Part shown: in pieces, positions 1 through 64,000 of the stretch
How the letters are laid out: each line of letters starts with the position of its first letter
Numbering within the stretch: position 1 is the first letter of the stretch
Assembly: GCF_024138145.1 (NCBI RefSeq)
Contig: NZ_CP099997.1
Coordinates: 1,550,001 to 1,614,000 of the forward strand
DNA from: Natronosalvus halobius
GTDB taxonomy: Archaea > Halobacteriota > Halobacteria > Halobacteriales > Natrialbaceae
Reading direction: 5' to 3'
Length of the DNA: 64,000 nucleotides
The notes under the pieces: model-generated
Told to the model about the DNA's origin: nothing
The model's database searches: none
The model's input: only the letters and a program-made list of their open reading frames with translations
Translations under genes and position numbers: made by a program

Positions 1-19
1 AAGATGACGACGTACCATT

Positions 20-63
20 CGATGAACGAGGACAGACGGGTCGATGAACGAGGACAGACGGGT
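20..63. repeat. 22-bp perfect tandem direct repeat (2 copies)
   Basis: The unit beginning CGATGAACGAGG and ending GACGGGT is present at 20-41 and again at 42-63 without a mismatch. It lies downstream of the minus-strand regulator that ends at 187. No function is evident; it may be a slippage duplication. The rest of 1-186 shows no gene. Confidence 0.8.
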
Positions 64-186
64 CGATTCACAACCGGCATCGAAATAGCCCGGGCGCCCC
101 GTCCTCGCGCCCGGCCGAACTCGCCCGCGTTCACGGGATGAGAAGCTGATCACCTCGAGTTAGCGCCACGAAAACGGCGTTTTGGG

Positions 187-624
187 CTACGCGTCGTCCG
201 TGTGTCGCTCGAGTTCCTCCGCCGCCCGAATCTCGGGTGGCTTCTCGAGCCGTTCGTCGACCGCCTTCCAGACCGGTTGCTCCTCGAGGAGGCCGTGGCG
301 CTCGAGCAAATCGTAGCCCTCGTGAGTCAACCCGTAGAACGTCGACGGGAGGTCCCGTTTCCGCTCGCCTTTCGGGAGCGTGATCTTCTCGACGACGCCG
401 GCCTCGACCAGCTCCTGGAGGTGGTACTCGATGGTACTCCGTTTGACGTCCGGATTGCGGTAGTCGAACTCGCGAACGCTGAGGGACTCCTTCGGGTGAC
501 CGAGGATGTCGCTGAGCAGCGCCGCTCGCGTCGGTTGGGTGATGAGCCGCAAGCGGTCCCACTCCGTACTCTCAACACTTGCGTCCGCTGTCGACGGGTC
601 GGGTGCGTGGGCGTCGTGGGACAT
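187..624 (-). CDS. Winged-helix (ArsR/MarR-like) transcriptional regulator
   Basis: A 145-residue acidic protein. Residues about 20-95 form a winged helix-turn-helix: the stretch LRLITQPTRAALLSDILGH is typical of haloarchaeal ArsR-like regulators, followed by a recognition region (STIEYHLQELVEAGVVEKI) and a wing with basic residues (KGERKR). No cysteine cluster is seen, so metal sensing is not suggested. It probably acts as a soluble DNA-binding repressor or activator. It is transcribed divergently from the conserved hypothetical at 827; a TATA-like element on the minus strand near 688-694 and a 15-bp iteron array lie between them, so it may control its own promoter or the neighbour. Ligand and targets cannot be read from the sequence. 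Confidence 0.85.
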   Translation of the reverse strand: MSHDAHAPDPSTADASVESTEWDRLRLITQPTRAALLSDILGHPKESLSVREFDYRNPDVKRSTIEYHLQELVEAGVVEKITLPKGERKRDLPSTFYGLTHEGYDLLERHGLLEEQPVWKAVDERLEKPPEIRAAEELERHTDDA

Positions 625-696
625 GGCTATCGATCCCTACGTCGACTGTCGGTTTAATCGTTTGGGTCCAGACTGTGATAGTCGTGACTATATTGG

Positions 697-756
697 TTGT
701 AACTGAAGCGATTGTAACTGAAACGGTTGTAACTGAAACGATCGCAACTAAATCGA
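697..756. promoter_or_regulatory. Four 15-bp iterons between divergent genes
   Basis: Direct repeats of the form TTGTAACTGAARCGR start at 697, 712 and 727, with a diverged fourth copy (TCGCAACTAAATCGA) at 742. Spacing is exactly 15 bp, which puts successive copies about 1.4 helical turns apart. The array sits between the regulator at 187-624 (minus) and the gene at 827 (plus). A binding site for the adjacent winged-helix protein is the simplest inference; a simple slippage repeat is the alternative. Confidence 0.6.
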
Positions 757-826
757 GGATCCCAACGTTGATTGCCGAACGAACCGACACCACTATTCCA
801 CGGCATTTCGTCCGATAAATACGACA

Positions 827-1396
827 ATGGACGAAGACGACCGACTCGAGGCCGTCGACGACGTGCTCGAAATCCTCGAGACGACGGCTGACCGGTCGCT
901 GACGCCGGAGGACGTACAGGCCCTGAAACGGGCCGTCTTCGAGGATCACGACACGTTTACCCGCGTGCTCTACAGCGATCGATCCTACTTCGTCATCGGG
1001 AGCTACGGCGACGAGGAAGAGACGCGACTGGCCGCAGTCCAGGACGTTCTCGACGAGCGTCGATCCAACGATCACGCATTTCTGATGAAGGAAGTCCCCG
1101 AGTTCACGGCGAACTTCGCGCTCAAGTTTCACGTGCTCGTTCGTCGGGCCGACACCGTCGTCGGCGTCTTCGAACACAACCGCGGCGGTCACGAGTGGGA
1201 GGCTGGAGCGCTGTCGAACCCGCCGTTGCGAGAGAAGACGTGGGCGTTGAAGCGCGCGTACGGGGATCGAGAGGCCGAGTACGCGGCGTTCGATGCAATG
1301 ATCGCCCACTTCTTCGAGTTGCTGGACGAAGAAGGACGGCTCTTCGAGTGGTCGACCGAAACGGAACTCCGCGAGCGAACGGAGTCGATTCCGTAG
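827..1396 (+). CDS. Conserved haloarchaeal hypothetical protein
   Basis: A 189-residue soluble acidic protein with no signal peptide or membrane segment. I do not recognise a named domain. The N-terminal third is helical and charged. The middle has an alternating hydrophobic pattern (FALKFHVLVRRADTVVGVF) followed by a His/Gly/Trp-rich turn (EHNRGGHEWEAGAL) that looks conserved and could be a functional centre. The C-terminus is helical (FDAMIAHFFELLDEEGRL). It is divergent from a winged-helix regulator across an iteron array and is followed at 1448 by an independent HTH_10 gene. Codon use is typical of the window. The ATG lies shortly after an A/T-rich stretch, which suggests a very short leader. 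Confidence 0.8.
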   Translation: MDEDDRLEAVDDVLEILETTADRSLTPEDVQALKRAVFEDHDTFTRVLYSDRSYFVIGSYGDEEETRLAAVQDVLDERRSNDHAFLMKEVPEFTANFALKFHVLVRRADTVVGVFEHNRGGHEWEAGALSNPPLREKTWALKRAYGDREAEYAAFDAMIAHFFELLDEEGRLFEWSTETELRERTESIP

Positions 1397-1447
1397 TCTC
1401 CCACTCCCGCAGGAACCCTTTTTGTCCGCTGCCCCGTACTCCTCTCA

Positions 1448-2203
1448 ATGAGAGAGTTCGTCTTCGCCCTCGAGTACGACCCCGGGACCAACCCCGTAGC
1501 GGACGTACTCGCGGATCACCCCGACACGCGGATTCGGTCGCTGTCGTGTCACGTCACCCCCGACAGCCTCTGGCGGGTCGACCACGCGACCGGCCCGACC
1601 GAGGCCCTCGAGACCCTCGAGGCCGCCTACCAGGACGCCGCCTACTTCGCGGACTGCCTCGTCAGGGACGACTGCGGAGCCTCCTGTGAGACCCAGATCC
1701 TGGATCGAGCGAGCGACACGCGCATCGTCTACACGTTCTGGGAGCGGACGGACGAGTGCACATCGGTTCCCCACCTGGCGCTCGAGCACTTCGGGCCCGG
1801 GATACTGTTCGAAACCGACCGAGAGGGGCGACGTCACCGCTGGCGGATCGTCCTCGGCGACGAGGCACCCATCCACGACTTCTTCGATGCGCTCGACGCC
1901 GAGGTCGGCGAGTGTACGGGGATCGAGATGCTGCGCCTGACCGATGTGGATCCCGACCGCTCGCTCGAGGCCGGCCCCGACGACGGGCTGGGACTGTCGA
2001 ACGACCAACTCGAGGCCCTCAGGGCGGCGGTCGAGGCCGGGTATTACGAGACCCCCCGCGCCGTCGAACTGTCGGAACTGGCCGAGGTCCTCGAGATTCC
2101 GCGGTCGACGCTCTCCTATCGCCTCCGTCGGGCCGAGGCCGCCCTCGCGCAGTCGGTGGTCGCGAGCGACGACTCCCTCGAAGCCGTGTTGTCGGCTCGA
2201 TAG
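1448..2203 (+). CDS. HTH_10 (bacterio-opsin activator-type) regulator with Cys-rich sensor region
   Basis: A 251-residue protein. The C-terminal ~55 residues (about 180-240) form the HTH_10 domain of haloarchaeal Bat-like regulators: LSNDQLEALRAAVEAGYYET, then the recognition segment LEIPRSTLSYRLRRAEAAL. The N-terminal ~160 residues are a sensor region carrying four cysteines, in CLVRDDCGASCE and TDECTS, plus several histidines, suggesting thiol or metal sensing. The next gene, 115 bp downstream on the same strand, is a P1B Zn/Cd-type ATPase. Control of that pump in response to metal is therefore a reasonable inference. The activator or repressor role and the metal are not visible in the sequence. 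Confidence 0.85.
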   Translation: MREFVFALEYDPGTNPVADVLADHPDTRIRSLSCHVTPDSLWRVDHATGPTEALETLEAAYQDAAYFADCLVRDDCGASCETQILDRASDTRIVYTFWERTDECTSVPHLALEHFGPGILFETDREGRRHRWRIVLGDEAPIHDFFDALDAEVGECTGIEMLRLTDVDPDRSLEAGPDDGLGLSNDQLEALRAAVEAGYYETPRAVELSELAEVLEIPRSTLSYRLRRAEAALAQSVVASDDSLEAVLSAR

Positions 2204-2318
2204 CCGTCCGTGGAGGGACGCGCCGGCTTCGGTTTCGATCAATCGACGGTGTCGCGAACGGCAAAAGTTGGCGTGCGCCAAATAAGCGGTATAGGTTCCG
2301 GGACCGTACTCGCCGGTA

Positions 2319-4991
2319 ATGAGTGATCGAGCCGTCGATGGCACCCGAGCAGCCGAACTCGAGGTGCGGGTGCCGGAGATGGACTGTTCGTCATGTGCGA
2401 CGAAGATCGAACGAAGCCTCGAAGGGCTCGACGGCGTCGCCGAGATCGATCCCGCCGTCGCCAGCGGTCGCCTCCTCGTGCGCTACGATCCGGACCGAAC
2501 CGACGGGAGTGCGATTCGAGCACGTATCGAGGGCGTCGGCTACGACGTGGTGGCGTCGACCCGCCGAGACGACGGCGATAGCCTCGACGTGACCGGCGAA
2601 CGAGCCTACGCGGTCCCCGAGATGGACTGTGCCTCGTGTGCCAGCAAGGTCGACCACGCCCTCGCGGACGTCGAGGGCCTGGAGTCGGTCGAGACGCTTC
2701 CTGGATCGGGGCGCGTGACGGTTACGGTGGCCAACGGGAGTCCCTCGAAGTCGGACATCCAGTCGGCGTCCGACGTCGACGAAACCGTCGTCGCTGCGAT
2801 CGAAGGCGCCGGCTACGACGCTCGCCCGCTCTCGAGTGACGACGGGAGCGCCGAATACGAGGAGTCGACGCCAATCTGGCGAACTCGGCGGGCCCTGACG
2901 ACGGCCGTGGGTGGCGTGTTCCTCGTGGCCGGGATGACCCTGGCGTTCGTTCTCGCGAGTGCGAACCCGATCGTCGCCACCGTGCTGGGCCGGGAGTTCG
3001 CCGTCTCCCACCTGCTGTTCATCGCGGGCGCGGCCGTCGCCGGCACGCCGGTACTGCGAAGCGGCTACTACTCCCTGCGGGCGCGGAGCCTCGACATCGA
3101 CTTCCTGATGAGCGCCGGGATCCTGGCCAGCGTCGCGGCCCACCACCCCTTCGAGGGGGCGATGCTCGCCGTCCTGTTCAGCGTCGCGGAGTTGCTCGAG
3201 CGATTCTCGATGGACCGCGCCCGCGACTCCCTGCGGGAGCTGATGGAGCTCTCGCCGGAGACGGCGACCGTCAAGCGCGCGGACGGCGAAGAGGAGACCG
3301 TCCCCGCGGACGTACTCGAGCCGGGAGACACCGTCGTCGTCCGGCCTGGCGAGAAGATTCCCGCCGACGGCGTCGTCCGCGCGGGCACCAGCGCGGTCGA
3401 CCAGTCGCCGATCACCGGCGAGAGCGTCCCCGTCGACCGCTCGAGCGGCGACGAGGTCTACGCGGGGACCATCGCCGAGTCGGGCTACCTCGAGGTCGAC
3501 GTGACGAGCGAAGTCGGGGAGTCCACGCTCTCCAGGATCGTCGACCTCGTCGCCGATGCCGAGCGCGAGCGGACGAACCGCGAGCGGACGGTCGACCGGT
3601 TCGCGTCCGTCTACACGCCGATCGTCGTCGTTTCAGCGGTCGCACTGGCGGTCGGCCCGCCGCTGCTCGTCGGCGCCGACTGGAACACGTGGTTCCTTCG
3701 AGGGCTCACCCTGCTGGTGATCGCCTGCCCCTGTGCGTTCGTCATTTCGACGCCCGTCAGTGTCGTCTCGGGGATCACGAGCGCCGCGAAAAACGGTGTG
3801 CTGATCAAGGGCGGCCGGTACCTCGAGGCCGTGGGCGAGAGCGACGTCCTGGCCGTCGACAAGACGGGGACGTTGACGACCGGCGAGCTCTCGGTGACCG
3901 ACGTGGTCGTCCTGGAAGGGGCCGACGAGGACGACGTGCTGGCCCGGGCGGCAGCCCTGGAACGGCGGAGCGAGCATCCGGTCGGCGAGGCTATCGTCGG
4001 CTACGCGGACGAGCGGGGAGTCGACGGAAACGGCGCCGACGCGACGGTGACGGACTTCGAGGCACTCACCGGCCGCGGCGTCCGGGGCGACCTGGATGGC
4101 GAGCGCCACTACGTTGGCAAGCCGGACCTGTTCGACGGCCTGGGACTGGACCTCGAGCACACGCACGTAAGAACCGACGGTGGGTTCGGGGCCGAGGCCG
4201 AAGCCGGGACCGGGACCAGAACCAGAACCAGAACCGGGGACCTCTCGATCGACGAAATATCGGGAGCCGTCGACGCCCAACCCCGGTGTAGCCGCGAGGA
4301 CTGTCTCGACCTCCTGCAAACAGTGGTCCCTCGACTCGAGTCCGAGGGCAAAACAGTCGTCCTGGTCGGCACCGACGACCGCCTCCTGGGGCTGGTCGCC
4401 GTTGCGGACCAGGTCCGTCCGGAGGCCGCGTGGGCCGTTTCGGCGCTCCAGGACCAGGGCGTTCGCGTCGTCATGCTCACCGGTGACAACGAGGGGACTG
4501 CCCGTGCCATCGCCGAGCAGGTCGGCATCGACGAGTACCACGCCGAACTGCTCCCCGAGGAGAAACTCGAGGCGATTCGAGAGCTCGAGGGAGGCGATTC
4601 GTCAGGTACCGAAAGAACCGTCGCGATGGTCGGCGACGGCATCAACGACGCCCCCGCCCTGGCCACCGCCAGCGTCGGCATCGCGATGGGGGCCGCCGGC
4701 ACCGACACCGCCCTCGAGACCGCCGACGTGGCCCTGATGGGCGACGACCTCACCCGACTGCCGTACCTCTACCGGCTCTCGGGGACGGCCAACGGCGTGA
4801 TCCGTCAGAACATCGGGTCGAGCCTCGCCGTCAAGGCGGTGCTGGCTGCGGGGGCCCCGTTCGGGCTGGTGACGATCATCCACGCTGTCGTGATCGGCGA
4901 CATGGGGATGAGCCTCGCCGTGACGGGCAACGCCATGCGGCTCTCACGAGTGGAACCGGAGACGCCGGACGACGACAATTCGCCCGCCTGA
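2319..4991 (+). CDS. P1B-type heavy-metal ATPase (Zn/Cd/Pb-like)
   Basis: An 890-residue ATP-driven metal efflux pump of the cytoplasmic membrane. Two N-terminal HMA domains carry MDCSSC (about residue 24) and MDCASC (about 105). The transmembrane CPC motif near 470 is followed by AFVISTPVSVVSG, the pattern of the Zn/Cd/Pb class rather than the Cu class (CPCALGLATP). The phosphorylation motif DKTGTLT is at about 513, SEHP at about 551 and GDGIND at about 771, so all key residues are present. The nucleotide-binding domain holds an odd Gly/Thr/Arg insertion at about 630-640, encoded by hexanucleotide repeats at 4206-4235. The upstream HTH_10 gene is the likely regulator. It converges on the next gene with a 9-bp gap. 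Substrate choice is inferred from motif class only. Confidence 0.95.
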   Translation: MSDRAVDGTRAAELEVRVPEMDCSSCATKIERSLEGLDGVAEIDPAVASGRLLVRYDPDRTDGSAIRARIEGVGYDVVASTRRDDGDSLDVTGERAYAVPEMDCASCASKVDHALADVEGLESVETLPGSGRVTVTVANGSPSKSDIQSASDVDETVVAAIEGAGYDARPLSSDDGSAEYEESTPIWRTRRALTTAVGGVFLVAGMTLAFVLASANPIVATVLGREFAVSHLLFIAGAAVAGTPVLRSGYYSLRARSLDIDFLMSAGILASVAAHHPFEGAMLAVLFSVAELLERFSMDRARDSLRELMELSPETATVKRADGEEETVPADVLEPGDTVVVRPGEKIPADGVVRAGTSAVDQSPITGESVPVDRSSGDEVYAGTIAESGYLEVDVTSEVGESTLSRIVDLVADAERERTNRERTVDRFASVYTPIVVVSAVALAVGPPLLVGADWNTWFLRGLTLLVIACPCAFVISTPVSVVSGITSAAKNGVLIKGGRYLEAVGESDVLAVDKTGTLTTGELSVTDVVVLEGADEDDVLARAAALERRSEHPVGEAIVGYADERGVDGNGADATVTDFEALTGRGVRGDLDGERHYVGKPDLFDGLGLDLEHTHVRTDGGFGAEAEAGTGTRTRTRTGDLSIDEISGAVDAQPRCSREDCLDLLQTVVPRLESEGKTVVLVGTDDRLLGLVAVADQVRPEAAWAVSALQDQGVRVVMLTGDNEGTARAIAEQVGIDEYHAELLPEEKLEAIRELEGGDSSGTERTVAMVGDGINDAPALATASVGIAMGAAGTDTALETADVALMGDDLTRLPYLYRLSGTANGVIRQNIGSSLAVKAVLAAGAPFGLVTIIHAVVIGDMGMSLAVTGNAMRLSRVEPETPDDDNSPA
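4206..4235. repeat. In-frame hexanucleotide repeat (GGGACC/AGAACC x5) inside the P1B ATPase
   Basis: Two GGGACC units followed by three AGAACC units encode a Gly-Thr/Arg-Thr run in the nucleotide-binding domain. The six-base period keeps the frame. Similar arrays occur in the lonB and CPBP genes near 30.6-31.1 kb. Confidence 0.85.
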
Positions 4992-5000
4992 ACCGGCCGA

Positions 5001-5549
5001 TTATCCACGTTCGCGTAGTCGACCAATGGCGGTCCCGACGACTCCGACGCCCGGCCGCCCGTCGATCCACCAAAGCACGATGCCGGCGACCAGGATGACC
5101 GCCTCGAGCCACAGCGTCGTCGCCTCGAGACCCGCGACGGCACCGAGGCCGAGGGGCTTGACTCCCGTGTACGCCGGCATGTGGGTCACCGGCCATAGCA
5201 GGAACCCCAGTTCCGCGTAGTCCCCGGACAGCACGTGCCAGGGGAGATCCGCGAGAACATGCGAGCCGTACCCGATAACGACGGCGACCCCGAGGTCCCG
5301 CCGATTGGCTCGAGCAGCGAGCATCCAGGCGACGGCCACGACCGGAACGGCGAACAGGAGGGAGTGACCGACCGTTCGACCGACCTCGACGACGCCCGCA
5401 GCGGCCAACGGCTTGTCGAGCAGGTCGGCGAGGCCAGCCGTGAGGACGGCGACGAGCGCCGGTTCGTCGCGCGGTGGCTCACCGTGGCTCCACCGTGCGT
5501 ACGCTGCGTAACAGAGGTAGCCGACGACGGGGTGGACGACGGGCTGCAC
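5001..5549 (-). CDS. YdjM-like integral membrane 'metal-dependent hydrolase'
   Basis: A 182-residue polytopic membrane protein of the YdjM/LexA-regulated hydrolase family. It starts with the family-typical HPVVGYLCYAAY, has four or five hydrophobic helices, and contains histidines in the characteristic places: HPVVG at the N-terminus, GHSLLF near residue 65, GSHVLADLPWH near 100 and VTHMP near 120. Family members are annotated as zinc-dependent hydrolases, but the reaction is unproven. The start used is GTG; no in-frame ATG lies upstream. It is convergent with the metal ATPase and co-directional with the exported LVIVD protein that precedes it. Confidence 0.75.
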   Translation of the reverse strand: MQPVVHPVVGYLCYAAYARWSHGEPPRDEPALVAVLTAGLADLLDKPLAAAGVVEVGRTVGHSLLFAVPVVAVAWMLAARANRRDLGVAVVIGYGSHVLADLPWHVLSGDYAELGFLLWPVTHMPAYTGVKPLGLGAVAGLEATTLWLEAVILVAGIVLWWIDGRPGVGVVGTAIGRLRERG

Positions 5550-5619
5550 GTATCAATCTTGTCCGCGACCGTTCAAAGAATGTGGCCGTCTCCGATGGGT
5601 CGATCCACCCGATGTCCGA

Positions 5620-7695
5620 TCAGGTCTCGAGTCCGACCACCGTCGAGATGTCGACTTCGCCATTCGCCTTCCGCCAGAGGCGGTTGTTCGCCGAGACGCC
5701 GCCACCGTAATCCGATTCGACGGTCGGCCGGGCGTACTCGAGCGGGCCGACGGCGTAGCGGTCCGTCGCGTCGTCGGGAACCTCGACGTAGTATCGAAGC
5801 GTGCCCTCCTCGACGGTTTCGTCGAAGGTCACGACCTTTCGGTACCCGTCGAGTTGCTCGACGGTCACGTCGCCGGCGACGACCTCCCAGTCGACGGGGA
5901 TACGATCCCGAACGCGGACGGGTTCGTCGGCGTCGACGTGGACGCGAACCTGACTCGTCTGGCCGGCAGTGAACAGCGAGGCGTCGGCCTCCCGCTCGAT
6001 CTCGAGGTCGATCGGCGTGTCGCCGCCCACATCGATGCCGTCGTGGGCGATCGCCTGGGGTCCCGCGTTGATCCCGCCGGAGAAGGTGACGCCGTTTCGA
6101 ATCACGGCGGACCAGTGAAACGGCGTTCCCGTGGTCAGATCCCCGAGCGTCGCGTCCTCGGGCACGTCGGGACCGACGCGGGAGTAGCCGGTTTCCTCGA
6201 GAGCGAAGTCGTCAGTAATCTGCAGGAACCGGGTTCCGGCGTGATAGTGGCCCGCCACGACGGTGCCGTCGGTGTCGATGTCGAAGTTGTGCGCGCTCAG
6301 GTTGAAGTCGTCGAACCCCTCGTAGGTCCAGTCGTCGTCGGCGGCTTCGTGTTCGAAACCTGGCGTCTCTTCGAACGTCTGGTCGGTCGACTCGAAGAGG
6401 ATCCAGTGGTCGAGTTCGGTAGTCGGTCCATCGTCTTCGACGGCGCCGCCGTACATGTCGAACGCTTCCCTGCTCGCGGGTTCGACGCCGTCCTCGAGGA
6501 GCGTCGTCGAAATGCCGAGGTAGGCGGGACCGGCGTCGCCCTCGATCACCGCGTCGAGCGGGTCGGCGTCGACGAGGTAGTAGTGGCCAGACTCGCCGTC
6601 GGTGCGGACGTATCCCTGACCCTCGTGACTCGCGGGCGTCTCGTGGCCCGCGACGAATACGCGCTTGCCGCCGAGGAGCGTCGGGGCGGGAATGGCGTGG
6701 TGAGCCCGGTCCATCTCGAAGATGCCAAGTTCCACGAGGTCCGTCGGATCGCTCGCATCGAGGATCCGTACGCCGGCGTTCCAGTTGGCGTCGTAGAGGA
6801 TCGGGATCCCGTACCGGGGATCGTCCTGGACGACGACATCGTGAGTGTAGTACGCCCCGCCCTCGGTGCCGACTTCGGGCTCGCCGAGTTCGCTGTCGTA
6901 GTTCCACCAGTTGACGTGATCGAGCGTGCCGAGTTCGCGGTCGAACTCGAAGACGTTGATCCTGCCGGTCACGCCGTCCTCGCCGTGAGCGGTGAAGACG
7001 AACTCGCGGCCACCGATCTGGTGGTACCAGGCGTTGTGGGGGCCGAGCACCCACACCGACAGCGTCGTCTGGGTGACGAGTTCCGGATTCCCCGGATCGG
7101 AGACGTCGACGACCTCGAGGGCCGCGCCGTCGGCCCCACCGTCGTGGTCGTCCGTCCCGGTCGAGCCGTCGGACTCGTCGAACAGCGCATTGACTGGCTG
7201 TTTCGAACAGAACGCGTACTGCCCGTCGTCGCTGAGTTTGACGTCCATCACTGCCGCCGCGTCGTTCTCGTTTCGGTAGAAGGCGAGACAGCCGATTTCA
7301 GCCGTCTCGAGGTCGTCCTTAGACGCCGCTCGCGTGAAGTCACTCACGTCGAAGATCGCCAGCCCCCTGTCGGGCGTCTCTGCTCGCGAGGAGAAGACGG
7401 AGGCGAACGCCAGGTCGTCGTGAACCCGGAATTCGCTGAATCCGCCGTAGTGAGGTTCCGCTGGCTGGCCGGAGAAGGAGGCCGGCCCGACGCCGCCGGC
7501 GCTGTGATAGCCGACGACCGCGGTGTTCGCCGCCGCGTTCCGTTGCTCACCGTCGAACTGATCGCCGGTGCCGCCGTTGGTCGACTCCTTGTGCGCTGTC
7601 GCGGTTCCGCCGACCGCCGCCACGCCCATTGCCCCGGCGGCCGCTCGGAGAACCGCTCGTCTGGTCTCGTTCTCGAGTGTGTCACGTGCTGGCAT
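5620..7695 (-). CDS. Tat-exported LVIVD-repeat (beta-propeller-like) protein
   Basis: A 691-residue protein with a twin-arginine signal at its N-terminus (TRRAVLRAAAGAMGVAAVGG, cleavage expected around AHK). The body contains recurring strands of the LVIVD type, such as LAIFDVSDFTRA, LEVVDVSDPGNPELV and VRILDASDPTDLVELG, which normally build a beta-propeller. Several His/Asp-rich loops (GPHNAWYHQIGG, YYTHDVVV, RAHHAIP, SAHNFDIDTDG) are spaced along the propeller and could bind metal or substrate. The C-terminal ~120 residues look like an Ig-like beta domain. It is probably a secreted or surface protein; its substrate is unknown. A long open frame lies on the opposite strand but is an artefact of GC-rich codon use. 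Confidence 0.85.
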   Translation of the reverse strand: MPARDTLENETRRAVLRAAAGAMGVAAVGGTATAHKESTNGGTGDQFDGEQRNAAANTAVVGYHSAGGVGPASFSGQPAEPHYGGFSEFRVHDDLAFASVFSSRAETPDRGLAIFDVSDFTRAASKDDLETAEIGCLAFYRNENDAAAVMDVKLSDDGQYAFCSKQPVNALFDESDGSTGTDDHDGGADGAALEVVDVSDPGNPELVTQTTLSVWVLGPHNAWYHQIGGREFVFTAHGEDGVTGRINVFEFDRELGTLDHVNWWNYDSELGEPEVGTEGGAYYTHDVVVQDDPRYGIPILYDANWNAGVRILDASDPTDLVELGIFEMDRAHHAIPAPTLLGGKRVFVAGHETPASHEGQGYVRTDGESGHYYLVDADPLDAVIEGDAGPAYLGISTTLLEDGVEPASREAFDMYGGAVEDDGPTTELDHWILFESTDQTFEETPGFEHEAADDDWTYEGFDDFNLSAHNFDIDTDGTVVAGHYHAGTRFLQITDDFALEETGYSRVGPDVPEDATLGDLTTGTPFHWSAVIRNGVTFSGGINAGPQAIAHDGIDVGGDTPIDLEIEREADASLFTAGQTSQVRVHVDADEPVRVRDRIPVDWEVVAGDVTVEQLDGYRKVVTFDETVEEGTLRYYVEVPDDATDRYAVGPLEYARPTVESDYGGGVSANNRLWRKANGEVDISTVVGLET

Positions 7696-7892
7696 CGTAT
7701 TCCTGCGAGCCGTGGTACCATGGAACGCCTTTAATGCGTTTTGACAAACGCGTCAACACCTTTCGTCGAACGGTGATCCAACTTCGGTTCTGTAGTCCTT
7801 TACTTCATTTACTGTAGTTACTTTGAATTGTGTAGTAAAACGCTCCGCCACGCCCCCGGGTTTCGCCAGTCACACCGGTTCGCTCACTCCCG

Positions 7893-8495
7893 TTAGTCGT
7901 CCGATTCGTAATCCGCCCAGATGTACCGGGTCGCCAGGCTCCGATGGGGTCGCCACGGTTCGGCGATTTCGCGCATCTTCGCTCGAGAGAGTTCTGCCCC
8001 GTCGTTGTACAGCGCTTCGATGCCCCGCCGGACGGCGAGGTCGCCGAGCGGGAGCACGTCCGGACGCTCCAGGACGAACAGGAGGTACATGCGGGCCGTC
8101 CAGTCGCCGACGCCCCGAATCGTCGTCAGTTCCTCGCGCACCTCGTCGTTCGTGTGATCGGCCAGCCCCTCCCTGGTGAGGTCGCGCTCGAGAAACGCCT
8201 CGGCGGCGTTTCGGGCGTACTCGACCTTCGAGCGACTCAGCCCCGCCTGGAGCAGCGGTTCGTCCTCGACCTCGAGGACGCGCCTCGGTGTAATCTCCTG
8301 GTCCAGGACGTCGAACGTGCGTTCACGGACGGCCATCGCGGAGGCCGTCGACAGCTGCTGATTGATGATCGAGACGAGGAGCCGTTCGAACTCGCCCATC
8401 GAGGAGTCGATCGGCGCAAGGTCGTACCGTTCCACGAGTTCGGCCATGATCGGATCGCGGCGAAGGACGGATTTGGCTGCTGCCTGCGTCGACAT
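7893..8495 (-). CDS. DNA-3-methyladenine glycosylase (AlkA-like, HhH-GPD)
   Basis: A 200-residue base-excision-repair glycosylase of the HhH-GPD superfamily. Helix-hairpin-helix residues LTTIRGVGDWTARMYLLF are followed by the catalytic aspartate in LPLGDLAVRRG. The N-terminal FERLLVSIINQQLSTASA is the family's usual entry helix. It should remove alkylated purines (3-meA and related) from DNA and leave abasic sites. I chose the ATG at 8495, giving MSTQAAAKSV, over a longer start at 8552 because the extra 19 residues (ending PSFF) are not family-like. It forms a single-gene unit. Confidence 0.9.
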   Translation of the reverse strand: MSTQAAAKSVLRRDPIMAELVERYDLAPIDSSMGEFERLLVSIINQQLSTASAMAVRERTFDVLDQEITPRRVLEVEDEPLLQAGLSRSKVEYARNAAEAFLERDLTREGLADHTNDEVREELTTIRGVGDWTARMYLLFVLERPDVLPLGDLAVRRGIEALYNDGAELSRAKMREIAEPWRPHRSLATRYIWADYESDD

Positions 8496-8782
8496 TGACG
8501 GGAAGAAGGACGGAACGGGCAAAAGGTCGTTGCTCGAGGCACCCCCGACCAACCCGTCTCCAGTTTCCTGCGAAAGCCACGGTTACTCGCCGTCCCTTCC
8601 CCTATCACCGCTCGTAATCGAACGCTGTGCACAGATCGGCCGACTGAGCGACCCTGTTTGCCGCTTGGAGACGAACTGAGACGACGAAATGGAGACCGAC
8701 GCGGCGTCGATCACAGGGCAATCGCCGCCTGTCGACCGAAACAGTCCGGACGATTTGGGATGGTGGACGACGGCCGGACCGT

Positions 8783-9580
8783 ATGGCCGACGACCACGCG
8801 ACCGCCTGGGTGACGACCGACCCCGACCGCATCGAACGCTGGGCCGCCGACCGCCACGCCCGCCCCGTCGTCGTCGAGGAGGGCGGCGAGCGGACGTACA
8901 CCTTCGTCCACCGGGAGAACGTTTCGCCAAACGGGAACCACCGCGAACTCGAGTGGGGCGCGTTCGCGGACGTCCTCGATCGGTACGACCTGGCGTTCGT
9001 TCACCTCCAGGACGACCCAAATCCACAGGAAATTGGGTACTTCGCGCTCACGTCGCGAGCGCGCGTGGCTCGACGAACCGGCATCGATCGGCCGGCGCTC
9101 GAGCAGGCGCTCGCCGACGAGGAGGCGCTGAAGATCGAGATCGATCCATCGGAACCCGCTCGCGAGGAGTATCCGACCGAAATCGTTCCGATGGGCGGCG
9201 GCGCCGAATCGGTCGACCACGACGAACCGATGGGTGGCGGCGTCGTCGTTCACGAAGAACAGGCGGCCATGGGTGGCGGCGCGCGCTCGACGCCGCGAGC
9301 GGGTCGGCGAACGGAACGTGCGGAGGGTGGCGACCGACTCAGCGCAACCGACGAGGGAAAACCGGTCGTCGATACCGCCGGAGAACGACTCGGTACCGTC
9401 GCCAGCGTCACCGACGAGCACCTTCTCGTCGAATCCGGGGCCGGGCTCACAGAACGGCTCAAGGCACGACTCGGTTGGGGACGCCAGGAAGGGGGCTCGG
9501 TTTCGATCGATCGGTCGCAGGTCCTGGACGTGGCCGACGAAAAAGTGATCGTCGCCCCAACGGAGTCGACCCGAGAGTGA
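8783..9580 (+). CDS. PRC-barrel-like protein with MGGG repeats
   Basis: A 265-residue soluble haloarchaeal protein. The N-terminal ~110 residues are an unrecognised domain (AWVTTDPDRIERWAADRH). A linker carries three copies of MGGG, at about residues 136, 151 and 163, embedded in an acidic, His-containing context. The last ~85 residues resemble a PRC-barrel: GKPVVDTAGERLGTVASV, then LLVESG, VSIDRSQVLDV and ADEKVIV. PRC-barrels act in RNA processing and as adaptor modules. The repeated Met-Gly3 segments are unusual; they could be flexible loops or ligand sites. Function is unknown. The 287-bp stretch upstream of it (8496-8782) shows no convincing gene. Confidence 0.75.
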   Translation: MADDHATAWVTTDPDRIERWAADRHARPVVVEEGGERTYTFVHRENVSPNGNHRELEWGAFADVLDRYDLAFVHLQDDPNPQEIGYFALTSRARVARRTGIDRPALEQALADEEALKIEIDPSEPAREEYPTEIVPMGGGAESVDHDEPMGGGVVVHEEQAAMGGGARSTPRAGRRTERAEGGDRLSATDEGKPVVDTAGERLGTVASVTDEHLLVESGAGLTERLKARLGWGRQEGGSVSIDRSQVLDVADEKVIVAPTESTRE

Positions 9581-9655
9581 GTTGTGGCGCTACTCGAGGC
9601 CCTATTCCTCGTGGCTGCTCGAGGATTCCTTACCTCGCGGCTACTCGATTCGTGA

Positions 9656-11011
9656 CTACTCGAGGCTCTCTTCTTCCTCCTCCGGGCTATCGGGAACGTC
9701 GCCGTCGACGCGCCGACTCACGTCGACCTGGTAGTTCCCGAGGATGTCGCGACCGAGGATGACCGGGTAGTCCATGTGACTGCGGTCCTCGACGCTCGCG
9801 GTGACGGTGTGCTGATTGCCGCCGACACCGACGACCACGTCGACGACGGGCCGACTTTTCGAGGTCTTGCTGCTGCCCGACTTCACCCGCGTGATCGACT
9901 TGATCGGGCCGGCGCCGATGTCGGCGGCCAGGCGCGTGTCGATGCTGGTCCGCGTCGCCCCCGTGTCGGACTTGGCGTAGACGGACTTCGATCCGCTGGT
10001 TCCAGAGAGGACGACCTCCTCGGTGTAGCCGATGATCGCGGCCTCGCCGTCCGTCGTGGTGAGCCTCTCGGGCATCGACGAGGGCGTCGAGTCGTCCAGG
10101 CTCGCTGAGAGTTCCCAGACGCGCCCATCGTCGACCTCTCCGCCCGCACGTTCGATGGCGAGTTTCGCGATGTAGGGGGCTGGGCTGACGTGGGTCGCCT
10201 GGTAGAGGCCCTTGAATCCAGCCGTCGGATTGACCTCCAGGACGAACCAGCCGTCGTCCCCTTCGACGATGTCGACGCCGGCGTAGTCGAGGCCGACGAT
10301 CTGGGCCGAGTCGACAGCGATGTCGGTGACTTCCTCGGGGAGGGAGTCCGTCGCGTCCTCGACCGAGCCGCCGACGGCGACGTTCGTCCGCCAGTCGTTG
10401 TCGGGCGCGTATCGGTACATCGCGCCGACGACCTCGTCGCCGACGACGTAGACGCGGATGTCGCGGTGGCGCTCCCCGTCGCGGTCGATCAGCTTCTGGA
10501 GGAAGGCGTAGCGGTTCCCGACCTTCGAGTTGACGGGGTCGTTCGGACCGATCTTCCAGGTCCCACCCCCGTGGGTTCCGATCGCCGTCTTGTAGACCGC
10601 CTCCTCGCCAAATCGGTCCCGGTTCGCGTTCAATCGCTCCGTGCTGAGCGAGAGGAACACGTCGGGCACCTGGATGTCGGCCGACGCGAGCGCGGCCGCC
10701 GTCGCCAGCTTGTGCGACGCCGTCAACGTCGCCGCCGGTTCGTTCAACATTGGAACCAGTCGACTGAGCGTGTCCGCCAGCCCGAGTTCCTCACAGGGCT
10801 GTTCGGTGTTCGAGAGCAGCATTCGGTTCGCAATGACGTCGACGTCGGGTTCGACGGTGACCGAGCCGTCGTCGACGCTGATCGCCGTGTTCTCCTCGCG
10901 AAGCCAAGCCGTCTCGTGGCCCAGTTCCTCGACCGCGTTGAGAATCGCCTTCGACTCCTTGCTCGTGTGCAGACTCAGTACCCCCACCGTGACGGAATCG
11001 GCGGCTGTCAT
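9656..11011 (-). CDS. RimK-like ATP-grasp ligase fused to a RimB-like aspartyl protease domain
   Basis: A 451-residue two-domain protein. Residues about 5-300 form a RimK-type ATP-grasp: the glycine-rich loop is in KTAIGTHGGGTW, the metal-binding strand is FVLEVNPTAGFKGL, and the N-terminal domain has VTVGVLSLHTSKESKAI. ATP-grasp ligases of this type add glutamate or similar residues to peptides or small acceptors. Residues about 330-435 match RimB/retropepsin-like 'ATP-dependent zinc protease' proteins, with the DTGA active-site motif in AKSDTGATRTSID and the flap/core motif VILGRDIL. The tail is Glu-rich. In bacteria rimK and rimB are separate neighbours, so the fusion implies a ligase/hydrolase pair. 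The ATG at 11011 was preferred over a GTG at 11023. Confidence 0.88.
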   Translation of the reverse strand: MTAADSVTVGVLSLHTSKESKAILNAVEELGHETAWLREENTAISVDDGSVTVEPDVDVIANRMLLSNTEQPCEELGLADTLSRLVPMLNEPAATLTASHKLATAAALASADIQVPDVFLSLSTERLNANRDRFGEEAVYKTAIGTHGGGTWKIGPNDPVNSKVGNRYAFLQKLIDRDGERHRDIRVYVVGDEVVGAMYRYAPDNDWRTNVAVGGSVEDATDSLPEEVTDIAVDSAQIVGLDYAGVDIVEGDDGWFVLEVNPTAGFKGLYQATHVSPAPYIAKLAIERAGGEVDDGRVWELSASLDDSTPSSMPERLTTTDGEAAIIGYTEEVVLSGTSGSKSVYAKSDTGATRTSIDTRLAADIGAGPIKSITRVKSGSSKTSKSRPVVDVVVGVGGNQHTVTASVEDRSHMDYPVILGRDILGNYQVDVSRRVDGDVPDSPEEEEESLE

Positions 11012-11122
11012 AGTCGACGACACTCTGGCTGCGCGGAAAAGCGTTATCAGTTCCCGCCGTCCGTGTGAACGGTTCAGCCCGTCGATCCCCTTGGAGAGAA
11101 GAACAGTTCGAGGGACCGATGG

Positions 11123-12082
11123 TTACGCGCGCTCGAGACGACGGACCCACCGTCCAGGATCGTCGAGTTCTTCGCCGGTCGGTAGGTTGTCCGGATGGTC
11201 CCATACCCGACTCGCGAACGCGACGTCTCGAGCGCCGGTGACCCCCTCGAAGAACGATTTTCCGCGCTCGTACTGGCGCTGTTTGAGACCCAGGCCCAGC
11301 AGGCGTCTGAACAGACGCTGGATCGGCCCGCGCCCCTGTCGACGGGCGTCGAGTTTCCGCCGGAGGTCCGCGTACTCGTCGTCGAATGCGTGATCCATCA
11401 GCAACTCGGCGTAGCCCTCGACGACCGTCATCGTGACGTCCAGTTCGTGGAACGCGTTCCGGTCGAACGAGCCCTCCGCAAGGGCGTCGATTCCCTTCTG
11501 CATACGCGACTCGAGGTGGGTCGACAACCAGGGGGCAGCGCCGAACTCGGCCGCGTGGGTCACCTCGTGGAACGCGATCCAGCGGCGGAACCGGTCAGAA
11601 TCGACCTCGAGGACCTCCGCGGCCTTGAGGATGTTCGGACGAACGAAGTACAGCGCGTGGTCCTCGTCGGGTGTCTCCGCGAGCAACAGTGGGTCGTACT
11701 GGCCGAGGACGTTCCGCCCAAGAAAGGCGAGCAGGACGGTCATCGTCCCGGTGTTGATCGTCCGGGCCGCGCCGGGGAACGCACCCATCTGGGACTCCAT
11801 GGGCGCCATTACGCGCTCGAAAGTGGCGATGTTGGCGTCGATCCAGTGGTGTCGATTCTGGATCTCGACGACGTCGGGGACGTCGAACTCGAGGCCCGCG
11901 GCCTCCTGGACGCCCGCCCGAGCGTCCCGGACGTCGCGAGCGTAGGCGGCTTCCTCGCCAGGCTCGAGTTCGAGCGATCCGGGTTCGGTCGAGGCTTTCG
12001 CGGCCTCGGCCGCGGCACGCCAGTCGACCGCGTCGTCACCGGAGGCGCCGGCGACGGCGCGAACGCTACGATAGAGATTCAC
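11123..12082 (-). CDS. Zincin-type metalloprotease, F420-biosynthesis-associated (DUF2342-like)
   Basis: A 319-residue protein of the zincin family often labelled 'coenzyme F420 biosynthesis-associated' or zinc-dependent metalloprotease. The zinc site HEVTH is within WIAFHEVTHAAEFGAAPWL at about residue 165. A downstream conserved helix (VEGYAELLMDHAFDDEY) likely supplies the third ligand or glutamate. Family hallmarks FPGAARTINTGTMTVLLAFL and NILKAAEVL are present. It has no signal peptide, so it is probably cytoplasmic or peripheral. The start codon is GTG. The link to F420 is only a database association for this family; the substrate is not known. Confidence 0.85.
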   Translation of the reverse strand: MNLYRSVRAVAGASGDDAVDWRAAAEAAKASTEPGSLELEPGEEAAYARDVRDARAGVQEAAGLEFDVPDVVEIQNRHHWIDANIATFERVMAPMESQMGAFPGAARTINTGTMTVLLAFLGRNVLGQYDPLLLAETPDEDHALYFVRPNILKAAEVLEVDSDRFRRWIAFHEVTHAAEFGAAPWLSTHLESRMQKGIDALAEGSFDRNAFHELDVTMTVVEGYAELLMDHAFDDEYADLRRKLDARRQGRGPIQRLFRRLLGLGLKQRQYERGKSFFEGVTGARDVAFASRVWDHPDNLPTGEELDDPGRWVRRLERA

Positions 12083-12228
12083 ACCTCGAGTAAGCGGACG
12101 GGAGCAAAAAGCGTTCTGTCGTGTGGCGTCTCGCAGTCAGTCGATTTTGCTCGGGGAATCGCCGCAGTCAGCGGTGACCTGAATCGAGGCATACCACGGT
12201 GGCGAGCGAACCGACGAGAGTCGTTCGT

Positions 12229-12552
12229 CTACGTGACGATGACGTCCGGCTCGTCCTCTGGCTCGACCGTCTCCTCCTCGTCGCCGCCGCGGAACTTCTT
12301 GACGGCGACGGCGATGCCGACCAGGACGACGAGTGCGACGACGACGCCGAGGGCGCTTCCCCTGCCGCCGTCGTCGGCCGCGGCTCCGTCCTCGTCCTGG
12401 TCGGTCGCGGATTCGAGTTCAGATTCCGATTCCGATTCGGTCTCGAGACTTCCCTCGTCGCCAAACGGGAGTTTCTCGCTGAGGCTCCTGGGTCCGAACT
12501 GGGTTTCTCCGTCGAGGTGCAACTCGAAGAGGGTGATGTTTTTATCGCCCAT
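12229..12552 (-). CDS. Small single-pass membrane protein with Ser-Glu repeat
   Basis: A 107-residue protein. The N-terminal 40 residues (GDKNITLFELHLDGETQFGP) form a short folded segment. It is followed by an acidic linker with an SESESE run encoded by GATTCC-type hexanucleotides, then a strongly hydrophobic helix (ALGVVVALVVLVGIAVAV) with basic residues after it, and an acidic C-tail. There is no cleavable signal, so the orientation is uncertain; positive-inside predicts a cytoplasmic tail. I took the ATG at 12552, with a TATA-like element about 27 bp upstream on the minus strand. Function is unknown. Confidence 0.7.
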   Translation of the reverse strand: MGDKNITLFELHLDGETQFGPRSLSEKLPFGDEGSLETESESESELESATDQDEDGAAADDGGRGSALGVVVALVVLVGIAVAVKKFRGGDEEETVEPEDEPDVIVT

Positions 12553-12621
12553 ACTGAGCCCCACAACGGGCGGTCATTTACCAGTTGTGCTGGTCGTCGC
12601 CGTGTGCTGGAGAGTCCGTGG

Positions 12622-12720
12622 CCACAGCGTCATTCGAGTTAGTCCGTAACCACAGCGTCATTCGAGTTAGTCCGAACCACAGCGTCATTCGAGTTAGTCC
12701 GAACCACAGCGTCACGCGAG
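12622..12720. repeat. 27-28 bp tandem repeat, 3.6 copies
   Basis: Units beginning CCACAGCGTCATTCGAGTTA occur at 12622 (28 bp), 12650 and 12677 (27 bp each), with a partial, diverged copy from 12704. Copies two and three are identical. There are no unique spacers, so this is not CRISPR. It lies upstream of the M42 peptidase gene, whose promoter (TTCAAA near 12746) follows. Confidence 0.85.
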
Positions 12721-12775
12721 TGCCAGACGACACGGGAGTCAACAGGTTCAAACCCCAACCCTCCGACCACCCACT

Positions 12776-13834
12776 ATGGAGTCACAGCCACGCGACGTTC
12801 TCGTTTCACTCCTCGAGACGCCTTCTCCGTCAGGGTACGAAACCCGCGGCCAGCGCGTCTGGATCGACTACGTCTCGCAATTCGCGGACGACGTCCGGAC
12901 TGACGCCTACGGCAACGCGGTCGCCGTCCACGAGGGCGACCCTGGCGGCCCCGAAATCGCCCTGACGGGCCACGCCGACGAGATTGGCTTCATCGTGCGC
13001 TCGATCGACGACGACGGCTTCCTCAACGTCGGCCGCATCGGCGGCAGCGATCCCTCCGTCGCCCGCGGCCAACACGTGACGGTACACGCCGAGGACGGCC
13101 CCGTCGAAGGGGTCGTCGGCCAGACCGCGATCCACCTCCGAGAGGACGACGACGAGCCCGAAATTTCGGACCTCTGGATCGACATCGGTGCCGAGGACGA
13201 AGAGGGCGCAGCCGAGCGCGTCGCCGTCGGCGACCCGATTACGTTCTCCTCGAGCGTCTCCTGGCTCTCCGAGACCCGACTGGCCGCCCGTGGCATGGAC
13301 AACCGCGTCGGCACCTGGATCGCCGCCGAGGCGTTCCGCCGGGCCGTCGAGCACGGGACCGACGCCACCGTCTACGCCGTCTCGACCGTCCAGGAAGAGG
13401 TGGGAACGGAAGGGGCGAAGATGGTCGGCTTCGACCTCGAACCAGACGCCGTGGTCGTCGTCGACGTCGGTCACGCGGTCGACTACCCCTCAGCACCCAG
13501 CGAGAAGACGAGCCAGATGGAGCTGGGCAGCGGGCCGGCGCTCGGCCGCGGCAGCACCAACCACCCGGTGCTCTTCGACGCCCTCCGGACGGTGGCCGCC
13601 GAGGAGGAAATCGACGTCCAGGTCGAGGCTCTCGGCCTCGGAACCGGCACGGACGCCGACAGCTTCTTCACCGCCGCGGGGGCAATTCCCTCCCAGGTCG
13701 TGAGCGTTCCCAACCGGTACATGCACACCCCGGTGGAAGTAGTCGATACCGGGGACCTCGAGGAGATCGCCGATCTCCTGGGATCGTTCGCGAGTTCGGC
13801 CCACGAGTTCGCGCCGTTTTCGGTGGATATCTGA
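12776..13834 (+). CDS. M42-family metallo-aminopeptidase (copy 1)
   Basis: A 352-residue cytosolic dinuclear-zinc aminopeptidase of the M42 (tetrahedral aminopeptidase/glutamyl aminopeptidase) family. Ligand and catalytic motifs are visible: GHADEIGFIVRS, ARGMDNRVGTW, VQEEVGTEGAKM, VVVDVGHA and MHTPVEVV. The beta-barrel insertion domain lies between about 70 and 165. These enzymes form large complexes that trim short peptides released by proteasome or Lon. A second family member is on the minus strand at 20414-21478. The leaderless-type start follows a promoter at about 12746. It converges on a structured noncoding region. Confidence 0.92.
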   Translation: MESQPRDVLVSLLETPSPSGYETRGQRVWIDYVSQFADDVRTDAYGNAVAVHEGDPGGPEIALTGHADEIGFIVRSIDDDGFLNVGRIGGSDPSVARGQHVTVHAEDGPVEGVVGQTAIHLREDDDEPEISDLWIDIGAEDEEGAAERVAVGDPITFSSSVSWLSETRLAARGMDNRVGTWIAAEAFRRAVEHGTDATVYAVSTVQEEVGTEGAKMVGFDLEPDAVVVVDVGHAVDYPSAPSEKTSQMELGSGPALGRGSTNHPVLFDALRTVAAEEEIDVQVEALGLGTGTDADSFFTAAGAIPSQVVSVPNRYMHTPVEVVDTGDLEEIADLLGSFASSAHEFAPFSVDI

Positions 13835-13929
13835 TCGTCGTCGGCGCCTCCAGAGTGACGGTAAGGGGTCCGTCGCTCGCTCGAAAGCCGATCGCAGTAT
13901 ATAAGCAGTGCCGTCGCTTAGCTCGATGT

Positions 13930-14165
13930 GCGTACCTTTAGTCCCCGACCGAGTAGACCCACTTCGGGTGCGATGACCGTTCGGCGAACCCGGGTACGCG
14001 ACAGCTGTTCGGCGGTTCACGCCGCCACGCAGGATGGTGGTTCTATCCACCCGTTCGACGGCATACGCCGTCTCGCAACCGGAGGCGCGTAGCGCCTCCC
14101 GCCCGGCACGAGGGTTAGCCAGCAGACACGGCACGCCGCCAGGGATGATGCTGGACGTTAGTGTT
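13930..14165. ncRNA. Candidate structured RNA or IS remnant: cluster of hairpins
   Basis: The 13835-14217 gap has no credible gene but an unusual density of perfect hairpins: GGCGG/CCGCC, GGTGG-TTCTAT-CCACC, GACGGC-ATAC-GCCGTC and GGAGGCGC-GTA-GCGCCTCC, all within about 14015-14105, plus smaller stems on each side. A near-palindromic TATA (AGTATATAAGC, about 13896) could drive plus-strand transcription starting near 13925; the same element could serve the minus strand. It lacks the conserved RNase P (GAGGAAAGTC) and SRP (GTCAGG...GGAAG) motifs. A relic of an IS200/IS605-type right end is another possibility. The transcribed strand is unknown. Confidence 0.4.
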
Positions 14166-14217
14166 CCGGGTGCCACTCTACTCTACGAGAGGCATTTCAC
14201 TGTCGCGTGCTGATTGG

Positions 14218-15507
14218 CTACCCTGCGACGTCGTCAATCCAAGCAACGAGGTCCGAGACGACGCACTCCGCGACGTTTCCACCGAAGTAGAGGCTCATCG
14301 GATTCGCGGGAGCGAACCCCTCCTGGAAGAAGTGATCGAGCCCCTCGTAGAACTCGACACGGTTCCCGTCCGCGAGGTCTACAGCCCGCCACTTCTCGAA
14401 CTCGTCACGGAACTACACGGCGAGTTCCGGTTGTACCTCCTCGTCGGCTCGACCGGCCTTCAGGACGAAGCACGGGACCTCCAAACTGCTCGCAGTACCC
14501 GCAGGGTCGTAGGCTCCGACGCTGCGGTGCCAGGTCCCCGGCCGTCCCCAGACCGTCTCGTCGTCGTCATAGTCTCTCTCGGCCAGGCGTCGAACCGTCT
14601 CACGTTCGCGCTCGAGTTCGGCCTCCTGACCCTCGCTGAGGTCGCCGTCCGGTTCGAACTCGTAACGCAGGATCGCGAGGTCGTCAGGGTCGAGCGTCGA
14701 GTCGGCCCGCGCATCGAGAGCGACGACGCCCGCAACGCCACCGTGACGAGCGGCGATTCTCGGGGCGCACATCCCGCCCTGGCTGTGCCCCGCTACGAAT
14801 ACGGCGTCTTCGGCTACCTCGTCGGTCGCAGCGAGTTCGTCTATCGCCGCGATTGCGTCGTCGACGACGACGGTGTCGAGCGTGTAGTGCTCGTCCTCGA
14901 CGTCGTGTTCCGCGAGCCGCTTCTCGTACCGGAGCGTCGCGATTCCCTGGCTAGCGAGGCCCCACGCGAGGTCTTTGAGGATCTTCGACGCGCCGTCGGT
15001 TCCGTCCAGGTCGTGGATGCCGGCACCGTGGACGAGCAGAGCGGCCGGGACCGGGCCGGAGCTGTCGGGAACCGCGAGAACGCCCTCGAGGTTCACGCTC
15101 CCGGCCTCGACAGTCACGTTGCGCTCGCTGAATGCGTTCCTGTCGACGTACTCTGGTGCCTCGTACGTGGGGGAGAACGAGAACTCCGTGATGCCGGTGG
15201 CATCGTCGATATCGATGCTCGCCCGTTCGGTGCCGTCCTCGAACTCGAGTGTGACGTTTGCGCCGGTTCCATCCACCTCCACCTCGCCCACACCCTCGAA
15301 ATCGCCGTACTGAGCATAGAGTCCCCGCCAGTACAGTTCGAGCGCATCCACGGCATCAACTGGCTCCTGGAATTCGTCGGGAAACGACTCGACGACCGCC
15401 GCTCGACCGTCCACAGTGAGCAGGTCGGTCGCCCGGGTAAGCGTCCCATCCCCAAACCGTGTAGCGAACGTATGTACCGTATCCTCAGCGTTTCTCGAGG
15501 GAACCAT
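14218..15507 (-). pseudogene. Alpha/beta hydrolase interrupted by an in-frame amber codon
   Basis: A DUF3887-like N-terminal domain (TVHTFATRFGDGTLTRATDL) precedes an alpha/beta-hydrolase of dienelactone-hydrolase type with the nucleophile in VAGHSQGGMCAP and an oxyanion stretch LLVHGAGIHD. Translation stops at TAG (14413-14415) after EEVQPELAV, but the same frame continues for 65 codons (FRDEFEKWRAVDLADG..., GLDHFFQEG, ending WIDDVAG) to a TAG at 14218. That tail supplies the catalytic histidine (GLDHFF), so the truncated form (ending at 14413) should be inactive. A recent nonsense mutation is most likely; stop read-through is an alternative. The start ATG at 15507 is preferred over 15564. 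Confidence 0.85.
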
Positions 15508-15640
15508 CGTGCAAATTGTGTTTGTAGAAGAAAAGATGAATAATTCGATAAGTTCGCGAGTCACTTCTCTGCCTCGAGCGCCGATCCACGACTACAGCGG
15601 GTCCGTTATCCTTTAGCGCCCGCGGGTCAAATCGCTTCCA

Positions 15641-17125
15641 ATGACCGCACAAACCGTCCAGCAGGGGGACCTCGTCACCGTCATCGGTCTCGAGGTGCAC
15701 GTCCAGCTGGAGACGAACACCAAGATATTCTGTGGCTGTTCCACCGACCCCGCCGACGGACCGAACGAACACGTCTGCCCTGTCTGTCTGGGCCTCCCCG
15801 GCGCCCTGCCCGTCCTCAACGAGGCCGCCGTCGAAGCCGCCGTCAAGATTGGCAAGGCCATCGACGCCGACATCCCTGAGGAAACGCGCTTTCACCGGAA
15901 GAACTACTACTACCCCGACCTGCCCAAGAACTTCCAAATTACCCAGTACGACGAGCCGATCTGCCAGGACGGCGAACTCGAGGTCGCCGTCGAGGGCGAA
16001 CGCCGGGAGATTACGATCGAACGCGCCCACCTCGAGGAGGACCCCGGGAGTCTCCAGCACGTCGGCGGCAGCATCGACACCGCCGACTACACGCTCGTCG
16101 ACTACAACCGCGCCGGCACGCCGCTCATGGAGATCGTCACGGCCCCCGACTTTCGCAGCCCCCAGGAGGTTCGGGCATTCCTCGCGGAACTCGAGGAAGT
16201 GCTCGAGTACCTGGGCGTCTTCGACGCCGAACGCGACGGTAGCCTGCGGATCGACGCCAACCTCTCGATCGTCGACGGCGAGGAGGTCGACGGCGACGGC
16301 TCGATCGGCCGCGAGGCACTCGAGACAGCCAACCGGACCGAGGTGAAGAACATCTCGAGTCACAAGGGCGCCGAGAAGGCGCTGGCCTACGAGGAGACCC
16401 GCCAGAAGAACGCGGTTCGACGCGGTCGCGAAGTCGAACAGGAGACCCGCCACTGGGACGAGAGCCGCGGGATCACGGTCTCGATGCGCTCGAAGGAAGC
16501 CGAGAAGGACTACCGGTACTTCCAGGAGGCCGACCTGCCGCCGCTGCGGGTCTCTCACTGGAAGGACGAGATCTCGATTCCGGAACTTCCCAAGGCCCGT
16601 CGCGAGCGGTTCGGCGAGGAGTACGGCCTGGGCGAGGAGGCGGCGTCGAAGCTCACCTCCACGAAGCAGGTCGCCGACTTTTACGAGGACGTCGCCAGCG
16701 CGTTCGATCCCGACCTGGCGGCAACCTGGGTCGCCGATGAACTCCTCGGCGAACTCAACTACCGTGACATGGACGTCACCGACCTCGAGGGCCGCCTGGA
16801 CGAGGTCGCACGGCTGGTCGAACTCGTCGCGAGCGACGAGATCACGGCGAAGAACGCGAAAGAGGTCGTCCTCCGCGGGATGCTCGACGACGGCCACGAT
16901 CCGGACGCCATCGTCGAGCGCGAAGGGCTGGGCAAGACCGACCAGGACGAAGTACAGACCGCCGTCGTCGAGGCCATCGAGGAGAACCCCGATGCAGTGG
17001 CCGACTACGAGGCCGGCGAGGGCGGCGCGATCAACTTCCTCGTCGGGCAGGTCATGCAAAAGACCGGCGGGAGCGCCGATCCGGGCGACGTCAACGGATT
17101 GCTTCGGGCCGAACTCGAGGACTGA
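15641..17125 (+). CDS. gatB: Asp/Glu-tRNA amidotransferase subunit B
   Basis: A 494-residue GatB. It phosphorylates mischarged Glu-tRNA(Gln)/Asp-tRNA(Asn) as part of GatCAB, giving correctly amidated aminoacyl-tRNA. The signature VIGLEVHVQLETNTKIFCGC, a zinc-binding cysteine set (CGC and CPVCLGLPG) and the conserved YYYPDLPKNFQITQYDEPI are present. The C-terminal YqeY-like domain ends in the family-typical INFLVGQVMQKTGGSADP. Length and both ends are standard. gatA and gatC are not in this window. The gene is divergent from the broken hydrolase at 14218-15507. Confidence 0.97.
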   Translation: MTAQTVQQGDLVTVIGLEVHVQLETNTKIFCGCSTDPADGPNEHVCPVCLGLPGALPVLNEAAVEAAVKIGKAIDADIPEETRFHRKNYYYPDLPKNFQITQYDEPICQDGELEVAVEGERREITIERAHLEEDPGSLQHVGGSIDTADYTLVDYNRAGTPLMEIVTAPDFRSPQEVRAFLAELEEVLEYLGVFDAERDGSLRIDANLSIVDGEEVDGDGSIGREALETANRTEVKNISSHKGAEKALAYEETRQKNAVRRGREVEQETRHWDESRGITVSMRSKEAEKDYRYFQEADLPPLRVSHWKDEISIPELPKARRERFGEEYGLGEEAASKLTSTKQVADFYEDVASAFDPDLAATWVADELLGELNYRDMDVTDLEGRLDEVARLVELVASDEITAKNAKEVVLRGMLDDGHDPDAIVEREGLGKTDQDEVQTAVVEAIEENPDAVADYEAGEGGAINFLVGQVMQKTGGSADPGDVNGLLRAELED

Positions 17126-17264
17126 GAAGGACTGAAACGCGGTTCGAGTCCGGTTCGGCGCTGTGGCGGGTCGGGCGGGAATCGGAGCCGGGTTCGTTCT
17201 CGATTGGCGCAATTCTTGTGTCCCTTCCAAACGTACACGATTGTCTATACGAAACGGGTGAGTA

Positions 17265-17372
17265 ATGGCCTGTTCAGAAGACCCCGTCGTCGTCCGCTGT
17301 ACACACTGTAAGTTCGTCCACCGGTCGGCGCTGAAGCCCGATTCGTGTCACATCTGCGGCGGAGAGCTGTAA
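17265..17372 (+). CDS. 35-residue zinc-ribbon microprotein
   Basis: A short gene encoding MACSEDPVVVRCTHCKFV... with two CxxC knuckles (CTHC and CHIC, 16 residues apart) followed by GGEL. The arrangement is a minimal zinc ribbon. ATG lies downstream of a short A/T-bearing region, and codon use matches the window. Such tiny zinc-finger proteins are abundant in haloarchaea and some affect stress or biofilm behaviour, but I cannot assign a role here. It follows gatB by 139 bp and probably has its own promoter. It is followed by a 186-bp gap with no gene seen. Confidence 0.75.
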   Translation: MACSEDPVVVRCTHCKFVHRSALKPDSCHICGGEL

Positions 17373-17558
17373 GGCACGCGTGCAACCGTCGTGGCTCTCA
17401 CTCTCCGGGCGATCATGACTGCTGACGGATAATGCTCGGTCCTCACTCACCGGGCCGACGACGGCCGCTGGCGGATAGCGTTCAACTCTCATCGCAGAGA
17501 ATGTAACGGGATGCCCGAATGCTTGCATTTTCCGTCACTCTATGCTCGTCTGCCCCTC

Positions 17559-18533
17559 TCAGTCGCTCGAGGAGCGGAATTCGAAGCGCGCACCGCCTTC
17601 CTCGCTCTCCGCGAGCGTCACCTTGAGTCCATGCTCGTCGGCGATTCGTGCAACGATGGTCAGACCGATACCGGACCCGCTGTATCCCGTAGTAAATCCG
17701 TGTTCGAAGATTCGCTCCCGCGTCGACGCACCGATACCCGAGCCGGTATCCTCGACGTAAAATCCGTCCGCCAGCGGACCGACCCGAACCGTCACGTCCG
17801 CCCCGCCGTGGCCGATCGCGTTTCGAAACAGGTTCTCGAAGAGCGCCTGGAGCTGTCCCTCGCTACCGGCCACGGTGCAGTCGTCGACCTCGAGCGTGGC
17901 GTCTTTCGTCTCGACCATCGTCCAGGAGTCCCGAGCGATCGTCTCGATCGAAACCGGACCGTGGTCGGCCGATTGCAAGCCGGGCCGAGCCAGTATCGTC
18001 AGGTCGAGGAGGAGATCGTCGATCCGTTCGAGCGCATCCGAGATGCGATCCAGGCTGTCCTCGTCGCCGGTCTCGCGATACAACGCGAGTTCGCCGAACG
18101 CGATCGACAGCGGGTTTCGGAGGTCGTGAGAAACCATGCTCGCGAACTGATCGAGTCGCTCGTTCTGTGCCTCGAGTTCAGCCGCCGTCTCGCGGGGTTC
18201 TGTGACCTCCTGGGTGAGCAAGACGCCGTAAAGCTCGTCCTCGATCGTGACCGGTTTCGTCTCGACGTGGTGAACGCGCTCGTCATACTCGATATCGAAG
18301 GAGCGGGGCGTTCCCGCGAGCGTTTCGCGGAGTTCGGGTTCGAGCCGAGAGCCGGTTTCGTCGGGGAAGAGCTCGTCGAGTGATTCACCGACCATCTCGG
18401 CCGTCGGGTTTCCTGAAAACGGGAGGGTGCGCGGTCCCACAATTCGGTATCGGAGGGAGTCGTCGAATAGTACCAGGACGCCGTTGGGGACGTTTTCGAT
18501 GACGTGCCGATGGCCATTCGATGGCGGCCGCAA
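17559..18533 (-). CDS. PAS-domain sensor histidine kinase
   Basis: A 324-residue soluble histidine kinase. A PAS domain (about 8-110; VIENVPNGVLVLFDD, later HVETKPVTIEDELYGVLL) leads via a short coil to HisKA with the phospho-acceptor in FASMVSHDLRNPLSIAFGEL. The HATPase domain has N box NLFRNAIGHG, G1 VEDTGSGIG and G2 SGSGIGLTIVARI. It has no membrane segment, so it senses a cytoplasmic cue. No response regulator is adjacent. The start is uncertain: the only in-frame candidate upstream of the PAS is TTG at 18533, which may indicate a slightly shorter protein or an upstream sequence error. Confidence 0.88.
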   Translation of the reverse strand: MRPPSNGHRHVIENVPNGVLVLFDDSLRYRIVGPRTLPFSGNPTAEMVGESLDELFPDETGSRLEPELRETLAGTPRSFDIEYDERVHHVETKPVTIEDELYGVLLTQEVTEPRETAAELEAQNERLDQFASMVSHDLRNPLSIAFGELALYRETGDEDSLDRISDALERIDDLLLDLTILARPGLQSADHGPVSIETIARDSWTMVETKDATLEVDDCTVAGSEGQLQALFENLFRNAIGHGGADVTVRVGPLADGFYVEDTGSGIGASTRERIFEHGFTTGYSGSGIGLTIVARIADEHGLKVTLAESEEGGARFEFRSSSD

Positions 18534-18754
18534 CCGCTTCGTGTCGGGAGAAGGGTTAGGGGTGATATCACGATATTGGGAGGCATTCGCATAAAAATAG
18601 CGGCTGTGGAGTCGTACTCGTCGCCACCGCCGAGGTCCAAACCGTGGCGAACGATAGTCGTTTCCGGGCAGCGCGAGGGGGACGAACCGCGATAGGTGTA
18701 ACCCGTTTCGAAACAGTCCGTCACAGTTACGGTCCCGTTCGGTATACTCGGGGT

Positions 18755-19276
18755 GTGGACCGAATCCTCGTTAGCACGGTCGTCTATCGCTCGCCCGAGG
18801 CGGTCTTTCCGTACCTTGCGGACTTCACACGGTACCCGCGCTACGCCGACCACCTCGAGTCAGTCACCGTCGATGGCGACGGCGGTCCAGGAACGCGCTA
18901 CGACCTTCGACTGGCGTGGTGGAAGCTCAGCTACACGGCGCGGTCGGAGGTCACTGACGTTTCTGCGCCGACGTCGCTGCAGTGGCGACTGACGAAAGAC
19001 CTCGACGCGGAGGGTGAGTGGCGCGTCGAGCCCGCGCCAGACGTAGCGCCGCCGGAAGAAGAGACGGCCAGCCGCCTCTACTTCGAGGCCGTCTACGACC
19101 CCCACTCGGCTAGCGAGGACGCCGTCTCGCTTCCCCGATTCGTCTCGATGAGTTGGGTAATCGACAAAATACGTCCGCGACTGATGAACGAGGCCCGTCG
19201 CGTCCTCGAGCGCCTCGTCGCGGACGTCGAAGGGACGCACCGATCGATCGAGTTGACCGTTCACGAGGCGCCGTAG
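18755..19276 (+). CDS. SRPBCC (START/polyketide-cyclase-like) protein
   Basis: A 173-residue single-domain protein with the helix-grip pattern of the coenzyme Q-binding/polyketide cyclase family. It opens DRILVSTVVYRSPEAVFPYL, continues FTRYPRYADHLESVTVDG, and ends with a long C-terminal helix (LPRFVSMSWVIDKIRPRLMNEARRVLERLVADVEGT). Such domains bind hydrophobic ligands; the ligand here is unknown. I start at GTG 18755 because the family begins there; the longer frame from 18644 adds 37 residues without family character. A TATA-like GGTATACT lies a short way upstream. It is divergent from the histidine kinase. Confidence 0.8.
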   Translation: MDRILVSTVVYRSPEAVFPYLADFTRYPRYADHLESVTVDGDGGPGTRYDLRLAWWKLSYTARSEVTDVSAPTSLQWRLTKDLDAEGEWRVEPAPDVAPPEEETASRLYFEAVYDPHSASEDAVSLPRFVSMSWVIDKIRPRLMNEARRVLERLVADVEGTHRSIELTVHEAP

Positions 19277-19325
19277 GAGACGCTCCGTGAGTCGAAAAGC
19301 GTGGGCCTGTCGCTTCGGGGGACCC

Positions 19326-19402
19326 GAGCGAGAGACAGAGAGCGAGAGACAGAGAGCGAGAGACAGAGAGTGAGAGACAGAGAGTGAGAGAGAGAGAGAA
19401 GA
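19326..19402. repeat. Purine-rich microsatellite (GAGAGACAGAGAGC/T type)
   Basis: A 14-bp unit around GAGAGACAGAGAGC or T is repeated about five times and decays into pure GA dinucleotides. It lies between the SRPBCC gene and the convergent halocyanin gene. It is an all-purine/C tract on one strand and is likely a slippage hotspot. Confidence 0.85.
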
Positions 19403-19423
19403 GGGTGCGGTCGTAACGTCGAG

Positions 19424-20143
19424 TTACTCGCCCGAGTCTCCACCGTAGCGCATGAAGCCGTACACGAGCGAGAGCGTCGAGAGGACGCCGGCCAGCGTCG
19501 CGACGAGGAGCGTCCAGGCGGCGTCAGGAACGAGGGAGATAGCGCCTCCTTCACCGCCGCCGCCCGCCCCTTCGGCGACTTCGATGCTGCCGGTCATCCC
19601 GACGCTGACGTGTGGGTCACAGACGTATTCGTACGTTCCCTCGACGTCGAAGGTGTGTTCGTAGGTTCCTTCCGCCTGGAGGTCCGTGTGGCCTTCCCAG
19701 TCAGCCTCGTCCGGGGTTTCGCCCGGGGAGACGTTGTGTTGGCCGGAGCCGACCCACTCCCAGACGACCGTGGTGCCGGGTTCGACCGAGAGGCTGTCGG
19801 GGACGAACTCGTTGTCGTCGACCTCGACGGTTTCAGTGGTGCCGCCTCCGCCGCCACCGCCGTCTTCGGACTCGTTGTCCTCCCCATCGCCCTCGGACTC
19901 GTCCCCTTCACCGTTCCCGTCTTCGGACTCGCCTCCTTCGCCGCCATCCTCGGCCGTTTCGTTGCCGTCCTCGGTATCAGTTTCGTTACCGTTGGTGTCA
20001 GTTTCGTTGCCGTCACCGGTATCCGTCTCGTTGTCTTCCTGCGCGAGCGCGCTCGCACTCACGCCAGTGACGACCGCCGTCCCCGCCGTGCCGGCGAGAA
20101 AGAGTCGCCGTGAGAGTCGTGTCTCGTCCTCGGATGGGTTCAT
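19424..20143 (-). CDS. Halocyanin-like blue-copper protein
   Basis: A 239-residue exported electron carrier. The Tat signal (LSRRLFLAGTAGTAVVTG) is followed by a long low-complexity linker of NETDTGDG-type and Glu/Gly/Asp repeats. The plastocyanin domain (about 105-190) shows the type-1 copper ligands: histidine in GSGQHNV and Cys/His/Met in YVCDPHVSVGMTG. A Gly-rich spacer and a C-terminal hydrophobic helix (AAWTLLVATLAGVLSTLSLVYGFM) anchor it to the outer face of the cytoplasmic membrane. It probably passes electrons in the respiratory chain. No lipobox is seen. It is a single-gene unit. Confidence 0.92.
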   Translation of the reverse strand: MNPSEDETRLSRRLFLAGTAGTAVVTGVSASALAQEDNETDTGDGNETDTNGNETDTEDGNETAEDGGEGGESEDGNGEGDESEGDGEDNESEDGGGGGGGTTETVEVDDNEFVPDSLSVEPGTTVVWEWVGSGQHNVSPGETPDEADWEGHTDLQAEGTYEHTFDVEGTYEYVCDPHVSVGMTGSIEVAEGAGGGGEGGAISLVPDAAWTLLVATLAGVLSTLSLVYGFMRYGGDSGE

Positions 20144-20282
20144 ACCAGGGGGTTAGCAACGCCCGGTACTGAAATCTTCGATTCCATCGTTTGTCACTCG
20201 CCACGATTGTCGCCGCCGGTGTGATCGAGGAGAGCGCGACCCGGACATAGATATGGAATCTATAGTATTGAGTGCCCATTTT

Positions 20283-20336
20283 CTCCAGACGAGACAACGA
20301 CTCCAGACGAGACAACGACTCCAGACGAGACAACGA
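20283..20336. repeat. Three perfect 18-bp tandem repeats
   Basis: The unit CTCCAGACGAGACAACGA is repeated at 20283, 20301 and 20319 without mismatch, between the divergent ends of the halocyanin promoter region and the M42 gene's 3' end. No spacers are present. An 18-bp multiple allows translation in any frame without shift, but no gene covers it. Confidence 0.88.
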
Positions 20337-20413
20337 CTCGATGCAAGAAGACGACTCGAGACGGTACGTGACGAAGTACAGATGAGGACACGCGAATCGA
20401 ACGTAAAAACCGA

Positions 20414-21478
20414 TCAGTAGCGGTAGTCGTGCTCGCCGGTTTCGGACTCGAGAAACGCCGCAAGCAGGTCGATGGTCGCCGCAACGTCGTCAACGTGGGC
20501 CATCTCGGTCACAGTGTGGAGGTACCGCGTCGGGATGGAGAGCGCGCCGACCGGCTTCGCACCGCGGGTGTTCTGGAAGCCGGCGGTGTCTGTCCCCCCA
20601 GCGGGCAGGATCTCGAGCTGGTGGTCGATGTCTTCGTCCTCGGCGACGCGCTTGAGTCGGCGGTGGACCTTCGGGCTGGTGATGACGCTCCCGTCCTTGA
20701 GCTTGATCGCGGCGCCGTCGCCGAGGCGGGTGACGTGCTCTGCGGCCTCGAAGCCTGGAACGTCGTTGGCGACGGTGACGTCCAGGGCGATGGCCAGGTC
20801 GGGGTCAACGTCGACGCCGAGGGCCTTCGCCCCGCGGAGGCCAACCTCCTCCTGGACCGTGGCACAGAAGTGAATCGTCACGTCCGGGTCCTCGATCCGG
20901 CGGGCGGCCTCGAGCATGGCGAACAGGCAAACGCGGTCGTCGAGCGCCTTACCGGTGACGGTCTCGCCGACGCGCTCGGTCGACTGATCCATCGTGACGA
21001 GGTCGCCAACCGAGACGCGCTCCTGGAGGTCGTCCTTCGGGAGGCCGGTGTCGACGTAGACGTCGTCGACATCGGGGGTCTTCGAGCGGTCCTCGTCGCT
21101 GAGGGTGTGTGGCGGGGGCGAGCCGATGACGGCGGGAAGGTCGCCGTCCTCGGTGTGAATTGTCACGCGCTGGGCCTTGAGGACGCGGGCGTCCCAGCCG
21201 CCGAGGGCGTCGAGCTGGAGGAAGCCAAAGCCGTCGTCGTCGCCGGCGATGTGCTTGACCATGAAGCCGATTTCGTCCATGTGGGCGGCGACGGCGACGC
21301 TGTAGTCGCTCTCGCCCTCGATGGTGCCGACGACGTTACCCATCGCGTCGGTGCGGACGCGGTCGACGCTGTTCTCGAACTCGCGCTCGACGAGAGCGCG
21401 AATCCGGTCTTCGTACCCCGGGACCCCGCTGGTCTCGGTGAGTTCGGTCAGGAGTTCGAGATCGAACGGTTGAGACAT
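20414..21478 (-). CDS. M42-family metallo-aminopeptidase (copy 2)
   Basis: A 354-residue protein beginning MSQPFDLELLTELTETSG and ending SETGEHDYRY. M42 zinc and catalytic motifs are AAHMDEIGFMVKHI, GKALDDRVCLFAM, ATVQEEVGLRGAKALG, IALDVT and YLHTVTEMAHVDD. It differs clearly from copy 1 at 12776, so the two are paralogues rather than a recent duplication. M42 paralogues usually have different N-terminal-residue preference and may form mixed shells. The start at 21478 was chosen because the long frame upstream has no family similarity. Confidence 0.93.
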   Translation of the reverse strand: MSQPFDLELLTELTETSGVPGYEDRIRALVEREFENSVDRVRTDAMGNVVGTIEGESDYSVAVAAHMDEIGFMVKHIAGDDDGFGFLQLDALGGWDARVLKAQRVTIHTEDGDLPAVIGSPPPHTLSDEDRSKTPDVDDVYVDTGLPKDDLQERVSVGDLVTMDQSTERVGETVTGKALDDRVCLFAMLEAARRIEDPDVTIHFCATVQEEVGLRGAKALGVDVDPDLAIALDVTVANDVPGFEAAEHVTRLGDGAAIKLKDGSVITSPKVHRRLKRVAEDEDIDHQLEILPAGGTDTAGFQNTRGAKPVGALSIPTRYLHTVTEMAHVDDVAATIDLLAAFLESETGEHDYRY

Positions 21479-21590
21479 ACCCGAGTCTGTCGCTCGAACG
21501 CGCATAAGTGCGTGGGAACGGGTTCTGTGTGCCGGTTTCCGGTTCGAAGAACCGACGCACTCACGACGCTCGAAGCGAAAGATCCGGTCG

Positions 21591-21749
21591 ATGCAGGAAG
21601 ACAGGGTCGTCCTCGCGCTGGTGTGTCTGTTTGTCGTGACGCTGGGAACGGTGTACGTCCTCGAGAGTGCGGTGCTCTGGGTGTTCTGGGGCGCGACGAT
21701 GATGGCGCTATCAGGGGGACTGTTGGTTCGCTCGAATCGAGAAACGTAA
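21591..21749 (+). CDS. 52-residue two-helix membrane protein
   Basis: A small gene starting MQEDRVVLALVCLFVVTLGT with one hydrophobic helix, a short turn (LES) and a second helix (VLWVFWGATMMALSGGLLV), ending RSNRET. It has the composition of a genuine haloarchaeal membrane microprotein. It lies 113 bp from the start of the divergent M42 gene, in front of the DUF2332 pseudogene. Function is unknown. Confidence 0.6.
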   Translation: MQEDRVVLALVCLFVVTLGTVYVLESAVLWVFWGATMMALSGGLLVRSNRET

Positions 21750-21844
21750 CGGCCGACGAGGGGCGTTGAATCACGCGGCATGCGGAGGGAGACGCTATCG
21801 TGATCGGCTACGAGTTTTATAAAATCGAGCACACAACGTACGCC

Positions 21845-22871
21845 ATGGACATCGCCGAGAAGTTCGGTCGTTACGCGAATTGGGTGGAAGACACGTCCCC
21901 ATTTTACGCGCGACTCGCCGATTCCGTCGTCGACGACGACCGACTCCTCGACATCGCATCGGCCGCTTGCGGGGGGCAACCCGAACCGGAACTCCTGCTC
22001 GCGGCAGTGCACTCGCTACTACTGGCCGGGCGAGACCACCCGCTCGCCCAGTTTTACCCCACCTGCGAACGGAGCGGAAGTGCCGGCGACCCGGTCGATT
22101 TGTTCCGAGATTTCTGCGTAGCAAACGAAGACCGACTCCGGTCGATCGTCGCCACTCGTCGCTGTCAAACGAACGACGTCGGCCGCTCGGCGGTCCTCCT
22201 CCCGGCGTTCGAGCACGTCGCCAGGACGTCCGAATCCGACGCGCTGGCTCAGGTCGAAATCGGGGCGAGCGCGGGGCTCAACCTCAACTGGGATCGGTAC
22301 CGGTACGACTTCGACGGCGCCGGCAGGTACGCCGAGACGGACTCACCTGTGACGATCGCGACGGCCGTCCGCGGCGACCGGGACCCCCCCATTCCCTCGA
22401 GCGTTCCTCACGGTCGTCCACCGGCGCGGGGTCGACTTGAATACGCTCGACGTAACCGACGACGAAGACGCGCGGTGGCTGCACGCGTTGATTCACCCGA
22501 ATCGAGACCGGCGGCACCGGCGACTCGCGGCGGCCATCGAGATGGCGAAGACGAACCGGCCCCCGCTCGTCGAGGGCGACGCGCTCGAGGCGCTGCCGAC
22601 GCTGCTTTCGGACGCACCCGATGGCGCTGCTCTCGTCGTATTCAGTACGCACGTTCTCTACCAGTTGGACGCGGCGACGATAACGAAACTTCGGTCGATC
22701 CTCTCCGATTATAGCTCGGAACAGCCGGTTCACTGGCTCTCCATAGACCCCAACGAAGAACTCGGGGAACCCACCTACCGATTGGTGATATTCGAAGACG
22801 GGAACGTAACGGAGTCAAAGATCGCACGCTTCGAACCGTATGGCCGCTGGGTGCAGTGGCTGGGTTCGTGA
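21845..22871 (+). pseudogene. DUF2332 family gene with a +1 frameshift in a C7 run
   Basis: The first part (MDIAEKFGRYANWVEDTSPF... through VEIGASAGLNLNWDRYRYDF) is DUF2332, a family with a methyltransferase-like glycine motif (EIGASAGLNLN). At 22384-22390 a run of seven C shifts the frame. Skipping one base restores the family sequence PPFPRAFLTVVHRRGVDLN, continuing to DALEALPTLLSD, FSTHVLYQL and a stop at 22871. In the original frame translation runs on as Arg-rich nonsense to 22714. The restored protein would be about 341 residues. It is either a true pseudogene, a phase-variable homopolymer, or a base-call error in the run. Confidence 0.85.
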
Positions 22872-22940
22872 CATCGTAGCCGACCGTACGCGAGCGATCA
22901 GAATCCGACGGCGGCGACTCGAGGTCACCTCGAAGAAAAG

Positions 22941-23759
22941 TCACTCGGGCCGCAACGAGTCGATCACGCGGCAGGCGTTCTTCGAAAATGCGCGGCGCAG
23001 TTTGTCCGCCGATACGTCGAGGGTCAGAATCTCCATGATCGCCACGTTCGGGTGCCAGTCCGGCGCGCCGCTTCCGAAGAGGACGCGGTCGGGATGCTCG
23101 AGTAGCGCTCGCTCGAGGACCTCCCGGTAGCGAACCCCGCTGGTCTCGAGGTAGCAGTCGTCCACGGCCTCGAGCAAATCGAGGAACGCGTGGGCGGATG
23201 GCCGACTGACCGAGGGGCCCGCATGAGAAACGATCGCCGGAAACCCCCGGTCCAGGAGAGGGTCGACGAACGCCGACGGCGGCGCGTTCTCGCCCCCGCG
23301 AACGATCACGGGCAGGGACGCGGCCTCGAGTTTTTCGAGGACGGTTTCGTCGGGGACGCCGTCGACCGCCGGATCGAGGACGAAGCCGTGGAATCGGTCG
23401 TCGTAGGCGTACTGCTCGACGTCTTCGGGGGTCGTGTGGAATGGCTGGCGACGACTCACGGCGTTTCGGAACCGCCCCGTTCGATCGGTCTCGAGCGCGT
23501 TCACGCCGTTGATGCGGGCGAAGGCGACGAACGGCCGCTCGACGCTCCGACGGGCGACGCCGTTGTTCGCGGCGACGTAGGACTCGCCGGGCCTGGTTCC
23601 GGGAAAGACGACCGCCCGAACGATGCCGGCCTGGTGCATCTCCCGTTCCATTCGGTCGGGCGTCGCCGGAGGTACTCGAGTCGACGGCTCGCCCCTGCCG
23701 TCCGGGGACAGCCGAGCGTGGACGTCGACGACGCGGAAGTCGTGTTCCAGCTCGAGCAT
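22941..23759 (-). CDS. Amidohydrolase-2 family TIM-barrel protein
   Basis: A 272-residue protein of the metal-dependent amidohydrolase/decarboxylase superfamily. The N-terminal strand is FRVVDVHARL, where HxH is reduced to a single His. Downstream motifs are PVIVRGGEN, AIVSHAGPSVSRPSAHAF and the terminal metal-site strand VLFGSGAPDWHPNVAI. The reduced N-terminal metal motif suggests either one-metal chemistry or a divergent subfamily. The reaction is unknown. The ATG at 23759 (MLELEHDFRVVDVH) was chosen over 23786. It is divergent from the thermosome gene, with about 200 bp between them. Confidence 0.82.
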   Translation of the reverse strand: MLELEHDFRVVDVHARLSPDGRGEPSTRVPPATPDRMEREMHQAGIVRAVVFPGTRPGESYVAANNGVARRSVERPFVAFARINGVNALETDRTGRFRNAVSRRQPFHTTPEDVEQYAYDDRFHGFVLDPAVDGVPDETVLEKLEAASLPVIVRGGENAPPSAFVDPLLDRGFPAIVSHAGPSVSRPSAHAFLDLLEAVDDCYLETSGVRYREVLERALLEHPDRVLFGSGAPDWHPNVAIMEILTLDVSADKLRRAFSKNACRVIDSLRPE

Positions 23760-23910
23760 TCGCTCGTGCGTTTGGGGTCGACACACATGGGCGTACCGGC
23801 TTCCGCCGATGAGCAGGACAGTAGCGATCCAACGTCAGGCGCGGCGGGAGCAACTGAACGGGAAGCGTGTGTATCAATCACACAATCGCCAGAGGGAAGC
23901 GCGATGGCAC

Positions 23911-23925
23911 CGAAATACTTTTATA
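23911..23925 (+). promoter_or_regulatory. Heat-shock-type promoter of the thermosome gene
   Basis: The string CGAAATACTTTTATA combines a BRE (CGAAA) with a TATA box (TTTTATA) and resembles published haloarchaeal cct/heat-shock promoters. It lies about 37 bp before the ATG at 23961, giving a leader of roughly 10-15 nt. Confidence 0.75.
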
Positions 23926-23960
23926 GAAGTGCTGACGATACAAGTATAGAGGTTTCACAC

Positions 23961-25538
23961 ATGGCACAACAGCGACGCATGGGCGGACAGCCTATGTTCA
24001 TCTTGAGCGAGGACAGCAACCGAACGCAGGGCCGCGACGCACAGTCGTCGAACATCATGGCCGGAAAGGCGGTCTCCGAGGCCGTACGTACGACACTCGG
24101 CCCGCGCGGCATGGACAAGATGCTCGTCGACTCGAGCGGGAACGTCGTCATCACGAACGACGGCGCCACCATCCTCAACGAGATGGACATCGAGCACCCC
24201 GCCGCACAGATGATCGTCGAGGTCGCCGAATCCCAGGAGGAGGAAGTCGGTGACGGCACGACGACGGCGGCCGTTATCGCCGGAAATCTGCTCGCCGAGG
24301 CCGAGGACCTCATCGAGCAGGACGTCCATGCGACGACCATCGTCGAAGGCTACCACGAGGCCGCTCGCATCGCCCTCGAGGCCATCGAGGACCAGGTCCT
24401 GGACGTCGACGTCGACGACGAACTGCTCGAGCAGGTCGCCGTCTCCAGCATGACCGGCAAGGGAACCGGCGGTCTCCAGACGGAGACGCTCGCCGAGACC
24501 GTCGTCGGTGCTATTCGCCAGGTCAACTCCGACGAGGGCGTCCAGCGCGACAACGTCGAGATCCACACCCAGGTCGGTTCGTCCTCGAACGCGACCGAAC
24601 TGGTCAACGGGATCGTCATCGACGAGGAGCCGGCACACGACGAGATGCCCACGAGCGTCGAGGACGCCTCGGTCGCCATCCTGGACGTCGAACTCGGCAT
24701 CCGGACGGGCGAGGTCGACGCGGAGTACTCGATCGACTCGATCGACCAGCTCAACGCCGCCCTCGACGCCGAGGAGGACGAACTCCGCCGGTACGCCCAG
24801 GAGGTCATCGACAGCGGCGTCGACGTGCTCTTCACGACCGACGACGTCGACGACCGCGTCGCCTCGCTGCTCGCCAGCGAGGGCATCCTCACCTTCGCGG
24901 ACATCACCAACAAGAAGGCTCGCAAGGTCGCCAACGCGACGGGCGCCCGCCGGGTCGGCGCCCTCGAGGACCTCTCCGAGGACGACTTCGGCCACGCCGA
25001 CCGCGTCCGCACCGAGACCTACGGCGACGACGACCTCGCGTTCGTCGAGGGCGGCGCGGCCGCCGAGGCCGTCACCGTCTTCGTCCGCGGCGGCACCGAC
25101 CACGTCGTCGACGAACTCGAGCGCGCCATCCAGGACGCCCTGGACGTCGTCACCGCGGCGCTGGATTCGGGCGAAGTCGTCCCCGGCGCCGGCGCGACCG
25201 AGATCGCCATCGCCGACGAGGTTCGCTCGGCCGCGGCCGGCATCGAGGGTCGCAAGCAACTCGCCGTGACGGCCTTCGCCGACGCGCTCGACATCGTTCC
25301 GCGCACGCTCGCGGGTAACACCGGACAGGACCCCATCGACGCGCTGGTCGACCTCCGCGCCGCCCACGAGGCCGAGGGCCGCGCCGGATTGGTGACCGAC
25401 GGCGAAACCGTCACCATCGGTGACCCCGTCGAGCACGGCGTCGTCGACCCCGCCGACGTCAAGCGCGAAGCCGTCGAGAGTGCCACCGAAGCCGCGACGA
25501 TGATCGTGCGCATCGACGACGTCATCGCCGCCGAATAA
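23961..25538 (+). CDS. Thermosome (group II chaperonin) subunit lacking a GGM tail
   Basis: A 525-residue archaeal chaperonin subunit that encloses and refolds proteins using ATP. ATP-site motifs are [34 protein letters not shown] and [10 protein letters not shown]. The apical domain is intact ([17 protein letters not shown]). The C-terminus ends RIDDVIAAE without the Gly-Gly-Met tail of the larger haloarchaeal Cct1/Cct2 subunits, matching the shorter third-subunit type. Expression is probably heat-inducible given the promoter at 23911-23925. A T-rich tract after the stop is a likely terminator. It is monocistronic. Confidence 0.95.
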
Positions 25539-25548
25539 CGCTCTCGCG

Positions 25549-25566
25549 TTCGTTTTACCGTTTTTC
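25549..25566 (+). terminator. T-rich terminator after the thermosome gene
   Basis: The plus strand reads TTCGTTTTACCGTTTTTCGG, with T4 and T5 runs within about 30 bp of the thermosome stop. Archaeal intrinsic termination uses such U-tracts without needing a strong hairpin. Confidence 0.55.
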
Positions 25567-25631
25567 GGAACCGGTCGCATCGACCAACCGCAGCCGATAG
25601 TGTTATGTTGTGACATACCATACGAAAATGT

Positions 25632-25997
25632 ATGTCCCATCGCTCACCGACAGATCGGCTGGTTCGAGCCGGGGGCACGGCCGACCGACCGATCTACTAC
25701 GACGACCGTCGGGGGACGTACCACGCCTGGTACGATGGGGGGACGTACGAACCAGTTACGACTGCCGTCCTGATGGCCGTCTCGGCGGCCCTCGAGGCCG
25801 ATATCGAGACGCTCGAACCGCTGGCGACGGCAGTCGATCCCGAAGCGCTCGACGATCTCTTCATCCGCAGCGCTCGGTCCCAGCCTCGGTCTCCAGGCCG
25901 AACGAACGCGCTCGTGGTGTCGTTCGAGTACGCCGAGTGCGGGATACGAATTCACGAGAGCGGTGAGATCGTTATCGACCCGCGCCAGCGGGGGTAA
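25632..25997 (+). CDS. HalOD1 output-domain protein
   Basis: A 121-residue protein matching the halobacterial output domain 1 (HalOD1): a start PIYYDDRRGTYHAWYDGG, then VTTAVLMAVSAALEADIETLEPLATAVDPEALDDLF, and a C-terminal strand pair (VVSFEYAECGIRIHESGEIVI). HalOD1 is found alone or at the end of two-component proteins; its mechanism is unknown. The upstream 25604-25634 region carries two short inverted repeats (TATGT..ACATA and CATAC..GTATG) overlapping the start, which may be an operator. It stands alone between the thermosome gene and a convergent minus-strand gene. Confidence 0.82.
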   Translation: MSHRSPTDRLVRAGGTADRPIYYDDRRGTYHAWYDGGTYEPVTTAVLMAVSAALEADIETLEPLATAVDPEALDDLFIRSARSQPRSPGRTNALVVSFEYAECGIRIHESGEIVIDPRQRG

Positions 25998-26035
25998 CGA
26001 ATCCGCGCCAGTGGAGGTGACGAGACCCACCGTCG

Positions 26036-26929
26036 CTATTCGTCGACGGGAGGTACCCGCTCCAGGACGAACTCGTCACCGACCGCGAGGCCGAAGGCGT
26101 CGTCGCCGCGGCCGTCGTTCACGTCGAATTCGACGTAGCCGTGGCTCCCGACGAGCGCGACCTGCTCTCCAGGAGCGACCGTCGCGAAGGTCTCGCCGAC
26201 GGGGACGCGGTCGCCGTTCACGCGAACGTTCCTGGCTTCCTCGAGAACGTCGCCCGGAACGTTCGTGATGACGTTGCCGAAGTCGTCGACGGCGAGGACC
26301 TCGCCGGCCACCGCGATCGGTTCGCTGACGTCGGCCACCGGGAGTCTACAGTCGACGGGGCCTGTCAGTCGAGAGAGCCAAGGGAGAGTCTCGAGTGGCC
26401 CGTTCCGGGTCTCGACGGCCGCTGCGGCAGGGGCGAAGACGTCCCGACCGTGGAAGGTCGTGCTTCCGGTGGCCTCGTGGTGACCTGACGGAACCGGCGT
26501 CTCGAGACCTGATTCGTCGACGGCGAACGCCTCGAGACTGCCGTCGTCGTTCGATAGTGTTTCCTCGAGGGCGCCGTCGTCACTCGTCGTCCCGAGGTTG
26601 CTACCGTCGCTCGACCCCGTCTCCTCGAGGCCGGCCAACCGACGGGCGGCCGGGAGGAGCACGCCGTTGTCCGGGCCGACGAGGACGTGGTCTCCGGCCC
26701 GAACGACGATCGCACGGCGGTCGGTCCCGACGCCCGGATCCACGACCACGAGGTGCGTCGCCGGCGGGAAGTACGGCAGCGTCTCGCGCAACCAGAACGC
26801 GCTCGTGCGAACGTCGCCCCTGGGGAGGTCGTGAGAAATATCGACCAGTCGGACGTCGGTTCGCGAAGAGAGGACGCCCTTCATCGCCGCAGGATAGGGC
26901 GACCCGAAGTCCGAAGCGAGCGTAATCAT
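26036..26929 (-). CDS. SAM hydroxide adenosyltransferase family (DUF62) protein
   Basis: A 297-residue DUF62 enzyme. The family uses S-adenosylmethionine and water to give adenosine and methionine. The start MITLASDFGSPYPAAMKG, HLVVVDPGVGTDRRAIVV, VGPDNGVLLPAARR, TFHGRDVFAPAAA and the C-terminal barrel strand VLAVDDFGNVITNVP are all family marks. Between the active-site strand and TFHGRDVF sits an acidic Ser/Gly/Asp-rich insert of roughly 45 residues that bacterial homologues lack, probably a surface loop. The ATG at 26929 was chosen by family start. Confidence 0.9.
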   Translation of the reverse strand: MITLASDFGSPYPAAMKGVLSSRTDVRLVDISHDLPRGDVRTSAFWLRETLPYFPPATHLVVVDPGVGTDRRAIVVRAGDHVLVGPDNGVLLPAARRLAGLEETGSSDGSNLGTTSDDGALEETLSNDDGSLEAFAVDESGLETPVPSGHHEATGSTTFHGRDVFAPAAAAVETRNGPLETLPWLSRLTGPVDCRLPVADVSEPIAVAGEVLAVDDFGNVITNVPGDVLEEARNVRVNGDRVPVGETFATVAPGEQVALVGSHGYVEFDVNDGRGDDAFGLAVGDEFVLERVPPVDE

Positions 26930-27095
26930 GGTCGCCGGTACGGGTCGATCCTTCAAAGTCGATGCGACTCGTCTCTCACCTCAGCACGTCCGGTGGTTGT
27001 CTCGAGGACGGACGGCTCGTGGTCATAGCCGGTTGTGGCCCGGGGTCGATCAGGATCCGGGAGGTTCGATCGCGACACGGGAGAATCGGCCCGGT

Positions 27096-27545
27096 TCACT
27101 CGCGCAGTTCGTCCCGGTGCGTCTCCGACCGGTCGCGAGTACCTCCTTCTCGTCGGTCGCTCGTCACGTCGTCTGAGGCGCCTCCCGGCTCACGAGCGGC
27201 GTCTTCGACCGCCTCGGTCGAATCCATGACGCGATCGAGTTTGCGTTCGAACTCCTCTTCCGAGAGCTCGCCGGCCGCGTATCGGTCCTGAAGCGTCACC
27301 AGGGGATCCACCGTCGTGTCTTCGTCGAGTCCGGTGACTCTCGACCGACGAATCGACCACCAGCGATAGCAAATCCACCCGAGAAAGACGGCGATGGTGC
27401 CGGCGAACACGAAACCCGCGACCTCACTCGAGAGCTGGCCGACGTACCAGAGGACGCCGACGACGACCAGCAGGTCGAACGCGAGGACGAAAAACAAGCC
27501 GACCATCTCGCCCGTGACTACTCGCGAATCCTCGTCTCCAGCCAT
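27096..27545 (-). CDS. SHOCT-domain membrane protein
   Basis: A 149-residue protein with two hydrophobic helices (MVGLFFVLAFDLLVVVGVLWYVG and VAGFVFAGTIAVFLGWICYRWW), followed by a cytosolic SHOCT domain, DPLVTLQDRYAAGELSEEEFERKLDRVMD, and a charged tail. SHOCT domains are short oligomerisation or binding modules. No enzymatic signature is present. The ATG at 27545 is preferred. It lies between the DUF62 gene and nadM, all on the minus strand, but gaps suggest separate transcripts. Confidence 0.85.
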   Translation of the reverse strand: MAGDEDSRVVTGEMVGLFFVLAFDLLVVVGVLWYVGQLSSEVAGFVFAGTIAVFLGWICYRWWSIRRSRVTGLDEDTTVDPLVTLQDRYAAGELSEEEFERKLDRVMDSTEAVEDAAREPGGASDDVTSDRREGGTRDRSETHRDELRE

Positions 27546-27629
27546 TACTGTCACAGTTCTGGTCCGTCACTATGGCTGTTTCCGTCCGGGTGATCGTCTC
27601 TGACCGGCGGATTTATCCGTCCGAGCCAC

Positions 27630-28148
27630 TCACACGCCGTTCGAATCGTCCTCCGAGACCATCTGGATCCGTTCGATGCCGTTAATCTCCTCGACCACCT
27701 CGACGACCGCGTCGGGAACCAGCGATTCCCAGTCCTCGTCGTCGATCATCCGCTCGCGAACGGACGCCCCCTCGAGAACCTCGCGGTTGAACATCGGAGA
27801 CTGGCGGATGTCGACCCCTGACTCGCGAAACAGCTGGACGACGAGCGGGTTGTTCGAGTACGCCACGTCGAAGTCCGGGCTCATGCTCTGGACGTGGCTC
27901 ACCCAGACGGAGTTTCGCTCTAAGTCCTCGATGGGGACCGCGTAGGTCGTCAGATCGAACTCCTGGACCGCCTTGGTGAGCATCATGATGCGCTCGCCGG
28001 CGGTGAACGGGTTGCGCGTCGAGTGCGAGTCGCCCGCGCTCCCGACCCCGAGAACCAGTTCGTCGACGTCCTCGGCGATGCGTTCGACCATGGTGTGGTG
28101 ACCATTGTGATAGGGCTGGAACCGGCCGATGTAGAACCCCCGCGTCAT
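27630..28148 (-). CDS. nadM: Nicotinamide-nucleotide adenylyltransferase (archaeal NadM)
   Basis: A 172-residue nucleotidyltransferase that joins NMN and ATP to make NAD. The Rossmann nucleotide-binding start is TRGFYIGRFQPYHNGHHTMV (HxGH-type motif HNGH). The C-terminal ATP-binding motif is GASVRERM. The middle strand VWVSHVQSMSPDFDVAYSNNPLV is typical of archaeal NadM. Length fits the family. It is divergent from lonB across a 165-bp promoter region. Confidence 0.95.
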   Translation of the reverse strand: MTRGFYIGRFQPYHNGHHTMVERIAEDVDELVLGVGSAGDSHSTRNPFTAGERIMMLTKAVQEFDLTTYAVPIEDLERNSVWVSHVQSMSPDFDVAYSNNPLVVQLFRESGVDIRQSPMFNREVLEGASVRERMIDDEDWESLVPDAVVEVVEEINGIERIQMVSEDDSNGV

Positions 28149-28313
28149 ACCTGACATCTCGAGGGTCGGACTCTTAAGGGTGGCGAGGTTCTCCCGGGAC
28201 CGAAACCGGCGAAATCGACCGTCTTACGACTCATCCGTAGTGGCCACGAATCGGGAGAAGGGAGAAAGTATATCAGTCGCAATCCCTTCGGTTCGGGTAC
28301 TGAATAGCCATTT

Positions 28314-30635
28314 ATGAGCAACGATACGAACGTTGACGGCCCGTCGCCGGACGACGATGGAACCCCTCCCGACGAGGAGGACTCGTCCACGGACGCGGTC
28401 CCCCCGGCCGACGACGGCACGACCGCCGACTCCCACAACGGTGGGTCCGACGAGACGGACGCCGAGGCGGACTCGGACGCCGTCGAATCGCCGGTCGATG
28501 CGGACGACGCCGGCGGTGACTCCGGGCCCGACGCCGATCCCGAGGACCCCCTCGAGCGATCGCTCGAGAAACTCGAGGAACTCGAGGACGGGACCGGGGA
28601 GGACGCCAACGCGGCAACCGTCGACGCACACGATGCAGACGAAGACGACGAAATCGAGACCGTCGAGGACCTCGGCAGTACCGTCGAGGTCGATCCAGGT
28701 GTCGAAATCGACGAGGAGATCGCCGAAGACGACCTGCTCGGCGGCCTCCAGATCGACTCAACCGCCGACATCGAGGTCCCCGACCGACTGGTCGATCAGG
28801 TCATCGGGCAGGACGAAGCCCGTGACATCATCATCAAGGCGGCCAAACAACGCCGCCACGTGATGATGATCGGCTCGCCCGGGACCGGAAAGTCGATGCT
28901 CGCGAAGGCGATGAGCCAGCTCCTCCCGAAAGAGGACCTCCAGGACGTACTCGTCTACCACAACCCCGACGACGGCAACGAGCCGAAAGTTCGGACGGTG
29001 CCGGCGGGCAAGGGCGAACAGATCATCGAGGCCCACAAGGAGGAAGCCCGAAAGCGCAACCAGATGCGGTCGATTCTGATGTGGATCATCATCGCCATCG
29101 TCGTCGTCTACGCGCTCTTCGCGGGACAGATTCTCCTCGGTATCCTCGCTGCGGGTATCATCTGGCTGATCTTCCGGTACACCTCTCGAGGTATGGACGC
29201 GATGGTGCCGAACATGATCGTCAACAACGGCGAGCAGCGCACGGCGCCCTTCGAGGACGCCACCGGCGCTCACGCCGGCGCACTGCTCGGCGACGTCCGC
29301 CACGACCCGTTCCAGTCCGGCGGCATGGAGACCCCGAGTCACGACCGCGTCGAACCTGGCTCGATCCACAAGTCCAACAAGGGCGTGCTGTTCGTCGACG
29401 AGATCAACACCCTCGACGTCCGCACCCAGCAAAAGCTGATGACGGCGATTCAGGAGGGCGAGTTCGCCATCACGGGCCAGTCCGAGCGCTCCTCGGGCGC
29501 GATGGTCCAGACCGAACCCGTCCCCTGTGACTTCGTCATGATCGCCGCAGGGAACCTCGACGCGATGGAGAACATGCACCCCGCGCTCCGCAGCCGGATC
29601 AAGGGCTACGGGTACGAAGTTTACATGGACGACACCATCGAGGACACCCCCGAGATGCGCCGCAAGTACGCGCGCTTCGTCGCCCAGGAGGTCGAACGCG
29701 ACGGTCGCCTGCCTCACTTTACCCACGAGGCCGTCGAGGAGGTCATCCTCGAGGCAAAGCGCCGGGCAGGGCGCAAGGAACACCTCACCCTGCTGTTCCG
29801 GAACCTGGGCGGTCTCGTCCGGGTCGCTGGCGACATCGCGCGGGCCGAGGACGCCGAGTTCACGTCGCGCGATCACGTCCTGCAGGCGAAGAGTCGCTCG
29901 CGCTCGATCGAACAGCAACTCGCCGACGACTACATCGAGCGCCGCAAGGACTACGAACTGCAGGTCAACGAGGGCGGCGTCGAAGGCCGCGTCAACGGTC
30001 TCGCCGTCATGGGCGAGGATTCCGGGATCATGCTCCCCGTCATGGCCGAAATCGCCCCGGCACAGGGCCAGGGCCAGGTCATTGCCACCGGGAAGCTCAA
30101 GGAGATGGCCGAGGAGTCGGTCCAGAACGTTTCCGCGATCATCAAGAAGTTCTCGGACGTGAACCTCTCGGAGAAGGACGTCCACATCCAGTTCGTCCAG
30201 GCCGGCCAGCAGGGCGTCGACGGCGACTCCGCTTCCATCACGGTGGCGACCGCCGTCATCTCCGCCCTCGAAGACATCCCGGTCGATCAGTCGGTCGCGA
30301 TGACCGGCTCGCTGTCCGTGCGCGGCGACGTCCTCCCGGTCGGCGGCGTCACCCACAAGATCGAGGCCGCCGCGAAAGCCGGCTGCACGAAGGTCATCAT
30401 CCCGAAAACCAACGAGCAGGACGTCATGATCGAGGACGAATACGAGGAAATGATCGAGATCATCCCGTGCTCGAACATCAGCGAGGTCCTGGACGTCGCC
30501 CTGATGGGCGAACCGAAGAAAGACTCGCTGGTCGACCGACTCAAGCAGATCACCGGTTCGGCGTTCGAGAGCCAGGTCAACACCGGGACCGGGACTGGGA
30601 CTGGAACCGGCAGCTCGAACCCGAGCCCGCAGTAA
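28314..30635 (+). CDS. lonB: Membrane-bound ATP-dependent protease LonB
   Basis: A 773-residue archaeal LonB. An unusually long acidic N-terminal region (about residues 1-150, rich in Asp/Glu/Ser) precedes the AAA+ domain. Walker A is [12 protein letters not shown] at about 187. Two membrane helices are inserted after it (about 253-292: [20 protein letters not shown] and [15 protein letters not shown]). Walker B is [10 protein letters not shown]. The Lon protease domain has the catalytic Ser in [15 protein letters not shown] (about 637) and the Lys in [13 protein letters not shown] (about 682). The C-terminus ends in a (GT)n stretch encoded by hexanucleotide repeats. It degrades misfolded and regulatory membrane-associated proteins. 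A membrane protease gene follows after 4 bp. Confidence 0.97.
30585..30608. repeat. GGGACC/GGGACT hexanucleotide array at the lonB 3' end
   Basis: Four six-base units encode Gly-Thr repeats just before the C-terminal Ser/Asn/Pro tail of LonB. Related arrays lie in the next gene at 31078-31131 and in the P1B ATPase. Confidence 0.8.
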
Positions 30636-30639
30636 TCGG

Positions 30640-31764
30640 ATGGCTCAGTGGGCGGCGTTCGCGGGACTCACCGGCGTCGTCCTGATCGCACTTCTCGTTC
30701 TCTCGGTACTCACCCAGCGCGCGTTCGAGGAGCCAAACGGCTCGAGTGAGCGCGACGAGGCAGGTGGCGGGCGCGCTTTGGATCGAAGCGGTCGAGGCGA
30801 TCGAGATGATCGAGATGATCGAGACGATCGAAATGATCGAAGCGATCCACTCGACGACTCTCGTGTGCGCATCGATCAAGCCGATGGCACCGCTCGACCG
30901 AGAGGAGGGTCGGGTGACGACCCTGAAGCCGCCCACGTCACCGACCAGGCGTCGACCGATGCCGCGGCCGCCGATCAGGCGTCGACCGATGCCGCGGCCG
31001 CCGATGTGGCGGAGTCGGCCAGTCGTCAGACGGCCGGGACTCGCGAGCCAGCGCACTCCAGGAGGGGCGGCGAGAGTGGGACCGGGACCGGGGCCAGGAT
31101 CAGGAGTGAGAGCGGGACCAGGAACGGGACCGACCCTCGCGACATCTCGACCGGAGCCCTGCTCGCAAACGTCGCACTCTCGCAGGGACTGTTCGCCGCG
31201 GTTCTGCTCGGAGCCGCCGTCTACACCGCGATCCCGCTCGAGGCCCTCGGAATCGAGTTCGACTCGAGTTACCTTCGAAGCGGCCTGCTCATCGGCGCTG
31301 TCGCCGGCGTCGCCCTCTACGCAGCGAACGAAGTCGGGGCCGCGCTGGCGAATCGCCTGGGCGTCGACCACGACGAGGCACTTCGTGGACTGCTGGCCCC
31401 AGATGACGTTCGCGGATGGGTCGTCCTGCTCGTCGCCGTCTTGCCAGTCGTCGCGTTCTTCGAGGAGTTTCTCTTCCGCGCGGCCCTGATCGGCGTCCTC
31501 GCTGCCGGCTTCGATGTGCCGATCTGGCTGCTCGCCGTGGGTTCGTCGGTCGCGTTCGCGATCGGTCACGGGATGCAGGGACCCGCCGGCATCGTCGTCA
31601 CAGGCCTCCTGGGATTCGTTCTCGCGGCGCTCTTCATCGTCACGGGGAGCCTGCTCGCGGTCATCGTCGCTCACTACCTCGTCAATGCTCTCGAGTTCGT
31701 CGTCCACGAGGGACTTGGACTCGAGCCCGTCGAATCGGTGCTCGAGAGTATCACCGGAAGCTAA
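30640..31764 (+). CDS. CPBP (Abi/CAAX) intramembrane endopeptidase
   Basis: A 374-residue membrane protease. One N-terminal helix (MAQWAAFAGLTGVVLIALLVL) is followed by a long, poorly conserved linker (about 30-165) made of repeats: DRDDRDDRDDRND, two copies of QASTDAAAAD, and Gly-Thr/Arg-Ser runs. The CPBP core at about 170-370 has the glutamic protease motif FFEEFLFRAAL near residue 273 and histidines in FAIGHGMQGPAG and IVAHYLVNALEF. The gene begins 4 bp after the lonB stop, so the two are cotranscribed, and a functional link in membrane-protein turnover is likely. A similar lonB-CAAX protease neighbourhood has, as I recall, been described in Natrialba magadii. Confidence 0.92.
   Translation: MAQWAAFAGLTGVVLIALLVLSVLTQRAFEEPNGSSERDEAGGGRALDRSGRGDRDDRDDRDDRNDRSDPLDDSRVRIDQADGTARPRGGSGDDPEAAHVTDQASTDAAAADQASTDAAAADVAESASRQTAGTREPAHSRRGGESGTGTGARIRSESGTRNGTDPRDISTGALLANVALSQGLFAAVLLGAAVYTAIPLEALGIEFDSSYLRSGLLIGAVAGVALYAANEVGAALANRLGVDHDEALRGLLAPDDVRGWVVLLVAVLPVVAFFEEFLFRAALIGVLAAGFDVPIWLLAVGSSVAFAIGHGMQGPAGIVVTGLLGFVLAALFIVTGSLLAVIVAHYLVNALEFVVHEGLGLEPVESVLESITGS
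30946..31005. repeat. Two perfect 30-bp tandem repeats in the CPBP gene
   Basis: The unit starting CAGGCGTCGACCGATGCCGC is duplicated in frame at 30946-30975 and 30976-31005, encoding QASTDAAAAD twice in the linker. Nearby, a 9-bp ATCGAGATG/ACG-like period at 30797-30843 encodes the Asp-Arg-rich stretch. Confidence 0.85.
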
Positions 31765-31891
31765 CCATTCAGAAGATCGTGCTGTCGAATGGGGAGACGG
31801 TGCCGTGCGGTAGAAGATAGATAGACCTGGAACAGGCCGTCGATCACCGTACTGAATAACTCGACCTCGAACGGAGCGGGGCAGTCACGAA

Positions 31892-34765
31892 TCACCGACT
31901 GTTGGCTAACCCCACTAACGCTGCTTTCGATACCGGCTCGATCTCGACTCGAGTCCCCTCGGACGTATAAAAGAGTGACGCAGTCACGGTGTGATCACTG
32001 AACCACTCGTCGAGGACGTGGTAGTAGACGCTGAGCTGGATTCGATACTCGGACTCGGCGCGACGGCTGAGATCCGTTTTGAAGTCGACGATCTCGACGG
32101 CGTCGTCGGTCACGTGAACCAGGTCGATCACTCCCGATAGCGTGACCTGAGTCCCATCGACCTCGAGCGGAAGGTAGGCGTGTTCCTCGACTCGCAGCTC
32201 ACCCGGCAGTCCATCCAGGAGGGCCTTCACGTTTTGTTCGTCGTCGTTTTCGGGCAGCACATCCTTTCTACGCGCATAGTCTTCGGCGAACTCGTGTACT
32301 CGGGAACCGAAGTCCATCCCTCTTCCATCGGAAACGTCCTCGTAGACGCTGTCGTCCATGAGTGAGTGCGGTGATCGACCTTTGGGTTCCGATGACGCCG
32401 GAACGTCGATACTGAACTGTGTGTGCTTCGTCTCGTCGACGTCGTCTGGGAGAACGTGTGGCTCGAGCGTCTCGATCTCGACTGGTAACTCCTGAAGGAA
32501 GGTGTTGGGATCCGCCCCAGCGGCGAACAGCAGGTGAGATTCGGCGCGAGTCATCGCGACGTAGAGGAGACGCCGCTCCTCGTCGTATTCGGTCGGCTGA
32601 CAGCATCGCAGGACATCGGCATACCAGTTGTCGTAGACGTGTGGTTTACCGTGGACATCGTCGTAGCACTTCCGCTGGCGAAGTCCAGCCGTTTCGGAGT
32701 AACTGATGGTGTCGCCGGACCCTCCCGACGGCGGGAATGCTCCGCTGTTCATGTTCCCAAGAATAACGATCGGATGTTCGAGCCCCTTCACGGAGTGAAT
32801 CGTCTGGACGGTGACCGCATTGGTGCCTGCGGCGGCCTGAACATCCTGCGTGTAGCCGTTCTCGATCCCATCTTCGATAACTCGAACTAGATCTCCCCGG
32901 GTCATCGTCGTCGAACGGTGGAGCGACTGGATCGTCGTGAGGACGACGTCCGCCGTCGGTCCGTCGTAGCCGTAGCGTTCGAAAACGCGTCGCGTAGCGG
33001 CCGCGTGCGTCTCGAAGGCCTCGAGTTCGGAACGGAAGCGCTGCATCGGATCGGGATACGCCTCGTATTCGAGAACGTATTCGATCTCGTCGAGCGTGTA
33101 CCCGGCACGTTCGAGGACGACTGCCCACCCTCGCTCGGCCGCCGATCCCCCCTCCAGGATACGCATCCAGGAGAGCAGGAGTTTCGCCTGGTCGGTCCGG
33201 AACAGCTCGATTCCGCCTTCGTAGGCGATGGGGAACTCGTACGTGTCGGCGGTCGAGAGCAACTCGCGAGCGAAGTCGCGCGTTCGAGTGAGGACGGCGA
33301 TGTCACCGTGCGTTGGCGCTCGCAATTCACCGTCGTCTTCGACCGCGTATTCGTCGTTACCGACGACGTCCTGGATCTTCGTGAGGATCGCTTCGTGTTC
33401 GTCAGCGTGCTGGAAGGCCTCGATCCGCGACTGGTCCCGTTCGGTGTTTGCGGACAGAGAGACGACCTGCTCGAGAGTCGACTTCCGGTCGATCGGTTCG
33501 CGACTGTTGCCTGGTACGACGAGTGCGTTCTCGGAGAAGTCCAGAATCGACTGCGTCGAGCGATAGTTCTGCTCGAGTTCGATCCGCGTGACGGGTTCGA
33601 GCGGGAACGAGACGCGGTCGGCATCGTCGTTCAACTCGTCGGCGAAGTGTTCGAGTCGGGACTCGAATTCGGTGATGTTCTCGACGGCCGCGTACTGGAA
33701 CGAGTAGATGCTCTGTTTCCAGTCCCCGACGACGCAGAAATTGCTCGTCCCCGAGAGGAGCAAGGCGAGTTTGAACTGGATCTCGCTCGAATCCTGGAAC
33801 TCGTCGACCATGACGTACTCGAACCCCAGTGACTCACGAAGGTCGTCGTCCTCACAGCACAGCACGAACGCGAACAGCTGGAGGAACGAGAAGTTCAGAT
33901 AGTTCCGTCCGAGTGCGAACTCGAGATACTCGAAGTACACGTCGTGGACGAACGCGATGAGATGGTCGCGATTCTCGGTGAAGACCCGTCCGGCAACGAC
34001 TTCGGGAACGGATTTCGATCCAGATTCGCCGCGTAACTCGGTGCGGTCGGGAGCATCTGGAAGGTAGCACTTCCCCTTCCCGTATCGGCCGAGACGCGAA
34101 CGGAGTTTCGACTGTTTACTCCCGCCGTTTCGTGGCCGATTCACCTCGTCGAACGCGTCTTCGAACGCGTCGAAATCTCCCTCGAGAGCGTCTCTGGAGT
34201 CGCGATACCAGCCGTCCGAAGATGGAAAGACGCCCTTCGCGGCGAGATTGTTGATGAGACCGAGGAGCGTCGTCGGCTCGGAGAGACATCGGAGGAAGTC
34301 GGCGTACTCGTCGTGCTCGTCATTGAAGCGATCGACGAATTCGCGGAAATACTCCCGCTCGATTGTCTCGTTTTCGAGGATCTGCGTCGACCCGGTGATC
34401 GCCTCGTCGATCCCGAGGTAGGCGGGCGCATGAAAACCGTGCTGATCGAGAATATCGCTACACAGACTGTGAAAGGTCTGAATGGGTGCGTCGTTCAACG
34501 CCCGCATGTCGTAGTCACAGCTGGTGACGATCCGGTCTTTCATCTCCGTCGCCGCGTTTCGAGTGAACGTGATCAAGAGGACGTCGTCGGGCTCGACATC
34601 GTCCTGTGCAACGATGTTCGCATACCGGTGAGTGACCGTGAACGTCTTGCCGGTCCCGGCGCCGGCGTCCACGAGATACAGGCCGTCCGTTCCCTCGATG
34701 AGTTCCTGCTGGCCCTCGTTGGGTGTCGGCGCTGCCGAAGACGATTCGTCAGTCGGCGACGTCAT
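31892..34765 (-). CDS. AddA-like UvrD/Rep helicase with C-terminal RecB-type nuclease
   Basis: A 957-residue SF1A helicase-nuclease. Motif I is DAGAGTGKTFTVTHR (about 35-45). A DEXX box YVMVDEFQDSSEIQ, motif III VVGDWKQSIYSFQYA and later motif YVAMTRAESHLLF complete the helicase. The C-terminal ~90 residues carry the RecB-family nuclease signature: GVIDLVHV, IVDFKTD and QLSVYYHVL. By family such proteins resect DNA ends or degrade foreign DNA. Its start overlaps the end of the AddB-like gene by 4 bp (ATGA), so the two are translationally coupled. Archaea normally rely on HerA-NurA/Mre11-Rad50, which makes an AddAB-like pair notable. It converges on the CPBP gene. Confidence 0.92.
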   Translation of the reverse strand: MTSPTDESSSAAPTPNEGQQELIEGTDGLYLVDAGAGTGKTFTVTHRYANIVAQDDVEPDDVLLITFTRNAATEMKDRIVTSCDYDMRALNDAPIQTFHSLCSDILDQHGFHAPAYLGIDEAITGSTQILENETIEREYFREFVDRFNDEHDEYADFLRCLSEPTTLLGLINNLAAKGVFPSSDGWYRDSRDALEGDFDAFEDAFDEVNRPRNGGSKQSKLRSRLGRYGKGKCYLPDAPDRTELRGESGSKSVPEVVAGRVFTENRDHLIAFVHDVYFEYLEFALGRNYLNFSFLQLFAFVLCCEDDDLRESLGFEYVMVDEFQDSSEIQFKLALLLSGTSNFCVVGDWKQSIYSFQYAAVENITEFESRLEHFADELNDDADRVSFPLEPVTRIELEQNYRSTQSILDFSENALVVPGNSREPIDRKSTLEQVVSLSANTERDQSRIEAFQHADEHEAILTKIQDVVGNDEYAVEDDGELRAPTHGDIAVLTRTRDFARELLSTADTYEFPIAYEGGIELFRTDQAKLLLSWMRILEGGSAAERGWAVVLERAGYTLDEIEYVLEYEAYPDPMQRFRSELEAFETHAAATRRVFERYGYDGPTADVVLTTIQSLHRSTTMTRGDLVRVIEDGIENGYTQDVQAAAGTNAVTVQTIHSVKGLEHPIVILGNMNSGAFPPSGGSGDTISYSETAGLRQRKCYDDVHGKPHVYDNWYADVLRCCQPTEYDEERRLLYVAMTRAESHLLFAAGADPNTFLQELPVEIETLEPHVLPDDVDETKHTQFSIDVPASSEPKGRSPHSLMDDSVYEDVSDGRGMDFGSRVHEFAEDYARRKDVLPENDDEQNVKALLDGLPGELRVEEHAYLPLEVDGTQVTLSGVIDLVHVTDDAVEIVDFKTDLSRRAESEYRIQLSVYYHVLDEWFSDHTVTASLFYTSEGTRVEIEPVSKAALVGLANSR

Positions 34766-37443
34766 CGGTTTGCCTCGGCACCCGTTGGCTCGGCTTCGAG
34801 TGGTTCTTCGATCTGGGTGGCCTGGAGACCGTCTCGAGTCGATCGGGATTCAGTGAGTAGCATATCGCGATTGTTCACGTAGCGGTAGTTCGGTTCGCCA
34901 GCACGACCGTCGATCGGGAAGCGGTCGTCGCCACGACGGTAGCGGTTCAACTCCTCGAGTTGCTCGTCGACGAAGCGCTCGAACGCGTCGAGGTCTTCCA
35001 CGAAGTAGCCCGCTTTGCGGTAGCCACAGAGGTGTCTGAACGCCTGCAAACAGCCATTTTTGACGTACTTGTAGTCGCCAACGTCGTCGACGAGGTGTTC
35101 GACCAGCGCTTTGCCAAACGGTGAATCAGCCATCTCGTCCGCGTCTCGCGTTCTGGGGACGTCGTGGGCGTCGAACGTCGCCAGGTACGTCTCGTAGTCG
35201 GTTTTCGAGAACGTCCTGGTACAGTCGTTAGCGGCCTCTTCACGGAGTTCGTCGAAGACCGTCCTGGACTGCACGAACTCGTCGAACGCGATTGGGTGGT
35301 AGGTTATCGTCGTCAGACAGTCTTCGAGCGTCTCCGTGGCGTCACCGGTGACGACGTCGTCGAGCGTCTCGAGGAAGTGAAAGAACGTGAATTCGAGGGC
35401 TTCATTTGGCTGTTGTCGACGCCAGTAGGTGAGATAACACAGTGCCTGGAAGTTCGGCCTGTCACTCGGTTCATCGAGCGATGCGTATTTAGTTACCTGC
35501 GACGCGGAGTTTCTGGTTCCGCTCTTGAAATCGACGAGCCGTGTCGGCGACTGAACGAGGTCGATCTTCCCTTCGAGTCGAAGGTCCTCGGCTTCGAACC
35601 ACCGCTCGGTCGCCGGTGAGTCGACATCGCGGTCGAAGTATTCTGCGAAGAAATTAGCCCCCCAGCCACTCGACGGCGTCAGGAACGTCGTGTCGGTTGG
35701 AGCGTGTTCGCCGAGATATTCGACGATCGTTTCGAGGCCGATTCGATACCGCGTCCGCTGTGTCACGATGTCGATCGCCCGATGAAACGCACGCGTCTCC
35801 TCGATCATGACGTCGACGACGTCCTCGAGACGCGCATCGTCGACGAACCCGGGGTGGTTGGCGACGAACTCGGCGAAGTCGTGAAAGAGATTTCCCTCGA
35901 CGAAGTAGTGTCTGTCTGGGCCCTCGACGAGTCGGCCGAAGAAGTAGTCCCGTGGAGAGTTCGCGTACGTGTTCAGACTCGACTGACTGACCGTCTCGAC
36001 GCGTTTAGGTTCGACGTCTGCATCCAGCGGTACTCGATCGAATCCATCGCCGGTCGACCGGTCAGTTCGGTCGTGACAAATCGACGCGAGATCGCTGAAC
36101 CGATCGAATTCGGTCTCGAGCAACGCATCGAAGTAGAGACACGGCGTGACGGGTGAGCCACCGGCCGCGTCCTGGACGAGATAGTGGCGGTCGACACCGC
36201 TCTGGAGGAGCGTCTGGAAGCCGTCTACGTTTCGCTCGTACTCCTCGTCACGGTCGACCCACGGACGGTTAGGCGAGTTGTGGGTCCAGTCCTCGTCGAG
36301 GCCCAGATAGAAGACGACCGGCCGATCGACGAACGACGCCGACTTCGCATCCGCCAGTAGGACTCCCTCGTTGTCCCGGTCGATCGGTACCTCGTAGGTC
36401 TCGAGGTAAAACGCGAGGCGATTGATCGCGTCCGCCGTGATCGACTCCTCGAGTACGCCCAGTGTATCGAGTTCCTCGCGGAACCCCTCGAGCGTTCGCC
36501 CCGTTCGATCTTCGTACGCGTTCAGCGTCTCTTCGAAGGTGAGCGCGTCCGCATCTTCGGTGAACGCACGAAGCCAATCGATCTCGGGGTCGTCGACGTC
36601 GACCAGTCGCTTCTCGTCGTGTTCGACGGGCACCGTTGCACCGAGACACGAGAGCAGCGGTTTTATCGTGCGAACGCGGGTGTCGGAGCCAGCCGTCGTA
36701 CAGCGCAGCAACTGAACGAACGCACGGTGATCCCGGTCGTCCATGAATCCAGGACCGCCGTAGTAGGGAATTTCCGCCGTCTCGAGAGCCGATTCGACGA
36801 GCGGCGAATAGTCGCTGCCTGCCTCGAGTACGATGCCGATCTCGTTCGCGTTCTCGCGCGTGACGGCGTCGAGAATCGCATCGATGATCGCTGTCGGTGA
36901 CTCAAAGATTCGAAACGCCGGAAGATCGAACGCGTCATCGGTGAACCGATCGATCGAATCGTACTCGTCGGGGAGAATCGACCGCTCGAGGTTCGTCAAC
37001 TGGCGTTCACCGACGACTGCAATCGCTTCGTCTGCAGCAACGTCGATCTCGTAGTCTGCGAGGAGTCGTGAGGACGTCTGCAGCGACCTGACCACGTCGA
37101 CGACGGTTCTGGTCGCCGGCGTGTCGAACGCCTCGTACTCGAGGATTGCGTCGGCGCTTCCCCGGTACTCCCAGCACTGGAGCACGTTTCCGACGGTGTA
37201 CGCAACCTCCTTCCAGCTGAGATCGGTCTCATCGATTACTTCGAGGAAGGCCGTCCGGTCCTCCGCGGTCTCTCGGCGGCGGGTAGCGAGCCGCCGGGGT
37301 GTGATTGCGAACGGCCCGAAATGGGGTCGCTCGAGGCGGCGGTTGAGGGCGTCTGCCAGCGGCGAGTCGGGGACGATCACGAGGTCGTAGTCGGCGACCT
37401 CGTGATACAGCCGATCGATCGATTTCGACCGTTTGAGTGACAC
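34762..37443 (-). CDS. AddB-like protein with PD-(D/E)XK nuclease domain
   Basis: An 893-residue partner of the downstream helicase. The N-terminal ~580 residues look like a degenerate SF1 helicase scaffold (VIVPDSPLADALNRRL; SPTAIIDAILDAVTREN; VFYLGLDEDWTHN) with no Walker A GKT seen. A RecB-type nuclease follows at about 620-670: LRLEGKIDLVQS, LVDFKSGTRNS, FQALCYLTYW. The AddB iron-sulphur cysteine set is not obvious. The start is GTG at 37443, with a TATA-like element about 30 bp upstream (37471-37476), consistent with a leaderless transcript. Together with the helicase it probably forms a two-subunit nuclease, either in repair or as a defence effector. Confidence 0.85.
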   Translation of the reverse strand: MSLKRSKSIDRLYHEVADYDLVIVPDSPLADALNRRLERPHFGPFAITPRRLATRRRETAEDRTAFLEVIDETDLSWKEVAYTVGNVLQCWEYRGSADAILEYEAFDTPATRTVVDVVRSLQTSSRLLADYEIDVAADEAIAVVGERQLTNLERSILPDEYDSIDRFTDDAFDLPAFRIFESPTAIIDAILDAVTRENANEIGIVLEAGSDYSPLVESALETAEIPYYGGPGFMDDRDHRAFVQLLRCTTAGSDTRVRTIKPLLSCLGATVPVEHDEKRLVDVDDPEIDWLRAFTEDADALTFEETLNAYEDRTGRTLEGFREELDTLGVLEESITADAINRLAFYLETYEVPIDRDNEGVLLADAKSASFVDRPVVFYLGLDEDWTHNSPNRPWVDRDEEYERNVDGFQTLLQSGVDRHYLVQDAAGGSPVTPCLYFDALLETEFDRFSDLASICHDRTDRSTGDGFDRVPLDADVEPKRVETVSQSSLNTYANSPRDYFFGRLVEGPDRHYFVEGNLFHDFAEFVANHPGFVDDARLEDVVDVMIEETRAFHRAIDIVTQRTRYRIGLETIVEYLGEHAPTDTTFLTPSSGWGANFFAEYFDRDVDSPATERWFEAEDLRLEGKIDLVQSPTRLVDFKSGTRNSASQVTKYASLDEPSDRPNFQALCYLTYWRRQQPNEALEFTFFHFLETLDDVVTGDATETLEDCLTTITYHPIAFDEFVQSRTVFDELREEAANDCTRTFSKTDYETYLATFDAHDVPRTRDADEMADSPFGKALVEHLVDDVGDYKYVKNGCLQAFRHLCGYRKAGYFVEDLDAFERFVDEQLEELNRYRRGDDRFPIDGRAGEPNYRYVNNRDMLLTESRSTRDGLQATQIEEPLEAEPTGAEANR

Positions 37444-37589
37444 GATGCATAGCGTGTTGGATTACCAGACAATAAGTTTGTATGTCGGCCACAGGGGATA
37501 ATCTGCTCCAGGACTACTGTTGTCTTCGCGCTAGAAAAAAGAGATAGGCCAGATTGCGAGAGCTGGTATCTCGCACAGTGGTCCAATCA

Positions 37590-37718
37590 ATGTCTGTCGA
37601 CGACTTCGGAAACCAGTCGCTCACCGACTGGGACGAGCAAAGGGACTGCATCGCCGACGACGCCCGTGAACAGTCCTGGTTGGGAGCGCCGGTAAAAGTG
37701 CAGACCGCTCGCGGATAG
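37590..37718 (+). CDS. Possible 42-residue orphan peptide
   Basis: An ATG-to-TAG frame encoding MSVDDFGNQSLTDWDEQRDC... lies between the AddB-like gene and the small nuclease-like gene. Its Asp/Glu-rich composition and G/C third positions resemble real haloarchaeal genes, unlike the surrounding A/T-rich spacer. I recognise no domain and cannot exclude chance or a gene remnant. Confidence 0.3.
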   Translation: MSVDDFGNQSLTDWDEQRDCIADDAREQSWLGAPVKVQTARG

Positions 37719-37727
37719 AAGACGAAT

Positions 37728-38153
37728 CTAGCCGCTGGACTCCCCACGCGCCGACCGATTCAAACCAACGAAATACTCCTGGAACTCCTCGTATTCCATC
37801 TCGCGTTGTGTGTCCTCACGAATACCCCTCTCGTCCATTTCCTCCACTTCAATTACTTTGAATTGGTCCCGTGAATCTTCGTAGTTCACCAGTACCAACT
37901 CGCCATCCAGGTCAGTCGCCAGGCGCCACAAGTTCAAGAATTTCTGCTTGTTAAACCAGTATCTGTTTGGGTGGCTTTCGGACGGGCGTACAGAATCACA
38001 TTTCAAGAATTCTACTACAACCCACCCTCGTCCATCGATATAATAGATAGAATCGACGTCAAAGCCACCAGAGTCCTCACCGTCCATCACCTCGATGAGT
38101 AACTTCTTCGCTTCCTCGTCGACATCAGCAATCGGCTTCGATTTATCCGACAT
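37728..38153 (-). CDS. Small PD-(D/E)XK-like protein beside the R-M genes
   Basis: A 141-residue acidic protein, MSDKSKPIADVDEEAKKLL.... The core strand pattern FDVDSIYYIDGRGWVVVEFLKCDSV, then NRYWFNKQKFLNLWRLATD and ELVLVNYED, resembles a minimal restriction-endonuclease fold with Asp on one strand and Glu...Lys on the next. This is an inference from the pattern, not a confident family match. I start at the ATG of 38153 rather than 38192 because a TATA-like element (about 38180-38186) sits about 30 bp upstream. It is divergent from the methyltransferase gene and may be a defence accessory or a type II-like nuclease. Confidence 0.6.
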   Translation of the reverse strand: MSDKSKPIADVDEEAKKLLIEVMDGEDSGGFDVDSIYYIDGRGWVVVEFLKCDSVRPSESHPNRYWFNKQKFLNLWRLATDLDGELVLVNYEDSRDQFKVIEVEEMDERGIREDTQREMEYEEFQEYFVGLNRSARGESSG

Positions 38154-38435
38154 CGTATGACGGGTTGTTTGTGGGAGGAAATAACTTTTCATTAGATTTG
38201 AATATGGAGACTAGAAGGTCGTGGCTCAAAATCTCGACACTGAATCGTTCGATTTCTCTAGTCAGATTGGCGCTCACTTCTGGGTGATCAACGATACTAC
38301 GGACTTTTCTGTGGAGATATGAATCTGGAAAGCAATGGCCTCCTGTAGCACGTTTTCTCGACTCAGCTGGCTCGAGAAAGAGATCAGGGCTCGAACACGG
38401 AATCATTAATACTGGTTGGTCGCTGGGTTGGGACG

Positions 38436-41400
38436 ATGGCTGCACTCGAGGACATCGCGGATCTACGAGGTTTTGGCCCGTCAAAAATAGAGAACTTTAA
38501 GGATGCAGGATATGAGGATCTCGAAGACTTGCAGGGCATCACCTGGGAGGAACTCGGTGACATTCGAGGAATCAAATCACCTTCTAAGCGTCGGTTACTG
38601 TTATCATTTCTCGAGGAAAATGGACTGCGGGAGAAGCCAGATAGAACTGAAAATTACGAGCGATTTCGAGCACTCCTGGAGGAACTCTTTCAGTTCGAGA
38701 GTGCCGACCTGGACTTCGGCATCTATCGGATAATGAACGAGAAGCGCGCTGAAATTAGAGCGTTTCTCGACGAGGGCTTGCCGGAACGCGTTGAAAACGA
38801 ATTAGACGAATTTCGATCGGCGAAAGAGCAAGACGCAAGACGCCGGCTCGAAGCAGCGAAGACACAAATTCAGGAGGACTTTCCAAACTGGGTCGACGAG
38901 CACGGTAACGTCGACGAAGGGCTACTTCCAGACGACGCGCAGGGGATCGCCAAAGAGCGGAAAGAAGCCTATTTCGACGCCAGGCAAGCGATCGAGCAGG
39001 CTGAAGTCGCCGAACAAACCGAGGCAGCAATCTATCAGGATCTCTATCGGTTCTTTAAACGGTACTACGACGACGGTGACTTCGTCGCTCAACGCCGAGC
39101 CGCGAACCAAGAAAAGTACGCAATCCCATACAATGGTGAAGAGGTCACGCTCCACTGGGCGAACAGAGAGCAATACTTCGTCAAAACTGGTGAGGAATTT
39201 ACGGATTATACGTTCCGTAAAGATTCGTATACTATCACGTTCAAAGTCCACGACGCTCACGTCAAACGAAATGACCGGAAAGACGAAGGGAAATATTTCG
39301 TTCTCAGGGAATCCAATTCACTGACTCAGGACGGTCGAGACGTCACCGTACACTTCGAATATCGGTCGCTGACGCCAGACGATTACGAAACGTACGACCT
39401 CTCTGAAGGATCTCGAACAAAGGGACGAGATATCCAAAAAGGGATCGAGAAACGGATTCTCTCTCGAGCAAGTACCCAACTTGCGGAAACGCTTCGAAAA
39501 GATTCGGCCGTCAAACAGAGCGATAGCACCGTGCTACAGCGTCATCTACGGAGCTATCGGACGAAGAACGAAAGCGACTACTTCATCCACAAAGATCTGA
39601 ACGGATTCCTCCAGCGAGAACTCGAGTTCTACCTCAAAAACGAAATCTTCTCCTGGACACAAATTACTGAAGAGCGGGGTGAGATTCCGTTTCACGTCCG
39701 TGCAAGGCTGAACGCTATCGAGAACATCGCCACCGACATCATCGACCTCGTCTCCGAGATCGAGAACTTCCAGAAACGGCTCTTCGAGAAGCAGAAGTTC
39801 GTCGTCGGGAGCGAATACTGTATTACGCTCGACCACGTCCCAGAAGACTATTACTCGCAGATCCTGGACAACGACGAGCAGATCGAAGCCTGGAAAGAAC
39901 TGTACGCGATTGACGATAGTGAAGACGAGGGATTATCGAGATTCACAACTGGTGAGGCTATCGACGAGACGTTCCTCCGAAACAATCCGTCGGTAATGCT
40001 CGACACGCAGTACTTCGATACAGCGTTCGTCTTCGAGATCCTGAAGGAAATTGAACCACTGAACGATGCGGTGGATGGAATTGCAATTCAATCCGAGAAC
40101 TTCCAGGCGCTGAACCTCCTCGAGCCAACATTCGGGAATCAAATCGCAGTATCGTACATCGACCCACCATACAACACCGGCGACGATGAGGGGTTCGTCT
40201 ACAAGGATAACTTCCAGAGTTCCAGTTGGTTGTCGATGATGTACGATCGGACCTCCCTCGCAAAACAACTTCTCACAGACAATGGCAAACTGTTCGTCTC
40301 CATCAGCGACGACGAGTTTTCGAATCTAAAGAAAGCCCTCGACACTGTGTTCGGTCGTGAAAACTTCGTCTCGGATATCATCTGGAACTCGACTAAATCA
40401 GTAACGAATCCCGCTCCAATCTCGAACGCCCATACCCACACCCTATTTTTCGCGAAGGACAAAGAGCTATTCAAAGCTAACAAGGACGAATTCCGGCTGC
40501 CGGCGATAACAGACGGCTTCGAGAACCCCGACGACGATCCGCGAGGCCCGTGGAAAGCAGATCCCTTCGAAGTTGGTGGGGAACGACCTAATCAGCGATA
40601 CGAAATTACCAACCCGAAGACCGGCGAGACCTTCACGCCGAAAGATGGCAATAGCTGGAAGAACGACTTCGAGACGTTCCAGCAGTTGCAAGAAGACGAC
40701 CGAATCGTCTTCGGAAAGACAGGAACTGGACGACCGAAGCGAAAGCGGTTCCTGGACGAGGCGAAAGAACGCGGTACCACCCCGACCACGCTCTGGGACG
40801 ACCTCGATACGACGACCAACGCAACGACCTATCTACGGAATATGTTTGGCGAACGTGGGTTGTTCAACAACCCGAAGCCGGTCAGCCTGGTCAAACAGTT
40901 CGCAAAACTGGGCACCCAGTCCGACGATTACATCCTCGACTTCTTCGCCGGATCTGGAACGACTGCTGAAGCCACGATTCGACTGAACGAGGAGGAAGGA
41001 AGCGAGAGAAAGTACATCGTCATCGACATGGGTGAACACTTCAAGGAGGTGCTAAAGCCCAGAATCATCAAGTCAGTCTACAGCGACGAGTGGGAGGATG
41101 GAACGCCCATCGCTACGGACAACGAGAGCGTCTCACACGTCTTCAAGTATTACTCCCTGGAGCAGTACGAAGACACACTCGATAACCTCGAATCGGACGA
41201 TCAACAGAGCCGAATAGACGAGTTCACTGGGAGGCATCTCAAGTACTTCCTCGATTTCGAACTCGAAGGGTCCTCACTCCTCGAAATCGACGAGTTGCGA
41301 ACCCCCTTCGAGTACCAGATGAAAATTCGTTCAGCGGACGAACTGGAAGACACGCCCGTAGACCTGGTCGAGACCTTCAACCACCTGCTCGGACTGCACG

Positions 41401-41651
41401 TCGACAGGATTCGGCGCTACGAACGACTCGATCGCGAATACAGAGTCGTTCACGGAGAAAACGAAGACGGGGACGTAACCGTCATTTGGCGGCCCGTATA
41501 CGACGACGACGATGCGGAGTTCTTCGAGCGTGAACGAGACTTCTTGCGTGACGAAGTCGTCGACGACGAAGACGTCTTGTACATCAATCGCGACAGCGCT
41601 CTTCCTGAGACGCGTTCAATTGAGAAGGCCTTCGGAAATCGGATGTGGTGA
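38436..41651 (+). CDS. mod: Type III-like DNA methyltransferase (Mod) with N-terminal HhH module
   Basis: A 1071-residue Mod subunit. Residues about 1-60 form a double helix-hairpin-helix (LEDIADLRGFGPSKIENFKD and LEDLQGITWEELGDIRGI), unusual in front of a Mod. A long N-terminal region (FGIYRIMNEKRAEIRAFL and on) leads to the beta-class amino-methyltransferase core: motif IV DPPYNTG at about 575 precedes the SAM motif DFFAGSGTTAEA at about 834. It should make N6-adenine or N4-cytosine marks and supply site recognition to the Res subunit 3 bp downstream. A/T-rich codon use relative to neighbours suggests transfer. TATA-like TTAATA at 38406-38411 fits a leaderless start. Confidence 0.93.
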   Translation: MAALEDIADLRGFGPSKIENFKDAGYEDLEDLQGITWEELGDIRGIKSPSKRRLLLSFLEENGLREKPDRTENYERFRALLEELFQFESADLDFGIYRIMNEKRAEIRAFLDEGLPERVENELDEFRSAKEQDARRRLEAAKTQIQEDFPNWVDEHGNVDEGLLPDDAQGIAKERKEAYFDARQAIEQAEVAEQTEAAIYQDLYRFFKRYYDDGDFVAQRRAANQEKYAIPYNGEEVTLHWANREQYFVKTGEEFTDYTFRKDSYTITFKVHDAHVKRNDRKDEGKYFVLRESNSLTQDGRDVTVHFEYRSLTPDDYETYDLSEGSRTKGRDIQKGIEKRILSRASTQLAETLRKDSAVKQSDSTVLQRHLRSYRTKNESDYFIHKDLNGFLQRELEFYLKNEIFSWTQITEERGEIPFHVRARLNAIENIATDIIDLVSEIENFQKRLFEKQKFVVGSEYCITLDHVPEDYYSQILDNDEQIEAWKELYAIDDSEDEGLSRFTTGEAIDETFLRNNPSVMLDTQYFDTAFVFEILKEIEPLNDAVDGIAIQSENFQALNLLEPTFGNQIAVSYIDPPYNTGDDEGFVYKDNFQSSSWLSMMYDRTSLAKQLLTDNGKLFVSISDDEFSNLKKALDTVFGRENFVSDIIWNSTKSVTNPAPISNAHTHTLFFAKDKELFKANKDEFRLPAITDGFENPDDDPRGPWKADPFEVGGERPNQRYEITNPKTGETFTPKDGNSWKNDFETFQQLQEDDRIVFGKTGTGRPKRKRFLDEAKERGTTPTTLWDDLDTTTNATTYLRNMFGERGLFNNPKPVSLVKQFAKLGTQSDDYILDFFAGSGTTAEATIRLNEEEGSERKYIVIDMGEHFKEVLKPRIIKSVYSDEWEDGTPIATDNESVSHVFKYYSLEQYEDTLDNLESDDQQSRIDEFTGRHLKYFLDFELEGSSLLEIDELRTPFEYQMKIRSADELEDTPVDLVETFNHLLGLHVDRIRRYERLDREYRVVHGENEDGDVTVIWRPVYDDDDAEFFERERDFLRDEVVDDEDVLYINRDSALPETRSIEKAFGNRMW

Positions 41652-41654
41652 CTG

Positions 41655-44600
41655 ATGGAAAACTTTGACCAAAAACTAGTGCTGACCGAATACCTGTATA
41701 GCAAATTCGGCGCCGACAGCTTCGATCAGTTCCGAGACGCGCTCAACGATGCTGAAGAGGGATTCAAGGCTGACAACCGAAGCCGATTCGTCGAGCAACT
41801 TACTACCGAGCTGGAACCGACTGACTGGCTCTGGGAACACATTGAGGAGTACGATCGAAACATCTCGGAGTACGAGAGACGGTTAGCAAAAAACCGTGAG
41901 GAGAATATCCGTCTCAAGTACTTTCAGTACCTTTCGCTGCTGTTCACCGAGATCTACCTGGACCTCTACTACAATTACGAGGAGAAACTGCGAGAGGAAT
42001 TCAGCTTCCTGATCGAGGACAAACGGGCTGAACTCGACGTCGAGGATCTGTACCCCCTGGAAGAGGATACGCTCAGTAAACTCGCCTACTGGATGGCGAC
42101 CGGTTCAGGGAAGACGCTCATAATGCACGCAAACCTCTGGCAGTTTCAGAGATACAGCGACCAGGAGCCGGCAAACGTGCTGTTGATCACGCCAAACGAG
42201 GGACTGACAGATCAACACCTCGAGGAGTTCGAAGCGAGCGGAATCGACGCACGCCGCTTTAGCCCGGAGCGTAACTCCAGTTCCGGAACGACAATCGACG
42301 TCTTAGACATCCACAAAATTAGCGACGAAACTGGCGAGAAAACGTACGCTGTCGACACGTTCGAGGGAGATAATCTCGTCTTCGTTGATGAAGGTCACAA
42401 AGGCGCACAAGGTGATCAGTGGATTACCTATCGGGAGCAAGTAATTGGCGACGGTGGATTCTCGTTCGAGTACAGCGCCACGTTTGGCCAGGCGCTCAGT
42501 TCCATCGAGAACGAGCAACTCCAGAATCGCTACGTTCAGTCGATCATCTTCGACTACTCCTTCAGAAACTTCCACGTCGATGGATTTGGGAAAGAGTACG
42601 ACATCCTGAACCTCGCCGAGGAAACCGAGTTGCGCCGCGGCAAATACCTCACTGCTAACCTGCTCTCGTTCTACGAACAGAAGAAGTACTACGTCGAAAA
42701 TGAAGCCGAGTTGGCGCCCTTCAATCTCGAAAATCCACTCTGGATCTTCGTCGGGCAAACGGTCAACGCGGTCAGTGGCCGAACGATCACGAAGAAAGAC
42801 AAAGCCTCCGACGTCGAAACGGTAGTCCGATTCCTCGCACGATTCCTCCGAGAGCGAGATACCGTTATCTACGAAATCGAGGACGTGTTGTCTGGTACGG
42901 AGTTCGTAGACGAGGAAGGACGGAGTCTCTTCGAAAACAAGTTCGACTATCTCGAGGGGAACTCGTTATCTGCCGATGAAATTTACGATGAAATACTCGA
43001 TCTCGTATTTAACGCATCATCGGGCGCCGAATTGAGCGTCGTTCACCTCAAGAACGCTGAAAATGAGATCGGACTACGGGTCGGCCGCAACGAGAAGTAC
43101 TTTGGTCTCATCAGTATCGGTTCTACGCGAAAATTCATCAAGCGCATCGAAGAAAATACGCAGATAACGACTGAAGAGCAGGAATTCAAGCGTGCACTAT
43201 TCACGGAGTTGAATTCAGACGACTCCAACATCAACGTCCTCATCGGCGCGAAGAAGTTCACCGATGGATGGGATAGTTACCGCGTTGCGAGCATGGGCCT
43301 CATGCGTGTTGGACGCAGCGAGGGCTCCGAGATCATCCAAATTTTCGGCCGTGGGATCCGTCTGCGCGGGATGAACAATGCTCTGAAGCGGAGTTCGTAC
43401 CTAGAAATCCCCGACGCAGAACTCCCAGAGCACATCCACGTCCTGGAGCGACTGAACGTCTTCGGCATCAAGGCAGACTATATCAAGGACTTCGAGGCGC
43501 AATTACAGAAAGAAAATATCCCAACCAGGTTCGTTCGACGGAGTGTCGAAACGACCGTAAAAGCCGACCTGCTCGAGGACGAATTGCCTATTCCACGAAA
43601 GCGAGAGGACGCGGCGTTCGTTTCCTCGACTAGCCTGAAACTGCCAGTATCCGAGGAGCATGCGCCGGCTGTCGATCTGTATTCTAACGTCCAAACATTA
43701 CGGAGTTCGGATACGCAAACACGTGCCCAGGAGAAGTACAATGCACGGAGCGAGGACCTCGATCTCGATCTCGTAGACTGGGACCGACTCTTGATCGAAC
43801 TAATCGACTACAAACAACAGCAGGGCTACTCTAACCTCATCCTCGATGTACCCCAGATCGAGACGGTTATTCGAGACGACCATTTCACCCTTACCTGTCC
43901 AGAATCCCGACTCCACTTCGATGATCCGATCGAAGCAAAAGTGCAGACTGAAGAAGTCGTCCGCATTATTCTCCGGTCCTACGTCGACAACGTGTTCAGT
44001 GCCGAGAAATCCGACTGGGAAGACAAACGCCGTGAGTATCAACTGCTTCAACCGGACGATCCCGAACTGAACTTCGAATTAACGTTTCGGGTTCCCGAGG
44101 AGCCAGAGATCGTCGAAACGATGAACGAGATTTTGGCACTGGACGACCGGTCGACGAACGCGTATAGACTCGAATTCGACCGAAGTCTCTACGATCCGCT
44201 GTTCATCAAAAAACGGATCGAAGCAGAGGACCGCGAAGACCGGCTGAAAGCACCTGTACAGGCGCTCAACGAGGGCGAGCAGCGGTTAGTCGAACGGCTC
44301 GATGCGCTCATCGACGCAGGTACCCTCCGTCGACAGGATGTCTACCTTCTCAGGAACCCACAGGGGACAGGAATCGGTTTCGAACAGGGTGGATATCCCG
44401 ACTTTATCCTCTGGATCAAGTCCGACGATAAGCAAACGATCATCTTCTTAGATCCACACGGAATGGTCTTCGAGCCAGAGGACATCGAAAAATCGAACAA
44501 AGTGAAACTGAACGATCGGATCAAAGCCCTCGAAGACCGACTGGACGACCCTCACATCGAGATGCGTTCGTACGTAATCTCCGTCACTGACGTAACTGAC

Positions 44601-44738
44601 TTACGGAAGTCAAAGAACGTTAGCCTGGAGAAGTACGAGGAACACAATGTGTACTTCCAAAACAGGGGGTATCTAAAGAAGATCCTCCTGGACGCTGGCG
44701 TTAACGTACTCGAGGAACAGTTACCCTCGGATAATTGA
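41655..44738 (+). CDS. res: Type III-like restriction helicase-nuclease (Res)
   Basis: A 1027-residue SF2 helicase partner of Mod, starting 3 bp after its stop. An unusual N-terminal region (ENIRLKYFQYLSLLFTEIYLD) precedes Walker A MATGSGKTLIMH (about 147) and the DEAH-type box VDEGHKG (about 243). Helicase domain 2 includes IQIFGRGIRLRG. The C-terminal nuclease-like site is GGYPDFILW followed by IIFLDPHGM (about 910-935), a PD-(D/E)XK arrangement in which the expected lysine is His. Translocation and cleavage of DNA lacking the Mod mark is the expected role. Codon use is A/T-shifted like Mod's. The pair forms one operon. Confidence 0.92.
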   Translation: MENFDQKLVLTEYLYSKFGADSFDQFRDALNDAEEGFKADNRSRFVEQLTTELEPTDWLWEHIEEYDRNISEYERRLAKNREENIRLKYFQYLSLLFTEIYLDLYYNYEEKLREEFSFLIEDKRAELDVEDLYPLEEDTLSKLAYWMATGSGKTLIMHANLWQFQRYSDQEPANVLLITPNEGLTDQHLEEFEASGIDARRFSPERNSSSGTTIDVLDIHKISDETGEKTYAVDTFEGDNLVFVDEGHKGAQGDQWITYREQVIGDGGFSFEYSATFGQALSSIENEQLQNRYVQSIIFDYSFRNFHVDGFGKEYDILNLAEETELRRGKYLTANLLSFYEQKKYYVENEAELAPFNLENPLWIFVGQTVNAVSGRTITKKDKASDVETVVRFLARFLRERDTVIYEIEDVLSGTEFVDEEGRSLFENKFDYLEGNSLSADEIYDEILDLVFNASSGAELSVVHLKNAENEIGLRVGRNEKYFGLISIGSTRKFIKRIEENTQITTEEQEFKRALFTELNSDDSNINVLIGAKKFTDGWDSYRVASMGLMRVGRSEGSEIIQIFGRGIRLRGMNNALKRSSYLEIPDAELPEHIHVLERLNVFGIKADYIKDFEAQLQKENIPTRFVRRSVETTVKADLLEDELPIPRKREDAAFVSSTSLKLPVSEEHAPAVDLYSNVQTLRSSDTQTRAQEKYNARSEDLDLDLVDWDRLLIELIDYKQQQGYSNLILDVPQIETVIRDDHFTLTCPESRLHFDDPIEAKVQTEEVVRIILRSYVDNVFSAEKSDWEDKRREYQLLQPDDPELNFELTFRVPEEPEIVETMNEILALDDRSTNAYRLEFDRSLYDPLFIKKRIEAEDREDRLKAPVQALNEGEQRLVERLDALIDAGTLRRQDVYLLRNPQGTGIGFEQGGYPDFILWIKSDDKQTIIFLDPHGMVFEPEDIEKSNKVKLNDRIKALEDRLDDPHIEMRSYVISVTDVTDLRKSKNVSLEKYEEHNVYFQNRGYLKKILLDAGVNVLEEQLPSDN

Positions 44739-45087
44739 CCTGCCCGAGCGCCGACCCCTCGTCCAACTGCATCGCTTTACTGAAGAATTCGAGACTCGTT
44801 TCAGTCGTCATTCCGTGGCACAGCGCTCATAAGCCAGACACGAAACCGATAAATGATCGCTCGAGTACGGTTACGTATGCTCGATTCAGTTGTGGTCACG
44901 GCCAACGCGTTCGTCGATCCGTGTGACGGGATTGTTGTTGGAGCCCCGTAGCACCACATCGTCCGTTTCGACGAATCTATTGTTGGCGACCAACACTCAC
45001 CGAGCAACACCCGGTACGCAATGGACGAATTCACCGTCACCGTTCGTATGATCGATCGGCCCCAACATGACCAGGAAGAGAAAGAAG
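44739..45087. other. Gap at the right edge of the R-M island; no gene seen
   Basis: About 350 bp between res and valS. Short frames here have no plausible composition or start. It contains scattered A/T-rich hexamers but no convincing promoter close to valS, and no repeats or attachment-like duplication that I could pair with the left edge of the island. Confidence 0.5.
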
Positions 45088-47766
45088 ATGGATACACCCG
45101 AACAAGAAGACAGCACAATCGATACTGAACCGTCTCTCGAGGGCGAGTACAACCCAGTTGAAGCTGAGCGGCGCTGGCAGCAGCGCTGGGTCGACGCAAA
45201 AACCTACGCCTATGAGGGTGAACCCGGCCAGGACCCGAACACCACCTACGCCATCGACACGCCGCCGCCAACGGTGTCGGGGAGCTTGCACATGGGCCAC
45301 CTCTACGGCTCGACGCTGCAGGACTTCGCGGCCCGCTTCCAGCGGATGGCCGACGGCGACGTCCTCTTTCCGTTCGGCTACGACGACAACGGGATCGCCT
45401 CCGAACGGCTCACGGAGGAGGAACTCGACATTCGCCATCAGGACTACGAGCGCCGGGAGTTCCAGCAGCTCTGTCGCGAGGTCTGTGCGGAGTACGAGGC
45501 GGAGTTCACCGAGAAGATGCAGTCGCTGGGATGTTCGATCGACTGGGACCACACCTACAAGACCATCGAGCCCCGCGTCCAGCGGATTTCACAGCTCTCG
45601 TTCATCGACCTCTACGAGAAAGGGCGCGAATATCGCAAGAAGGCACCCGCGATCTGGTGTCCCGAGTGTGAGACGGCCATCTCCCAGGTCGAGACCGAGG
45701 ACGACGAGCGGGACTCGTACTTCAACGACATCGCCTTCGAACTCGCCGGAGAGAATCCGCCGCGCGAGGAGTTCGTCATCTCGACGACTCGCCCCGAACT
45801 CCTCCCGGCCTGTGTCTCCGTGTTCGTCCACCCCGACGACGACGAGAACCAGGACCTCGTGGGTGAAACCGCACGGGTGCCCATCTTCGGTCACGAGGTG
45901 CCGATCATCGCCGACGACCGCGTCGACGTGGAGAAAGGCAGCGGCGTCGTCATGTGCTGTACCTTCGGCGACCAGAACGACATCGAGTGGTACCAGGCCC
46001 ACGACCTGCCCCTGCGAGTCGCCATCGACGAGACCGCGACCATGACCGATCTCGCGGGCGACTACGAGGGGCTGCACACCGAAGAGGCCCGCGAGGCCAT
46101 CGTCCAGGACCTCGAGGACGCTGGCTTCCTCAGGGACCGCCGCGAAATCGTCCACGACGTCGGCGTCCACGAACGCTGTGACACCCCCGTCGAGTACCGC
46201 GTCTCCAAACAGTGGTACGTCGAAATCCTCGACCACAAAGATGAGTACCTCGAGGCTGGCGAAGCCATGAACTGGTACCCCGAGAAGATGTATACCAGGT
46301 ACCGCCACTGGATCGAGGGCCTCGAGTGGGACTGGCTCATCTCGCGCCAGCGCGATTCGGGCATCCCGTTCCCCGTCTGGTACTGCGGCGAGTGCGATCA
46401 CCCGGTCATCGCCGAGAAGGCCGATTTACCCGTGGATCCGCTGAGCGACGACCCGCCGGTCGAGTGCTGCCCCGAGTGCGGTCACGACGGGTTCGAGGCC
46501 GAGGAGGACGTCTTCGACACGTGGGCAACCTCCTCGCTGACCCCGCTGATCAACGCCGGCTGGGACTGGGACACCGAGGATGAGGCCTTTACGATGGAAA
46601 ACCCCGAACTCTACCCCTTCGACCTCCGCCCGCAGGGCCACGACATCATCTCCTTCTGGCTGTTCCACACCATCGTCAAATGCTACGAACACACCGGCGA
46701 AGTGCCCTTCGACGCGACGCTCATCAACGGCCACGTCCTGGACGAAAACCGCGAGAAGATGTCCAAATCCCGCGGCAACGTCGTCGAACCCGCCGAAGTG
46801 CTCGCAGAGTATCCGGTCGACGCCGTCCGGTTCTGGGCGGCCAGTGCCGCCGTCGGCGACGACTTCCCCTTCCAGGACCAGGACATCGTCGCCGGCGAGA
46901 AACTCCTGCGCAAACTCTGGAACGCCTCCAAGCTGGTCGACCACCTCGCACCAGCCACTCCCGACGAACCCGCCGACCTCGAGGCGATCGACCGCTGGCT
47001 GCTGGCGGAACTCGACGCTACCGTCGAGACGCTCACCGAACACTTCCAGAATTACGAGTTCGCCAAAGCCCGCAACCACCTCCGGACGTTCTTCTGGAAC
47101 ACCTTCTGTGACGACTACCTCGAAATCGCCAAATCGCGCGCGGACAGCGCCTCGACGCAGTACGCGCTGCGGACGGCCCACCGAACCTTCCTCCTGCTCT
47201 GGGCGCCCATTCTCCCTCACGCCACCGAGGAAATCTGGCAGGCGAGGTATACGGGGAGCGAAGACACCGGGGCCGTCGACTTCGACAGCATCCACACCGA
47301 AGCCTGGCCCGAATCACAGGACTACGAGGCCGACCTCGAGGCCGGCGAGACCGCCATGGAGGTCATCTCCGCACTCCGCCGATACAAGAGTGAGAAACAA
47401 CTCCCGCTGAACGCCGATCTCGGGTCCGTTTCGGTCTACGGCCCTCTCGAGGGCTTCGAGGATGCGGTCCAGAGCGTGATGCAAGTCCAGGAGCTAACTG
47501 TGCTCGAGGAAGAGCCCGAAATCGCGACCGAAATCACGGCGATCGACCTCGACTATTCGACCCTCGGCCCGAAGTACGGGGCGAAAGTCGGTGAGATCGA
47601 TTCGGAAATAGAGAGCGAGAATTACGAAATCGACGAGGAGGAAGGGGTTCTCCGCGTCGCCGGTGAAGAACTCGAGGCCGACCTCTTCGAAGTCGAGTAC
47701 GAGCGAACCTACTCGGGCGACGGCGAGATGATCGAGACGGAATCGGCTGTCGTGCTTCTCGAGTAG
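45088..47766 (+). CDS. valS: Valyl-tRNA synthetase
   Basis: An approximately 892-residue class I aminoacyl-tRNA synthetase. The HIGH motif is GSLHMGHLYG and KMSKS is in REKMSKSRGN. The connective-peptide editing domain (EFVISTTRPELLPACVSVFVHP) removes mischarged Thr. Two CxxC zinc knuckles (WCPECE and YCGECDHPV, later CCPECGH) are present. A C-terminal coiled region (EVISALRRYKSEKQLPLN) is normal for archaeal ValS. The start is uncertain: an upstream in-frame ATG at 45067 would add a basic MTRKRKK, unlike the acidic N-termini expected, so I prefer 45088. It borders the R-M island. Confidence 0.95.
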   Translation: MDTPEQEDSTIDTEPSLEGEYNPVEAERRWQQRWVDAKTYAYEGEPGQDPNTTYAIDTPPPTVSGSLHMGHLYGSTLQDFAARFQRMADGDVLFPFGYDDNGIASERLTEEELDIRHQDYERREFQQLCREVCAEYEAEFTEKMQSLGCSIDWDHTYKTIEPRVQRISQLSFIDLYEKGREYRKKAPAIWCPECETAISQVETEDDERDSYFNDIAFELAGENPPREEFVISTTRPELLPACVSVFVHPDDDENQDLVGETARVPIFGHEVPIIADDRVDVEKGSGVVMCCTFGDQNDIEWYQAHDLPLRVAIDETATMTDLAGDYEGLHTEEAREAIVQDLEDAGFLRDRREIVHDVGVHERCDTPVEYRVSKQWYVEILDHKDEYLEAGEAMNWYPEKMYTRYRHWIEGLEWDWLISRQRDSGIPFPVWYCGECDHPVIAEKADLPVDPLSDDPPVECCPECGHDGFEAEEDVFDTWATSSLTPLINAGWDWDTEDEAFTMENPELYPFDLRPQGHDIISFWLFHTIVKCYEHTGEVPFDATLINGHVLDENREKMSKSRGNVVEPAEVLAEYPVDAVRFWAASAAVGDDFPFQDQDIVAGEKLLRKLWNASKLVDHLAPATPDEPADLEAIDRWLLAELDATVETLTEHFQNYEFAKARNHLRTFFWNTFCDDYLEIAKSRADSASTQYALRTAHRTFLLLWAPILPHATEEIWQARYTGSEDTGAVDFDSIHTEAWPESQDYEADLEAGETAMEVISALRRYKSEKQLPLNADLGSVSVYGPLEGFEDAVQSVMQVQELTVLEEEPEIATEITAIDLDYSTLGPKYGAKVGEIDSEIESENYEIDEEEGVLRVAGEELEADLFEVEYERTYSGDGEMIETESAVVLLE

Positions 47767-47988
47767 CGTATCGATCCATCTGCTGGCTATGGTCGTCGGT
47801 TTCCACCGATTCTCGCCCTGACTCCGGACGGTTCGGGCGGCCGCCCGTGTTCGGTGACCACCACCTCGCGTATCCCCCATTTCGCGTCAACGAGACGTAC
47901 GTCTTCGGACGAGAGGACGTCACTCTCCAGAAGTCGTGACTCAATCACCTATCGGACTATCTAAACACCTGGCCCTCCTCCAACGCGT

Positions 47989-48336
47989 ATGAAGCAACTC
48001 GAGTCCGTTTCGGACACCGTCCAGCGAGCCATCGTCGCCGGGATCGTGCTCTACTTCGCGCTGTTTTTCTACGCCGAGATCGCCGACGTTTTCGCCGTTC
48101 GACGCGCCGCAAACGCCGTATTCGGATTCGTTGCCCTGGGCGTTGGTGCCGTGTTCCTCTCCAGTGCCAGGGAGACATTTTCTCCACTCGGAGGAGCTGG
48201 CATCTGTCTCGTCGTCGGCGGAATCGCGCAGCTTGTCGCGGTCGTCGTCGTCGACATCCTGATCGATTCCGTGGCATCGATCGCCGTCTTCGTCGGGATC
48301 GGGCTCTACGTCTATGCGGTCCTGACGGCCTCGTGA
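47989..48336 (+). CDS. Four-helix membrane protein, unknown
   Basis: A 115-residue hydrophobic protein with four predicted helices (AIVAGIVLYFALFFYAEIAD; AVFGFVALGVGAVFLSS; ICLVVGGIAQLVAVVVVDIL; ASIAVFVGIGLYVYAVL) and short loops. No motif suggests transport or catalysis. It converges with the DUF2061 gene, leaving 7 bp between their ends. Codon use is ordinary. The role is unknown. Confidence 0.75.
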   Translation: MKQLESVSDTVQRAIVAGIVLYFALFFYAEIADVFAVRRAANAVFGFVALGVGAVFLSSARETFSPLGGAGICLVVGGIAQLVAVVVVDILIDSVASIAVFVGIGLYVYAVLTAS

Positions 48337-48343
48337 TCGCGAC

Positions 48344-48583
48344 CTACGTCGACGCCGAGACACCCCAGCTGATGTGGTCCCACGTCCGCTCGTAGAGGTA
48401 GTACGTCCCCGTTTTCACGACGTTCGTGACGATCCCGATGTTGAGCGCCGCGCCGACCTCCCCGACGATGGCCCACGCGACCACCGTCGTGATGAGGATC
48501 ATGAAGAGCCGGTAGCAGAGCGTTTTCACGAAGGCTCGCTTCCGAGCCTGGAGTGCCGACCGTGAGACGACGTCGTCGAGCAT
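48344..48583 (-). CDS. DUF2061 membrane protein
   Basis: A 79-residue two-helix protein of the DUF2061 family, recognised by RAFVKTLCYRLFMILITTVVAW and the conserved VVKTGTYYLYERTWDHISWG near the C-terminus. The family often lies near sulfate-assimilation or chemotaxis genes in bacteria, but no such context is present here. ATG 48583 chosen over 48619 because the family begins near LDDVVSRSALQARKRAF. Confidence 0.85.
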   Translation of the reverse strand: MLDDVVSRSALQARKRAFVKTLCYRLFMILITTVVAWAIVGEVGAALNIGIVTNVVKTGTYYLYERTWDHISWGVSAST

Positions 48584-48763
48584 AGTCCGTTGCTCCACTC
48601 GAAGGGTAATAATAACCACTCGTGGTATCCTCGATCCGGTTTAGTAACCATATTCAATTACTCCCTCCCTGAGTATCGTCGCGCCGAAACCAGGATCGGT
48701 CACGAACGGTCGCCCGCGAGTGTTCGACGACGGGCTGACACTCGCGGAGACCGGTGCCAGCAA

Positions 48764-49240
48764 TTACAGTTCCTCGAGCGACCGCAACTTCTGTTCGACC
48801 GACGGTGGAGCAGCGCTCGGTCCGTCCCGGACCCGGTGGTCGGGGAAGATGATGGGAATCGGATTCTCGTCGAGCGCCGTTCGCACGAGGATGGTGTCGT
48901 CCTCGTCGTCGGGATCGAGTCCCGCCATTCGAGCAACCGTGGCGACGTCGACGTTCTCTCCGTAGGGAATCCCACGAACCTGTTCGAGCACCGATCGCTG
49001 GTCAGTCGGCACGGTCAGGGCGACCTCGAGGTCGGCGAAGTCGACCTCGGAGAGGCCCTCGAGGTACTCCGCGAAGCGATCCAGGACGGGATGATCGTCG
49101 ACGACGGCGTTCTCGTCCGGCTGGTCCGGGAACGAGACCGACATCACCCGACCGCTAGCGATCCCGACCTGGACGAACCGCTCGAGGTAGGTCGACTCGA
49201 ACGCGTAGATGCCTGCGTCCGCATCGGTGAGGTCGTTCAT
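48764..49240 (-). CDS. Alkyltransferase-like (ATL) protein with Cys-to-Asp at the acceptor
   Basis: A 158-residue MGMT-fold protein. The DNA-binding wing/helix is IPYGENVDVATVARMAGL, and the position normally reading PCHRV is FPDHRV: the Asp codon is at 48839-48841. Without the acceptor cysteine it cannot transfer alkyl groups. Known ATL proteins replace the cysteine with Trp or Ala, bind O6-alkylguanine and hand it to nucleotide excision repair. By analogy this may be a damage sensor. The N-terminal ~75 residues (YAFESTYLERFVQVGIASGR) resemble the MGMT N-domain. The ATG at 49240 was used. It is divergent from the aspartoacylase-like gene. Confidence 0.82.
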   Translation of the reverse strand: MNDLTDADAGIYAFESTYLERFVQVGIASGRVMSVSFPDQPDENAVVDDHPVLDRFAEYLEGLSEVDFADLEVALTVPTDQRSVLEQVRGIPYGENVDVATVARMAGLDPDDEDDTILVRTALDENPIPIIFPDHRVRDGPSAAPPSVEQKLRSLEEL

Positions 49241-49361
49241 AGGTGAGTGCAGGGACGGCCGCGTCTTGAATATTCGCCCGCCGTCGCCGACGGCAACAGG
49301 TCGCTCTCGCGGACTGTCGTCGACCGAATCCCCTTTGAGCCTGACGGTCGTAGGACGGCCG

Positions 49362-50159
49362 ATGAGAGTTGTACGGCTCGGGTCCGGGACGCCAGAACTC
49401 GCGGTCGTCGCCGCCATTCACGGCGACGAGCCCTGCGGCGTCCGCGCTGTGGAACGGCTGATCGAGGAGGAACCGTCGGTCAAACGCCCAGTAAAGCTCG
49501 TCGTCGCAAACGAGGAGGCCCTCGAGCGCGGCGTCAGGTACGTCGACGAGGACCTCAACCGGGCCTTTCCGGGTCACCCGGAAGCGGAGACACACGAGGG
49601 CCGACTCGCCTACGAACTCGGGGCGGAACTCGAGGGCTGTCTCACGTTCTCGATGCACTCCACGCAGAGCCACGCCGACCCGTTCGCCATCGTCGACGAA
49701 CTGAGCGAGACGACCAGAGACCTGTGCCCGCAGCTGCCGGTAACGGCGCTCGTCGAAACCGGCCCTTTCGCTGGCGGGCGGCTGTTCAGCGGGGCCGATG
49801 CGATCGAGGTCGAGTGCGGACTGCAGGGAAGCGACGCTGCGGCCGAAAACGCCGACCGCCTCACACGGGCGTTCCTGACCGCCGTCGGGGCGCTCCCGGG
49901 CGATACGGTTCGGCGGGACCTCCCGGTCTACCAGCTCGTCGACCGAATCGACAAGACGGCCGCCGACACCTACGAGGTGTTCGTCGACAACTTCGAGCGT
50001 GTCCAGGAGGGCGCGGCGTTCGCGGCTGCCGACGGCGAGAAACAGGTCGCCACCGAATCCTTCTATCCCGTTTTGCTGTCGCCCTACGGCTACCGCAACG
50101 TCTTCGGGTACACCGCACGCAAACTCGAAACGCTGACCGCATCGACGGCCGCCGAATGA
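49362..50159 (+). CDS. Succinylglutamate desuccinylase/aspartoacylase family protein
   Basis: A 265-residue zinc carboxypeptidase-like enzyme (M14 fold, AstE/AspA group). The first two zinc ligands are in AAIHGDEPCGVRAV. The third is the His of CLTFSMHSTQSHADPF. VDEDLNRAFPGH is a conserved substrate-site segment, and the catalytic Glu is probably in AIEVECGLQG. It hydrolyses N-acyl amino acids or a related amide; the exact substrate is not clear. ATG 49362 was chosen by family start. No amino-acid catabolic genes flank it. Confidence 0.87.
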   Translation: MRVVRLGSGTPELAVVAAIHGDEPCGVRAVERLIEEEPSVKRPVKLVVANEEALERGVRYVDEDLNRAFPGHPEAETHEGRLAYELGAELEGCLTFSMHSTQSHADPFAIVDELSETTRDLCPQLPVTALVETGPFAGGRLFSGADAIEVECGLQGSDAAAENADRLTRAFLTAVGALPGDTVRRDLPVYQLVDRIDKTAADTYEVFVDNFERVQEGAAFAAADGEKQVATESFYPVLLSPYGYRNVFGYTARKLETLTASTAAE

Positions 50160-50298
50160 GGGCGAGCTACCCGACCGATCGGGTCGTGGACGAGTTTTCG
50201 GGACGAGTTCGCGTCGACGATGTCCGGATTAAATTAGTGAAATCAATGCCGCGGCTGAAACATTGATCTAGGGGCGCCCCCTTTCGGGGAGTACACCA

Positions 50299-50781
50299 AT
50301 GCCACTCGAGTCGCTCCTTCCGGCCGCACCGTTCCCCAACGGGATCGATCACTACGCCCTCGGCGGCGTCCTGGTCGGCCTCGGCGTCGTTACCATCTAC
50401 CTCGCGACCGCCATCGCGCCCGGCGCGAGCACCTTCCTCGAGTCGACGCTCTCGTACGGCTCGTCGCTCTCGAGACTCGACCGCTATCGCGCCTCTCGAG
50501 ACTGGCGCGTCGTCTTTACCCTCGGCATCGTCTCCGGAGCGGCGCTCTACACGCTCGCGACCGGCGGCGGGGCCTGGGTGACGGCGGTCGCCCCGTGGCG
50601 ACTCCTGGTCGGCGGCGTGCTCATCGGCATCGGCACCCGTCTCGGGAAGGGGTGTACCTCCGGTCACGGCGTCTGTGGCGTCGGCTCCGCCTCGAGCACC
50701 TCGTTCGTCGGCGTGCTCTCGTTCCTCCTCGTCGCGATCGTAACCGCACAACTGGCGATGGCCGCGGGGGTGTCGCCGTGA
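50299..50781 (+). CDS. YeeE/YedE-family transporter subunit, N-half
   Basis: A 160-residue membrane protein with four or five helices. It contains the family hallmark GGVLIGIGTRLGKGCTSGHGVCG, where the conserved cysteines conduct thiosulfate or other sulfur species in characterised members. Its stop overlaps the next gene's GTG, and the two halves together equal one full-length YeeE/YedE. This split arrangement is common in haloarchaea and bacteria. A TATA-like TTAAATTA occurs about 70 bp upstream. Confidence 0.9.
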   Translation: MPLESLLPAAPFPNGIDHYALGGVLVGLGVVTIYLATAIAPGASTFLESTLSYGSSLSRLDRYRASRDWRVVFTLGIVSGAALYTLATGGGAWVTAVAPWRLLVGGVLIGIGTRLGKGCTSGHGVCGVGSASSTSFVGVLSFLLVAIVTAQLAMAAGVSP

Positions 50782-51269
50782 GCGCCGCCGATCCCGGCGA
50801 GGTCGTCCAGGAACACGATCAGCACCCGCTATTCTTACCCGTCGTCTTCCTCGGCGGCCTCGTCTTCGGCGTCGGCCTCGCGCTGAGCGAGATGGCGAAG
50901 CCGGAGGTCGTCCTCTCGTTCCTCCAGTTCGAGGACTTCGGCCTCCTGTTCGTCATGTTCGGCGGTGCCGCCGTTACCGGCCTCGCCTTCTTCGGCGCGT
51001 CTCGAGTCCTCGGGACGGCTCCGTTGACCGGCGCTTACTACGGCCGGCGGCTCAAATCCCTCGACAGGAACGTCGTCCTGGGCGGCGGCATCTTCGGGGT
51101 CGGCTGGGGACTCTCTGGGATCTGTCCCGGCGCCGCCTACGCCAGCCTGGGAATCGGCAACTACGCGATTCTCTGGGGTATCGCCGGCATGTTCGTCGGC
51201 GCGTACGCCCAAGCCTACTGGCGGTCGTCGCCAGCGGTTTCGGGGACCGACGCGACGACGGCCGATTGA
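50778..51269 (+). CDS. YeeE/YedE-family transporter subunit, C-half
   Basis: A 163-residue partner of the previous gene, read from GTG (GTGA overlap). Helices include FLGGLVFGVGLALSEMAKPE and FGGAAVTGLAFFGASRVLG. The second cysteine loop is VGWGLSGICPGAAYASLGIG. Together with the N-half it should form a channel-like sulfur-compound permease in the cytoplasmic membrane. The co-transcribed pair has no rhodanese or TusA neighbour in this window, so the imported species is undetermined. Confidence 0.9.
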   Translation: MSAADPGEVVQEHDQHPLFLPVVFLGGLVFGVGLALSEMAKPEVVLSFLQFEDFGLLFVMFGGAAVTGLAFFGASRVLGTAPLTGAYYGRRLKSLDRNVVLGGGIFGVGWGLSGICPGAAYASLGIGNYAILWGIAGMFVGAYAQAYWRSSPAVSGTDATTAD

Positions 51270-51340
51270 CGACCCTCGTGCTGGTGGACGCTGCATCTGC
51301 CGGCATCACCGCTACACGGCTGTCTCTCGAACGTACCGGT

Positions 51341-51475
51341 ATGGTTCGCCTCTCGACAGTGCTCATCCTGCTCGGTATCGTGTTCGTGATCGCGCCGATC
51401 CCACCGGTTGGGATGATCCTGGCCGCGCTTTGTTTCGCGATCGGGTTGCCGCTTCGTTTCGTGTTCGACAAGTGA
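51341..51475 (+). CDS. 44-residue two-helix membrane protein
   Basis: MVRLSTVLILLGIVFVIAPIPPVGMILAALCFAIGL... encodes two hydrophobic helices separated by a Pro-rich turn (IPPVG). A longer TTG start overlaps the preceding gene but adds no recognisable domain; ATG at 51341 is preferred. Such tiny membrane proteins are widespread in haloarchaea and lack assigned roles. Confidence 0.55.
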   Translation: MVRLSTVLILLGIVFVIAPIPPVGMILAALCFAIGLPLRFVFDK

Positions 51476-51510
51476 GGACGCCAGAGTAAGCACTCGGGGC
51501 TCGGTCATTA

Positions 51511-51525
51511 CTATAAAAATTATAG
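51511..51525. promoter_or_regulatory. AT-rich palindrome upstream of tyrS
   Basis: CTATAA-AAA-TTATAG is a perfect 6-bp inverted repeat within the short, otherwise GC-rich tyrS leader. It lies about 66-80 bp before the tyrS ATG, with a second A/T element (CATAAAT) about 30 bp before it. It may be a bidirectional TATA or a regulator site. Confidence 0.5.
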
Positions 51526-51590
51526 CACACCTCGAGTCGCGTTCGCATCGTTCAAGAACGCATAAATCCCTGCTCCGGTACCGTCCACGT

Positions 51591-52574
51591 ATGGACACCT
51601 ACGACCTGATTACGCGAAACGCTGACGAGGTCGTCACCGACGAGGAGGTACGCGAACTCGCCGCCGATCCGGCCGGCAAGCGCGTCTACGTCGGTTACGA
51701 ACCCTCCGGCGTCTTGCACCTGGGCCACCTGCTCACCGCGAACAAACTCATCGACCTCCAGGACGCCGGCATGGAGGTCGTCGTCCTGCTCGCGGACGTC
51801 CACGCCTACCTCAACGGGAAGGGAACGTTCGAGGAAATTCGGGACACCGCCGAACAGATGCGCGCGCAGTTCCTCGCCTACGGGCTCGACGAATCCCAGA
51901 CCGAGTTCGTCTACGGCTCGAGCTACCAGCTCGAGGAAGAGTACGTGCTCGACCTCCACGAACTCGAGCTATCGACGACGCTGAATCGCGCCCAGCGGGC
52001 GATGGCCGAGTTGCAGTCGGGCGAGACGGCGAAGGTCAGCCACGTCGTCTATCCGCTGATGCAGGCGCTGGACATCGAGTACCTCGACCTCGACCTCGCC
52101 GTCGGCGGGATGGACCAGCGTAAGGTCCACATGCTGATGCGCGAGGAACTCCCCGGCCTGGGCTACGAGGCTCGTCCGTGTCTCCACACGCCCATCGTCG
52201 CCGACCTCACCACCGGCGAGGGGAAGATGTCATCGAGCCAGGGCGTTACCATCTCGATGGAGGACTCCGTTGACGACCTCGAGGAGAAAGTGAACTCGGC
52301 ATTCTGTCCGCCGACCCGCGACCCGGAGGGCGACCTCGAGAACCCCGTCCTGGAACTGTTCGAGTACCACGTCTTCCCCCGGTTCGAGACGGTCGTCGTC
52401 GAGCGACCCGAGAAGTACGGCGGGGACCTCGAGTACGGGAGCTACGAGGACCTGGCGAGCGACCTCGAGTCAGGCGAACTCCACCCAGCGGACGCGAAGG
52501 GGACGCTCGCGAGCTACCTGGACGAGTTGATCGCGCCGGGTCGCGAGAAACTGCGCGAACTGCGCGAGGCCTGA
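51591..52574 (+). CDS. tyrS: Tyrosyl-tRNA synthetase
   Basis: A 327-residue archaeal TyrRS, class I. The HIGH motif appears as VLHLGHLLTANKL and KMSKS as GKMSSSQGVTIS. Tyrosine recognition residues lie in YVGYEPSG and the VGGMDQRKVHMLMRE region. Length matches archaeal TyrRS, which lacks the bacterial S4-like tail. It charges tRNA(Tyr) in the cytoplasm. It is monocistronic and followed by a 278-bp region in which I see no gene. Confidence 0.96.
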   Translation: MDTYDLITRNADEVVTDEEVRELAADPAGKRVYVGYEPSGVLHLGHLLTANKLIDLQDAGMEVVVLLADVHAYLNGKGTFEEIRDTAEQMRAQFLAYGLDESQTEFVYGSSYQLEEEYVLDLHELELSTTLNRAQRAMAELQSGETAKVSHVVYPLMQALDIEYLDLDLAVGGMDQRKVHMLMREELPGLGYEARPCLHTPIVADLTTGEGKMSSSQGVTISMEDSVDDLEEKVNSAFCPPTRDPEGDLENPVLELFEYHVFPRFETVVVERPEKYGGDLEYGSYEDLASDLESGELHPADAKGTLASYLDELIAPGREKLRELREA

Positions 52575-52852
52575 GACGAGGCGTCACAGGTACCGTGACA
52601 GCCGGTGGGCGCACCTCCATCGGGTTCACGTCGCGAAACCGGCTCGTCAGTGGACGTGGAATGTTGGATTCTCCCTTTCCAAAACCCTGTGAACGACGCG
52701 TCCAAAGCTGGTCCCAGCGAACGCACCACGTAGCACCAGTTGTCACTGCCTCTCGCTCGAGCGACGATGTATACTGGTTCAGACTCTCGAGGAGCGAAAA
52801 CGGTGTAAAACGGGTTCGTCGACGCGGCGCGATGGTCGCGCTCGCGACCGCC

Positions 52853-53398
52853 TCAGTGGGTCGCCTCCTCGAGTACGAGGGTTTCGTCCTCGAGGTAGTG
52901 CTCGAAGTGGTGGGCGTCGTCCTCGACCTCGACGAGGATCTCCCGGAGGATCTGGGCGGTCGCGTGATCCCCGAGGTTCGTCGCGAGTTCGATGCTGTCG
53001 CGCATCGACTCGATGATCTCCCCGTAGATTTCGAGGTCGTTCTCCATCATCGTGCGGATGTCGTAGACGTCCTCGCCCTCGAACTCGACGGTCGCTCGGT
53101 CCTCGAGGTTCGACGGGCCCGAAACGGGGACGCCGCCTAGCGCCTGTGCGCGCTCGGCGATCAGGTCAGCGCCTTCCTCGGCGTGCTCGTAGGCCTCCTC
53201 GAAGAAGAGGTGCAGGTCGCGGAACTCCGCGCCCTCGACGACCCAGTGGTGCTTCTTGAGCTGGTGGTACAGCACGTACGCGTTCGCGAGCTCCGTGTTC
53301 AGTGCGTCGACGACCTGTTCGGCCTTCTCCTGGTCGAGTCGCAGTGCGTTCTCCTCGACTTTGTCGGCCTGCTGACGGACGGTCTTTTGAGTGCTCAT
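52853..53398 (-). CDS. dpsA: DpsA ferritin-like DNA-protection protein
   Basis: A 181-residue dodecameric ferritin of the haloarchaeal DpsA type. It oxidises and stores iron and shields DNA under starvation or oxidative stress. Ferroxidase and fold marks are ELANAYVLYHQLKKHHWVVEG, LHLFFEEAYEHAEEGADLIAERA and ILVEVEDDAHHFEHYL, with histidines both within and after the four-helix bundle. A TATA-like CTTTAAGA on the minus strand (53425-53432) is about 30 bp upstream, fitting a leaderless transcript. The A/T-rich stretch 53440-53515 upstream may carry regulator sites. Confidence 0.96.
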   Translation of the reverse strand: MSTQKTVRQQADKVEENALRLDQEKAEQVVDALNTELANAYVLYHQLKKHHWVVEGAEFRDLHLFFEEAYEHAEEGADLIAERAQALGGVPVSGPSNLEDRATVEFEGEDVYDIRTMMENDLEIYGEIIESMRDSIELATNLGDHATAQILREILVEVEDDAHHFEHYLEDETLVLEEATH

Positions 53399-53600
53399 CC
53401 CACGTCCGACTACGTCGTCATTCCTCTTAAAGCCTCTCCATTAGAAAATATTTCTTCTTTAGTCAGAACCTGTTTTTACGACTTCGAGAAAATTATTACT
53501 CGAGATCAAATTTTTGGCCCCGGTTTCTTGCTCGGCACTCGAGTTTGCGAGCGACGTGCACGACCCGGAACACTATACTCGAGGACACCGATCCGCCCGT

Positions 53601-54566
53601 ATGAACGCACCCATCCTCGTCGCCGGCGAAACGCTGGTCGACTTCCTCCCCAACCGTCCAGGACCGTTCTCGGCCGTCGACCAGTTCGAACGCCGAACAG
53701 GTGGCGCGCCAGCGAACGTCGCCGTCGCGCTCGCTCGTCTCGAACACGTCCCGGCGCTATGGACGCGCGTCGGCGACGACCCCTTCGGGCGCTACCTGGT
53801 GGACGTCCTCGGCGATCACGGCCTCCCCAACGATTTCGTCGAGGTCGACTCCGACGCACAGACGACCCTCGCGTTTGTCACCCACGACGAGTCGGGCGAC
53901 CGCACGTTCTCGTTCTACCGCGACGGGACCGCCGACACACGCCTCGCACCCGGTATCGTCGACGACGACACCCTCGACTCCCTCGAGTGGGTCCACACCG
54001 GCGGCGTCACCCTCTCGAGCGGCCGCTCGCGCGAGGCGACCCTCGAGTTGCTCGAGCGCGCCCGGGAATTGGGCTGTACCACCTCATTCGATCCCAACCA
54101 CCGGCCCGAACTGTGGGCCGACCAGGAGACGTTCGAACGGATCGGTCGGCGGGCGCTCGCACACACCGACGTCTGCAAGGCGACGGTCGAGGAACTCGAG
54201 GCGCTCGGCTGTGCCGGCGAGACGCCGGAAGCCGTCGCCCGCGACGCCCTCGACTGTGGCCCCCACACCGTCTTCCTCACGCGAGGGAGCGAGGGCGCGA
54301 TGGTGGTGACGAACGCGACGGCACCGACGCCCGAAGCCGTCTTCGAGCATCCCGGCTTCGAGGCCGACGTCGTCGACACCACCGGCGCGGGCGACGCGTT
54401 CGTCGCCGGGCTCGTCGCCTCGCTTCGCGAGGGTCGAGGACTCCAGGAGACCCTGACCGTCGCCAGCGCGGTGGCCGCCCGTGCGACGACCGAGCCCGGG
54501 GCGATGACGGCGCTCCCGACCCGGGACGAGGTCCAGGAGTGGCTGGACGCTCGCGGTTCGAAATGA
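53601..54566 (+). CDS. PfkB-family sugar kinase (fructokinase-like)
   Basis: A 321-residue ribokinase-family kinase. The start MNAPILVAGETLVDFLPN and RTGGAPANVAVALARL (first PfkB signature) are followed by the ATP/catalytic signature VVDTTGAGDAFVAGL with its general-base Asp. The family phosphorylates fructose, 2-keto-3-deoxygluconate or similar; the length and opening resemble fructokinases, but the substrate cannot be fixed. TATA-like CTATAC at 53573-53578 gives a leaderless start. No sugar-transport genes flank it. Confidence 0.9.
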   Translation: MNAPILVAGETLVDFLPNRPGPFSAVDQFERRTGGAPANVAVALARLEHVPALWTRVGDDPFGRYLVDVLGDHGLPNDFVEVDSDAQTTLAFVTHDESGDRTFSFYRDGTADTRLAPGIVDDDTLDSLEWVHTGGVTLSSGRSREATLELLERARELGCTTSFDPNHRPELWADQETFERIGRRALAHTDVCKATVEELEALGCAGETPEAVARDALDCGPHTVFLTRGSEGAMVVTNATAPTPEAVFEHPGFEADVVDTTGAGDAFVAGLVASLREGRGLQETLTVASAVAARATTEPGAMTALPTRDEVQEWLDARGSK

Positions 54567-54606
54567 CCCGGTTCGGGCAGTGTGTGTTCGCCACGGGTGA
54601 TCGACG

Positions 54607-55029
54607 GTGAGCCACCGAGCCACGAGACGGGCGGTCGAACGCCGCCTCCTGGACGAACACGGCGCGATTCTGGACCGACTCGACGCCTGTGCCGACGCCG
54701 TGGCCGACAATTGGCCAGCCGAGTCGGTTTCCGCAAGTGGCGCTGCGGTCGATCCGCTTCAGGACGCACTCGAGGCGGCGGGGCTCCTGGAGGCGTTTCC
54801 CCCGCTCCTCGTCGACCTGGTCGAATCCGCGGGATACACCCTCCCTGCACGACCGGTTCCCGCTCCGCCGTACGTCGTCGTGACGAGCCGCGGTCCGATG
54901 CTTCGGGCGACCATCCATCCAGGACGACTCGTCGTTCGGCTCGCCGTCTTCGGTCTCGAACGCGACCGCGCGTCCAGGCCAGCGTATCACCGCCTCGAAT
55001 CCGTCGACGTTTCTGTCGAACTCCGCTGA
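54607..55029 (+). CDS. Conserved haloarchaeal hypothetical
   Basis: A 140-residue protein with GTG start (MSHRATRRAVERRLLDEHG). The N-terminal half is helical (ILDRLDACADAVADNW; FPPLLVDLVESAGYTLPARP). The C-terminal half has beta-rich segments (YVVVTSRGPMLRATIHPGRLVVRLAVFG). No catalytic motif or membrane helix is present. It follows the sugar kinase by 40 bp on the same strand, so cotranscription is possible. Function is unknown. Confidence 0.7.
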   Translation: MSHRATRRAVERRLLDEHGAILDRLDACADAVADNWPAESVSASGAAVDPLQDALEAAGLLEAFPPLLVDLVESAGYTLPARPVPAPPYVVVTSRGPMLRATIHPGRLVVRLAVFGLERDRASRPAYHRLESVDVSVELR

Positions 55030-55102
55030 GCACCACTGCTCGTCCCCGTCGAAACCGCTCGGACCGCTACCTTTTAAACCCGTGCGTGAGAGTCACAATC
55101 TA

Positions 55103-55579
55103 ATGCATCCGAGTGCAGCGACGTTTGTCGCACAGGCCCGAGAGGAGTACGGCTTCGATCCGGCCGTCGAGGAGTTTCCGGAGGGGACGAAGACGGCGGC
55201 GGATGCCGCCGACGCCATCGGCTGTGACGTCGCCCAGATTGCGAGTTCGCTGGCGTTCGACGCCGATGGCGACCTCGTGGTGACGGTCACGAGCGGTGCG
55301 AACCGCGTCGACGAAAGTGCACTGGCCGAATCGATCGGAATCGCTCCCGAGGCAGTCGAGATGGCCGACCCCGAGCGGATCAAGTCCCGCCTGGGCTGGT
55401 CGATCGGTGGGGTCCCCCCGTTCTGTCACGACCGACCCGTACCGACGTACCTCGACGAAACACTCCAGGAATTCGACACGGTCTGGGCGGCCGCTGGAAC
55501 GCCGTCTGCGGTCTTTCCGATCGATCCAGCCGAACTCGAGGAACTGACCAACGCCAGAGTCGTTTCGGTCGTCGAGTGA
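55103..55579 (+). CDS. YbaK/ProX-family aminoacyl-tRNA deacylase
   Basis: A 158-residue editing-domain protein, starting MHPSAATFVAQAREEYGFD. YbaK-type marks are TKTAADAADAIGCDVAQIASSLAF, the central VVTVTSGANRVDESALAE, and the active-site glycine segment WSIGGVPPFCHD with the C-terminal DTVWAAAGTPSAVFPI. Such proteins hydrolyse misacylated Cys/Ala-tRNA(Pro) or similar. ATG 55103 was chosen over the GTG/ATG at 55082 by family start. It is followed by the zinc-uptake operon, which has its own promoter. Confidence 0.9.
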   Translation: MHPSAATFVAQAREEYGFDPAVEEFPEGTKTAADAADAIGCDVAQIASSLAFDADGDLVVTVTSGANRVDESALAESIGIAPEAVEMADPERIKSRLGWSIGGVPPFCHDRPVPTYLDETLQEFDTVWAAAGTPSAVFPIDPAELEELTNARVVSVVE

Positions 55580-55776
55580 ACTGCCGCGGATCGTTCTCGC
55601 GTAGGTTCGTTTCGTCTATCCATCCGATAACGGCGAGTGATCGGCGGGGGAGCGACATCAGCCCGACGGCAGCGAGCCGCGGTGGGGAACCGTCCGGTGC
55701 GACCTCGAGAGAGCGATGCGCGAGAAGTCCGGTCGGAACCTGTTTTAATAATCTGCTCCCACGTTCCTGCCACGAG

Positions 55777-55796
55777 TTATTAACCTTGGTCAATAA
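55777..55796. promoter_or_regulatory. Palindromic operator in front of znuABC
   Basis: TTATTAACC-TT-GGTCAATAA is an inverted repeat with 8 of 9 arm positions paired. It lies just upstream of a TATA (CTTTTATC, 55807-55814) that is about 25-30 bp before the znuA ATG. Position and symmetry fit a DtxR/Fur-type metal repressor (Zur/MntR/SirR-like), which is an inference. Confidence 0.65.
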
Positions 55797-55836
55797 GATA
55801 ATAACACTTTTATCGGCGTGACCGCTGGTGGGAGAT

Positions 55837-57375
55837 ATGGAACTGACACGCCGACGTGTACTGGGTCGCGGTGCGACGGCTCTCGGTATCGGTGCGTTCG
55901 CAGGGTGTCTGAGCGAACCCGGAGACGAGACTGACGGTGACGGGCCCGATGAGGTCACCGGATACGCCGCCTTCTTCCCGCTCTGGGACTGGACCAGCGA
56001 GGTCGTGGGCGATACAGGGTCGTTCGAGGACCCTGTCGATGCCGGCCAGTTGGGTCACGGCTGGAGCCCGGAAGGCGATCTAATTCGAACCGTCGCCGAA
56101 ACTGACGTCTTCGTCTACTTCGATAGTCCCGAATTCTCCTGGGCACAGGACATCGCCACACAACTCGAAGCAGAGGACGGAACCGACGTGGCGGTCATCG
56201 ACGGACTCGCGGGCGTTCCCGAGGCGCAATTTCTGTCGTTTTCGGGCGATGATCACGGTCACGAAGATGACAATCACGACGAACACGAGCACGAAGACAA
56301 CGAACAAGAACACGACGACCACGACGACCACGACGAACACGACGAACACGACGACCACGACGACCACGACGAACACGACGACCACGACGAACACGACGAA
56401 CACGACGACCACGACGACCACGACGACCACGAGGGAGAATCGCTATCCCTCGAGACCGTCGAACTGCACACCTCCTCGGGCGAGGTAACCGCCAACTGGC
56501 ACGGCGATCACTGGGACGGCGGCATTCCGTTCGTTCCAGTCGGCAAATCCATCGCACTCGAGGTTGCGCTCGAAGCCGACGGCGAGGAGCTTTCGCTCCA
56601 GGACGACGAATCCACACACCTCGAGGCCCGAGTCGCCGACGACGCGACGGCGGACGTCCTCGAGACCGACGTGGACGGCCACATCGTCGAGCTACGCGGA
56701 CTCGAGGAAGGAGACACACGTCTCGTCTTCGAACTCCAACGAGAGAACGAAATCGTCTGGGACTCGAGCGCCGATTCACTCCGCGTCGAGGTCACCGCTG
56801 ACGCCGGATCGGGAATGACCGCCTTCCACGACCCGCACGTCTGGCTCGATCCCGTGCTCGCCGCGGACGTCGTTCACGCTATCGCCGACGGACTCGCCGA
56901 AGTTGCGCCCGACGAAGCGGACACTTTCGAGGCCAATGCCGAGGCCTACGCCGAGCGACTCGACGAAGTCGACGAGCAGTTTCGGGCGCTCGTCGACGAG
57001 GCCGACCTCGAGGTCGCCGTGATCGCCGGTCACGACTCGTTCCGGTACCTCGAGCGCCGCTACGGCTTCGAGCTCCACTCGCCAGTCGGGGTCTCTCCCG
57101 ACGAGTCGCCGAGCCCCGGCGAGATCGCCGAGACGATCGAACTCGTCGACGAACGCGGAATCGACACGATTCTCTACGATCCGTTCGAGGTTCCCGAGGG
57201 CGAGGTGCCGCCCCTCGCCGAGACCATCGTCCAGGACAGCCAGGCGACCGAGACGGCGCCGCTGACCCCGGTGGGTGGGACGCTGGCCGAGTGGAACGAC
57301 CGCGACTGGGGCTGGGTCGAACAGATGACGGAACTGAACCTGCCGTCGCTTCGCGCCGCACTCAAAGCCGAGTGA
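55837..57375 (+). CDS. znuA: Zinc ABC-transporter solute-binding lipoprotein
   Basis: A 512-residue ZnuA/TroA-like receptor. The Tat signal (TRRRVLGRGATALGIGAF) ends in a lipobox (FAGC), so it is anchored at the outer face of the membrane. The A-1 family clusters are split: the first His region is GQLGHGWSPEGD, followed by a long His/Asp-rich loop (about 135-205, DDHD/DEHD repeats) that likely gathers zinc. An extra domain of about 120 residues (SLETVELHTSSGEVTANW to SLRVEVTADAG) is then inserted before the second metal cluster (FHDPHVWLDPVLAADVV; IAGHDSFRYLERRYGF; YDPFE). The insert is beta-rich with WHGDHWDGG. The protein overlaps znuC. Confidence 0.95.
   Translation: MELTRRRVLGRGATALGIGAFAGCLSEPGDETDGDGPDEVTGYAAFFPLWDWTSEVVGDTGSFEDPVDAGQLGHGWSPEGDLIRTVAETDVFVYFDSPEFSWAQDIATQLEAEDGTDVAVIDGLAGVPEAQFLSFSGDDHGHEDDNHDEHEHEDNEQEHDDHDDHDEHDEHDDHDDHDEHDDHDEHDEHDDHDDHDDHEGESLSLETVELHTSSGEVTANWHGDHWDGGIPFVPVGKSIALEVALEADGEELSLQDDESTHLEARVADDATADVLETDVDGHIVELRGLEEGDTRLVFELQRENEIVWDSSADSLRVEVTADAGSGMTAFHDPHVWLDPVLAADVVHAIADGLAEVAPDEADTFEANAEAYAERLDEVDEQFRALVDEADLEVAVIAGHDSFRYLERRYGFELHSPVGVSPDESPSPGEIAETIELVDERGIDTILYDPFEVPEGEVPPLAETIVQDSQATETAPLTPVGGTLAEWNDRDWGWVEQMTELNLPSLRAALKAE
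56249..56440. repeat. GACGACCACGAC-type repeat encoding the His/Asp-rich loop of ZnuA
   Basis: About 190 bp of near-perfect trinucleotide and hexanucleotide repeats (CACGACGAC/CACGACGAA) encode alternating HDD/HDE units. It is expected to be length-variable between strains and could tune periplasm-side zinc capacity. Confidence 0.85.
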
Positions 57376-58178
57376 TGTCCCTCGACGACCGACACGAAAG
57401 TGTAAGAACTAACTCCCCTGCGGGCGGAGACTCGCCAGTGACTTCCGCGGTCGACGTCCGCGACGTTTCGTTCGCCTACGGCGACACCCCCGTCGTGAAA
57501 GACGTTTCGCTGACCATCGAATCGGGCGAGTTCCTGGGCCTCATCGGCCCCAACGGCTCCGGCAAGACGACGCTCTTGCACCTCATGCTCGGCCTCCTCG
57601 AGCCCGACAGCGGTTCGATCGACCTCTTCGGTGAATCGGTCGATCAGTTCGTCGACGGCGAGCGCATCGGCTACGTCTCCCAGCAGTCAACCGAGCAAGG
57701 CGGGTCGATGCCCGTCACGGTTCGCGAGGCGGTGACCATGGGGCGATTCGCCCACGCGGGCCACGCGCGACTGACCGACGAGGACCGCGCCATCGTCCAG
57801 GACGCCCTCGAGACGGTCGGCATCACCGACATCGCGGATCGGCGCGTCACCCAGTTATCGGGCGGACAGCGCCAGCGAGCGTTCATCGCCCGTGCGCTCG
57901 CGAGCGAGGCGGATTTGCTCGCCCTGGACGAACCCACCGTCGGCGTCGACGCCGAGTCCCGGGACGCGTTCTACCAGTTACTCGAATCGCTCAACGAGTC
58001 GGGGATTACGATCATCCTCATCGAGCACGACATCGGCGTCGTCACCGACCGCGCCTCGCGTATCGCTTGCATCAACACGGAACTGTACCACCACGGCGAC
58101 ACCGAGTCGTTCGTCGAGAGCGACGCGCTCGCCGAGGCCTACGGGGCGACGGGACAGATCGTCCACCACGATCACTGA
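57375..58178 (+). CDS. znuC: Zinc ABC-transporter ATPase
   Basis: A 267-residue ATP-binding subunit. Walker A is GPNGSGKTT, the Q-loop lies in GYVSQQSTEQGGS, the signature is LSGGQRQRAF, Walker B is LLALDEPTVGVD, and the switch His is in LIEHD. The start ATG overlaps the znuA stop (TGATG), and znuB begins 1-2 bp after its stop, so the three genes form one operon. The C-terminal tail ends in HHDH. It powers uptake of zinc (possibly Mn) through ZnuB. Confidence 0.95.
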   Translation: MSLDDRHESVRTNSPAGGDSPVTSAVDVRDVSFAYGDTPVVKDVSLTIESGEFLGLIGPNGSGKTTLLHLMLGLLEPDSGSIDLFGESVDQFVDGERIGYVSQQSTEQGGSMPVTVREAVTMGRFAHAGHARLTDEDRAIVQDALETVGITDIADRRVTQLSGGQRQRAFIARALASEADLLALDEPTVGVDAESRDAFYQLLESLNESGITIILIEHDIGVVTDRASRIACINTELYHHGDTESFVESDALAEAYGATGQIVHHDH

Positions 58179-58179
58179 G

Positions 58180-59241
58180 ATGACCGAAGGGACAGACACC
58201 GCCAGGGCGGCCGAACCGGTCTCGAGTCACGACTCCGGCCTGCGATACGGCCTCGAGGTCGCCGGCCTCGCCCTGACGGGGCTGGTGGCCACCGTCATGA
58301 TTGGCTTCGTCGTCCTCTACTGGCTCCAGGAGTATCCGCTGGCGGCCGGCGCGTACGAGCAGTTCATGATCGCCGGCCAGTGGCTCGATTACTCCCTCGG
58401 GACGAACGTCTTCAAGTGGTCGTTCATGTGGCAGTCGATGGCCACCGGCGTCCTGATCGGCATCGTCGGCCCACTCATCGGGAGTTTTCTCGTTCACCGC
58501 GAAATGGCGCTGATCGGCGAGACGCTCGCACACACGGCCTTCGCCGGCGTCGCGATCGGTTTCGCCGCGGCCTCGCTAGTCGGCTGGGCCGGCTCGCCAA
58601 TGTACGCGGCGCTCGTCGTCGCGATTCTGGGCGCGCTGGGCGTCCAGTGGCTCTCCGAGCGGACGAACGCCTACGGCGACGTCCCCGTCGCGATCATGCT
58701 CACGGGCAGTTTCGCCGTCGGGACGCTCGTCGTGAGCTGGGGCCGAGGCCGGCGCGGCATCAGCATCGAGGACTACCTCTTCGGCGACCTCTCGATCGTC
58801 ACGGCCTCGAGCGCCCGACTCATGGCCGTCCTCAGCGTTGCGGTCGTCGCGGTCGTCGCCGCCACGTACAAACAACTCCTGTTCATCACGTTCGACGAGC
58901 AGGCCGCTCGCGTCGCGCGACTGAACGTCACCGCGTACAACACGCTGTTGGTCGTGATGACCGCAGTCGTGGTCGTCGGCTCGATTCAGGTCCTGGGCGT
59001 CATCCTCGTCGCCGGAATGCTCGTCATCCCCGTGGCAGCCGCCTCACAGATCGCCCGCGGATTCCGGGAAACGGTGATCCTCTCGGTCCTATTCGGAGAG
59101 CTCTCGATCGCCGGCGGGTTCGGCCTGGCCATCTCGCAGCGGCTCCCTTCCGGCGGCTCGATCATCGTCGTCGCCATCGCCGTCTACCTGCTGGTGATCG
59201 CGCTCTCGAGTCGGTCGGTCGCGGCGATTTCGACCCACTAG
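58180..59241 (+). CDS. znuB: Zinc ABC-transporter permease
   Basis: A 353-residue ABC-3 family permease with eight to nine hydrophobic helices. The coupling/EAA-like region LIGETLAHTAFAGVAIGF and the conserved LGVILVAGMLVIPVAAASQIA are diagnostic. A 20-residue charged N-tail precedes the first helix (VAGLALTGLVATVMIGFVVLYW). It works with ZnuA and ZnuC for high-affinity zinc import. The operon is probably repressed under zinc sufficiency via the palindrome at 55777-55796. Confidence 0.94.
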   Translation: MTEGTDTARAAEPVSSHDSGLRYGLEVAGLALTGLVATVMIGFVVLYWLQEYPLAAGAYEQFMIAGQWLDYSLGTNVFKWSFMWQSMATGVLIGIVGPLIGSFLVHREMALIGETLAHTAFAGVAIGFAAASLVGWAGSPMYAALVVAILGALGVQWLSERTNAYGDVPVAIMLTGSFAVGTLVVSWGRGRRGISIEDYLFGDLSIVTASSARLMAVLSVAVVAVVAATYKQLLFITFDEQAARVARLNVTAYNTLLVVMTAVVVVGSIQVLGVILVAGMLVIPVAAASQIARGFRETVILSVLFGELSIAGGFGLAISQRLPSGGSIIVVAIAVYLLVIALSSRSVAAISTH

Positions 59242-59311
59242 CTCTCCGGTGAATCCCACCCACAGGGAACGGCCCCACGTTTAACTCCCTTCCCGGGGAA
59301 CAGTACATTCG

Positions 59312-61408
59312 ATGGGAAGGTTACGCGATCTATTCGCACCCGAGACCGTTGCCGTCGTCGGCGCGACCGACCGCGAGGGCGCCGTCGGACGGGCGATTCT
59401 CGAGAATCTGCAGGCGGATTTTCGGGGCGACGTGGTCCCCGTCAACCCCAACCGGGAGTCCGTGCTGGGTCTCGAGAGTTACCCGGACGTCGCGAGCGCA
59501 CCGCCGGTCAATCTGTCGGTGATCGTCGTCCCGCCGTCGATCGTCCTCCAGGCGATCGAGGAGAGCGCCGAGGCGGGCGTCGAGAACGTCGTCGTCATCA
59601 CCGCCGGGTTTTCCGAGACGGGTGGCGAAGGCGCCGCTCGCGAGCGCGAGGTGCGCGACCTCGCCGCGTCGTACGACCTGAATCTGGTCGGCCCCAACAG
59701 TCTGGGGATTATGAACACACAGACCGGGATGAACGCCACGTTCGGCCCCGAGAACGCCATCGAGGGCTCGGTGTCGTTCATGAGCCAATCGGGTGCGTTC
59801 ATCACCGCCGTCCTGGACTGGTCGAACGAACAGGGGATCGGCTTCCGGGACGTCGTCTCGCTGGGCAACAAGTCGGTGCTCGACGAGACGGACTTCGTCC
59901 GCGAGTGGGGCGACGATCCCGAGACGGACGTCGTCATCGGCTACCTCGAGGGAATCGATCACGGCAACGAGTTCCTCGAGGTCGCCCGCGAGGTGAGCGA
60001 CGACACGCCGATCGTGCTCGTGAAGTCGGGTCGGACTAGCGCAGGTGCGCAGGCCGCCTCCTCACACACGGGCGCCATCGCCGGCAGCGAGGCCGCCTAC
60101 GAGACCGGCCTCGAGCAGGCGGGCGTCCTCCGCGCGCGGTCGGTCCAGGAACTCTTCGACTGGGCACGAGCGCTCTCGGGACTGCCGACGCCCGAGACCG
60201 ACGGCGTCGCCGTCGTCACGAACGCCGGCGGACCTGGCGTGCTCACCACCGACGCGGTCGGCGACTCGACGCTGTCGATGGCCGGCTTTACCGACGAGAC
60301 GATCGACCGACTGACCGAGACGATGCCCGATGAGGCGAACGTCTACAACCCAATCGACGTCATCGGCGACGCCGACGTCGAGCGGTTCGAGACGGCGCTC
60401 GACATCGCCCTCTCGGACCCCAACGTCGGCAGCGCCGTCGTCGTCAGCGCCCCGACGGCTGTGCTCCCGTACGACGAACTGAGCGAAGTCGTGATCGAGA
60501 AACGAAACGAGCACGAGAAACCCATCGTCACGAGCCTGATGGGTGGCAGTCGATCGCGCGACGCGGAGGCGGTCCTCCGGGAGGCCGGAATTCCCAACTA
60601 CTTCGACCCCGCCCGGGCCGTCTCGGGGCTCGACGCCCTCGAGCGCTATCGCTCGATTCGCGAGGCGACGACCGACGAGCCCACCAGATTCGACGTCGAC
60701 CGCGAGGGGGCCCGGGAGATCCTCGAGACCGCCCGAGACCGGTCGGACAACCGCCTCGGCGTCGAGGCAATGGACCTGCTCGAGGCCTACGGCATTCCGA
60801 CGCCGACGGGCGAAATCGTCGACGATCCGGCGGACGCGCGAGCGGTCGCCGAGTCGATCGACGGCGACGTCGTCCTCAAGATCGTCAGCCCGGACATCAG
60901 CCACAAGTCCGACATAGGCGGCGTCCGCGTGGGGGTGGGGGACGACGAGGTCTACGACGCCTACGAGGACGTCGTCGCGAAGGCGCGAAACTACCAGCCC
61001 GGCGCGACGATCATCGGCGTCCAGGTCCAGGAGATGCTCGACCTCGAGTCCTCGACCGAGACCATCATTGGGATGAACCGGGACCCGCAGTTCGGTCCCC
61101 TGCTCCTGTTCGGCCTGGGCGGCATCTTCGTCGAGATCCTCGAGGACACATCGCTTCGGGTCGCGCCGATCGGCGAGAGCGAGGCCCGGGCGATGGTCGA
61201 CGAGATCAAAGCGGCGCCGCTCCTGCGCGGCGCTCGAGGGCGCGATCCGGCCGACGTCGACGCCGTCGTCGAGTCGATCCAGCGACTTTCACAGCTGGTG
61301 ACCGACTTCCCGGCGATCCTCGAACTCGACGTGAATCCCCTCGTCGCCGGATCCGGCGGCGTACAGGCGATCGACCTCAGACTGACCGTTGACACGGAGG
61401 AGCTATGA
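59312..61408 (+). CDS. ADP-forming acetate/acyl-CoA ligase (fused alpha-beta)
   Basis: A 698-residue single-chain ACD. It makes acetate (or another acid) and ATP from acyl-CoA, ADP and phosphate, the normal archaeal route to acetate. CoA-binding Rossmann domain: VAVVGATDREGAVGRAIL. Succinyl-CoA-ligase-like domains: NLVGPNSLGIMN, FMSQSGAFITAVLDW and TNAGGPGVL. The probable phosphorylated His is in AASSHTGAIAGSE. The C-terminal ATP-grasp includes VLKIVSPDISHKSDIGGVRVG and FGLGGIFVEIL. Its stop overlaps the next ATG (ATGA), so the two genes are translationally coupled. Confidence 0.94.
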   Translation: MGRLRDLFAPETVAVVGATDREGAVGRAILENLQADFRGDVVPVNPNRESVLGLESYPDVASAPPVNLSVIVVPPSIVLQAIEESAEAGVENVVVITAGFSETGGEGAAREREVRDLAASYDLNLVGPNSLGIMNTQTGMNATFGPENAIEGSVSFMSQSGAFITAVLDWSNEQGIGFRDVVSLGNKSVLDETDFVREWGDDPETDVVIGYLEGIDHGNEFLEVAREVSDDTPIVLVKSGRTSAGAQAASSHTGAIAGSEAAYETGLEQAGVLRARSVQELFDWARALSGLPTPETDGVAVVTNAGGPGVLTTDAVGDSTLSMAGFTDETIDRLTETMPDEANVYNPIDVIGDADVERFETALDIALSDPNVGSAVVVSAPTAVLPYDELSEVVIEKRNEHEKPIVTSLMGGSRSRDAEAVLREAGIPNYFDPARAVSGLDALERYRSIREATTDEPTRFDVDREGAREILETARDRSDNRLGVEAMDLLEAYGIPTPTGEIVDDPADARAVAESIDGDVVLKIVSPDISHKSDIGGVRVGVGDDEVYDAYEDVVAKARNYQPGATIIGVQVQEMLDLESSTETIIGMNRDPQFGPLLLFGLGGIFVEILEDTSLRVAPIGESEARAMVDEIKAAPLLRGARGRDPADVDAVVESIQRLSQLVTDFPAILELDVNPLVAGSGGVQAIDLRLTVDTEEL

Positions 61409-62523
61409 CCGACTCAGATACGGAAACCGAAACCGAAACCGACACCACGGCGAACGCGAAGACGAACGGCACCCGACCGATCCTGGTCGCCTCCCTCGAG
61501 GAGAGCACAGGTAAGACGGCGATCACGCTCGCGCTGGCGAACCACGCCGCCGAAGCGGGCGACGACGTCGGCTACATGAAACCCAAGGGGACCCGACTCC
61601 AGAGCAACGTCGGCAAGACCCTCGACACCGATCCGATGCTCGCGCGCGAAATCCTCGGCCTGGACGCCGAGATGCACGACCTCGAGCCCGTGGTCTACTC
61701 GCCGACGTTCATCGAGCAGGCGATTCGGGGACGAGAACACCCGGAGGAACTGCGCGAGCGCGTTTCGGAGGCCTACGACGCCCTCGCGGCGGACCGCGAC
61801 CGCATGTTCCTCGAGGGTGCGGGCCGACTCGAGCAAGGCGCCATCGTGGACCTGACCGACGCGGACATCGCGTCGCTGGTCGACGCGCGCGTGCTGGTGA
61901 TCGCTCCCTACGAGACCCCGGGCGACGTCGACGACGTGCTGGCGGCGGCGGACGCATTCGGCGACCAGTTCGACGGCGTCCTCTTCAACGCCGTCGCCGA
62001 CTCCGTCCGGGACCAGCTCGAGTCCGACATCGCGCCCTTCCTCGAGGGGCGAGGCGTACCGGTCCACGGCGTCCTGCCACGCGACCAGACGCTGGCCGGC
62101 GTCACCGTCCAGGACCTGGCCGACGAACTCGGCGGGCGCGTGCTGTCCGAGAACGGCCTCGACGAGTACGTCGAGCGCTTCTCCGTCGGGGCGATGGGTG
62201 CCGACAGCGCGCTCAGGCACTTCCGGCGGACGAAAAACGCCGCCGTCATCACGGGTGGTGACCGCGCGGACATCCACTCCGCGGCGCTCGAGGCACGGGG
62301 CGTGAAGTGTCTCATCCTGACCGGCGGCCACCGCCCGTCCGGCGCGATCCTCGGCCAGGCGGCCGAGAAGGACGTCCCCGTCCTGCTAGTCCAGTCGGAC
62401 ACGCTCACGACCGTCGAGCGGGCCGAGGAAATCGTCCGAAGCGGTCGGACCCGCGACCAGACGACCGTCGAGCGCATGCAGGCGCTTCTCGCCGACCACG
62501 CCGACCTCGAGTCGCTTCGCTGA
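61405..62523 (+). CDS. P-loop DRTGG-domain protein (phosphotransacetylase-like N-region)
   Basis: A 372-residue protein. A Thr-Glu repeat (TETETETD, encoded by GAAACC hexamers) at the N-terminus is followed by a BioD/dethiobiotin-synthetase-like P-loop ATPase, LVASLEESTGKTAITLALA. The C-terminal DRTGG domain has the characteristic VERFSVGAMGADSALRHF and AVITGGDRADIHSAALE. Such proteins regulate or accompany acetyl-CoA/acetate metabolism; translational overlap with the ACD gene supports that role. It lacks the transacetylase catalytic domain of bacterial Pta, so it is more likely a nucleotide or CoA sensor. Confidence 0.88.
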   Translation: MTDSDTETETETDTTANAKTNGTRPILVASLEESTGKTAITLALANHAAEAGDDVGYMKPKGTRLQSNVGKTLDTDPMLAREILGLDAEMHDLEPVVYSPTFIEQAIRGREHPEELRERVSEAYDALAADRDRMFLEGAGRLEQGAIVDLTDADIASLVDARVLVIAPYETPGDVDDVLAAADAFGDQFDGVLFNAVADSVRDQLESDIAPFLEGRGVPVHGVLPRDQTLAGVTVQDLADELGGRVLSENGLDEYVERFSVGAMGADSALRHFRRTKNAAVITGGDRADIHSAALEARGVKCLILTGGHRPSGAILGQAAEKDVPVLLVQSDTLTTVERAEEIVRSGRTRDQTTVERMQALLADHADLESLR

Positions 62524-62965
62524 GCGGCCGGTAGCGGCGCTCGAGACCTCGGGGGATGTCCCGTCGCGATTTCCACACCAATCATCCAGGACGGTTTCCA
62601 CAGACTACCCTCCCAGGACGGTTTCCGGTTCTCTCCTCGTGTACGAGTGAATCGAACGCGACCGCTCTGCGTTGATCGCGTCGGTCAAAAGGTAACACTA
62701 CGGCGTGTCCCTCGGGCATGGGGACCCGCCGCAATCGCCGGTTGTCAGAGGCACTCCGGCACTGATTATATTCAGAATCCAGCGATAAACCTTCACTCGT
62801 CGCCCTGCCGACCAGAAGATGGTATGTAGTATTTAATTATTTCCCTCATTTAAATAATCGTGTCGCTTCGATTGCGCTCAGCTCGAGGCTAACCCCGGAC
62901 GAAGGCGGTCCCACCCGAGCCGCCGGACCGGTACGGTTAAGTGTCCAACAACTGCCTTCTCGTGT
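62524..62965. other. 442-bp gap with an AT-rich segment; no gene seen
   Basis: It holds two copies of CCAGGACGGTTTCC at 62586 and 62613 and an AT-rich stretch at about 62760-62860 (TAGTATTTAATTATTT), unusual for this genome. The lsm promoter (GGTTAAG, 62935-62941) is at its right end. A promoter for an unrecognised RNA or a relic insertion are possible; no tRNA-like fold was found. Confidence 0.5.
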
Positions 62966-63193
62966 ATGAGTGGACGACCGCTAGACGTCCTCGAAGCGTC
63001 ACTCGGCGACCGGGTCAGCGTTCGACTCAAGAGCGGCGAGGAGTACGTCGGTGACCTCGCCGGCTACGACCAGCACATGAATCTCGTCCTCGAGGACGTC
63101 ACCGTCTCACAGGAAACGGATCCGACCGACGAGCCCTCGGTCCAAGACACAACCATTATACGCGGCGATAACGTCGTTTCGATCACTCCATGA
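62966..63193 (+). CDS. lsm: Sm-like RNA-binding protein (Lsm)
   Basis: A 75-residue archaeal Lsm. Sm1 is in [39 protein letters not shown] and Sm2 in [14 protein letters not shown]. It forms a ring that binds U-rich RNA and small RNAs. The ATG is about 28 bp after TATA-like GGTTAAG, so it is leaderless. It overlaps rpl37e by 4 bp, the standard haloarchaeal arrangement. Confidence 0.97.
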
Positions 63194-63366
63194 CTGGCGC
63201 AGGAACCCCGAGCCAAGGAAAGAAGAACAAGACGACGCACGTCAAATGTCGGCGCTGCGGTGAGAAATCCTACCACGTCAAGAAAAGCGTCTGCTCGTCG
63301 TGTGGCTTCGGCAAGTCGGCCAAACGCCGCTCGTACGCCTGGCAGGGCAAAACCGGCGACAACTGA
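63190..63366 (+). CDS. rpl37e: 50S ribosomal protein L37e
   Basis: A 58-residue zinc-ribbon ribosomal protein: [24 protein letters not shown] with CxxC..CxxC, then the basic segment AKRRSYAWQ. It sits in the large subunit near the exit region. It is translationally coupled to lsm (ATGA overlap). Length and sequence are standard. Confidence 0.97.
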
Positions 63367-63484
63367 CGGGAGACGATCTGACGACTCTTCACGTATCGAC
63401 TCGGTGATCGCGCCACTTCTCGTTTGTCGATCATCGGTTGCGTTCCGCCCGTAACAGCCGTGCGCTTCACCAACAGGCCCCGAG

Positions 63485-64000
63485 TCACTCCTCGAGCAAC
63501 CGCTTCAGCCGGTCGAGTTCGGTGAGCGCCTCCACGGGAGTCAGGTGGGCCAGGTCGAGCGCCCGGAGTTCGCTCGCGACGTCGCTCGGGTCGTCCCCAC
63601 CGTCTGAACTCACGGTCGGTGCGGGAGTCGACTCGACGTCGCTCGGAGCGGCGGTGGATCCCTCCTCCGTCCCGCTACCGACCGGATCATCCTCGCAACC
63701 CTTGTCATCATCGTCAACCAGCGCACGAGCGCGCTCGACGACCGGGTCGGGAACGCCCGCCGACGTCGCCACTTCGACGCCGTACGAGCCAGCGGCAGCG
63801 CCAGGAGCGATTTCGTGGTCGAAGGTGACATCGCCGCCCTCCTGGGTCGTCTCGAAGTGACGGGTAAACGCCCCCTCGAGTTCGTCGGCCAGTTTGGTCA
63901 GGGGGTGGTGGTGGGTCGCAAAGAGCGTCAGCGCCCCGATCTCGTCGTGAAGGTGTTCGGTGATCGCACGGGCGATGGCGAGGCCGTCACTCGTCGATGT
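63485..64000 (-). CDS. mutS: DNA mismatch repair protein MutS, C-terminal part (runs off the window)
   Basis: The last ~171 residues of a MutS ATPase, whose 5' end lies beyond 64000. Visible are TSTSDGLAIARAITEHL (Walker-B-adjacent helix), LFATHHHPLTKLADELEG (the D/H loop), HEIAPGAAAGSYGVEVATSAGVP, and a C-terminal dimerisation tail LRALDLAHLTPVEALTELDRL. An acidic Asp/Ser-rich linker (DDDDKGCEDDPVGSGTEEG) is inserted before the tail, a halophilic feature. It should recognise mismatches in DNA. The tail fits MutS1 better than MutS2. Confidence 0.93.
   Translation of the reverse strand, partial: TSTSDGLAIARAITEHLHDEIGALTLFATHHHPLTKLADELEGAFTRHFETTQEGGDVTFDHEIAPGAAAGSYGVEVATSAGVPDPVVERARALVDDDDKGCEDDPVGSGTEEGSTAAPSDVESTPAPTVSSDGGDDPSDVASELRALDLAHLTPVEALTELDRLKRLLEE

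Follow-up and report, generated by a model that had tools for sequence, protein, structure and literature searches.

The hairpin cluster that stands out in this DNA is part of a gene for a ribosomal guide RNA. We put at about 0.95 the probability that a single-copy gene with its own TATA promoter encodes a box H/ACA guide RNA of ~250 nt for U1952, U1954 and U2617 of 23S rRNA, in which a spacer made of hairpins acts as a linker between two guide hairpins, HP1 and HP2. The gene occupies positions 13928-14176 of the window, by which we mean the whole 64,000-nucleotide stretch of Natronosalvus halobius DNA that was analysed; features lie on the plus strand unless stated otherwise. The interval marked by a sequence-only reading of the same DNA, 13930-14165, was nearly exact. 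Our interpretation is based on conservation, structure, sequence boxes, pairing with the target and the presence of cbf5 and nop10 genes, and from these we infer transcription, protein binding, modification and the role of the spacer. On this interpretation the identity of a striking hairpin cluster is settled, as an RNA that guides three pseudouridines in the functional centre of the ribosome.

The gene and its surroundings

A TATA box, AGTATATAAGC, lies at 13896-13906, upstream of the cluster as the sequence-only reading had stated, and would serve as the RNA gene's own promoter, giving rise to one RNA of ~250 nt. Most of the 39 family copies have a T/A-rich TATA-like box at a similar distance from HP1 on its 5′ side, judged by eye and unscored. 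A conserved initiator-like spot, CTTAG at 13918-13922 (CCTAG or CCTAC in relatives), is likely the transcription start, to go by its sequence, and CTA or CTAG precedes HP1 by ~12 nt in most of these copies.

The gene is bordered on one side by an M42 peptidase gene (12776-13834, plus strand) and on the other by an alpha/beta hydrolase gene (14413-15564, minus strand), with gatB further out. The hydrolase open reading frame (14230-15564, minus strand) contains a stop at 14413, giving a product of 383 aa; its relative at locus L003 has 431 aa, and similar coding sequence seems to run on past the in-frame stop. Two open reading frames overlap the RNA gene or its edge, 13490-14176 on the minus strand and 14161-15543 on the plus strand. 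Neither matches a Pfam family, in agreement with the earlier statement that no coding explanation holds, and a coding reading was dropped on these grounds.

The same surroundings bear on a further suggestion made from sequence, that the cluster marks the right end of a lost IS200/IS605-type element with an omega-RNA-like scaffold, considered here as a scaffold for TnpB. The window RNA does resemble an omega-RNA in being a hairpin-rich noncoding RNA in haloarchaea, and RNAs of this type exist in archaea according to the accessible part of PMC12558985. Unlike such an element, however, the window locus has neither a transposon gene nor a repeat: a genome search finds the sequence once, with no further copy, and where a tnpB remnant might have been sought the neighbours are the M42 peptidase, the hydrolase and GatB. 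Together with near-universal occurrence in the class, complementarity to 23S rRNA and an H/ACA anatomy that is complete except for a degenerate ANA box in HP2, these observations leave a transposon origin with next to no probability.

In 8 of the 15 family loci scanned (L054, L055, L058, L060, L061, L063, L064 and L066), the RNA gene and an rRNA operon are convergent, so that the guide gene faces the gene for the rRNA it would target; the scan took in 15 of the 20 larger family loci, all except L068-L072. At these convergent loci the distance to the 5S gene is ~0.16-1.4 kb; at L058 the contig ends after the 5S gene, which is the only rRNA gene visible there. In the window's own genome the two 23S genes, at C1:1193986 and C1:2571890, are far from the RNA gene, which falls within C1:1550001-1614000.

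Two H/ACA hairpins and their distribution

HP1, including its ACA box, spans 13928-14003, as delimited by a match to model R2 (G000:C1:1563928-1564003), by covariation and by its target. Its pocket is formed by a 5′ guide element, GUC (13941-13943), complementary to the GAC that follows the target UA, and by a 3′ guide element, AACCC (13987-13991), complementary to the GGGUU that precedes the target U; each is unchanged in 39/39 family copies, as is the K-turn GAUGA (13972-13976, with its partner GA at 13951-13952), located 6 nt above the pocket. The ACA box (14001-14003), 14 nt from the start of the 3′ guide element, reads ACA in 36 copies and AUA in 3, and an ANA box is in place in all 39.

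HP2 covers 14100-14176 and is supported by the corresponding evidence, a match to model R1 (G000:C1:1564100-1564176), covariation and a target. The 5′ guide element GAGGGUUA (14110-14117) forms eight pairs with UGACCCUC in helix 69 of 23S rRNA; GAGGGUU is present in 39/39 family copies and the whole of GAGGGUUA in 37/39. On the opposite strand, GUUA (14157-14160) serves as 3′ guide element in register A and UAGU, from 14159, in register B, pairing with UAAC and ACUA of 23S rRNA, respectively, and GUUAGUG is found in every one of the 39 copies. The K-turn GAUGA (14144-14148, partner GA at 14125-14126) again sits 6 nt above the pocket (GAUGA in 36 copies, AAUGA in 3). The position of the ANA box, 14173-14175, follows from the family alignment, in which the box is in place in 31 copies and shifted by 1 nt in 5; the remaining 3, from the window's genome and two others of its genus, read CCA. 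In contrast to the ANA boxes of H/ACA RNAs, then, the window's HP2 has a degenerate CCA, which is a departure from the hallmarks of the class and counts against the guide-RNA reading.

Counted on the window sequence, the distance to the ANA box is 14 nt for HP1 and 16 and 14 nt for registers A and B of HP2. These values and the K-turn positions agree with the H/ACA rules given in the accessible part of PMC7991803, namely 14-16 nt from pocket to ANA and a GA/GA K-turn ~5-6 nt above the pocket. As in H/ACA particles already characterised, L7Ae would bind each K-turn, and the stem and the ANA box would be contacted by Cbf5-Nop10-Gar1. In the window's own genome, cbf5 and nop10 score over the cut-off and a Gar1 match falls below the Pfam cut-off.

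The structure itself was assessed in an alignment of 39 copies, taken from loci in the 99 family genomes with a match after identical copies were dropped, with lengths of 150-420 nt. The alignment consists of two highly conserved blocks and a variable middle. In the named structure 99.1% of cells are paired, and double-sided changes occur in 10 of 30 pairs, compared with a shuffle mean of 3.7 (0/500 shuffles reach 10) and with no more than 3 after sliding of the partner strand. The strands of the pockets are nearly invariant and the surrounding stems covary, as expected for a guide; a two-stem hairpin that encloses an internal pocket and covaries is what characterises archaeal box H/ACA RNAs.

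The RNA is present in 8/8 genomes of the genus and 99/101 of the family. A check for conservation across haloarchaeal genomes had been proposed. Among 292 genomes from the class, covariance models of the two blocks recover HP1 in 287 and HP2 in 286, leaving 5 in which they find no HP1 and 6 in which they find no HP2. Across the class there is nearly always one match per genome. Two matches were seen for both hairpins in G250, for HP2 in G276 and for HP1 in G145 and G188, and may represent second guide RNAs. In a phylum-wide draw HP2 was found in 51/196 genomes, 33 from the same order and 18, with weak scores, from the same phylum only. Ten of these 18 out-of-class matches were fetched and 9 viewed in an alignment, alongside one member of the order (G118): all nine retain the ACA box and, in the 5′ guide strand, GAGGG; GUUAG of the 3′ strand is present in 8/9, and GAUGA is altered in 2/9. 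An exact 23-base pattern from the RNA was too strict as a probe, matching only 2 records.

Neither the window as a whole nor the region by itself yielded an Rfam match to the RNA, even at E up to 10, and the RF00064 model, which has no match at the RNA, produced two sub-threshold matches elsewhere in the genome. A guide RNA that is nearly universal in Halobacteria is yet missed by every Rfam model, and alignments such as ours could provide the family model.

Predicted targets in 23S rRNA and relation to known guides

Among the 517 uridines of the genome's own 23S rRNA, the best place for each register is U1952 (8+4 pairs), U1954 (6+4) and U2617 (3+5), the first two for the HP2 pocket and the third for the HP1 pocket; the registers were read from the pocket with the known sites in view, not blind, and the 5′ guide duplex of HP1 amounts to 3 pairs only. 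In the 16S and 5S rRNAs of one family member (L064), no uridine reaches the scores of the three 23S sites. At a constant offset of 4 below, U1952, U1954 and U2617 are Psi1956, Psi1958 and Psi2621 of Haloarcula, which the accessible part of PMC2584109 lists as the three pseudouridines known in its 23S rRNA. In the mechanism we propose, the pocket of HP1 would hold 23S GGGUU-UA-GAC and Cbf5 would isomerise U2617 in the peptidyl-transferase loop, and the pocket of HP2 would accommodate helix 69 in either of two registers, offset by two nucleotides, to direct modification of both U1952 and U1954.

An earlier scan with free registers has been superseded by this fixed-register scan of the genome's own 23S rRNA. 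In the former, the U1952 register shared first place with three more, in each of which the 3′ strand entered the lower stem; the HP1 site escaped notice, as the 23S sequence searched is one base short at that point. Of separate interest, the 23S copy L074 (C1, 1193986-1196907) reads GCTGGTTTAGACC, and L073 and three relatives read GCTGGGTTTAGACC; L074 has one base fewer in the peptidyl-transferase loop, reflecting either an assembly error or a defective operon.

Guides of this kind are known from other archaea. The accessible part of PMC2584109 (Grosjean 2008) predicted, for Haloferax and other halobacteria, a pair of hairpins held apart by a long spacer, the first for position 2621 and the second for 1956 and 1958 by alternative pairing, and described them as homologous to stems II and III of Pf7. 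In PMC4652768, again in its accessible part, the hairpins are named Hvo1 and Hvo2 and, with reference to Blaby 2011, Haloferax is listed as one of the cases confirmed by experiment. As these two papers present it in the parts available, the Haloferax volcanii RNA has the same hairpin order as the window RNA, a long spacer and the targets Psi2621, Psi1956 and Psi1958. The window RNA is thus a new orthologue of Haloferax Hvo1/Hvo2, with HP1 corresponding to Hvo1 and HP2 to Hvo2, in a match based on published order and targets. We take the Haloferax RNA with these two hairpins to be sR-h45. What had been called an undescribed structured RNA is accordingly a structured RNA with its own promoter, and one that no Rfam model finds, but its kind had been described (PMC2584109 and PMC4652768, accessible parts).

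More distant relatives differ in architecture. In Pyrococcus Pf7/Pab40 (HgcG, Rfam RF00064), motifs II and III are homologous to HP1 and HP2, and the third motif has the same 23S site as HP2 (PMC2584109 and PMC4652768, accessible parts). Pf7/Pab40 has three adjacent hairpins, whereas the window RNA has two and a spacer, and is missed by RF00064. The third motif of Archaeoglobus Afu4, likened here by description, is presented in the accessible part of PMC4652768 as a relative of Pab40.3 that directs modification at the position equivalent to Psi1956.

The hairpin spacer

Between the two guide hairpins lies the spacer (14004-14099), the densest part of a hairpin cluster whose reality our folding analysis bears out. 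Its 96 nt adopt a minimum-energy fold with four tightly folded hairpins, with stems of 4+6, 5, 2+6 and 8 pairs, and an energy z of -4.4 against 200 dinucleotide shuffles. The whole of 13925-14165 is only mildly unusual on the plus strand (z = -1.88; 5/200 shuffles as good) and not unusual on the minus strand (z = -1.01). The unusual density therefore sits in the spacer; HP1 and HP2 stand out by conservation and covariation, not by energy.

We compared 59 spacers, which range from 15 to 253 nt and from 1 to 10 hairpins. The 39 from the family (15-137 nt) have a mean folding z of -2.99, with 31/39 below -2, and 36/39 have a helix of 4 or more pairs directly adjoining HP2, where shuffles would give 14.1. 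For 20 copies from other families (24-253 nt), which were hand-picked among the listed matches to the two models for spread of genera and spacer length and so do not give the statistics of a random sample, the mean z is -2.75, with 11/20 below -2, and an abutting helix occurs at HP2 in 15/20 against 6.9 expected; some short spacers among them (L121, L123 and L120) fold no better than chance. Hairpin number grows with spacer length (r = 0.93, range 1 to 10), a relation that is partly trivial. A stem of the form GNYGG/CCRNC, defined after the sequences had been inspected, recurs in 24/39 family and 9/20 other-family spacers, where shuffle means are 0.97 and 0.91, respectively. Spacer sequence is not conserved between genomes.

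This lack of conservation, and the fact that HP1 and HP2 each have their own set of H/ACA elements, would also suit two separate one-hairpin H/ACA RNAs, with the spacer as a mere processing element that is cut out or trimmed after transcription. Against this, the hairpins are adjacent and in the same order in 59/59 copies, and the helix abutting HP2 in 36/39 family spacers (14.1 expected) is as much in keeping with a linker as with a processing site; we consider two separate RNAs unlikely. As part of a single guide RNA, the spacer would be a linker of variable hairpin number that separates two particles and offers no pocket of its own. The accessible parts of PMC2584109 and PMC4652768 mention the spacer only as long and no hairpins in it, and a literature search gave no further relevant account among the titles listed. 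A linker with a variable number of hairpins is apparently undescribed so far, a statement that we regard as provisional. Our tentative proposal is that the linker is a separately evolving module, a hairpin array that keeps its fold while sequence and length change, and that would serve a two-headed H/ACA particle either structurally or as a site for protein binding; the descriptions consulted make no mention of such a part. Should the array have a function, it would illustrate how part of an RNA can evolve through gain and loss of hairpins, and would offer a way into the question of how two H/ACA particles share one RNA.

The most extended array is that of L116 (L116:151-403), a spacer of 253 nt with ten hairpin loops and a z of -11.2. 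TRF resolves it into 4.3 copies of a 51-nt unit, or about five two-hairpin units, and finds no tandem repeat in the window region. This one tandem-repeat spacer, the perfect-palindrome hairpins and the convergent rRNA operon at 8/15 family loci are features that hairpins acting as DNA, in palindromic repeats or as a transcription terminator, might also show. We judge such a role very improbable, since the stretch has no second copy in its own genome, the pockets match 23S rRNA, and changes in HP1 and HP2 also keep G-U pairs, which suits RNA. As regards the spacer of the guide RNA itself, its first hairpin in the window, GGCGGTTCACGCCGCC, is identical letter for letter in L128, from another family, and both descent and convergence could account for the identity.
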